DNA of 30,817 bases from a virus. The notes beneath the pieces were generated by a model that was not told the origin of the DNA, did no database searches, and saw nothing but the letters and a program-made list of their open reading frames with translations. Location of the stretch: positions 1 to 30,817 of the IMG/VR virus record IMGVR_UViG_3300035698_003352; one strand, written 5' to 3'. Below are positions 1-30,817 of the stretch, piece after piece. A program made the translations under genes and the position numbers. Numbering within the stretch: the first letter of the stretch is position 1; each line of letters opens with the position of its first letter.

Positions 1-56
1 GCACCCTCGATCGACACGGACACCCCGCTCCTCCTTTGTCGAATTGTGTAGGAGTC

Positions 57-61
57 TGGAG
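57..61 (+). promoter_or_regulatory. Ribosome binding site of the first late gene
   Basis: GGAGG lies 8 bases before the ATG at 70 and fixes the start of the small terminase gene. The first 56 bases hold no gene that I can recognise. No convincing -35/-10 pair is visible there, so the late promoter is probably further upstream, outside the window. Confidence 0.75.
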
Positions 62-69
62 GCTTTGTT

Positions 70-483
70 ATGGCAGGACGAGGACCAGCACCCAAGGCGA
101 ACAGACAGAATGAGTACGAGGTTCCGACCCGCGGCGAGTACGTCACGGCGGGCTCCACCGGTTGGCAGCACGGCAATCAGCCTGCGCCGCCTGACGGTTT
201 GGCTTCGGCGTCGGTAGATGCGTGGGGCGCGTGGATGGCTTCGTGGTTCGCAGCGTTCTGGCTGCCAAGCGATCTTCCGGCGCTCCGTCAACTCGTGCGC
301 CTGTTCGACCAGGTGGAGCTGGGCGAGTTCCAGCGGGCCGGCGAGCTTCGTCTCCAGATGGACACCTACGGGATCACGCCCAAGGGCCAACAGGATCGTC
401 GCTGGAAGCCGCCGAAGGATGACGCCGACGCCGTCGAGAAGTCGCCGACCGGTAAGACGTACGGTCATTTGAAGTCGGCCTGA
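70..483 (+). CDS. Terminase small subunit (probable)
   Basis: 137 residues. The N-terminus (MAGRGPAPK...) is the basic, proline-containing opening typical of actinophage small terminase subunits, and the gene directly precedes the large terminase, which it overlaps by one base (TGATG at 481-485). The family recognises the packaging site on phage DNA and hands the DNA to the large subunit. The middle (about residues 44-105) is helical with Trp and Leu repeats, fitting the oligomerising core. No HTH is obvious by eye. The call rests on the N-terminal signature and gene order, not on catalytic motifs. Confidence 0.75.
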   Translation: MAGRGPAPKANRQNEYEVPTRGEYVTAGSTGWQHGNQPAPPDGLASASVDAWGAWMASWFAAFWLPSDLPALRQLVRLFDQVELGEFQRAGELRLQMDTYGITPKGQQDRRWKPPKDDADAVEKSPTGKTYGHLKSA

Positions 484-2021
484 TGCCCTGGCGGGGTCCG
501 GACGCCGAGGGCGAACTGCCGTCGCTTGGGTGGCAGCTTCTCGACTGGCTCGAGCAGTTGCCGTCGCCGAGGGATCCAAGTAAGCCGCTGAGGTTCACCG
601 ATGAGCAAGCGTTGCAGCTCGTCCAGTGGTTCACGATCGACCCGCAACGGGGCAAGCTCGTTCACCGTCGCGGTTACTCTCGCCGGTCGAAGGGCTGGGG
701 CAAGTCTCCGGTTGAGGCGGCAAAGGTCATCGCCGAATTGGCGGGCCCGGTTCGGTTCGCCGGTTGGGACTCTGACGGTAACCCGGTGGGCAGGCCGTGG
801 GGTGGACCGGGCGACCCGCAACCGTGGGTGCAGGTCGGCGCAGTCTCCGAAGATCAGACGGATAACACGTGGTCTGTCGTGTACTACCTGCTCACCGAGA
901 ACGATGGTGCAGCAGCCGCCGACCTGGGTATCGACGCCGGTCTGACGCGCTGCTTCCTCCGCAACCGACCGGGCGCGAAACTTGAGCCGGTCACAGCGTC
1001 GGCGGGTTCACGTGAGGGGCAGCCGATCACGTACGCGTGTCTCGACGAAACCCACCTGTGGACTCCGAGGAATGGCGGCGTCAAACTGGCCCGCACATTG
1101 CGCCGCAACGTGGCGAAGATGAACGGCAGATCGTACGAGACGACGAACTCCTTCGTTCGTGGAGAGCAATCGGTAGCTGAGGGCTCCCATAAGGCCGTCC
1201 AACAAGGTGCTGCCGGCGTGTTCTCCGACGAGGTCGAAGCGCCAATCGCTATTGACGGTGACGGCATCGGGCCAGAATCGCCGGACGAACACCTGCGCCG
1301 TGCGCTGAAAGTTGCGTACGGTGATTCGTGGTGGGCCGACATCGACCGCCTCGTCTCCGACATTCGCGACCCTGATTCGGACTGGGAAGATTCCTGCCGC
1401 TTCTTCTTCAACTGGAATCGCGATGCTGTCGAGGTCGTCCCGGACGGCCCGATCCCCCTGGCGGACTGGGACTTCATAATCGACGGCGGGTCGACCGTTG
1501 TGGCGGAGACGGCTGTCGTGGCCGTGGACAAGGATTCAGAGTGGTATCAGGCGTCCGTAGTCGGTGAGCGTCCTGACGGGTTGCATCACGGCGGCACATT
1601 GGTGGCAAACATGAACTTGACAGCGTTTCTGGCGGGACTGTCGGAGGCGTGCGCGGCTCTCGGTGTGTCGACGGTGGCGGTCCCGAAGGGGTCGCCGGCT
1701 GAGGCCATGACGGGCGATCTGTCGGGTGTCGGATTGACCCCGTACGTGATGCCGCAACACGAGCAGGCGATGGCGTTCGAGAGGTTCGTCAACGCCACGA
1801 AAGGCGCGGCACCGATGCTGCGCCACCTCGGCGAGCCGAAGGTCCGTAAGGCGATCGAGCAGGCTGCCACAAAGCCGTGGGGCGACGGCGGCGAGACGTG
1901 GTCGCGCCGGACAACGAAGGGCGACATATCGCCGCTGACAGCATTGACGATGGCGTACGGACGACTCGGTGTTGACGTTGATGAGGCGGTTTTCGTTTCG
2001 TCTGTTATTGGAGGTTCTTGA
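483..2021 (+). CDS. Terminase large subunit
   Basis: 512 residues, the usual size for an actinophage TerL. This is the packaging motor: an N-terminal ATPase pumps DNA into the prohead and a C-terminal nuclease cuts it. A Walker A-like stretch is seen near residues 67-75 (RRSKGWGKS, a K-S variant of the P-loop). A Walker B motif is at 182-190 (ITYACLDET, acidic pair D188/E189). The RNase H-like nuclease domain begins near residue 328 with FIIDGG followed by alternating hydrophobics. The start overlaps the stop of the small subunit by one base, which suggests translational coupling. The next gene follows after one base. Confidence 0.93.
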   Translation: MPWRGPDAEGELPSLGWQLLDWLEQLPSPRDPSKPLRFTDEQALQLVQWFTIDPQRGKLVHRRGYSRRSKGWGKSPVEAAKVIAELAGPVRFAGWDSDGNPVGRPWGGPGDPQPWVQVGAVSEDQTDNTWSVVYYLLTENDGAAAADLGIDAGLTRCFLRNRPGAKLEPVTASAGSREGQPITYACLDETHLWTPRNGGVKLARTLRRNVAKMNGRSYETTNSFVRGEQSVAEGSHKAVQQGAAGVFSDEVEAPIAIDGDGIGPESPDEHLRRALKVAYGDSWWADIDRLVSDIRDPDSDWEDSCRFFFNWNRDAVEVVPDGPIPLADWDFIIDGGSTVVAETAVVAVDKDSEWYQASVVGERPDGLHHGGTLVANMNLTAFLAGLSEACAALGVSTVAVPKGSPAEAMTGDLSGVGLTPYVMPQHEQAMAFERFVNATKGAAPMLRHLGEPKVRKAIEQAATKPWGDGGETWSRRTTKGDISPLTALTMAYGRLGVDVDEAVFVSSVIGGS

Positions 2022-2022
2022 C

Positions 2023-2238
2023 ATGGGTTCACCTGTTGACCGTGTGGCGGATCGTGCCGACGAAGTCCAAGTGTTGCGGCTGCTGTTGTCGGTGCTGGCG
2101 TTCCCGTTCTACGTGCTCGGCTTCGTCGCTGGCGCTGTTTGGCTCGCGGTCCGTTGGTGCTATGCCGCCGTCTCTGTCGGCTGGGCTGACGTTCATGACG
2201 CGAAGCTGAAGGATCGAGAGGCCGTTGATGTTGGCTGA
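2023..2238 (+). CDS. Small membrane protein between terminase and portal
   Basis: 71 residues. The start chosen is ATG 2023 because GGAGG at 2010-2014 lies 8 bases before it; an in-frame ATG at 1969 would lie inside the terminase gene. A charged N-terminus (about 1-16) is followed by a long hydrophobic stretch (about 17-50) that can hold one or two membrane spans, then a charged tail. Small membrane proteins at this position recur in actinophage genomes, but I know of no established function. It overlaps the portal start by 11 bases. Confidence 0.7.
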   Translation: MGSPVDRVADRADEVQVLRLLLSVLAFPFYVLGFVAGAVWLAVRWCYAAVSVGWADVHDAKLKDREAVDVG

Positions 2239-3445
2239 CCGGATCAACGCACGCAAGGACGCAGTGCGAACGGTCGATCCGGTCACGATGGAAGAGTTCG
2301 ACGCGATCCTCGGGTCCAGTACGGGGTACTCGGCGACCACGAAGGCCGGCACGTCGGTCAGCGCGAAGAGGGCTCTTGGTCTGTCGGCGTGGTATTCAGG
2401 CGTCCGCTACCTGTCCGAGGTGATGGCCGGCCTGCCTGTCCACCGATACCGAGACACCCCTACCGGACGAAAGCGGGTCGCGTCGCCTCCGTGGATGAAA
2501 CGCCCAGACGTTGAGCGCCCCTGGTATTCGCTGATCGAGCTGATCATGATGGGCCTGCTCCACCAGGGCAACGGCCACGCATTCAAGTTGCGCGAGGCGT
2601 CAACCGGTCAAGTCGTCGGCTTGCGCGGTGTGCAGTCCGAGCGCGTCACGGGCGGCACGGCCCCGGATGGTACGAAACGGTTTGCGATCGATCGCAACGA
2701 GAATCTGTTCACGACTCGTGAGATTCTGCACGTCCCTGGCTTGTCGTACAACGGGCAGTACGGGCTCAACCCGATCCAGTATTCTGCCGACGTCCTCGGC
2801 GCTGCCGCAGCGACCGACGATTACGCATCAAGGTTCTTCTCGAACAGCACGAACCTCGGCGGCGTGATTTCTGTCGAACACGCCATGTCTGAACCGCAGG
2901 CAGCGGCGTTGAAGGCCGAGTGGGAAGCGTTCCACAAGGGCATTCTCAACTCGCACCGCACTGGCGTTCTGTCCAAGGGCGCCCGTTACGACCGGGTGAC
3001 CCTCGACGCAGCATCGAGCCAGCTGCTCGAATCACGGTCGTACGGTGTACTTGAGGTTGCGCGCCTACTCCGTCTGCCTCCTCACAAGTTGTACGAGCTG
3101 ACCAATGCGACGTTCTCGAACATCGAACACCAGTCGATTGAAGCCATCACGGACGGTATTCAGCCGTGGTGTGAGCGAATCGAGTCGTGCATCAACTACG
3201 ACCCCGACCTGACACCCGAGGGCACGTTCATCAAGTTCGAGCTAGAGGGCCGTCTCCGTGGTGACACGGCGTCGAGGTACCAGTCTTACACGGCCGCAAT
3301 CGGTGGCCCGTGGATGGCACCGAACGAGGCCCGCATTCTCGAAGATCGCCCGCCGATCCCTGGCGGTGACGTGGTGCTGTCGCCGCTGAACATGCAGCCT
3401 GTCGGCGCAGAACGTCCCGCTACTACCGGAGGCCAACCATCATGA
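2228..3445 (+). CDS. Portal protein, HK97 family
   Basis: 405 residues from ATG 2228; a TTG one codon upstream (2225) is a less likely start. AGAGG lies just ahead of the ATG. Portal subunits form the dodecameric ring through which DNA enters the head. HK97-type features are the early SAWYSGVRYLSEVMAGLPV block (about residues 55-73), the FFSNSTNLGGVI segment, and LRLPPHKLYE followed by ATFSNIEHQS (about 280-303), which is diagnostic of the phage portal family PF04860. The last four bases (ATGA) are shared with the protease gene. Confidence 0.95.
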   Translation: MLADRINARKDAVRTVDPVTMEEFDAILGSSTGYSATTKAGTSVSAKRALGLSAWYSGVRYLSEVMAGLPVHRYRDTPTGRKRVASPPWMKRPDVERPWYSLIELIMMGLLHQGNGHAFKLREASTGQVVGLRGVQSERVTGGTAPDGTKRFAIDRNENLFTTREILHVPGLSYNGQYGLNPIQYSADVLGAAAATDDYASRFFSNSTNLGGVISVEHAMSEPQAAALKAEWEAFHKGILNSHRTGVLSKGARYDRVTLDAASSQLLESRSYGVLEVARLLRLPPHKLYELTNATFSNIEHQSIEAITDGIQPWCERIESCINYDPDLTPEGTFIKFELEGRLRGDTASRYQSYTAAIGGPWMAPNEARILEDRPPIPGGDVVLSPLNMQPVGAERPATTGGQPS

Positions 3446-4203
3446 CCGAGCGCAAACTGATCACGCGCACCGCGCCGCTGTTGGATTACGAGATCGAGCG
3501 GTCGGGTGATGGCCGCGTGGTCGTCGCCTACGCTGCGGCGTTCAACAACGACTACGAGGTCTCAGACCAGGATGGTCACTACGACGAGCGAGTCAACCCG
3601 GCAGCGTTTAACAAGGTGCTGGCTCGTTCCGGGTCAATCAACAATGTGCAGGTCTACTTCAATCACGGGCTGACCCTGTGGGGAACACCATCGGATCGTT
3701 ACTCGGCGCCGGTCGGAGTTCCCGAAGAGATCACCCCTGACGGTCGAGGTCTACTGACTCGCACCCGCTACGCCAAGTCCGAACTCGGCGAGGAAATGCT
3801 CCAGCTTTGGCGTGACGGCGCAATCCGCGGGCAGTCGTTCCGGGGAGCAATTTACGAGTCACGCACAGTTTCCAAGCGCGGCCCGAATGGTCGCCCAGTC
3901 ATCGAACGCCTACAGCTCGGGCTCAAGGAGTACGGGCCGACCCCGCACCCGGCGAACTCTGATGCTGGCCTCGTGGCGATCCGTTCGCAGCTCCTCGAGC
4001 AGGTGGGCGAACTCACCGACGAGGAGCGCATCGAGCTTGCCAAGATGCTCGAAGATTTCACCCCCAACCCCGTTACCGACCCCCAGCCGGTCCCCGACGA
4101 CGACCCCGTAGCCCCTGTTGCGCCTGTCGTGTCGCCTGACCCTGGCCTGTCGATCGAAGTGTTGGAAGCGGCAGCCGCCCACAGGCGACGTCGCGCTGAA
4201 TAA
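3442..4203 (+). CDS. Prohead (capsid maturation) protease, HK97 family
   Basis: 253 residues. This serine protease (peptidase family U35/S78) removes the delta domain of the capsid protein during maturation. The catalytic His is seen in YFNHG (H75) and the catalytic Ser in RGQSFRG (S132), both in the usual context; GLKEYGPTPHPAN is the family's conserved C-terminal block (about 161-173). Residues about 205-235 are a proline/aspartate-rich linker of low complexity. It overlaps the portal by ATGA and sits directly before the capsid gene, as expected for an HK97-type head cassette. Confidence 0.94.
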   Translation: MTERKLITRTAPLLDYEIERSGDGRVVVAYAAAFNNDYEVSDQDGHYDERVNPAAFNKVLARSGSINNVQVYFNHGLTLWGTPSDRYSAPVGVPEEITPDGRGLLTRTRYAKSELGEEMLQLWRDGAIRGQSFRGAIYESRTVSKRGPNGRPVIERLQLGLKEYGPTPHPANSDAGLVAIRSQLLEQVGELTDEERIELAKMLEDFTPNPVTDPQPVPDDDPVAPVAPVVSPDPGLSIEVLEAAAAHRRRRAE

Positions 4204-4230
4204 CCAACCCAACTCCGAAAGAAGGACAAC

Positions 4231-5784
4231 GTGAAAACCCTGCAAGAACTCATCGACGAGCGCGCCAAGATCTACGACGCCATCGACGTCATCATCGACA
4301 CCGTCAAGGAAGCGCAGCGCTCGTTCACCGACGAAGAGCGCGTGGAACATGACGCGCTCGTGGTCGAAGCCGAAGCGGCCAGCGACGCCATCCGTGCCTA
4401 CGGGCTCGATGCCGACGATGCCCTTCGTCTCGCCGGACCCGAGGCCCGTCGATCCATCCCGGTCCCGAACATCAACGTGCGCGGCGCTAACTCCGTGGGC
4501 GCTGGCGTGACTCGCGACCTCAACGAACTCCTGTGGGCAACCGCAGACACCGTTCGTGCGTCCAGCGGCAACGCTCAACTGCCCGTCGAGCAGGTCGTCA
4601 TCCGTTCCAGCGTGAACGATCCCGGCCGTGTCGCTCCACGTCTCAGCCAGTTCCGTGGCGAAGATCGCGAAGTGATCCGCACGTTCCAGGAGACGGTCGC
4701 CAAGATGTCGATCGTCGGCATGATGGTCGACCGTGACGCCAACACCAGCGCCAAGGGCTTCGAGGTTGCACGCAGCCTGCCGCAGTTCTCCGACCAGTAC
4801 AAGACCGTGCTCCGTGCAATGGACGTCGACACCGAAGCCGAGGGCATCGAATGGATTCCGACCGGCATCGGCGCTTCGCTCCATGAGCGTGTCCGTGCGT
4901 CCGGCAAGGTCGCTCCGCTGTTCGAGCGAATCGACATTCCCACCAATCCGTGGAAGTGGCCGATCGAGGGCGCCGACCTCGCCGCCTACCGTGTCGCCGA
5001 GCCGACATCCGACACCGCATCGAAGGTGACGGCATCGACTGCCGGCTCCGGCGCCGTGACGTTCGACGCCGAGATCCTCGGTGCACGGACGTTGTGGTCG
5101 CGTTCACTGGATGCCGACTCGGCCCTGGCGATCGCCCCGTACCAGCTGCGAAAGATTGTCCAGGCGTTCGTCGATGCCGAGGAGAAGGCGATCATCGACG
5201 GTGACGCCGATGGTACCCACCAGGACGCCGACGTTCAGTCGGTCGGCGCTACCCACGCTTCGACCTCGTGGGACGGTCTTCGCAAGAAAGCCCTTGCACA
5301 GACCGTTGTCACGGCGACGTCCACGTCCGTTGCAAACCTGCTCCTGCTCCGCAAGGGCATGGGCAAATGGGGCGTCAACCCGGCGGACCTCGCCTACATC
5401 GTCGGTGTGTCTGCCGTCCACGCGCTGCTCGCTGACGCGAACCTGCTCACGGTCGACAAGTTCGGCCCGAACGCAACGATTCTGAACGGCCAAATCGGCT
5501 CCGTTGGCGGCGTCCCCGTCATCGTGTCCGAGCATGTCCGTGAGAATCTGAACGCCTCGGGCGTTTCGGACGGCATCACCGCCACCAAGACGTTCAATCT
5601 TTGCGTGAACCGCAACGAGTGGGCATTGGGTCAGCGTATGGCTCTCGACGTGATGACCGACGACGTGCTTTACGCCGAAACGTTCCAGCGTGTTGCCATC
5701 GGCTTCATGCGGGAGGATTTCCAGTGCATCGGCACCGCAGCGGCAAACGACGACACCGCCATTTCCTTCAACGTCACCCCGTGA
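4231..5784 (+). CDS. Major capsid protein, HK97 fold
   Basis: 517 residues, GTG start with GAAGGA at 4221-4226 upstream. The N-terminal about 80 residues are charged and predicted coiled coil (the scaffold-like delta domain removed by the protease). A linker follows, then the HK97-type shell domain with WKWPIEG, ARTLWSRSLD, and a C-terminal block ending AIGFMREDFQC. The absence of a separate scaffold gene agrees with an N-terminal delta domain. It follows the protease after a 27-base gap, one of the few gaps in this operon, which leaves room for a strong ribosome binding site on the most highly expressed gene. Confidence 0.95.
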   Translation: MKTLQELIDERAKIYDAIDVIIDTVKEAQRSFTDEERVEHDALVVEAEAASDAIRAYGLDADDALRLAGPEARRSIPVPNINVRGANSVGAGVTRDLNELLWATADTVRASSGNAQLPVEQVVIRSSVNDPGRVAPRLSQFRGEDREVIRTFQETVAKMSIVGMMVDRDANTSAKGFEVARSLPQFSDQYKTVLRAMDVDTEAEGIEWIPTGIGASLHERVRASGKVAPLFERIDIPTNPWKWPIEGADLAAYRVAEPTSDTASKVTASTAGSGAVTFDAEILGARTLWSRSLDADSALAIAPYQLRKIVQAFVDAEEKAIIDGDADGTHQDADVQSVGATHASTSWDGLRKKALAQTVVTATSTSVANLLLLRKGMGKWGVNPADLAYIVGVSAVHALLADANLLTVDKFGPNATILNGQIGSVGGVPVIVSEHVRENLNASGVSDGITATKTFNLCVNRNEWALGQRMALDVMTDDVLYAETFQRVAIGFMREDFQCIGTAAANDDTAISFNVTP

Positions 5785-5788
5785 CCTG

Positions 5789-6115
5789 ATGGCACTTGAT
5801 GCGACCACCCTGGCATACAAGCCGGGGTGGTCGTTCAAGGTCGCTGGCCCGAACAACCGCTTCCTGTGCGTGTTCGCCACGACGCAGGACTCGACAGACC
5901 CGACCCGGACGCGATGCACGCAGCACATGTTCGAGATCCCCGACGACCTCAACGATGAGCGACTCATTGCCCGTTGGGTGTTTGACCGGCTGCTGCTGTG
6001 CGAATTGCACGAGGCCGGAGAGTTCTTCAAGATCGGCAGCTTTGCGCCGTTCTATCCGCACCACCAAGACGAGGGCTCACCATATGAGCTTGTCAACCGA
6101 TGGGAGACAGCATGA
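5789..6115 (+). CDS. Conserved phage protein downstream of capsid
   Basis: 108 residues from ATG 5789, which follows the capsid stop by four bases; earlier in-frame ATGs lie inside the capsid gene. I recognise the general pattern: an early GWSF block, a central WVFDRLLLCELHEAGEFF block, and an ending FYPHHQDEGSPYELV. Similar proteins sit after the capsid in many actinophages, but no function has been fixed to my knowledge. A structural or head-decoration role is possible from position only. Confidence 0.65.
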   Translation: MALDATTLAYKPGWSFKVAGPNNRFLCVFATTQDSTDPTRTRCTQHMFEIPDDLNDERLIARWVFDRLLLCELHEAGEFFKIGSFAPFYPHHQDEGSPYELVNRWETA

Positions 6116-6324
6116 AATCACCGATTCCGGGGCTCAACCCGATCCACTACGACGCCCGTTCGGCTGCCAAGGTTCAGATCGTCGTGCAGCCAGGTGACAC
6201 CCTGTTCGTCTCTGACGACGTAGCGGCCCAACTGCAGGCATCGTCTGCGCAGTTCAAGCCGTCACCTGAGGCCAATCCAGCGCCGAAGACCCCCGCCAAG
6301 AAGACCGCAGCGAAGAAGGGCTAG
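6112..6324 (+). CDS. Small Lys/Ala/Pro-tailed virion-cassette protein
   Basis: 70 residues. ATG 6112 is preferred over ATG 6100 because GGGAG (6102-6106) precedes it and it overlaps the previous stop by ATGA. The first about 45 residues contain VQIVVQPGDTLFVSDDVAAQ, a short beta-rich segment. The rest is a low-complexity P/A/K tail (PAPKTPAKKTAAKKG). Such short tailed proteins are common between capsid and connector genes. Function unknown. Confidence 0.6.
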   Translation: MKSPIPGLNPIHYDARSAAKVQIVVQPGDTLFVSDDVAAQLQASSAQFKPSPEANPAPKTPAKKTAAKKG

Positions 6325-6326
6325 TC

Positions 6327-6707
6327 ATGGCTGGATGGCCCACGGAGGGTGAACTGGAGCAGTGGCTGTCGTCTCAGTCGTTGTCGACCAAGACGTACGC
6401 CGACCGTCTGCCGTTTGCGTTCGATGCGGCGCTTGAGGTTGTGCAAGATGACGTGAGGTTCACGCTGTTCCCGACGTACAACGCACTGACTGCGGCGACG
6501 GTCTTCGATGTGGATGACAACCCGACCGGGTATGCAGTCCCGCACCGTGTCCGTATGGCCGTGCTGATCCTGGCTCACAAGCTGGTGACGCGCGCTGATT
6601 CGCCTTCAGGCGTCATCGGTTTTGCCGACTTCGCTGTCAGGATCAGCAACGAAGATCCCGACTACGCCAAGTTGGTTCAGCGTTACACCCTGCCGGGTAT
6701 CGCATGA
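6327..6707 (+). CDS. Head-tail connector (adaptor), gp6/gp15-like
   Basis: 126 residues. The protein is largely helical, with RVRMAVLILAHKLVTRADSP and the ending DYAKLVQRYTLPGIA. Both the all-helical layout and the C-terminal block DPDYAKLVQRY match the adaptor proteins that bind the portal ring from below (HK97 gp6 / SPP1 gp15 type). Position after the capsid and before the tail genes supports this. The last four bases overlap the next gene. Confidence 0.72.
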   Translation: MAGWPTEGELEQWLSSQSLSTKTYADRLPFAFDAALEVVQDDVRFTLFPTYNALTAATVFDVDDNPTGYAVPHRVRMAVLILAHKLVTRADSPSGVIGFADFAVRISNEDPDYAKLVQRYTLPGIA

Positions 6708-7084
6708 GCGCCGCACAAGACATCGCCGCGGCCGTCGCGTCGATCTGTGACGTCGACAACGCCATCGCGTACCGCCCGACCCGGCTGTCGTCGTCGCTGG
6801 CATTCGTTGAGCCTGGCGAACCGTGGAAGGAACGCGACGACACCTACTGCGCCACGAGCATCGGGCTCGTCGTCAACCTCGTTGCCGGCATCACCGACCC
6901 GCTCGAATCCGTTGAGTGGCTCGACGCGCAGTCGACGCTCCTGATGGCTGCCGACCCGATCGACGTGGGTGCCGACGTTGTCGCTGCCACCACTGTCGGC
7001 CCCCCGTTTCTGTTCACCGATATCGGCGGCGGCGAGTTCCTTGCCTGCCGTGTCCAGTATTCCCGCTTCACCATTGGAGATTGA
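6704..7084 (+). CDS. Neck or tail-terminator protein (probable)
   Basis: 126 residues, ATGA overlap with the connector. An N-terminal helix is followed by a mixed alpha/beta segment and an ending ACRVQYSRFTIGD. Length, position between adaptor and major tail protein, and the alternating beta pattern at the C-terminus fit a tail terminator or head-closure protein. The exact class cannot be decided by eye. A structure search would separate the two. Confidence 0.5.
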   Translation: MSAAQDIAAAVASICDVDNAIAYRPTRLSSSLAFVEPGEPWKERDDTYCATSIGLVVNLVAGITDPLESVEWLDAQSTLLMAADPIDVGADVVAATTVGPPFLFTDIGGGEFLACRVQYSRFTIGD

Positions 7085-7085
7085 T

Positions 7086-7295
7086 ATGGCCACTCGCAAA
7101 GTGTTCGCTACGTGCGACTTCCTGATCCCCGGTGTCGGCTGGATCGGTACTGGTGACGAGGTGACCGAGCCGATCGCTCTCGATCATCCACTCATCGGAC
7201 GATTCACGACATCCAAGTCTGGCCGCAAGGCCACAAATACCGACGCCGACCCGGCTGAGGCACAACCCCCCACACCCGAAACCGAAGGAGCCTGA
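7086..7295 (+). CDS. Small protein before the major tail gene
   Basis: 69 residues from ATG 7086, with GGAG about 8 bases upstream. The first half (ATRKVFATCDFLIPGVGWIG...) is beta-like; the second half is a low-complexity T/D/P/E-rich tail. It resembles in layout the 70-residue protein at 6112: short beta domain plus a disordered tail. Function unknown. Confidence 0.6.
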   Translation: MATRKVFATCDFLIPGVGWIGTGDEVTEPIALDHPLIGRFTTSKSGRKATNTDADPAEAQPPTPETEGA

Positions 7296-7298
7296 CCA

Positions 7299-7670
7299 AT
7301 GGGCAAGCGCATCTATTCACCGTCCATCCTCATCAACAGCGTCGAATACAAGTGCAAGGCACGCTCCGTCACGCTGGAGCCGAACGGCACGGCGCTCAAC
7401 TTCTGCGAGGACGAGTACGAGTTCTCTGCGGAGATCGAGCTTGCATACGGCACCGGCGAGTCATGGACGCTCCTGTCTGCGCTGGCGAAGACCGTCGTTG
7501 ATGTGGTGCTGAAGCCCGAGGACGCAACTACGGCACTGATGAACCCGTCTGCAACATTCGAGTTCTACGTGCCGTCGGTCCCCTTCATGTCGAGTGCGAC
7601 TCGCGGCGATCGTCAGACCATGACGCTGTCGGGACCGACAGAGGCTGAGCCGGTCTTCGCTACCTCGTGA
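7299..7670 (+). CDS. Major tail protein (tail tube), short form
   Basis: 123 residues. The pattern is that of small actinophage tail-tube subunits: an early KARSVTLEPNG strand, then EIELAYGTGESW, a VVDVVLKPED segment, NPSATFEFYVPSVPF, and a final TMTLSGPTEAEP strand. These subunits stack as hexamers to form the tail tube around the tape measure protein. The next gene starts at the GTGA formed with this stop codon. Confidence 0.8.
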   Translation: MGKRIYSPSILINSVEYKCKARSVTLEPNGTALNFCEDEYEFSAEIELAYGTGESWTLLSALAKTVVDVVLKPEDATTALMNPSATFEFYVPSVPFMSSATRGDRQTMTLSGPTEAEPVFATS

Positions 7671-8047
7671 CCCGGCCGGAGATCAAGATCGAGGGCGCCA
7701 AGCAATTGCAGCGCGCTCTCCGTCAGGTCGAAGGTGGTACGGCAAGCCTCAAGGATGCGCACCTGGCCGGTGCGAAGATCGTTGAGCGGGAAGCTGTATG
7801 GATCGCTCCGAGGCGTTCCGGTGTTCTGGCTGGCGACGTCCGCTCGTCCGGCCAGGTGCGCCAGGGCGTCGTCAGGGCGGGCCGTGCATCGGTCCTGTAC
7901 GCGGGTGTCATCCACTTCGGCTGGCCGAAGCGCAATATCGCGCCACAGCCGTACCTGTATGACGCCGTCGACTCGCGCCGTCAAGAGGTGCTCGACGTGT
8001 ACGGCGTCCAGGTCAACAAAGCCATCAAAGCAAACGGCCTCGATTGA
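7667..8047 (+). CDS. HK97 gp10-like protein
   Basis: 126 residues, GTG start in a GTGA overlap with the tail-tube gene. The pattern matches the HK97-gp10 family (PF04883): an early KQLQRALRQV helix, then IAPRRSGVLAGDVR, VRAGRASVLYAGVIHFG and the ending PQPYLYDAVDSR. Members act at the head-tail joint or early tail. They usually precede the major tail protein; here the gene follows it. Confidence 0.8.
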   Translation: MTRPEIKIEGAKQLQRALRQVEGGTASLKDAHLAGAKIVEREAVWIAPRRSGVLAGDVRSSGQVRQGVVRAGRASVLYAGVIHFGWPKRNIAPQPYLYDAVDSRRQEVLDVYGVQVNKAIKANGLD

Positions 8048-8070
8048 GGCCCAATCAAGGGGGAATACCA

Positions 8071-8481
8071 ATGGAAGCCACCACTGATTCACCGCGCGCG
8101 TTCGCGTTGCCGTTCGGTTCGATCAACATGACCGAGCGTCGCATCATGGCGAAGCTGTTCGGTGTGAACTGGGACGCTATCGAGGTCGACCTGTCGGACA
8201 TTCCGAAGCCGGAAGACCCTGACGACGTGACCGACGCTGAGAAGGTGGCTGTCGCGAAGGCGTTCACGAGGATCATCGGCCCGAACGAGCGGTTTGCGAT
8301 GCTGTTCACGGCGGTGAAGCGTCAACTTCCGACGTCGACTGAGGCTGAGATTGCCAAGCGCGCCGACTCCGGCGAATGGGTGCTGTCGGTCGGCGATGAC
8401 GAGGAGGTTGCCGCAGGGGCTGACCCTTTGCCCGCGCCGACCGCACCGAGCGCGACGACCTCGAGTTCGACCTCTGCGTAG
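8071..8481 (+). CDS. Tail assembly chaperone, short form (TAC-N)
   Basis: 136 residues from ATG 8071, with AGGGGGA at 8058-8064; an upstream TTG (8044) is less likely. Helical chaperone domain: an early FALPFGS, MAKLFGVNWDAIEVDLSD, and a central AKAFTRIIGPNERFAMLF helix. The C-terminus (about 110-136) is low-complexity A/P/T/S. Tail assembly chaperones coat the tape measure protein while the tube polymerises. The position just before the tape measure gene and the frameshift site at 8424-8430 identify it. Confidence 0.82.
   Translation: MEATTDSPRAFALPFGSINMTERRIMAKLFGVNWDAIEVDLSDIPKPEDPDDVTDAEKVAVAKAFTRIIGPNERFAMLFTAVKRQLPTSTEAEIAKRADSGEWVLSVGDDEEVAAGADPLPAPTAPSATTSSSTSA
8424..8430 (+). promoter_or_regulatory. 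-1 ribosomal frameshift slippery site (CCCTTTG)
   Basis: In the reading frame of the gene beginning at 8071 this reads C CCT TTG, a perfect X XXY YYZ heptamer. Slipping back one base re-pairs CCT with CCC and TTG with TTT. The -1 frame has a stop (TGA 8421-8423) directly before the heptamer and is then open to 8603, so this is a very narrow window for the shift, and the heptamer sits in it. Confidence 0.8.
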
Positions 8482-8603
8482 AGGCTTGGGAGTGGTGCCT
8501 GGCAACTGGCATCACGTGGGACACGTACTGGTCATTGACACGGTCTGAGGTTGCGGCGCTCGGTGAGGCGCACGGCCGGATTTCCCGGGAACGCAACCGT
8601 TAG
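8430..8603 (+). CDS. Tail assembly chaperone, frameshift extension (TAC-C)
   Basis: 57 residues in the -1 frame, translated only as a fusion to the first part of the gene at 8071. It reads ARADRTERDDLEF, then WEWCLATGITWDTYWSL and an ending GEAHGRISRERNR. Trp/Tyr-rich helices are typical of the chaperone G-T partner that binds the tape measure protein. The full fusion runs from 8071 to 8603 with the shift at 8424-8430. There is no good independent start codon or ribosome site. Stop TAG at 8601-8603; the tape measure start is 15 bases on. Confidence 0.82.
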   Translation, partial: ARADRTERDDLEFDLCVEAWEWCLATGITWDTYWSLTRSEVAALGEAHGRISRERNR

Positions 8604-8618
8604 ATGAGGGGGTGAGCT

Positions 8619-10832
8619 ATGGCGTCAAAGTCCACGATCGAGGTGAAGATCCTCGGTGACAATAAGGGTCTGGCGAAGTCGCTCGGTGCCTCGCAGTCAA
8701 TGATTGGTGGCTGGGCCGGCAGTGTCGGCAAGCTCGCCGTCCTTGGTGTTGCTGCCGTTGGCGCTGCGGGAGTCGCTGCCGCTACCGGGCTGTTCAAGGT
8801 CGGGCAGTCGTTCGATACCGAGTTCGACAAGATCCGCGTCGGTACCGGCGCGACCGGTGACGCGCTCGTTGGCCTACAGGATTCGTTCAAGAACGTCCTG
8901 TCGACGGTGCCGGCGTCGTTCGGTGATGCCGGTTCGGCGATTGCGGACCTGAACACCCGGCTCGAACTGACAGGCAAGCCGCTCGAAGACCTCGCCGGTC
9001 AGTTCATCAACCTGTCGCGCATCACGAAGACCGACGTTGCAGCGAACGTCGACAACCTCACACGCACGTTCGGTGACTGGGGTGTCTCGACCGAGGACCA
9101 GGCGGCAACACTCGACAAGCTCTACCGGGCGTCACAGGCGTCCGGTATCGGCATCGACGAGCTGTCGCAGTCGATCGTCACGGCAGGCGCCCCGCTCCGC
9201 AACCTCGGCTTCAGCCTCGACGAGTCCGCTGCCCTGCTCGCCCAGTTCAACAAGACAGGCGTCAACACGGACACGGTCATTGCCGGATTGAAGGCTGGTG
9301 TCGGCAAGTTGGCGAAGGCCGGCGAACCGGTGCCTGAGACGTTCTCTCGCATCGTCGACGAGATCACCGCTATGGGACCGGGCACCGAGGCAACCGGGCT
9401 CGCGATCGAGCTGTTCGGTCAGCGCGCCGGACCCGACATGGCCGACGCCATCGCGGGCGGCAAGTTCGCCATAGACGACATGCTCGCTGCCATCCAGGGC
9501 GGCACGGACACGATCAACGGGGCAGCGGCCGATACGGCCAGCTTCTCGGAGAAGTGGCTGATGTTCAAGAACAAGGTGCTCGTCGGTCTCGAGCCGTTGG
9601 CGACGAAGGTGTTCGACGCTGTCGGCGACGCAATGGACGACATTGGTCCGAAGGTTGAGCCGATCATTGGATGGTTTGCCGTGGCGATCCCTCGCGCCGT
9701 TGAGACGGTTCGCCCGATTGCGCAGTCCGTCATGGCTGCCATCGTGACCGCTTCAACCGCTGTCGTTCAATGGTTCCAGACGAACTGGCCGACGATCCAG
9801 GCGACGATCCAAACGCTTGTCGATTTCTTCCAGACGAAGGCTCTACCGATCATCCAGGAGGTCATCGGGTTCATCGTCACCACGTTCGGTGAGATGAAAG
9901 CATGGGTGGACGTCAACTGGCCCGCCATTCAGGAGACGATCTCTGGTGTCATCGAGGCGATCAAGGTCATCATCGACACGACCACCCAGATCATCACGGC
10001 GATCTGGGAGACGCACGGCGAGCGGATTCTGTCATTCATCTCGACGGTATGGGACACGATCAAGACGGTCATCGACGCGGCTATCACGGTCGTTCGCGGT
10101 GTGATCAACACGGTGACGTCGTTGATTCGTGGCGACTGGGAAGGCGTCTGGAACGGCATCAAGACGATCCTGTCGGGCGTGTGGGATGGCATGAAGGCGC
10201 TTGTCAGTGCTGCGGTTGATGCGGTGAAGCTGACGATCACGTTGGCGCTCGACGGGATCAGGGTTGCATGGTTCGCCGTCTGGGGTGCCATTGCGACGTT
10301 CATTGATCAGAAGTGGGAAGCCATCAAGGGTTTCGTCAGGTCTGGCGTGGATGCTTTGGTCGGGTTCGTAAAAGGTATCCCTGGCTCGATTGCTTCGGCG
10401 GCGTCCGGTGCGTTTGATGCGATCTGGACGAACTTTAAACAGGTCATCAACCGGGTCGTCGACGCTTGGAACAACCTGTCGCTGCCAGGTTTCACGATTG
10501 GCGGCTGGGACCCCCCTGGCCCTGGCCCGTCGTTCCCGTCGATCACCATTCCGAGCGTCGGCACTCCGAACATTCCGCGCTTGGCGTCGGGTGGTTTGGC
10601 GTTCTCGCCGATGTTGGCGATGGTCGGCGACAACCGTAACGCTCGACGTGACCCTGAGGTCATTGCGCCGGGGTCGATGATCTCGCAGATTGTGCGCACC
10701 GAGCTTGACCGTGGTGGTCGGGGTGCGTCGGATCGGCCGATCACACTCGTCATCGAGGGCCGTCCGTTCTCGGCGATGATCCAGTCCCATGAGGCGGCTC
10801 AGGTCGCAGAGTTGATGGCAGGTGTGCGATGA
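8619..10832 (+). CDS. Tape measure protein
   Basis: 737 residues, the longest gene in the window, with GAGGGGGTGAG just upstream. It sets tail length and is ejected with the DNA. Residues about 25-60 are a hydrophobic, glycine/alanine-rich segment. About 65-280 match the TP901-type tape measure core (PF10145), with FDTEFDKIRVGTGATG, ITKTDVAANVDNLTRTFGDW and GIDELSQSIVTAG. The rest is amphipathic helix with regularly spaced Trp (NWPTIQATIQ, NWPAIQETIS, TVWDTIKTVID), the tape repeats. A proline/glycine stretch (about 625-650) precedes a C-terminal domain with ASGG. At 737 residues it predicts a fairly short tail. Confidence 0.94.
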   Translation: MASKSTIEVKILGDNKGLAKSLGASQSMIGGWAGSVGKLAVLGVAAVGAAGVAAATGLFKVGQSFDTEFDKIRVGTGATGDALVGLQDSFKNVLSTVPASFGDAGSAIADLNTRLELTGKPLEDLAGQFINLSRITKTDVAANVDNLTRTFGDWGVSTEDQAATLDKLYRASQASGIGIDELSQSIVTAGAPLRNLGFSLDESAALLAQFNKTGVNTDTVIAGLKAGVGKLAKAGEPVPETFSRIVDEITAMGPGTEATGLAIELFGQRAGPDMADAIAGGKFAIDDMLAAIQGGTDTINGAAADTASFSEKWLMFKNKVLVGLEPLATKVFDAVGDAMDDIGPKVEPIIGWFAVAIPRAVETVRPIAQSVMAAIVTASTAVVQWFQTNWPTIQATIQTLVDFFQTKALPIIQEVIGFIVTTFGEMKAWVDVNWPAIQETISGVIEAIKVIIDTTTQIITAIWETHGERILSFISTVWDTIKTVIDAAITVVRGVINTVTSLIRGDWEGVWNGIKTILSGVWDGMKALVSAAVDAVKLTITLALDGIRVAWFAVWGAIATFIDQKWEAIKGFVRSGVDALVGFVKGIPGSIASAASGAFDAIWTNFKQVINRVVDAWNNLSLPGFTIGGWDPPGPGPSFPSITIPSVGTPNIPRLASGGLAFSPMLAMVGDNRNARRDPEVIAPGSMISQIVRTELDRGGRGASDRPITLVIEGRPFSAMIQSHEAAQVAELMAGVR

Positions 10833-12334
10833 CGACGACGACACTTACGCCGGACGGCGTTGACGGCACTCACGGCACCGTAACCGTGTTCGGTGGCGGC
10901 ACGTCTCACGCCGCCATTGCCGACGTAACTGACGCCAAGTACGTCCGGTACCAGATACGGCAGTCGTACACGTTGAGCAACTTCACGATCCCGGCCGGAG
11001 CCGTGACGAAGTCGTATCAATTGATCATCAGGGCGCGGACGCCGTCCACCAATGCCGGCATTGGCCTGCAGCTCTGGCCGGGTTACCCTAGTCAAATCCT
11101 ACGCCGACCGATCGGCACGGCATTTGCCACTTTCGCTGGGACGGTTCGGCCGTACACCTTCGCTCAGGCTGATCTCAACAACGTTGAGTTCAACGTCTTT
11201 AACTACTACTACAGCTACGATCCCGCCGAGTACGTCGAGGTGTCTCGGGCTTACCTTGAACTCACGTACGTTGCCAAGCCGGTCACGGTGGTCAACGCCG
11301 TCTCGCCCGACCCGTACACGGCTTCAACGATGGTCCCGGTTTCGTGGGTCAACACCCTCGACGCTGACGGCGGTGGTCAGACGACGTTCCGGGTTCGCGT
11401 GTTCACCGACGCCCAATACGGCGCGGGTGACTTCGACCCAGCAACGTCCGAAGCAACGTTCGACTCCGGCACCGTTCTGAGCTCGTCAACGTCCACGTCT
11501 GTCGGCCCACTACTGACCGGTGACACGTACCGGGCTTACGTGCGCGTCCACCAGACAGTCAACGGCGAGCAGCACCGGTCGGACTACGCGTTCGATCAGT
11601 TCGAGCTCGACGTGTCCACGGCGGACGTTTCGACCGTGACGGCGACACCGGCGAACGCTTCGGGCCGAATCGCTGTTTCCGTGGCGCATGACGGAACCTC
11701 GGAGGACTGGAGCCTCGTTGAAGTTCAGCGTTCGTTCGATAGCGGCGTGACGTGGGCCTACGTCCGCAGTGCTGCGAGAGTCAACGCAACCGGTGACGCC
11801 GACACGTTCACGGTTCAGGACTACGAGACGGCCAACGGGCAGTCCGTCATCTACCAGGCTCGCGCGACGTGGTTCTCCTCCGACCTGCCGATTACCGGGG
11901 CATGGGTTCAGTCTTCGTCGACGTCATGGTCGAGCGCCTCGGCGTGGTTGAAGTCTCCGAACAACTCAACCAAGAACCTGATCATCGACGTCGAGGAGCC
12001 GTTCGTTACCCGTTCGTTCAACGTTCGCGCCGGCCAGTTCGACGTGATCAACCGCGCCGCCCCGATCGTCATATCCGACGTCCTGTCGACGCCCGCTTCG
12101 ACGCTTGTTGTCGTCACGCGTGAGGCGGGCGAGTACGAAAGCCTGATCAGCCTCATCCGTGACATGGTGCTGCTGTACCACCCGACCGACTGCGAAGGCG
12201 GCACGACCGCCCGCTACCTGTCGGTGCTGTCAGTGTCAGAGACGCCACAGCAGGTCCGCAACAAGGTCAGCCGGGTTTGGTCGGTCGGCTACGTGGAGGT
12301 CGCCCCGCCCGCAGACCCGAACGCGAGCACCTGA
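10829..12334 (+). CDS. Minor tail protein with beta-sandwich domains
   Basis: 501 residues, ATGA overlap with the tape measure gene. Three beta-rich regions are visible: about 1-150 (jelly-roll-like, Tyr/Asn-rich around FNVFNYYYSYDP); about 152-262 and 265-355, which read like fibronectin-III repeats (VVNAVSPDPYTASTMVPVSW; VTATPANASGRIAVSV). The C-terminal about 110 residues (REAGEYESLISLIRDMVLLY... ending RVWSVGYVEV) resemble the end of other actinophage distal-tail proteins. It likely forms part of the tail tip and contacts the host surface or adjoining tail proteins. Confidence 0.75.
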   Translation: MTTTTLTPDGVDGTHGTVTVFGGGTSHAAIADVTDAKYVRYQIRQSYTLSNFTIPAGAVTKSYQLIIRARTPSTNAGIGLQLWPGYPSQILRRPIGTAFATFAGTVRPYTFAQADLNNVEFNVFNYYYSYDPAEYVEVSRAYLELTYVAKPVTVVNAVSPDPYTASTMVPVSWVNTLDADGGGQTTFRVRVFTDAQYGAGDFDPATSEATFDSGTVLSSSTSTSVGPLLTGDTYRAYVRVHQTVNGEQHRSDYAFDQFELDVSTADVSTVTATPANASGRIAVSVAHDGTSEDWSLVEVQRSFDSGVTWAYVRSAARVNATGDADTFTVQDYETANGQSVIYQARATWFSSDLPITGAWVQSSSTSWSSASAWLKSPNNSTKNLIIDVEEPFVTRSFNVRAGQFDVINRAAPIVISDVLSTPASTLVVVTREAGEYESLISLIRDMVLLYHPTDCEGGTTARYLSVLSVSETPQQVRNKVSRVWSVGYVEVAPPADPNAST

Positions 12335-13470
12335 TGCGCCAAGTCTTCGCGTTCGGCGACACCGGCATGACGGGCACGATGACAGCCGAGACGATGTTCG
12401 ATCAGATCGTGTCGGAGTCGCATCGCATGGTCGCCCGGGCCGACGTCATCTTCAACGGTGAAGTCATTGAGGAGAACCTCCCGATCACTGGCGGGAAGGT
12501 TGACTACGACCGCACAGCGGCACGCCTAGCACGCTTGAGCGGTCTGACGGTGGCCGACCCGACACGTCTGCCGTCGTCGACCGGCGACAGGCTGGCCCCG
12601 TACGGCTACGAGTTGCAACTGTGGCGCGGTGTCGCTGCCGGTGAAGGTTCGCTCCTGGTTCCGCTCGGGGTGTTCCCGATCCAAACGTCACTGATGGACG
12701 GGATCACGCTCGGCACGTCGATCACCGCCGAGGACCGTTCACGGCGCGTGTCGGACGCACGTTTCGAGGACACCTACCAGGTGACCGCGGGAACGAACTA
12801 CGGCACAGCGATCATCGACCTGATCTCCGATGGTGTGCCCGGCTTGACGTTCCTGTTTCCGTCAGTGTCGTTCACCACGCCGCTGCTCACGTTCACGTCC
12901 GACCTCGACAGGTGGACCCAGGGCGCTGCCAAGATGGCGCGCGACATCGGCATGGAGGTCGTCTTCGATGGCCTCGGTCGGTGCCTACTGCGTCCCGAGC
13001 CGACGTTCGCCGGAACCCCGGTGTTCACCGTCTCCGAGGGCTCGAACCTGACGGCGGTTGATCTGTTGCAGGATCGTGGACCGGCGTTCAATAAGGTGAT
13101 CGCTGTTAGCTCGAATGCTTCACTGGACGAGCAGTTCCGCGGCGAAGCGTTCGACAACGACAGCTCGTCGCCCACCTACTTTTTCGGCCCGTTTGGTCGT
13201 AAGCAGCGGTTCTATCCGTCGCCGTTCATTGGCTCGACGGCTCAAGCCGAGTCGGCGGCGTCGGCGATCCTGGCATCGAACATCGGTGTGGCCCGCACGT
13301 TGTCGGCCTCGATGGTCGCCAATCCTCGCCCCGAGCCTGCCGACGTGATCGCGATGAAGCGTGAAGTTCTCGGCATCGACTCGCTGCACATCATCGACGG
13401 TCAGTCCGTTGGCCTGTCACCCGGTGAGGACATGCCGTTGACGGTCCGATCGCAACAGGAGGCGTCGTGA
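12334..13470 (+). CDS. Minor tail protein with DUF5047-like N-terminus
   Basis: 378 residues from ATG 12334, a one-base overlap (TGATG) with the previous gene; an ATG at 12277 in frame would lie inside that gene. The N-terminal 120 residues (SESHRMVARADVIFNGEV, GGKVDYDRTAARLARLSGLT, LAPYGYELQLWRGV, VPLGVFPI) follow the pattern of DUF5047, found in tail-tip proteins of actinophages. The remainder contains segments like tail-associated hub proteins (DRGPAFNKVIAVSS; GPFGRKQRFYPSPF). Probably a tail hub or baseplate component downstream of the tape measure gene. Confidence 0.72.
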   Translation: MRQVFAFGDTGMTGTMTAETMFDQIVSESHRMVARADVIFNGEVIEENLPITGGKVDYDRTAARLARLSGLTVADPTRLPSSTGDRLAPYGYELQLWRGVAAGEGSLLVPLGVFPIQTSLMDGITLGTSITAEDRSRRVSDARFEDTYQVTAGTNYGTAIIDLISDGVPGLTFLFPSVSFTTPLLTFTSDLDRWTQGAAKMARDIGMEVVFDGLGRCLLRPEPTFAGTPVFTVSEGSNLTAVDLLQDRGPAFNKVIAVSSNASLDEQFRGEAFDNDSSSPTYFFGPFGRKQRFYPSPFIGSTAQAESAASAILASNIGVARTLSASMVANPRPEPADVIAMKREVLGIDSLHIIDGQSVGLSPGEDMPLTVRSQQEAS

Positions 13471-13925
13471 GTCTTGCCCGTGCGTTGATGAACACAAGCG
13501 ACGGGCCTCCCGGTCGCGTCGCGTACGGCACGGCCACCGGTCGGAACACTGTCGCGATCGAGGGCGACGCGACTCCGGTGGTGTTGCCTGCTCTGTCGTC
13601 CGTGACGACCGGCGACTATTGCGCGATCTGGATCTCCGCCACCGACGCCCTGATCCTCGGCAAGGTCGGAGCCGAAGTCACGGTGTCGGGTAGTCCGGCT
13701 TTGACGCTGGACGCCAGCGGGATCGGGACGATCACTTTTGGCGTCACGTTCGCCGTTGCTCCCACCGTTGTCCTGACCATGCGGTTGGACTCAGGTTTGC
13801 AACGTACCGCTCACCTGATGACGAATTCCACGACTTCGTGCAATGTTCGCTGTTTCGTTGGCGCTGCGCAGGAGGGCGCAGTCACCAGGAGCGTCCACTT
13901 CATTGCCATCGGCACACTGGCATGA
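13467..13925 (+). CDS. Minor tail protein: OB-like domain plus H-type lectin-like domain
   Basis: 152 residues, GTG start overlapping the previous stop (GTGA). The first about 70 residues (GTATGRNTVAIEGD, GDYCAIWISATDALILGKV) look like the small OB-type barrel found in actinophage tail proteins. Residues about 85-152 carry the H-type lectin pattern (PF09458): ITFGVTFAVAPTVVLTM, then SCNVRCFV and the closing strand SVHFIAIG. H-type lectins bind sugars such as GalNAc in animals; related domains occur in tail fibres. A role in host glycan binding is inferred. Confidence 0.65.
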   Translation: MSLARALMNTSDGPPGRVAYGTATGRNTVAIEGDATPVVLPALSSVTTGDYCAIWISATDALILGKVGAEVTVSGSPALTLDASGIGTITFGVTFAVAPTVVLTMRLDSGLQRTAHLMTNSTTSCNVRCFVGAAQEGAVTRSVHFIAIGTLA

Positions 13926-14104
13926 CTGATCGGCGTCTCACCGAGGCGGGCGACCTTCGGCTGTTGGAGTCCGGCTCGACCCGACTTCTTGAGCGGGCGC
14001 TGGTTGCCGTTGCGTGGGTCGTCGGCGGCGTCTACCGGGCGGCACGCGTCGCCGGCACATACCGAGCACAACGGGTTTCAAGCACCTACAGGGGGCCAGG
14101 ATGA
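13922..14104 (+). CDS. Small basic protein in the tail-tip cluster
   Basis: 60 residues from ATG 13922 (ATGA overlap with the gene before, ATGA overlap with the gene after). It has a short repeat-like opening (LTEAGDLRLLESGSTRLLE), a hydrophobic patch (LVAVAWVVGGVYRA) and a Tyr/Arg tail with a GTYR repeat. Proteins with LLESG repeats and such tails are seen among actinophage minor tail genes. Function unknown. Confidence 0.6.
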   Translation: MTDRRLTEAGDLRLLESGSTRLLERALVAVAWVVGGVYRAARVAGTYRAQRVSSTYRGPG

Positions 14105-14430
14105 GTGGAAGATTCAACTACGGGGCAGGCGACGAGGAACCGTCGATCCGTCTGCCGTGGCAGGAGGAGGTCGTTGACACTCCTGGCACGTACGCCGACC
14201 TTGACCTGTCGTCGGGCTTCACGTTCGCTCTCACGTTGACGAAGCAGGGCGCGACCACCAGTTCACCCTCGGCGACGTTGACCGGTGGTGTCGGCTACGT
14301 CGATGTCGTCTGGGCTGCCGGTGACCTGGCGCTCGCCCCTGGCGTGTGGCGCCTCAACCTGACGGCCACGACGGGTGGACGCGATCGCAAGTATTCGCCC
14401 GACAGCCCGCCGTTCATCGGCATTTCGTAG
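14101..14430 (+). CDS. Minor tail protein, small beta-sandwich
   Basis: 109 residues from ATG 14101, with AGGGGG upstream and ATGA overlap. Alternating hydrophobics (YADLDLSSGFTFALTLT, GYVDVVWAAGDLALAPGVW, RLNLTATTGGRD) match the immunoglobulin-like single-domain proteins that attach to phage tail tips. The pattern W-R-L-N-L-T-A-T with the preceding loop is typical of BppU-like N-terminal domains. Function inferred from position and fold only. Confidence 0.55.
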   Translation: MSGRFNYGAGDEEPSIRLPWQEEVVDTPGTYADLDLSSGFTFALTLTKQGATTSSPSATLTGGVGYVDVVWAAGDLALAPGVWRLNLTATTGGRDRKYSPDSPPFIGIS

Positions 14431-14439
14431 GAGCTTTGT

Positions 14440-15408
14440 ATGGCAGATTCCAAGATCAGCGGATTACCCGACCTCGCGGAGACACCGAACGCCGCCGACC
14501 TGTTCGAGGTCGTTGACGTTTCCGATACGACCGACGCGGCGACCGGCACGAATAAGCAGGTGACGCGCGCTAACCTCGTCGGCGGTCTCGCCTCCTCGGC
14601 GCAGGGTGCCCTGGCTGACTCGGCGCTACAGCCTGCCGATGTCGGCACCGCCGCAGCCGCCGCCGCTACTGACTTCGACGCCGCCGGATCGGCTGCTGCG
14701 GCACAGGCTGCGTCTCAGCCCGCCGCCGCCGTACTGACCGCCACGACGGCATCGTTCACGACGGCGGATGAGACGAAGCTCGACGGCATCGAAGCATTGG
14801 CCGACGTGACGCCCACAGCGGATTTCGCCACGGCCCTGCAGGGAGCGAAGGCTGACACGGCGACACAGCCGGGTGATCTGGCTGCTGTCGCTACGACGGG
14901 CGCTTACGCCGACGTGACGGGTACGCCGACGCTGGGGACTGCTGCCGCTCAAGATGTGTCGGCGTTCGCGACGGGCGCTGAGGGTGACTTGGCTGCGACG
15001 GCGCTACAGCCCGCCGATGTCGGTACGGCCGCAGCGGAGGATGTGGGGTTCTTCGCCACGGCCGCTCAAGGCACGCTCGCTGCTGCCGCACTGCCGAAGG
15101 TGCAGACGATCCGTGCGGTCGCCACCACCACGGACACGCTCGTCATCGGCGACATGGACAACATCGTCCGTTCGACCGGGGCGACCTCGGCGACGATCAC
15201 TGTCCCTCCGGCCTCGGCTGTGACGTGGGTGGTCGGTCGATCGATCCGCATTCGTGGTGCAGGTGCTGGCATCGTGACACTCGCCCAGGGTGCAGGTGTG
15301 ACGGTCAACGCCACACCGTCGCGAGTGTTCCGGGCCCGGCACTCCGAGGCCGTGATCACCTACATCGGTTCGGATGTTTGGGACGCGTCGGGCGACTTCG
15401 CAACATGA
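14440..15408 (+). CDS. Tail fibre protein with alanine-rich repeats
   Basis: 322 residues. The N-terminus (ADSKISGLPDL...) is the well-known start of many phage tail fibre proteins and probably anchors to the tail. Residues about 45-225 are a low-complexity Ala/Asp/Thr shaft with repeat units ALQPADVGTAA (twice) and FTTADETKLDGIEALADVT, a motif common in fibre shafts. The C-terminal about 95 residues are a beta-rich domain (ATITVPPASAVTWVVGRSIR, VIGDMDNIVRST, AVITYIGSDVWDASGDF) like the N-acetylmuramidase-free caps of fibres. It probably contacts the host surface. Confidence 0.78.
   Translation: MADSKISGLPDLAETPNAADLFEVVDVSDTTDAATGTNKQVTRANLVGGLASSAQGALADSALQPADVGTAAAAAATDFDAAGSAAAAQAASQPAAAVLTATTASFTTADETKLDGIEALADVTPTADFATALQGAKADTATQPGDLAAVATTGAYADVTGTPTLGTAAAQDVSAFATGAEGDLAATALQPADVGTAAAEDVGFFATAAQGTLAAAALPKVQTIRAVATTTDTLVIGDMDNIVRSTGATSATITVPPASAVTWVVGRSIRIRGAGAGIVTLAQGAGVTVNATPSRVFRARHSEAVITYIGSDVWDASGDFAT
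14622..15037 (+). repeat. Direct DNA repeat within the fibre shaft
   Basis: Two nearly identical blocks, starting GCGCTACAGCC, lie about 377 bases apart (first at about 14622-14657, second at about 15000-15036) and encode the two ALQPADVGTAA units. The similarity at the DNA level, including third codon positions, shows recent duplication or homogenisation and makes shaft-length change by recombination possible. Confidence 0.6.
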
Positions 15409-16157
15409 GCAGGTTCGCTGGCATCATCGCCTCGTCGCACGTCCCTGCCGCTGGTGGATTCAACCCTCAAACCGACATCACGTGGGAGCATCTGTGGTGG
15501 TGCGAGTCCACTGATTTCATTGCGGAAGGGTACGCAAACGGCAACGAGATCACGTCGTTTCCTGACTCGTCGGGGACCGCGACACTCACACCAGCATCAT
15601 CGGGGTCGGGTCCGCTGTATGTGTCGTCCGACAGCAACTTCGATGGGAAACCTTCCGCAGCATTCACACTCGATAGTGACGGTTCCGTTGCCACACTTGA
15701 TGCCACGGTGAGTACCCCGTTGACTGTGGTGTTTATCGCCCGATCCGACGTCACGGACACGGGCAGACGAGGCATTTTGGGTAACGGCACCGCCGCCCGT
15801 GTCCGCACCAGTGCTTCGGGCGCGGGTGAGTGGAGAGCGGAAACTGCAACGGGCTCCCTTCGAGAGAGTACGAAGCTGGCGGGCACTTCGACGGCCCCGG
15901 TGTTCTGCGAAGCCGTTTTTGCTGGTGCGTCATCGAAGCTGCGTGAGGACGGCACCACGCTTGCCACGGGCGATCCTGGCACCACGTCGCTCGCCACAGC
16001 CTTCGGAGTCAACACTTACGGCGACAACACATCCCAACTTGGTCTCCCGATTGACTTCGTGCTCATCGGGGTCTATGACGGCGACATCACTGCGCATGGC
16101 GAGTACGCCAACTTCAAGACGTGGGTCACCGACCACTACGGAATCACGATCGCATGA
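15405..16157 (+). CDS. Tail protein, concanavalin A/LamG-like lectin fold (probable)
   Basis: 250 residues from ATG 15405 (ATGA overlap with the fibre gene). N-terminal segment ITWEHLWWCESTDF, then WSSN-type strands: AAFTLDSDG, STPLTVVFIARSDV, GILGNGTAARVRTS, REDGTTLATGDPGTTSL and the ending GVYDGDITAHGEYANFKTWV. The order (polysaccharide-binding strands, a central loop and a closing LIGVYDG... block) matches phage tail proteins with a LamG/ConA-like domain. Probably receptor or carbohydrate binding, inferred. Confidence 0.6.
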   Translation: MSRFAGIIASSHVPAAGGFNPQTDITWEHLWWCESTDFIAEGYANGNEITSFPDSSGTATLTPASSGSGPLYVSSDSNFDGKPSAAFTLDSDGSVATLDATVSTPLTVVFIARSDVTDTGRRGILGNGTAARVRTSASGAGEWRAETATGSLRESTKLAGTSTAPVFCEAVFAGASSKLREDGTTLATGDPGTTSLATAFGVNTYGDNTSQLGLPIDFVLIGVYDGDITAHGEYANFKTWVTDHYGITIA

Positions 16158-17089
16158 GCACGATCACCGCCGACGTCGGCGCAGCGCTGGGGATCTCGCC
16201 GCTCTCCCGAATGGCCTACAGCTACGCGCCGGGCGGACACGCCGACCTCGTCGCTATGGACCGCCGCTGGCAGTGGACGTCCCTGCACCCTGAGATGATT
16301 CGCCGCCACCTGGCCGCGTACTTTTCACACCCCGGCACGGTCATCACCGGCCACGACGACAACGGCCTACCGATCCTCGTCACCCCGATGGGCTTGGAAG
16401 GTGCAGGACGCAAAGCCGGAGAGCCAGCACGCCTCAACTTCTGGTCACGCAACAGCCGCACCCACCTGCCAGGCCGACCGTCACGCAGCACCCCCGAGGG
16501 TCGCGCCTGGCTGGAGCCCGGCATGGCGTCGATTGCGTACCCCGGCACCAGCGTTCACGAGGTTGACACGTACCAGGGTCACTGCTTGGCCGTCGACTCG
16601 ATCGGATGGCAGGACGGATGGTTCGGCGAGAACGTTGCACGGTTCGGGCTCAAGACGTTCTGGAACGTCAACCGGGAACCGTGGCACACGCAGCCGTACG
16701 GCTACGGCAACTCGAAGAGCGAACTACAGGCCGACCTCGCCAGGTTGGGACTCCACGCCACCGTGCTCCCCGTCATCCCTCTCGCAACACCCCATCCCCA
16801 GCCGACATCCAAGCCGACACCGCTCGATCCCGAGGAGGACGACATGCCCCGCTACACGTTCAGCCACCCCCAATTCGCGGAATGGTTCCTGTGCGGCTCA
16901 GCCCCGGCGGTCAACGCATCACGCGAGACCGTCCAGGCAGCCAACGTCCCGCACATCGAGGCCGCCCACGTTGGCGAGCTTGAAGGGTACGCCCGACAGG
17001 CCGGACTCACCCACCTGACACGCGCCGACACGAAAGCGCGAATCCCACTCGATACGGCGCTCGGCCGACTGCGATCGGCCAAGTCATGA
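16154..17089 (+). CDS. Endolysin, M15-type peptidase
   Basis: 311 residues from ATG 16154 (ATGA overlap). Zinc peptidase residues of the M15 type are visible: H135 (in TSVHEVD), D148 (in GHCLAVDS), E175 and H178 (REPWHTQP; PWHxQP is a strong marker of D-Ala-D-Ala carboxypeptidase/L-alanyl-D-glutamate peptidases). The H-to-D spacing is wider than canonical. A proline/threonine-rich linker (about 206-228) leads to a C-terminal region (about 231-311) that may bind the cell wall. It would cleave peptidoglycan peptides at the end of infection. Placement before the membrane proteins supports a lysis cassette. I see no second lysin. Confidence 0.78.
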   Translation: MSTITADVGAALGISPLSRMAYSYAPGGHADLVAMDRRWQWTSLHPEMIRRHLAAYFSHPGTVITGHDDNGLPILVTPMGLEGAGRKAGEPARLNFWSRNSRTHLPGRPSRSTPEGRAWLEPGMASIAYPGTSVHEVDTYQGHCLAVDSIGWQDGWFGENVARFGLKTFWNVNREPWHTQPYGYGNSKSELQADLARLGLHATVLPVIPLATPHPQPTSKPTPLDPEEDDMPRYTFSHPQFAEWFLCGSAPAVNASRETVQAANVPHIEAAHVGELEGYARQAGLTHLTRADTKARIPLDTALGRLRSAKS

Positions 17090-17478
17090 CCGGTACGAAT
17101 ATCGGCTCCATCATCGGCAACACGTTGAGCAACTCGACACCCGACGTCAGCGACATCGGGACGTACGTCGCGATCGTGGGTTCCATCGTGGCGTTCCTCT
17201 TGTTCTTCGGCCGCAGAATGGTCATGTGGTTCGAGACGAAGCTCGACACTGACCGTGCCCGCTGGGCGTCATTGGAAAAACGCGACGCCACCAGACGGAC
17301 GAACCTCGAAACAGAGGTGCACGAACTGCGCGCCGAGAACACCGAACTCCGCGAGCGGCTGACTGCGGTGACCGTCGCCCTGGCCCGCCTCGAAGGGGAG
17401 ATGATCGCGATCCGCCGGCAGATGGGCGACACGTTGAATGTCCAGATGAACAAAACCGACCAAGGAGAACTGACATGA
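17086..17478 (+). CDS. Membrane protein with coiled coil, holin candidate
   Basis: 130 residues, ATGA overlap with the endolysin gene. One clear membrane span (about residues 24-42, GTYVAIVGSIVAFLLFFG) is followed by a long charged coiled coil with heptad-like leucines (about 50-110). Single-span proteins with a coiled coil next to a lysin are often holins or holin-associated proteins in actinophages. The coiled coil could alternatively make it a spanin-like protein. Which of the two membrane genes is the holin cannot be decided here. Confidence 0.6.
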   Translation: MTGTNIGSIIGNTLSNSTPDVSDIGTYVAIVGSIVAFLLFFGRRMVMWFETKLDTDRARWASLEKRDATRRTNLETEVHELRAENTELRERLTAVTVALARLEGEMIAIRRQMGDTLNVQMNKTDQGELT

Positions 17479-17672
17479 CACTCGCTGACGCACTACCAGC
17501 CGCAGTCCGCAAAGGCGTCTACGCCGCACTCGGCACGGTCATCGCACTTGAGGCCGTCTGGGATGTAATCCCCGAAGGCGTCGAAGGTCGATTGCTCGCG
17601 AGCCTCCCGGCGCTGGGGTTCATCCTGGCGATCTCGAAGACCAAAGACACCGCTGAGGTCAACGACGGCTGA
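17475..17672 (+). CDS. Small membrane protein, holin candidate
   Basis: 65 residues, ATGA overlap with the previous gene. Two hydrophobic segments (about 12-29, KGVYAALGTVIALEAVW, and 40-54, LASLPALGFILAIS) flank a short loop, the layout of class II holins, with a charged C-terminus (KTKDTAEVNDG). Holins form the pores that let the endolysin reach the wall. This is the best holin candidate by size and topology. Confidence 0.65.
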   Translation: MTLADALPAAVRKGVYAALGTVIALEAVWDVIPEGVEGRLLASLPALGFILAISKTKDTAEVNDG

Positions 17673-17720
17673 AACGAAAGAGTCGAAAGCAACCGACAAT
17701 CGAACACCTTGGGGGATCGA

Positions 17721-17957
17721 ATGGCACTGGCAGACTTTGACGAATCGAAGACACCGAAACTCGGGCGCTTGGACAAGATCCGAGCAATGGCAGGCGACGA
17801 CCTGGTCACCCTCGACGCATGGCTGAACGACACGAGCATCAGTGAGAGGCGGATACAGACACGCCTCTCGGCATGGGCAAAGGCCGAGGGTAGGCCGGAG
17901 CTCACGGCGTCGGACTCAACGATAAGACACTGGCGCGAACTGAACGGCGTGATCTGA
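17721..17957 (+). CDS. Small protein upstream of phosphoesterase, possible DNA-binding
   Basis: 78 residues from ATG 17721, preceded by GGGGGA; the gap before it (17673-17720) holds only this ribosome site. The sequence is helical, with DAWLNDTSISERRIQTRLSAW followed by TASDSTIRHWRELNGVI. The ending STIRHWR...N reads like the recognition helix of a HTH, so a DNA-binding or packaging-related role is possible. It overlaps the phosphoesterase by one base (TGATG). Not recognised as a known family. Confidence 0.55.
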   Translation: MALADFDESKTPKLGRLDKIRAMAGDDLVTLDAWLNDTSISERRIQTRLSAWAKAEGRPELTASDSTIRHWRELNGVI

Positions 17958-19189
17958 TGGGTTTGGCCGACTTCGTAGAGAACCCGAAGCCACCAAGGAT
18001 CGAGACCGCGACACCGCACGTTCCGAAAGGCTGGGAGCGGAGCTTCGAGTCGAACGGGCCAGACGTACTGATCACCACCGGACCATTGACCGTCGAGGCG
18101 TCACCGCAACTCTGGGCCGACCTACTGGCTGACTGGGGCCTCGACCCCGACACCGTGGAACTCGTCGGCGACCCGAAGGTCAAGGGCTGGGACTCGCCCG
18201 TCAAGGGTACGACGACCGGCGAAACCATCCGGCTCCGATCGTATAGCGTCCGGTTCCGCAACAAGGCGAAGGCCATCGGCACGGTCGACGTTGCCCGATT
18301 GTTGAAGTCGGCAGCGAAACGCAAGCCGTCACGCAAGCAACCTGTTCCGGCCGACGATGCCGAGCGTGCGTTGCTCGTCCTGCTCGCCGATTGGCAGGTC
18401 GGTAAAGGTGAGGGCGGCGGCTCAGCGGGCACCGTAGAACGCATCACAGCCGCCTTCGACGCAACCCTCGACAGGCTGGCAGAACTCGCGAAGGTTGGCC
18501 GACCCTGTCACGTCGTCTACGTCGTCGGCATGGGCGATTTGGTCGAAGGCTGCACCGGACATTACGCCTCACAGCAATCAACCGTCGATCTCGACCTACG
18601 GCAACAGACGATGGTCGTCATGCGGCTCATCGTCAACATCGTTGACCGCCTCGTCGATGCCGGATATCGGGTCGTGCTGTCCGGTGTTGCGGGCAACCAC
18701 GGCGAGAACCGTGCGGGCGGATCGAAGGCCATCACCGGCCCCGAGGACAACGTCGACCTCATGGTGATCGAGCAGGCGGGCGAGGTGTTCAAGGGCAACC
18801 CCGAGCGGTACGCCAACGTCACCGTGTGGATTCCTGATGCGCTGTCGATGTCACTCGACATCTGCGGCGTGATCGTCGGCTTCTACCACGGCCACATGGG
18901 CTCGATGAAGGCCAACCCCTTGACGAAGCTCGCGACGTGGTGGACGAATCAGATCGTGGACGGTGGGCCGACCGCCCCGGCGCGAATCCTGGTGACCGGC
19001 CACTACCACCACCTCCACATTTCCGAGGGTGGCGGTGGGAGCCGGACACACATTCAGTGTCCCGCAATGGACGGCGGCTCGCGATGGTTCCGTGAGTCCG
19101 CAGGCAAGTCATCGCCCCCAGGATTCCTGACCTTGGTGGTCGGTGAATCCTGCGGGCCCCGTGGTTACGACGATCTGAAGGTGGCGTGA
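17957..19189 (+). CDS. Calcineurin-like metallophosphoesterase
   Basis: 410 residues. All metallophosphoesterase motifs are seen in the second half: D145-x-Q147 (LADWQVG, where most members have D-x-H), G193-D194 (GMGDLVEG), GNH at 246-248 (AGNHGENR), H313 (GHMG) and GHxH at 348-351 (TGHYHHLH). The N-terminal about 130 residues are a separate beta-rich or mixed region. Such enzymes cleave nucleic acid or phosphoester bonds with two metal ions; Mre11/SbcD is one branch, but no SbcC partner is seen here. It lies in the late operon after lysis genes. Substrate unknown. Confidence 0.8.
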   Translation: MGLADFVENPKPPRIETATPHVPKGWERSFESNGPDVLITTGPLTVEASPQLWADLLADWGLDPDTVELVGDPKVKGWDSPVKGTTTGETIRLRSYSVRFRNKAKAIGTVDVARLLKSAAKRKPSRKQPVPADDAERALLVLLADWQVGKGEGGGSAGTVERITAAFDATLDRLAELAKVGRPCHVVYVVGMGDLVEGCTGHYASQQSTVDLDLRQQTMVVMRLIVNIVDRLVDAGYRVVLSGVAGNHGENRAGGSKAITGPEDNVDLMVIEQAGEVFKGNPERYANVTVWIPDALSMSLDICGVIVGFYHGHMGSMKANPLTKLATWWTNQIVDGGPTAPARILVTGHYHHLHISEGGGGSRTHIQCPAMDGGSRWFRESAGKSSPPGFLTLVVGESCGPRGYDDLKVA

Positions 19190-19296
19190 TGATGGTGAAA
19201 TATCTAATTCTCTCCGGTGTCGGTATCATTGTCGGCTTCGTTGCCGCTGTCGTGGCCGGGTCGTGGGAAGAGTGGCGACACATTCACGGCGAGTGA
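19189..19296 (+). CDS. 35-residue membrane peptide
   Basis: Starts at the TGATG that ends the phosphoesterase gene (one-base overlap). It encodes MMVKYLILSGVGIIVG, then a hydrophobic span (FVAAVVAG) and a charged end (SWEEWRHIHGE), that is, one membrane span with a short cytoplasmic or external tail. Small size, but the stop-start coupling and coherent hydrophobic pattern support it. It could be an additional lysis helper or an anchor. This is the last gene before the convergent terminator. Confidence 0.55.
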   Translation: MMVKYLILSGVGIIVGFVAAVVAGSWEEWRHIHGE

Positions 19297-19542
19297 ACGA
19301 GATCGAGCAAGCCGGGGTCTCCCCAGGTGCGGCCAAGGTCGTTGCTCCGGCGCACGTCACTGACGTGTCCTTTCCGCTGCGGCGACGTTGTGCGGCTGCC
19401 TACTCGGGCGGGGTGAGAGTAACGCACTGGGCAGACGTGCCCGGTGCGCTCACCTCTACACATTCCCCGACAAGGGGACCGGACGTCCATCGACACGCTT
19501 CCCCCTGGCGTGTTGGTGGGCGTCCTTTGTCGCGTCTGCGGG
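19297..19542. other. Non-coding convergent junction
   Basis: No gene is supported here. The rightward late operon ends at 19296 and the leftward integrase operon ends at 19543. The region holds an 11-bp stem (19423-19448) and a weaker 5-bp stem (TCCCC/GGGGA, 19464-19478). Apart from these I see nothing. Confidence 0.7.
19423..19448. terminator. Strong hairpin, candidate bidirectional terminator
   Basis: CGCACTGGGCA (19423-19433) pairs with TGCCCGGTGCG (19438-19448) over 11 bp with one G-U pair and a GACG loop. There is no clear T run on either side. Actinobacterial terminators often lack a U tract, and the position, between convergent operons, suggests it ends transcription from both strands. 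Confidence 0.6.
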
Positions 19543-19758
19543 TCAGGTGGGGTCTTGCGGGGCACTGACGGCAGGGGAGCGGCACCACCCGCCGACACGT
19601 CGCCATTGCTCTGACGCGAGGGAATACCGGAGGGCGAGCGCGCTCCATGGTGAACGCATGTGCTCGTGTAGTGCTGCTTGCTCGTACCACCCCCGCCACC
19701 ATGCAGCCCGCAGCAGAAGGGAGACTGGGTCTATCGGGCGGAAGTCAACGTCAGACAT
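19543..19758 (-). CDS. Small protein downstream of integrase
   Basis: 71 residues, leftward. It begins MSDVDFRPIDPVSLLLRA and continues with an aromatic, Arg-rich helical segment (WWRGWYEQAALHEHM, YSLASEQWRRVGGW). The start overlaps the stop of an 11-codon reading frame that itself overlaps the integrase stop, so it should be the last gene of the operon. I do not recognise a family. Overlapping frames on both strands are open here, so the case rests on coupling and plausible composition. Confidence 0.5.
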   Translation of the reverse strand: MSDVDFRPIDPVSLLLRAAWWRGWYEQAALHEHMRSPWSALALRYSLASEQWRRVGGWCRSPAVSAPQDPT

Positions 19759-19786
19759 CGGTGGTTCCTTGCGTCTCGGTGCTCAT
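19751..19786 (-). CDS. 11-residue reading frame between integrase and the last gene
   Basis: ATGA overlap with the integrase stop (19783-19786), an AAGGAG upstream on the leftward strand (about 19792-19797), and an 8-base overlap with the 71-residue gene. It encodes MSTETQGTTDV. It may be a coupling leader that keeps ribosomes moving to the next start, or chance. Low confidence as a functional product. Confidence 0.3.
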   Translation of the reverse strand: MSTETQGTTDV

Positions 19787-20907
19787 GTCGTTTCTCCTTG
19801 TGGTGGTTGGATTCGGAACTGGTGATCGATGGCGGCAGCGACACGGCGGCGCCCCTCATCATTCGAGTGGGCGTACAAATCGAGCGTCGTCGAGACTTGC
19901 GCGTGGCCGAGCTGATCGGCGACCGACGCTGGCGGCGCACCCGCATCAAGGGCCGTCGTCGCGTACCAGTGGCGCAGAGAGTGCAGCCCGATGTGGTCGA
20001 GGCCGTGCAGCGCCCGCAACCTCGTCCACGCCGTGCCCAGCGATGATGGCGTGCGCGGCACACCGCCGTCGACGTCGGCCCGCCAGTTCGGGAACACCCA
20101 CGGCGACGCCCCGACCGTGCCGAGATGCTCACGCTGACGCTCAAGGATCTCCACCGCCCCCGAGTCGAGCTGTACTTCACGGCTGCGCTTGCCCTTCGTC
20201 TCCTTGACGGTCAGAGGGCGACCGGTCGGCTTCACGATCGAGTGACGCACGGTGATCTCGTCGCCTCGCCAGTCCTCCCACCGCAGCCCGCACACCTCAC
20301 CGCGCCGCAGACCGGTGTGCGCGAGAAGTTCGACCGCTCGCCCCCACTCACCCCGAGCGCGCAACAGGTCGACGGCGCGCCGCACCTCTTCGTTGGTTGG
20401 GATGACGATCTCTTGCTGCCGGTGCTCTGGGCGTTGGGCTTTGGCTGTGGCTACGGTCGGGAGCTCGCGGAACTTGTGACCGAAGGTGAGGATCGCACGG
20501 AGCACAGCCTCGGCGTGACGGATCGATGCGGGCGACATCCCGCCGTCCTGGAGCGCGTTGTACCACGCCTGAACGTCTCGGCCGGTGAGAGCGGACGCGC
20601 GACTGGTGCCGAAGCGGTCGGCGATGCGCTTCGCCCACATGCTGTAACCGACGAGTGTGGTCGGGCTTCGTCCCTGCCGCTCCTTGACCTGCAGCCAGTC
20701 GTCGACAAGCTCGGCGATGCTGCCACGTGCGAGCGCGCCGGCTTCGTACGCCTCACGGAGCTCCACCTCGATCCTGGGCATCTTGCGTTCTGCTGCGCGT
20801 CGACCGTTGGCCGTGAACCGTCGTGACAGTTGGCGTCGGCTGTGACCGGATCCGACCCACACCCACGCCCGCCATCGACCGGCGCCGAGGTCTTTAAGGC
20901 TACTCAC
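19783..20907 (-). CDS. int: Tyrosine integrase
   Basis: 374 residues, leftward, GTG start in a GTGA overlap with the gene before it. It joins phage attP to the host attB. An N-terminal arm-binding region (about 1-60) and a core-binding SAM-like domain (about 64-150) precede the catalytic domain (about 170-365). Catalytic residues are visible: R201 (HTGLRRGEV), a Lys in the beta hairpin (near K235-K240), H309-x-x-R312 (HSLRHWYAT), H335 (LGHAQ) and the nucleophile Y345 (LDLYAH). Full length. The attachment site is about 590 bases upstream, and the operon promoter lies beyond it. Confidence 0.95.
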   Translation of the reverse strand: MSSLKDLGAGRWRAWVWVGSGHSRRQLSRRFTANGRRAAERKMPRIEVELREAYEAGALARGSIAELVDDWLQVKERQGRSPTTLVGYSMWAKRIADRFGTSRASALTGRDVQAWYNALQDGGMSPASIRHAEAVLRAILTFGHKFRELPTVATAKAQRPEHRQQEIVIPTNEEVRRAVDLLRARGEWGRAVELLAHTGLRRGEVCGLRWEDWRGDEITVRHSIVKPTGRPLTVKETKGKRSREVQLDSGAVEILERQREHLGTVGASPWVFPNWRADVDGGVPRTPSSLGTAWTRLRALHGLDHIGLHSLRHWYATTALDAGAPPASVADQLGHAQVSTTLDLYAHSNDEGRRRVAAAIDHQFRIQPPQGETT

Positions 20908-21131
20908 GTGACCGGCGTGACCGAGTAGACGACTCCGCCCGGGGTTGGCTCTGCGGCGGCACCGTTCGGATAGGTACGCAGCCAGTCTTTGACGAGCCGC
21001 AGTCCTTCAATCTTGCCGCCGTAGCGGGCCACATTGGAAGGGTGGCGAGTCTCCTTCTGTGCGAACTCAAGGTAGATAATGCCTCGGTCGATTCGGTCGT
21101 TGATGTCGGCCATGATCTCGTCGTGCTTCAT
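20904..21131 (-). CDS. Small protein upstream of integrase
   Basis: 75 residues, leftward, ATGA overlap with the gene before and GTGA overlap with int. It is helical and charged (KHDEIMADINDRIDRGIIYL, KIEGLRLVKDWLRTYP) with a flexible Pro/Gly-rich end. Not a recognisable excisionase: no winged-HTH pattern is seen. Its place directly before int suggests a role in integration or its control, but that is inference. Confidence 0.6.
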   Translation of the reverse strand: MKHDEIMADINDRIDRGIIYLEFAQKETRHPSNVARYGGKIEGLRLVKDWLRTYPNGAAAEPTPGGVVYSVTPVT

Positions 21132-21403
21132 GCGTCGGTCTCCTTCGACTTTCCGGCCTGGAACTGTTCGATCCTTCTAGTCATCCGGCTTTGCTTTCGG
21201 GACTGTTTGCGATGTCGGGACCGCTCGATGGACTTGGCCCACCAGGACGGTCGGGGGCGCCATCTGGCCCAACGTCCTCTCCGGTCGGGTTCGACGCATT
21301 TCCACCAACGCCCGCATGTGTCGCACTGGCGAAACTCGCAACGGTCGCCGTAGTGCTCGGTGCCACAATCATGGTCGACGTACTCCAATGTCTCGTCACT
21401 CAT
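21128..21403 (-). CDS. Small cysteine-containing basic protein
   Basis: 91 residues, leftward. ATG at 21403 is chosen because AGGAGG lies 9-10 bases before it; the frame extends further upstream but without a better start. Residues about 12-36 hold CxxxxxxxxC and CxxC spacing with WWKC (EFRQCDTCGRWWKC), likely a zinc-binding site; the second half is strongly Arg/Lys-rich (SIERSRHRKQSRKQSR). It may bind nucleic acid. This is the first gene after attP in the direction of transcription. Confidence 0.6.
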   Translation of the reverse strand: MSDETLEYVDHDCGTEHYGDRCEFRQCDTCGRWWKCVEPDRRGRWARWRPRPSWWAKSIERSRHRKQSRKQSRMTRRIEQFQAGKSKETDA

Positions 21404-21477
21404 GTCGTTGTCCTCCTGTAGTTTGGTAAATCTGATGTCGAATTGTGACCGCAATTGTGACCACCCCGGTGGTGATC

Positions 21478-21496
21478 GCAGTCTAAGCTAGACTGC
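21478..21496. repeat. Perfect 8-bp inverted repeat next to the tRNA-like core
   Basis: GCAGTCTA (21478-21485) and TAGACTGC (21489-21496) are perfect inverted copies with AGC between them. It touches the first bases of the tRNA-like core. It may be a binding site for the integrase or an excisionase, or part of a tRNA promoter. Not a terminator: short and no T run. Confidence 0.55.
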
Positions 21497-21537
21497 CTTT
21501 GTAGCTCAGTGGATAGAGCATCGGTTTCCTAAACCGA
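21495..21537 (+). tRNA. tRNA-Arg(CCU) 5' part (attP core, incomplete)
   Basis: The first 43 bases fold as a tRNA: acceptor 5' strand GCCTTTG, TA, D stem GCTC/GAGC with loop AGTGGATA, and anticodon stem TCGGT/ACCGA with loop TTCCTAA, anticodon CCT. From 21538 the sequence leaves the tRNA pattern: no T stem or loop, and no partner for the acceptor strand. So this is only the 5' part, as expected for an attachment site in a tRNA gene. On integration the phage would supply the 5' part and the host the 3' part of one restored gene. Confidence 0.75.
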
Positions 21538-21580
21538 TCAGAGACAAGGTTAAACGTGTCCGAATGATTCCGCAAGACCC

Positions 21581-21626
21581 CTGACCAGGGACTTTGTCGA
21601 AGGGGTTACGGGCTACCCCTGGTCAG
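21581..21626. repeat. 10-bp inverted repeat in the right attP arm
   Basis: CTGACCAGGG (21581-21590) and CCCTGGTCAG (21617-21626) are perfect inverted copies separated by 26 bases. No T run follows on either strand, so a protein-binding site, or a DNA structure, within the right arm is likelier than a terminator. Confidence 0.5.
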
Positions 21627-21765
21627 AGGGCTCCGAATTGTGACCGTGTGGTGTGACCACCCCTCGGCGGGCTGGATCTGCCCATTCCTTGATCGGGAAC
21701 GGCGGCAGCGTGGGGAACAGGTCTCCCATGATCCGGTCGAACTCTTCGGGCGTTGGTTCGCTCAC
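21613..21765 (-). CDS. Small protein at the attP border
   Basis: 50 residues, leftward, GTG start in a GTGA overlap with the preceding stop. It opens SEPTPEEFDRIMGDLFPTLP and is Pro-rich. Its last third overlaps the right-arm repeats of attP, so the real end may have been changed by the att site, and integration would leave this gene at the prophage edge. Coupling supports the start; the C-terminal part is doubtful. Confidence 0.45.
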   Translation of the reverse strand: MSEPTPEEFDRIMGDLFPTLPPFPIKEWADPARRGVVTPHGHNSEPSDQG

Positions 21766-22019
21766 CGGCTGACCTCGATCTCGGGGAGCATGGCGTCGGC
21801 GCACTCATCGCAGAACGATTCGTCTTGACGCTCGCACGCCTCCTCCCAGTCATTGACGCTGATCCCCTCGCCGCAACGGACGCACGCCTGGGTAGTCATG
21901 TCCGGCGCGTCGTCAGGGTCGGGGTCGTAGTCCTCTTCCCGCTGAGGGAAGACGAACGCCCAGAACTCGGCGTCGCTCATGTGTGCCGTCTTGCCGGAAA
22001 GCCCGCAGCCGACGATCAT
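21762..22019 (-). CDS. Small zinc-ribbon protein
   Basis: 85 residues, leftward. Start ATG 22019 overlaps the previous stop as ATGA. A pair of CxxC knuckles is seen (CVRC about 46-49, CDEC about 69-72) around an acidic, Trp-containing helix, which suggests a zinc ribbon. The acidic stretch REEDYDPDPDD precedes it. Function unknown; it could be a regulator or a host-protein binder. Confidence 0.6.
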   Translation of the reverse strand: MIVGCGLSGKTAHMSDAEFWAFVFPQREEDYDPDPDDAPDMTTQACVRCGEGISVNDWEEACERQDESFCDECADAMLPEIEVSR

Positions 22020-22339
22020 GTCGCCCACTTGCTGCATAGGCGGAGATGCATGGTGTTGGCCTCTGTCGCCGTGTCGCACCGATCAGCGTCAACTTCTAAG
22101 CCTTTCCACTCCGGCAGACCGCACCCGTAGTCGGAATTGCGGTCTGCCACTTCGAACACCATGGTTTCGTACAGTCCGGTGACGCCAATCACCTTGAACA
22201 CCTTGGCGTCACATGGCAGGTATTCGCCAACGGTCGAGACGATGTGCGATCCAACGAAGGTGGCTACACCGAACCGACAATTCAATGATGCAACGAAGTG
22301 ATGTGATGTACCGCACCACTTCCAGGGCTGCTTGCTCAT
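22016..22339 (-). CDS. Hypothetical cysteine/histidine-containing protein
   Basis: 107 residues, leftward. Start ATG 22339 overlaps the previous stop (ATGA) and has GAGG upstream. The sequence has a mixed beta pattern (RFGVATFVGSHIVSTVGEY, KVFKVIGVTGLYETMVFEV) with scattered Cys. No known family recognised. The full-length longer frame upstream lies in the coding region of the neighbour. Confidence 0.6.
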   Translation of the reverse strand: MSKQPWKWCGTSHHFVASLNCRFGVATFVGSHIVSTVGEYLPCDAKVFKVIGVTGLYETMVFEVADRNSDYGCGLPEWKGLEVDADRCDTATEANTMHLRLCSKWAT

Positions 22340-22569
22340 GTCCTCTTCACCTTGTGGTTCCAGGTGCGGGGGACGTGACCCCGGCCGACCGTTGGTTTCA
22401 CCGGCTCGGCGGCGATCAGGGCGAGGAACGCTTCGGTGGCGGCGATGTCGGACAGAGCGCGCCCCAACTCGCGAGCGGCCCGCTCCAGGGCGTCGGGGTT
22501 CCATCCCATCCGTAGGCATTTGGCACGGTCAAGTTTGCTCAAGCGCCATTCGTCGATCTCGGTACTCAT
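22336..22569 (-). CDS. Small helical protein
   Basis: 77 residues, leftward. ATG 22569 is preferred; an upstream ATG (22596) would overlap the previous gene. Mostly helical: LSKLDRAKCLRMGWNPDA, then LERAARELGRALSDIAATEA and a Pro/Arg-rich end. ATGA overlap with the next gene. No known family recognised. Confidence 0.6.
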   Translation of the reverse strand: MSTEIDEWRLSKLDRAKCLRMGWNPDALERAARELGRALSDIAATEAFLALIAAEPVKPTVGRGHVPRTWNHKVKRT

Positions 22570-22576
22570 GTCGTCT

Positions 22577-22804
22577 TCACTCCCTGTAGTCGTCATAGAT
22601 CTCGATGAACGGCAGCGACTTCTCGTCCGTTCCGTAGAGGGTGACCGCGTCGCTCAACACGATTGAATCGTGCGCCTTGACGAAGGCCATCAACTCTTCG
22701 AGCGTGTCGATATCAATGGTCCAGTCGCCCTTCTCGCCGGGGCTGGCCTCGAGTACAGGCGCTCCGTTGTAATAGAGCGACGATCGGGATAGCAGAAACT
22801 TCAT
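22577..22804 (-). CDS. Small hypothetical protein
   Basis: 75 residues, leftward, ATGA overlap with the gene before it and GAGGAG upstream. It reads MKFLLSRSSLYYNGAPVLE, then GDWTIDIDTLEELMAFVK and SLPFIEIYDDYRE, a compact alpha/beta layout. No recognised family. A fold prediction would be the way forward. Confidence 0.6.
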   Translation of the reverse strand: MKFLLSRSSLYYNGAPVLEASPGEKGDWTIDIDTLEELMAFVKAHDSIVLSDAVTLYGTDEKSLPFIEIYDDYRE

Positions 22805-23025
22805 GTCGTCTTCTCCTCGGTTGCTGTTCTCGCACGTCGGCGCCGTTGAGCAGCCGCCCCGTACTCTCGTTCCTTCGCCTTGCACCCGTCACACACCGTC
22901 TCACCGTTGCGGCGATGACGGAGCGCGGCAGCCCTCGACGGGCACGGCTCGTACACCACGGACACGCCGGCACGCTTGCGCGCCCTGTACTCGCTGGACC
23001 GCTCAGCCGGCGTCTTGGCCGTCAT
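22801..23025 (-). CDS. Small basic protein with stand-alone H-x7-CxxC motif
   Basis: 74 residues, leftward, ATGA overlaps on both sides. N-terminus TPAERSSEYRARKRAG is a common actinophage opening. It then carries C28, H37 and C45-x-x-C48 (RHRRNGETVCDGCKA), followed by an Arg-rich helix. This H/CxxC/Arg pattern is also the C-terminal module of both WhiB-like proteins at 29162 and 29554. It likely binds zinc and may bind nucleic acid. A homing-type nuclease relation is conceivable but not shown. Confidence 0.65.
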   Translation of the reverse strand: MTAKTPAERSSEYRARKRAGVSVVYEPCPSRAAALRHRRNGETVCDGCKAKEREYGAAAQRRRRARTATEEKTT

Positions 23026-23216
23026 CGGTCGAGCGCGATGTGGTAGGGCTCGCCGTCCACGTAGACGGTGACGCTGTGGGCCTTTGGTGAAACGGTGATC
23101 TCGACCTGGTGCCGACGCTGCATGGTCGTCGGGTCGATGGCGTCGATCTTTACGCAGTCGGACGCGCCACGGCCCTTGCGCTCCTCAAAGGTGAAGTGGC
23201 GGACCTTGGCGCTCAC
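23022..23216 (-). CDS. Small protein of the lysogeny operon
   Basis: 64 residues, leftward, GTG start (GTGA overlap). The reading is a short beta-rich protein: VRHFTFEERKGRGASDCVKI, then QRRHQVEITVSPKAHSVTV and YVDGEPYHIALDR. No family recognised. Its coupling to both neighbours makes it a likely real gene. Confidence 0.6.
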   Translation of the reverse strand: MSAKVRHFTFEERKGRGASDCVKIDAIDPTTMQRRHQVEITVSPKAHSVTVYVDGEPYHIALDR

Positions 23217-23374
23217 CAGCCCTCACCCCGCTCGATCAGCGCGTCGAGTTCGACGAGGCATGCCCTATGGTCGCGTATGTCCGACGTCCACGCGCTGTCG
23301 CTTGACTCCATCGCTGCCAGGCGAGCGGCAACCCCCGCACGATCCTGCTCGATCGTGCGGGGAACCCCTGTCAC
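23213..23374 (-). CDS. 53-residue protein
   Basis: Starts GTG 23374 in a GTGA overlap with the upstream gene and ends in a GTGA overlap with the next. It reads TGVPRTIEQDRAGVAARLA, followed by a helical, charged part (SDIRDHRACLVEFDALIE). The coupling at both ends supports it although it is short. It could be a small regulator. No family recognised. Confidence 0.55.
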   Translation of the reverse strand: MTGVPRTIEQDRAGVAARLAAMESSDSAWTSDIRDHRACLVELDALIERGEGW

Positions 23375-23517
23375 TTCCACTGGTTGTCTTCGACGAGGCC
23401 GGGGCGGGGTGCCGAGTCCTTGTGATTCGGGAGGGCTTCCCGGCAGTCGTCGCAGTGGACGACCCCGCCGCGGACGCTGAGGGTGTGGGCTGTGTGGCTA
23501 GTTGCTGTCTGGTTCAT
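23371..23517 (-). CDS. First gene of the leftward operon, 48 residues
   Basis: The ATG at 23517 lies 7 bases after a TATACT -10 box, with no good Shine-Dalgarno sequence, suggesting a leaderless mRNA. The protein has a CxxC in HCDDCREALP (about 21-30) and a polar, Pro-rich second half. The stop TGA is shared with the GTG of the next gene. Being first in the lysogeny operon it could have a regulatory role, but there is no homology to show this. Confidence 0.6.
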   Translation of the reverse strand: MNQTATSHTAHTLSVRGGVVHCDDCREALPNHKDSAPRPGLVEDNQWK

Positions 23518-23554
23518 GTACCTAGTATACGCACAACGTGACGCACCCTGTCAA
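23518..23554 (-). promoter_or_regulatory. Leftward promoter, candidate leaderless start
   Basis: On the leftward strand: TTGACA (23549-23554 as TGTCAA on +), 19 bases, TATACT (23524-23529), then six bases to the ATG at 23517. The spacer is longer than the ideal 17. Transcription should start at or next to the A of the start codon. A 12-base-spaced pair of ACGCAC elements (23529-23534, 23541-23546) and an inverted CGTGAC/GTCACG (23537-23542, 23563-23568) may bind a regulator. Confidence 0.65.
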
Positions 23555-23589
23555 CACATTTAGTCACGAATCTTTCCCGACATTGGTCC

Positions 23590-23618
23590 TTGACACGTCT
23601 GGCACGATCTGCCACCAT
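23590..23618 (+). promoter_or_regulatory. Rightward early promoter, candidate leaderless start
   Basis: TTGACA (23590-23595), 17 bases, then a weak -10 CACCAT (23613-23618) and the ATG at 23626. The -35 is perfect, the -10 matches the consensus at the most conserved A and T. There is no Shine-Dalgarno before the ATG, so the mRNA is probably leaderless. A weak -10 could make this promoter depend on activation or easily repressed. Confidence 0.55.
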
Positions 23619-23633
23619 CTGCCACATGCAGAT
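23600..23633. promoter_or_regulatory. Palindromic operator pair at the XRE gene start
   Basis: Two inverted repeats with 5-base spacers: TGGCA/TGCCA (23600-23614) and ATCTGC/GCAGAT (23617-23633). The second spans the ATG. A direct repeat ATCTGCCAC (23607, 23617) links them. They cover the -10 and start of the rightward promoter, so a protein bound here would block it. The XRE protein encoded next is the obvious candidate. Confidence 0.6.
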
Positions 23634-23838
23634 CAATCGAGTCACCCTCACCGAGTTCCGAAAGCGAGCATCACTGAGCCAAAAGGAACTCGCCGACCTC
23701 GCCGGCATCGACCGGACCACCATCACCAGAATCGAAGACGGCACACGATCACCGACAGACATGCAGATCATTGCACTCGCCACGGCGCTCGTCCTTCCGG
23801 TTGCAGCCATCGCCACCGCCGAAGCGGTCGCAGCATGA
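23626..23838 (+). CDS. XRE-family HTH regulator (repressor or Cro-like)
   Basis: 70 residues from ATG 23626; earlier frames lack a good start. HTH of the XRE/Cro type: residues 18-37, LSQKELADLAGIDRTTITRI, followed by EDGTRSPTDMQIIALATAL. It is a single domain with a short Ala-rich tail and no dimerisation domain of the CI type. Placed between divergent promoters and on palindromes, it probably represses one or both. It could be the immunity repressor or a Cro-like switch; the sequence cannot tell. It begins the rightward early operon. Confidence 0.85.
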   Translation: MQINRVTLTEFRKRASLSQKELADLAGIDRTTITRIEDGTRSPTDMQIIALATALVLPVAAIATAEAVAA

Positions 23839-24044
23839 CCGCCACACGATTCACGGTAGGCATCACGGCGGCCGAAGTGTTCCCGAGGTTCACCGGGGCC
23901 AGCAGCGGGCAGTACGGGCTCACCGGCGACAACTCCGTCTACCTGTACGGCACGCCCGACGAGATTTGCGGTCTCGCTGCCCGCCTGATCGCCGCCGCCT
24001 ACGAAGCCGAAGCGCTGACAGCATCGAAGCAGGCAGCCTCATGA
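23835..24044 (+). CDS. Early-operon small protein
   Basis: 69 residues, ATGA overlap with the regulator. Short alpha/beta protein (TRFTVGITAAEVFPRF, GASSGQYGLTGDNSVYL, DEICGLAARLIAAAYEAEAL). No known family recognised. It is the first gene translated after the regulator in a stop-start chain. Confidence 0.6.
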   Translation: MTATRFTVGITAAEVFPRFTGASSGQYGLTGDNSVYLYGTPDEICGLAARLIAAAYEAEALTASKQAAS

Positions 24045-24262
24045 ACGACGCCAGCATGATCGAGGTCGACCACGTGGTGCGTCGCCCGCACTGGGACGGC
24101 TCGCACAGCCTCATCGTCACCCACGCCACCGACACCGAGTTCCACGGCAGCTGGGTGCTCATCGTCGGCGGATCGATCTTTGCCGGTCCAGTCTCGCCGC
24201 ACCCGTGGCCGCAAGATGGCCAATGGGTCTCGACCGTCATCCGTAAGGCGGTGGCAGCATGA
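24041..24262 (+). CDS. Early-operon small protein
   Basis: 73 residues, ATGA overlaps on both sides. It starts with an acidic/polar segment, then HVVRRPHWDGSHSLIVTHAT and SWVLIVGGSIFAGPVS, a short all-beta layout. A weak similarity in outline to the N-terminal part of the neighbours at 24259 and 25911 is possible. No known family recognised. Confidence 0.55.
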   Translation: MNDASMIEVDHVVRRPHWDGSHSLIVTHATDTEFHGSWVLIVGGSIFAGPVSPHPWPQDGQWVSTVIRKAVAA

Positions 24263-24597
24263 CCGCCGCCTACGTCCCGCAAGCAGGCCACCGGATCACA
24301 CGCCCCACCTGGGCTCAGAGGAACTACGTCGACGTCCTGGTCGTGGACCGAGGGAACGTCTTCGGATACGACCAGGACGGTTACCCGAGGACCTACACCG
24401 ACAATGTCACCGATTTCGTCAAGGTTGAGAAGCCCCGCCTGCTGCCAGAGGGTTGGCTCGCCGTAGACCACCGAGACGATCAGGTCGAAGCGTTCGACGT
24501 CTTCACTGTCGCCTGCGATTACTGGGCCGACTCCGACATCTACCGAATCTGGTCCGACGCTGACGGCACGCCACGCATCGAGCGGGTGGCAGCATGA
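24259..24597 (+). CDS. Conserved early protein, paralogue of 25911 product
   Basis: 112 residues, ATGA overlaps at both ends. Its opening (AYVPQAGHRITRP), the central KVEKPRLLPEGWLAV and its end (IWSDADGTPRIERVAA) parallel the gene at 25911 (KYTPQVGDIVRS, KVEPVKPLADRWYYS, IWTDDDGTDHAKIVRPS). The two arose by duplication or were acquired together. The beta-rich first half resembles a small SH3-like or barrel domain. Function unknown. Confidence 0.6.
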   Translation: MTAAYVPQAGHRITRPTWAQRNYVDVLVVDRGNVFGYDQDGYPRTYTDNVTDFVKVEKPRLLPEGWLAVDHRDDQVEAFDVFTVACDYWADSDIYRIWSDADGTPRIERVAA

Positions 24598-24791
24598 CCG
24601 CCAAGTACGTCTCCCAGGCGCAGTGTGCGCGAATGCTCGGCATCGGCACCAAGAAGCTCCGCCGCCTTGTCGCAGCCGGCGTCATCGTCCCCATCGACCT
24701 CGGCGACCACGGCAACCCCGTCTACAGCCTCGACCGGATCGCCGCAGCGGAACAACGGCTCGGCGAACTCGACGCAGAACGGCGGGCGTGA
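24594..24791 (+). CDS. Excisionase-like winged-HTH protein
   Basis: 65 residues, ATGA overlap. The pattern YVSQAQCARMLGIGTKKLRR, then AGVIVPIDLGDHGNPVYSLD is a MerR/excisionase-type winged helix: helix, turn, recognition helix, then a wing ending in the Y-S-L-D-R-I block. Such proteins act as recombination directionality factors or small regulators. Its location in the early operon, away from int, fits a role in prophage excision during induction. The assignment needs experiment, since MerR-like wHTH also occurs in simple regulators. Confidence 0.6.
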   Translation: MTAKYVSQAQCARMLGIGTKKLRRLVAAGVIVPIDLGDHGNPVYSLDRIAAAEQRLGELDAERRA

Positions 24792-24904
24792 TGATCCCAC
24801 TGACACCCCGCACCCGCTGGATGATGTTGTGGAATCCGACCGTCCGTTGGTTCGTGAAGGCATCGAACGCACCGTGGCCCGAGCCGCTGGGGGTGGACCG
24901 ATGA
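24791..24904 (+). CDS. 37-residue protein
   Basis: Begins one base into the stop of the preceding gene (TGATG) and ends in an ATGA overlap. It reads IPLTPRTRWMMLWNPTVRWF followed by a short Pro/Trp-rich tail. Rich in Trp, Arg and Pro, no clear domain. Support comes from the coupled starts on both sides. Confidence 0.5.
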   Translation: MIPLTPRTRWMMLWNPTVRWFVKASNAPWPEPLGVDR

Positions 24905-25233
24905 TCCCCGACCACATGCTGCACTACACCCCCAGCCCGTACGGCGGACACTGGAGACTGGAATGCCTCCCCCACGGCCAGCACTTCAGCGCCGACATCG
25001 AGGAGTGGCACGGGACAGCGGACGAACTTGAAGCCAACGGCGTCACCGTCGATCGGTCCACCTGCTGGGTTCACGACTGGCTCGACAACGCCGAAGCCGA
25101 AGAGGACTGGATGCGTGACAATGACTGGCCCGAGGATGGCCCGTGGCCCGTGGACTGCTCGTTCTCCGGATCCCTGGACGTCCAGTACGTACCCCCTGGT
25201 GTTCCCAGTGCCACCGCCGAGGCCAAGTCATGA
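24901..25233 (+). CDS. Early acidic Trp/His-rich protein
   Basis: 110 residues from ATG 24901. Many Trp, His and acidic residues (HYTPSPYGGHWRLECLPHG, FSADIEEWHGTADELEA, NAEAEEDWMRDNDWPEDGPW). It looks like a compact alpha/beta domain with a charged linker. No known family recognised. Overlaps both neighbours by four bases. Confidence 0.58.
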   Translation: MIPDHMLHYTPSPYGGHWRLECLPHGQHFSADIEEWHGTADELEANGVTVDRSTCWVHDWLDNAEAEEDWMRDNDWPEDGPWPVDCSFSGSLDVQYVPPGVPSATAEAKS

Positions 25234-25463
25234 GCGCCGGCTTCATTGCGTGGCTCGCCATCGACGCAGCACTGATCGCCGTCATCTGCGTGACCCGCAC
25301 ACTCACCCGACGCGACCGGGCACGCAACGCCGACATGGCAGGCCGTATCGCCGCCAACGAGGCGCTGATGTGCATCAAGGGCGAGGCCTTTCGTGCGTAC
25401 GACGACGGTGCCATGAGCGCCGCAGACCTCGCCGACGTCAACCGCTGGGAGCTGCAGCGATGA
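25230..25463 (+). CDS. Small membrane protein
   Basis: 77 residues. A single hydrophobic span near the N-terminus (about 4-22, GFIAWLAIDAALIAVICV) is followed by a charged cytoplasmic-type domain (TRRDRARNADMAGRIAAN, GEAFRAYDDGAMSAADL). Membrane proteins in early operons can act in superinfection exclusion, but nothing here shows it. Confidence 0.6.
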   Translation: MSAGFIAWLAIDAALIAVICVTRTLTRRDRARNADMAGRIAANEALMCIKGEAFRAYDDGAMSAADLADVNRWELQR

Positions 25464-25678
25464 CGACCGCCGACGACCTCTGGTACGCCAAGCGCAGGAA
25501 GGCACTGGCCTTCCGTAAGCGCCCGAAGACCCACCACGCGCCGCCTCGTGCATACGTCGAATGCACGTGTCTCAGCGCCGACGAGTGCCACCAGCATTCC
25601 GAATCCGCCCGACTCGCCACGCGGGCACGCCAAGACCGCAAGAACACCGAACGACGACAAGCAAGGGGCAACCAATGA
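25460..25678 (+). CDS. Small basic protein with CxC motif
   Basis: 72 residues, ATGA overlaps at both ends. It is basic (YAKRRKALAFRKRPKTHHAP), with CTC at 35-37, C43 and nearby His (ECTCLSADECHQHSES) that could bind a metal. The end is Arg/Lys/Gln-rich. It could bind nucleic acids. No family recognised. Confidence 0.55.
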   Translation: MTTADDLWYAKRRKALAFRKRPKTHHAPPRAYVECTCLSADECHQHSESARLATRARQDRKNTERRQARGNQ

Positions 25679-25914
25679 ACGGCCTACACCTCGAACCGCC
25701 ACCACTGCCCGAGCCGGCGGACTACCGGGGAGTCGACCTGCTGTGGACGGTCGCCGTTCTCGTCGGCCTGATCGCTTTCGCAGTCATCTGTGCCGTCGAG
25801 AACCCGTCCGGCGCCGTCGTCCTCGGAGTGTTCTGGCTCCTCGCGATCGCACTCAACCTGGCGTTACGCGCCGACCGACTCAACCAACAACGCAACCAAG
25901 GGGAAACGAAATGA
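25675..25914 (+). CDS. Small membrane protein with two spans
   Basis: 79 residues from ATG 25675. Two hydrophobic segments (about 24-41, LLWTVAVLVGLIAFAVIC; about 47-64, GAVVLGVFWLLAIALNLA) flank a short loop. The N-terminus is polar and Pro-rich (LHLEPPPLPEPAD), the C-terminus basic. Topology resembles holins or small pore-forming proteins, but the position in the early operon is against a lysis role. Confidence 0.6.
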   Translation: MNGLHLEPPPLPEPADYRGVDLLWTVAVLVGLIAFAVICAVENPSGAVVLGVFWLLAIALNLALRADRLNQQRNQGETK

Positions 25915-26276
25915 CCGAGAAGTACACACCGCAAGTCGGGGACATCGTCCGGAGCCAGCACTGGTACGAGTTCGACCACTGCGAAGTCCTCGATGTCGGG
26001 CGTGAGCAGATGCTTATCCGACGCTTGTCTGACGACCGCGAGTGGGCACCCCTCATCGACCAGGAGTGGGTCAAGGTCGAGCCCGTAAAGCCGCTGGCCG
26101 ACAGGTGGTACTACTCGGTCGGCGGGGGGTTCCTCGGCGGCGACAGGAACGATGGTTCCGCAGCCGAGGCGATGGCAGTATGCCTACGCCGACACGACAC
26201 GGAAGCCGACGCCGTCATCCACATCTGGACTGACGACGACGGCACCGACCACGCCAAGATCGTGCGGCCGTCATGA
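25911..26276 (+). CDS. Conserved early protein, paralogue of 24259 product
   Basis: 121 residues, ATGA overlaps. It parallels the product of 24259 at three places: KYTPQVGDIVRS at the start, VKVEPVKPLADRWYYSV in the middle and VIHIWTDDDGTDHAKIVRPS at the end. Between them is a less similar, Gly-rich stretch (GGGFLGGDRNDGSAAEAM) and a helix. A beta-barrel-like first half plus a small alpha/beta second half seems likely. Function unknown. Confidence 0.6.
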   Translation: MTEKYTPQVGDIVRSQHWYEFDHCEVLDVGREQMLIRRLSDDREWAPLIDQEWVKVEPVKPLADRWYYSVGGGFLGGDRNDGSAAEAMAVCLRRHDTEADAVIHIWTDDDGTDHAKIVRPS

Positions 26277-26446
26277 CACCGTGCACCCGATGCAACGGGT
26301 TCGGTCGCGTCGCCTGCTGGGGCTCAGCCGTCCACACGTTGCGCTGTGACCGCTGCCAGGGCCTCAAGGTCGAGCCGCCCACCGACCTGCCGGCGCACAT
26401 GCACGGCTCCCTCCAGCGTCACCCGAGCAACGGGGGCGTGGCATGA
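26273..26446 (+). CDS. Small double CxxC zinc-ribbon protein
   Basis: 57 residues, ATGA overlaps at both ends. It starts with CTRC (4-7) and has C15 and CDRC (25-28): a zinc ribbon of the DnaJ/rubredoxin type spacing. The rest is polar. Such tiny zinc ribbons are frequent in actinophage early regions; function unknown. Confidence 0.6.
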   Translation: MTPCTRCNGFGRVACWGSAVHTLRCDRCQGLKVEPPTDLPAHMHGSLQRHPSNGGVA

Positions 26447-26586
26447 GGAAGGCCGAACTGCTGCTCCGGATTGATTTCCTCTTCAACAACGTCGACCTCA
26501 CGCACCGTCGCATCGACAGGCTTGAGGCTGAAGTGAAAGCCCTCAAGGACGCTCGACACACACGCTCAAACGGGCCATCACAATGA
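26443..26586 (+). CDS. 47-residue coiled-coil peptide
   Basis: Starts in the stop of the previous gene and ends in the start of the next (ATGA at both). It reads RKAELLLRIDFLFNNVDLTH and continues with a basic/acidic heptad pattern (RRIDRLEAEVKALKDARH), a short coiled coil. It may help assemble a complex with the adjacent RecE. Small, but coupled. Confidence 0.5.
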   Translation: MRKAELLLRIDFLFNNVDLTHRRIDRLEAEVKALKDARHTRSNGPSQ

Positions 26587-27443
26587 CCGTCGTTCTCGAG
26601 CAGGGCATCTACGAGATGGACGAAGCCACCTACCACGCTGACCCCGTCGTCGGCACCTCATTGTCAGCAACCGGCGCCAAGAGAATCCTCGAAGCACCCG
26701 CCAAGTACCACCACGCCCAGAACTCAGGCGAGGTCTACAAATCCGTGTTCGACTTCGGAACCGCAGCGCACACGCTCGTGCTCGGCACCGGAAGACCGCT
26801 CGCCGTCATCCCGTTCGATGAATGGCGATCCAAGGACGCCAAGCAAGCCGTGCAGGACGCCCGTGACGCTGGTGAGGTACCGATCAAGCCGAAAGACATG
26901 GCGACCGTCGAAGCGATGGCCGAACAGATCCGACAGCACCCGCTCGCCGTGGCGCTCCTCGACCCGACAAAGGGCAAAGCTGAACAGTCCGTCTTCTGGG
27001 AATGGGACGGCGACTGGTACCGGGCGCGACCCGACTTCATGGACGACCTACCGCGGGATGGACGTGATTACCTGATCGTTGTCGATTACAAGTCGACGCC
27101 GGATGCCAGCACTCGGGGATTCGAGAAATCGATCGTGAACTTCGGCTACCACGTGCAGGCCGCTCACTACTCCTCCGGTGTCACGGCTGTCACCGGTATG
27201 CCCGTCAAGTTCCTATTCATCGCACAAGAGAAGACAGCCCCGTATCTGGTCAACGTCATCGAGTTGTCGTCGGAGCTGCTGCTCATCGGCTCGGAACGCA
27301 TGGACCGGGCAATGCACGTGTGGCGCGAATGTCGACGCACCGGTATCTGGCCTGGCTACGAGGTCAAAGTGCAGCGGGCAATCGCGCCGACGCGGACGAG
27401 CGACCAGCACGAAGAAGACATGGACAACTGGCGGACGGCGTGA
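26583..27443 (+). CDS. recE: RecE-like exonuclease, PD-(D/E)XK family
   Basis: 286 residues. It should degrade one strand of double-stranded DNA to give 3' overhangs for the annealase at 28401. Visible motifs: GTAAHTLVLG (H63, the family's GxxxH), E134 in AEQSVFWEWD, RPDFMDD (D151) and VVDYKST (D168, K170), then YHVQAAHY (Q192). This order is that of the PF12684/RecE-type nuclease. 286 residues is normal for the phage nuclease domain without N-terminal extension. It is coupled to the next gene by GTGA. Confidence 0.9.
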   Translation: MTVVLEQGIYEMDEATYHADPVVGTSLSATGAKRILEAPAKYHHAQNSGEVYKSVFDFGTAAHTLVLGTGRPLAVIPFDEWRSKDAKQAVQDARDAGEVPIKPKDMATVEAMAEQIRQHPLAVALLDPTKGKAEQSVFWEWDGDWYRARPDFMDDLPRDGRDYLIVVDYKSTPDASTRGFEKSIVNFGYHVQAAHYSSGVTAVTGMPVKFLFIAQEKTAPYLVNVIELSSELLLIGSERMDRAMHVWRECRRTGIWPGYEVKVQRAIAPTRTSDQHEEDMDNWRTA

Positions 27444-28225
27444 GTGTGCAGCTATTCAAGATCGCACCTCTGACACTTCCAAGCGAAGCCGATCTAGCGG
27501 AGCACGTACACAACGCATCGTTGGCCGTGTTGGCGATAGCGGAAGATTCCGACGATCCCGACGATCTCGCTGACATCCAGACCAAGTGGGCCGCATACAT
27601 GCGGTTAGTCGACACCAGGCGTCGAAAGTCGTCCGGAAAGGCCGAAGCGGTGGCTCGTTTGATTGAGTTGAGAATCGGAGAGGTCATGGGTTCTAAGCCC
27701 TCACCGGAATGGCCACCGTCAATACCGAAGCACGAGATGCAATCGATCCGGATTATGCATCGGTTCGAAAGCGTGGCCTTGGAGCGCATTGAAAGGTCAA
27801 CCAATCAGAGTCCTTCGACCAGGAACCAGGTTCTCAAGGCCATCAGGGAGCACAGGCTAAAGCTTGGCGAGGTGCTTCCGTATCCGTCTGACGTTCGGAG
27901 GGTAGAAGCGGACCGCAAGCGGAAGATCCAGGCGCTACGGAACAAGATTGCAGCCGAAGAGATTGCTAATAAACGCGTGCGGGAACTGGAAGCTCGCAGA
28001 GCAGAGATGACAGCCGAAACGAAGCGTCTTGCGAAGATCCACGGTCGGCGGGCCGACAGCCTCTATTCCTTGATCCGGAGGGCATTGGCTGATGCTGACG
28101 CGATTCTTCCTGATGTCAACGACTACAGGGCGACCAACTGCCTACTTCGGGCAATGGACGGTCTGCGGAAAGCGGAAAGCGAAGTGCAGGACATGCTCCG
28201 CTTCAAATACCTGGAGGGCGAATGA
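27440..28225 (+). CDS. KorB/ParB-type HTH-like protein of unusual codon usage
   Basis: 261 residues from GTG 27440 (GTGA overlap), not the upstream ATG at 27320 that lies in the nuclease gene. The N-terminus holds LTLPSEADLAEHVHNASLAV, the middle a stretch with PKHEMQSIRIMHRFESVALE and STRNQVLKAIREHRLKLGEV that resembles the ParB/KorB-type HTH found in a family of actinobacterial phage proteins. The C-terminal half is a long basic helix (about 150-215), probably coiled coil. AGG, CGG, TTG and other less GC-rich codons are more frequent than in its neighbours. It could bind DNA during recombination. Family assignment tentative. Confidence 0.6.
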   Translation: MSVQLFKIAPLTLPSEADLAEHVHNASLAVLAIAEDSDDPDDLADIQTKWAAYMRLVDTRRRKSSGKAEAVARLIELRIGEVMGSKPSPEWPPSIPKHEMQSIRIMHRFESVALERIERSTNQSPSTRNQVLKAIREHRLKLGEVLPYPSDVRRVEADRKRKIQALRNKIAAEEIANKRVRELEARRAEMTAETKRLAKIHGRRADSLYSLIRRALADADAILPDVNDYRATNCLLRAMDGLRKAESEVQDMLRFKYLEGE

Positions 28226-28404
28226 GATACGAGTCCCGCACCCGATCCGAAATCAACCGTTACACGACCTGGGTCGAGATCGAACGCGACGCGGTGCCAC
28301 CAGCCGTTCAGGAACTTCTCGACCCGATCACCGTCTCAGCAGTCGTCATCGAACACCGACCCAACCACGCAATCAAGTACCGCCGAAAGCAGGCCACCAC
28401 ATGA
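28222..28404 (+). CDS. Small protein upstream of RecT
   Basis: 60 residues, ATGA overlaps at both ends. It reads RYESRTRSEINRYTTWVEIE, then PPAVQELLDPITVSAVVIE and a basic end (HAIKYRRKQATT). A short beta-rich protein. Not recognised. It lies between the KorB-like gene and recT. Confidence 0.55.
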   Translation: MRYESRTRSEINRYTTWVEIERDAVPPAVQELLDPITVSAVVIEHRPNHAIKYRRKQATT

Positions 28405-29165
28405 CAACCGACCTCGACATCCCATCCGACACCGCCATGACACCGAGCACGATCGGCGCAGCGTTGACCAAGTTCCGTCCCGTCTTCTCCAAGCTCCTCG
28501 CCGAGACCGGGATCAGCGACGAGACGTTCATGGCAACCATTGCACAGGCGTACCGATCCACGCCGAAGCTGGACCAGTGCGACATCTCCAGCGTCCTCGG
28601 TGCCGGTCTCCGTTGCGCTCAGTTAGGGCTGACCCCGAACGATCCCCGCAACCTCGCATGGATCATTCCACGTGGCCGTGAAGCGTCCTTCCAGTTGGGT
28701 TACGGCGGCATCATGGAACTCGCCCGACGTGCGGCGCCCGGCCTCCGTTTCGATGGCCGACCGGTCTACCCAAAGGACGAGTTCGACCTCGACTACGGCA
28801 AGGTCGAACCACTCACGCACAGGCCGAACCTGACCGACCGAGGCGGCGACCCGATCGCCTGGTACGTGCGTGCCATCTTCCCTGACGGCTCCGTGCAGAT
28901 CCAGGTACTGAATCGCGACGACGTCGAGTATCACCGCGGCTTCTCGAAGATGGGCAACGCCGGCATGTGGAAGACCTCCTACGACGCTGCCGCACTCAAG
29001 TCGTGCGTCGTCGCGATGAAGCGATGGCTGCCGGCGTCCCCGCAACTGGCAACAGCGATCGAGTCGGACGGCGAAACGATCAAGGTCGAGAAGGTCGAAC
29101 CGATCCCGGCCGGAGAGATCCACCACGAAGCAATCGACATCGAATCCGACGAGCGCGACGCATGA
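28401..29165 (+). CDS. recT: RecT-family single-strand annealase
   Basis: 254 residues from ATG 28401. Annealase that binds the single strands made by the nuclease and pairs complementary DNA. The RecT pattern is clear: AYRSTPKLDQCDISSVLGAGLRC-AQLGLTPN in two pieces (about 50-80), WIIPRGREASFQLGYGGIME (about 88-107), then FDLDYGKVEPLTH and WYVRAIFPDGSVQIQVLNRD. The C-terminus is acidic and probably disordered. It forms a recombination pair with the RecE-like nuclease, with two genes between them. Confidence 0.92.
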   Translation: MTTDLDIPSDTAMTPSTIGAALTKFRPVFSKLLAETGISDETFMATIAQAYRSTPKLDQCDISSVLGAGLRCAQLGLTPNDPRNLAWIIPRGREASFQLGYGGIMELARRAAPGLRFDGRPVYPKDEFDLDYGKVEPLTHRPNLTDRGGDPIAWYVRAIFPDGSVQIQVLNRDDVEYHRGFSKMGNAGMWKTSYDAAALKSCVVAMKRWLPASPQLATAIESDGETIKVEKVEPIPAGEIHHEAIDIESDERDA

Positions 29166-29557
29166 CCGGGACCGACTTCATGGAGCGTCGGGCATGCACG
29201 GCCGAGCAGCTCCACCTCTTCTTCCCAGAGCCCGCCGAGCAGCACCTAGCGAAGAAAGCCAAAGCAATCTGCCGTACATGCCCGGTCCTCAAGGAATGCG
29301 CCGCCTACGCCACGGCTCGACCTGAACTCAAGGGCGTCTGGGGCGGGCTCAGCGACAAGCAACGTAAGGCCGTACGAAGCAAAAACGGCGCCAAGAGAGG
29401 CGGTGGTGGCGTCAGGAAACCAATCATGCACGGCACGGCGGCCGGGTACAAAACCCACTACTACCGGGGCGAAAAACCGTGCGAGGAATGCCGCAAAGCG
29501 CACGCCGCAATCCACAACGAACGCCACCGGATACGCAGAGCAAAGAAGGCAGCATGA
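29162..29557 (+). CDS. whiB-like 1: WhiB-like protein with C-terminal zinc-type module
   Basis: 131 residues, ATGA overlap. WhiB proteins bind a 4Fe-4S cluster and contact the host sigma factor. The four cysteines have the family spacing C12-x24-C37-x2-C40-x5-C46, followed by GVWGG (58-62) and a basic segment. In place of the usual end, residues about 88-131 form an extra module: HGT (90-92), H99 and C107-x-x-C110, then an Arg-rich helix, like the small protein at 22801. Phage WhiB proteins can alter host regulation. Full length; fusion of the two parts. Confidence 0.9.
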   Translation: MTGTDFMERRACTAEQLHLFFPEPAEQHLAKKAKAICRTCPVLKECAAYATARPELKGVWGGLSDKQRKAVRSKNGAKRGGGGVRKPIMHGTAAGYKTHYYRGEKPCEECRKAHAAIHNERHRIRRAKKAA

Positions 29558-29955
29558 GCATCCAGTACGAACGATCCACCGAATGGCGCAACCACGCCGC
29601 GTGCAAGGACACCGACCCGAACATCATGGTGCCACCCAAAAACGCCGCCGATAAGCGCGCCCAAGCAAAAGCGATCTGCGCAACCTGCACCGTGCAGGAA
29701 CCCTGTCTCGCGTACGCCATCGCCACCGACTCGATCGGTATCTGGGCGGGCACCACGGGCGACGACCGCAGACGACGGGGAGGTGTCGCCAGAGTCGCCA
29801 AGCCGCGCCGTCGCCCGCCACTCGCACCGATCAATCACGGCACCGTAGGCGGCAACCTCGCCCACCGCCGACGCGACGAAATGCCGGTCTGCCAGCCATG
29901 CAAGGACGCCTGGAACGCCGACCGGGCAGCACGTCGGGCAGCGGGTGCAGCATGA
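29554..29955 (+). CDS. whiB-like 2: Second WhiB-like protein with C-terminal zinc-type module
   Basis: 133 residues, ATGA overlap. Cysteines C17-x24-C42-x2-C45-x5-C51 have the same spacing as in the first copy, then GIWAG (62-66), a basic segment, and the same type of C-terminal module: HGT (95-97), H104, C113-x-x-C116 and Arg-rich helix. The sequences have diverged well beyond the motifs, so this is an old duplication or a separate acquisition. Having two in tandem suggests regulation of different promoters or antagonism of host WhiB. Confidence 0.9.
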   Translation: MSIQYERSTEWRNHAACKDTDPNIMVPPKNAADKRAQAKAICATCTVQEPCLAYAIATDSIGIWAGTTGDDRRRRGGVARVAKPRRRPPLAPINHGTVGGNLAHRRRDEMPVCQPCKDAWNADRAARRAAGAA

Positions 29956-30218
29956 CCGACGCAGCGCTCATGGACGCCGACTGCATCCACGGCGGAGTTT
30001 GGTTCGAGTGCACCGAATGTGCCGCCCAGGACCAGTACGAGAAGGTTGGCGGCATCGAATGGTGCGCTGTCCACCAAGGTGTTTGGGATGAGTGTTCCGA
30101 GCACTACACGTCCGAAGGTGACGCCGTTTGCGACATGTGGTTTGTCGGTGGATCTACGTGCATCGCCGTACCCCTCTACCTCAAGTGCACCGGCACAACC
30201 GGAAAGGACGCGGCCTAG
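29952..30218 (+). CDS. Cysteine-rich early protein
   Basis: 88 residues from ATG 29952, ATGA overlap. Eight or so Cys, including C20-x-x-C23 (FECTECAAQ), with His and Trp between them (GIEWCAVHQGVWDECSEHY). Likely a zinc-binding protein with more than one site. No family recognised. It directly precedes the initiator gene (one-base overlap, TAGTG). Confidence 0.6.
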   Translation: MTDAALMDADCIHGGVWFECTECAAQDQYEKVGGIEWCAVHQGVWDECSEHYTSEGDAVCDMWFVGGSTCIAVPLYLKCTGTTGKDAA

Positions 30219-30817
30219 TGGCTCGTATTCGTACCGTCAAGCCCGAACTATGGACCGATGAGGATTTCATCGATCTAACCCTTGAGTCACGCCTAGTGTT
30301 CATCGCCTCACTCAACTTCGCTGATGACTGCGGGGTTCTCGCCGACAAGCCCCGAACCCTCACCATCCGAGCGATGCCGACCGACGACGTCGATGCCGAC
30401 GCCATTGTCGACGAATTGGTGAACGCTCGGTTCTACGTCCGTCACACGGCACCGAATGGCGACAGAGTGCTCGTGATCAGGACTTTTGCGTCTCACCAGA
30501 AGATCGACAAGCGCTCCAACGGACGATGGGGAGACCCTGCCGACTGGCACGAATCCCCACCAATCCCGCCTGATCCCCACCAATCCCCACGAGTCCCCAC
30601 TACGGAAGGGAAGGGAAGGGAAGGGAAGGGAAGGGAAAAGACTACGTCCGTCAGTCCAGAGACATTCTCAAGTAGCGAGAACGACAAGCAAGCGGACGGA
30701 CCGACCGAAACCAAAGACGAACGATTCGAGCTCACATGCTCACTCATCGTCGACAACATCATCGCCAAGAAGCCAGGCAAGAAACGCGACGAGATCGGCA
30801 AAGCCGGATACCGGCGA
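30218..30817 (+). CDS. Replication initiator, truncated by the window end
   Basis: 200 codons visible, GTG start one base into the previous stop (TAGTG). The N-terminus (ARIRTVKPELWTDEDFIDLT, LESRLVFIASLNFADDCGVL, RAMPTDDVDADAIVDELVN) is the standard winged-HTH start of phage replication organiser/DnaD-like initiator proteins. Residues about 112-145 are encoded by the repeat tract at 30553-30635 (PPIPPDPHQSPRVPT, then EGKGREGKGREK). The protein continues past the right edge. By analogy with lambda O, the origin may lie inside this gene. Confidence 0.8.
   Translation, partial: MARIRTVKPELWTDEDFIDLTLESRLVFIASLNFADDCGVLADKPRTLTIRAMPTDDVDADAIVDELVNARFYVRHTAPNGDRVLVIRTFASHQKIDKRSNGRWGDPADWHESPPIPPDPHQSPRVPTTEGKGREGKGREKTTSVSPETFSSSENDKQADGPTETKDERFELTCSLIVDNIIAKKPGKKRDEIGKAGYRR
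30554..30600 (+). repeat. Five 10-bp phased units (TCCCCAC-type)
   Basis: TCCCCAC at 30554, 30574, 30584 and 30594, with a variant TCCCGCC at 30564, gives a 10-bp period, about one helical turn. The period is not a multiple of three, so each unit is read in a different frame and the repeat is not driven by the protein sequence. An iteron-type binding array is likely. Confidence 0.7.
30606..30635 (+). repeat. Six tandem AAGGG pentamers, G-quadruplex-prone
   Basis: AAGGG repeats six times, giving six GGG runs separated by AA, a clear four-tract G-quadruplex pattern on the + strand. A gain or loss of one pentamer would shift the initiator reading frame, as five is not a multiple of three. It follows the 10-bp units by five bases, so the pair forms one C-rich/G-rich tract. 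Confidence 0.75.

Follow-up and report, generated by a model that had tools for sequence, protein, structure and literature searches.

A putative phage attachment site carrying the 5' half of a tRNA-Arg(CCU) gene, with counterparts in a small clade of tyrosine integrases

The 30,817-nt stretch of viral DNA analysed here, an IMG/VR virus record (hereafter the window), contains, at positions 21439-21663, what is very probably the attP of a temperate actinobacterial phage, whose integrase would recombine it with a host tRNA-Arg(CCU) gene, with strand exchange in the anticodon loop, and rebuild the tRNA. An earlier examination of the letters alone (hereafter the sequence-only reading) had proposed that this attP carries the 5' part of tRNA-Arg(CCU), with limits (21441-21658) that proved correct to within a few bases. 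The proposal held: an integrase gene adjoins the site, arm-type repeats flank it, and related phages share the same layout with a different tRNA, tRNA-Lys(UUU) (Table 1).

A cmscan search of the whole window against all families yielded a match to RF00005 (21495-21546, + strand; 35.6 bits, for a gathering score of 29; E 4e-4), whose alignment covers the acceptor 5' strand, the D arm and the anticodon arm and then skips ~20 model positions, the T arm being missing. The half, which starts with GCCTTTGTAGCTCAGTGGATAGAGCATCGGTTTCCTAAACCGA, is intact over its 43 nt and can be read directly as GCCTTTG-TA-GCTC-AGTGGATA-GAGC-A-TCGGT-TTCCTAA-ACCGA, with T8, A14, G18G19, A20, A21, T33 and A37 all kept. 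We built two covariance models from the tRNAs of other phages, excluding Arg(CCU): R1 for 5' halves (17 tRNAs) and R2 for 3' halves (28 tRNAs). In a search of 114 kb, the R1 match coincided with 21495-21537 from the first base to the last (32.8 bits, E 8e-5), whereas R2 gave no hit in the window at E≤1. Downstream there was neither the T arm nor the acceptor 3' strand that a canonical 3'-half attP carries, so that the site contains a 5' half without a 3' half, as expected for an attP of the 5' type. These analyses agree with the sequence-only reading, according to which the tRNA pattern stops after an anticodon arm with CCT. A complete tRNA, which that reading had named as evidence against itself, was not detected by ARAGORN in the window, which may be less than the whole genome.

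Table 1 Coordinates of the att region, its neighbours and the corresponding features of related loci.
Feature	Position	Strand	Basis
Tyrosine integrase, 374 aa, GTG start	19783-20907	-	PF00589 E 3.9e-23; phrog_1 E 1e-62
75-aa ORF, stop overlapping the integrase start	20904-21131	-	ORF comparison with relatives
P-side (integrase-side) arm-type pair (putative), TTGTGACC x2, spacing 12	21439-21467	+	Repeat analysis
Leader, presumptive future 5' flank of the rebuilt tRNA	21468-21494	+	Sequence reading
tRNA-Arg(CCU) 5' half	21495-21537	+	cmscan and 5'-half covariance model
Acceptor 5' strand	21495-21501		
D arm	21504-21519		
Anticodon arm	21521-21537		
Anticodon CCT	21528-21530		
Presumed core, inverted repeat ATCGGTTT-CCT-AAACCGAT (anticodon stem-loop)	21520-21538	.	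Sequence reading
P'-side arm-type pair (putative), TGTGACC x2, spacing 13, order as in the P-side pair	21634-21663	+	Repeat analysis
tRNA-Lys(UUU) 5' half, upstream of the integrase gene	L002 876-917		R1 model
tRNA-Lys(UUU) 5' half, upstream of the integrase gene	L016 5248-5289		R1 model
Homologue of the structured element	L003 640-915	-	
Homologue of the structured element	L016 8245-8490	-	
Homologue of the structured element	L002 about 2800-3040	-	By eye

An inverted repeat forming an anticodon stem-loop, such as that at the end of the half, is the usual type of core for integrases that cut in the anticodon loop (PMC8371274). By analogy with these enzymes, the 7-nt loop (21526-21532) is expected to be the overlap region for strand exchange, with cleavage probably occurring at the loop borders. 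Judged from its sequence, the region appears to combine the general traits of the tRNA attP sites of tyrosine integrases, namely a nearby integrase gene, a tRNA segment ending at an anticodon-stem core, and flanking arm-type repeats.

The sequence-only reading had also reported two TGTGACC repeats on each side of the half, and we located the four copies at 21444-21450, 21456-21462, 21639-21645 and 21652-21658. The 7-mer alone is not rare (8 occurrences in the window versus about 6 expected). The flanks also share the exact repeats CGAATTGTGACCG and TGTGACCACCCC, in the same order and at offsets of 195 and 196 bp, and 5000 first-order Markov randomizations of the region never produced two exact 12-mer repeats in register. 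The arrangement of the repeats, unlike the 7-mer count, is not due to chance, and the TGTGACC pairs are putative arm-type sites for the integrase. No DNA-level relative of the att region was found in the phage collection. The P' side also contains an imperfect inverted repeat (CCCCTGACCAGGG / CCCTGGTCAGAGGG, 21575-21632), located past the core and ahead of the right arm pair, that could be an excisionase site or a hairpin.

Instead of an attP, the region might be an attL or attR junction derived from an integrated prophage: we are dealing with a metagenomic contig, and phage DNA next to a host 5' half would look similar on one side. Such a junction would have host DNA on one side, whereas here each side has an arm pair and phage genes, with terminase, portal, head and tail genes and the integrase gene on the left and genes for WhiB, RecT and a PDDEXK nuclease on the right; we consider this reading highly improbable. 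The presence of WhiB, together with a terminase whose matches are nearly all from actinophages, points to an actinobacterial host. The 75-aa ORF preceding the integrase gene had no PHROG match and no family match. The relatives have an ORF at the equivalent place (L016 5408-5923, + strand) with a similar PGGV-Y-V-P ending, and the C-termini are alike in both phage groups (TPGGVVYSVTP and VPGGVAYPVKP) while the remainder differs; its product is possibly a regulator or an excisionase.

We searched for relatives of the integrase in 2.9 million viral contigs (IMG/VR) and found few close ones, 46-53% identical to it: L002, the group L016/L017/L018, and L003, whose contig begins inside the integrase gene and so lacks the att region. 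L002 and the L016 group carry the 5' half of a tRNA-Lys(UUU), of the form GCCTCTCTAGCTCAATGGTAGAGCA, at the same place and with the 5' end toward the integrase gene, as in the window. GTGAC-type repeats flank this half on both sides, those on the far side being a tandem pair with a spacing of 12 (CCGTGACATnnnCCGTGACATGG) that is kept between L002 and a further locus, L021, while the surrounding DNA differs. The identity of these two loci is 97-100% over the stretch that begins with the left arm and reaches ~30 nt beyond the half, versus 34-75% in the wider flanks. The 3'-half model had no match in L002, L018 and L021. As the integrases of L002, L016, L017 and L018 are mutually 88-100% identical, we count them as a single independent comparison. 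Two different tRNAs, Arg(CCU) and Lys(UUU), are thus broken at the same point within one integrase clade.

This common break point bears on the possibility that the half has no role in integration and is what remains of a captured tRNA gene, or a decoy derived from one, or gives rise to a half-tRNA transcript. Two facts favour it, the occurrence of tRNA genes in phages and the lack of a 3' part here. Nevertheless, the relatives have a different tRNA half at the same place beside the integrase gene, between arm repeats and with the same break point, and decay would not break two different tRNAs at one point, which makes a remnant hardly credible. The shared break is explained by an attP and not by the decay of tRNA genes.

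As controls, we examined 22 integrase loci of known phages, picked by similarity to the window integrase, and 25 IMG/VR loci selected with the motif LRHWYAT. With the 3'-half model we obtained matches at E<0.1 in 12 of the 22 loci of known phages; in nine of these (IN93, PFR1, Cumys, REQ2, Arianna, a faecal phage, Brujita, Ubuntu and D3) E was below 0.01, and many of the IMG/VR loci were matched as well. This is in line with the literature (PMC10865867, PMC8371274) and with the statement in the sequence-only reading that most tRNA-linked attP sites carry the 3' part of the gene. A bare 5' half was present at none of the 47 control loci, the 5'-half model matching only complete tRNA genes at three of them (L043, L058 and L065). 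Among the loci tested with R1, bare 5' halves were confined to the window and its integrase relatives. Scans of viral contigs with a 24-mer of the Arg half, and with the Lys half outside the clade, likewise recovered complete tRNA genes only. In a tree of 25 integrases, the three associated with 5' halves formed a single clade (support 100/100), and their nearest known neighbours were mostly users of 3' halves (IN93, PFR1, Cumys). One control locus, L065 (contig IMGVR_UViG_3300044608_001275), has a complete tRNA-Lys(UUU) at 723-796 (- strand), a few bases past the stop codon of a tyrosine integrase gene. We considered it as a second kind of 5'-side junction and rejected it, as the tRNA is complete and lies inside a phage contig; its layout looks like that of tRNA-dependent lysogeny.

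In that system, exemplified by the mycobacteriophage Fionnbharth (PMC10865867), attP and attB have only a short core in common; integration destroys the tRNA gene of the host, and the phage makes up for the loss with a complete tRNA of its own. The system is known in actinophages, including some with related tyrosine integrases (in Nebkiss, L043, a tRNA-Leu gene adjoins the integrase gene), and might also be invoked for the window phage. As in Fionnbharth and Gaia (PMC10865867), an actinophage would hit an essential tRNA gene and phage DNA would have to secure the supply of the tRNA. However, in those phages the tRNA is broken and a whole one is brought, whereas the window phage would supply a half. 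Moreover, no complete phage tRNA, of the same isotype or any other, occurs in the window (which may not be the whole genome) or in the available parts of the relatives, and an intact half of 43 nt far exceeds the roughly 10-bp cores of that system. We therefore regard tRNA-dependent lysogeny as very unlikely here, and an attP that restores the host gene as the better explanation.

In actinophages, the common core normally includes the 3' half of the tRNA gene (PMC10865867). Their attP sites in anticodon loops (L5, BPs and the Omega/Boilgate type; the PFR1, REQ2 and Brujita loci) resemble that of the window in having a tyrosine integrase, arm-type repeats, an identity block of ~43 nt that ends at the anticodon loop and a tRNA that is (in the window phage, would be) rebuilt upon integration (3' type, PMC10865867), but they carry the 3' half and leave the host promoter in place, whereas the window attP carries the 5' half. 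The same difference holds for the Thermus phages IN93, Tsatsa and Cumys and the Propionibacterium phage PFR1, whose tRNA-targeting integrases are the nearest known ones in the tree (28-31% identity to that of the window) and use 3' halves, comprising 45 bp of the 3' part of tRNA-Ile in IN93/Tsatsa (PMC11437467). A 5' half is used by the pTN3-like integrases of Thermococcales, whose attB is the 5' half of tRNA-Leu (PMC5495485, PMC8371274); integration there separates the rebuilt tRNA from the promoter it had before, a situation whose like is "seldomly encountered in bacteria" (PMC8371274). The window phage and these elements have in common that the element carries the 5' half and that the rebuilt tRNA loses (in our case, would lose) its original promoter. 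They differ in that the pTN3 system is archaeal and has its attP within the integrase gene, so that this gene is split when the element integrates (suicidal), whereas the window belongs to an actinobacterial phage in which the integrase ORF is whole and separate from attP, with the tRNA half about 590 bp upstream of it. A 5'-end replacement is likewise known for dusA-associated integrases, where the target gene has its 5' end, together with the promoter region upstream, exchanged for sequence of the element (PMC4482086); this target is a protein gene and not, as here, a tRNA gene.

From the geometry formed by the half, the arms, the integrase gene and the layout of the relatives, we infer both the integration and the position of the exchange. 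The two TGTGACC pairs and the anticodon-stem core would serve as binding sites for the integrase, and the strands would be exchanged within the anticodon loop of the host gene. As the phage 5' half extends to the end of the anticodon stem, the junction next to the integrase gene would be a hybrid in which the phage leader and the phage 5' half are joined to the host 3' half as an uninterrupted tRNA gene, and the other end of the prophage would consist of the host promoter and host 5' half followed by phage DNA. Control phages show both layouts, and we therefore gave up the notion that a rebuilt tRNA is invariably found next to the integrase gene.

As the host promoter would go to the other prophage end, the rebuilt tRNA would need a promoter on phage DNA and would be transcribed from the phage sequence upstream; the supply of a promoter by the phage is thus likely by necessity. 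The sequence-only reading had suggested that the phage provides the 5' half and possibly the promoter. R1 and R2 confirmed that the phage carries a 5' half, whereas for the promoter a scan revealed no sigma-70-like consensus site upstream of the half in the window, where a weak -10-like TAAGCT (21484-21489) lies five bases before it. The leaders of L002 and L016 have a TATACA six bases before the tRNA, which in L016 overlaps a promoter-like site in the opposite direction, toward the integrase gene. The scan of the window and this opposite orientation weaken the case for promoter supply, although the corresponding leaders of L002 and L021 are identical at 57 of 58 positions. We did not find attB, attL or attR: a scan of genome contigs with a 33-mer of the half reached only two non-actinobacterial tRNA genes, from Phycisphaeraceae and WOR-3, both complete and having 37 bases in common with the half but departing from it in the acceptor stem and beyond the anticodon stem. 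We rejected these organisms as hosts, since WhiB and the terminase point to actinobacteria.

The principle is known but rare (archaeal pTN3; seldom bacteria), and what is new is its occurrence as a trait of a whole, small integrase clade with two target tRNAs. We tentatively propose, as a scenario with slightly less than an even chance of being right, that a clade of actinobacterial phage integrases switched to tRNA 5' halves (at least Arg-CCU and Lys-UUU), so that in each lysogen a tRNA that is essential, and may be single-copy, is expressed from a phage promoter and has a phage-encoded 5' half. If so, a host tRNA would come under prophage control and lysogeny would depend on the phage promoter working. 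A 5'-half attP would reverse the usual rule, the host losing its own tRNA promoter and relying on phage DNA for a possibly vital tRNA. The stability of the trait in the clade across two tRNAs makes this directly testable, by asking whether the tRNA is made from the prophage and whether the prophage is hard to lose. In practice, attP finders restricted to the 3' ends of tRNA genes will miss 5'-half sites.

Two further elements of the window deserve mention. A strongly structured, apparently non-coding element of ~240 nt (19296-19540, + strand) separates the exonuclease gene from the 3' end of the integrase gene, with a minimum free energy of -135.9 kcal/mol versus -103.5 for shuffled sequences (z -7.6) and a terminator-like hairpin at its end. 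Over three sequences, 14 of its 76 consensus pairs are changed on both sides, indels disrupt reading frames, and blocks of invariant sequence persist despite integrases that are only 46% identical. It had no match in Rfam or in the phage collection and is a candidate new phage ncRNA. Finally, the pentanucleotide GGAAG is perfectly repeated 6.8 times at 30604-30637, adjoining a 10/20-bp tandem array at 30547-30600.
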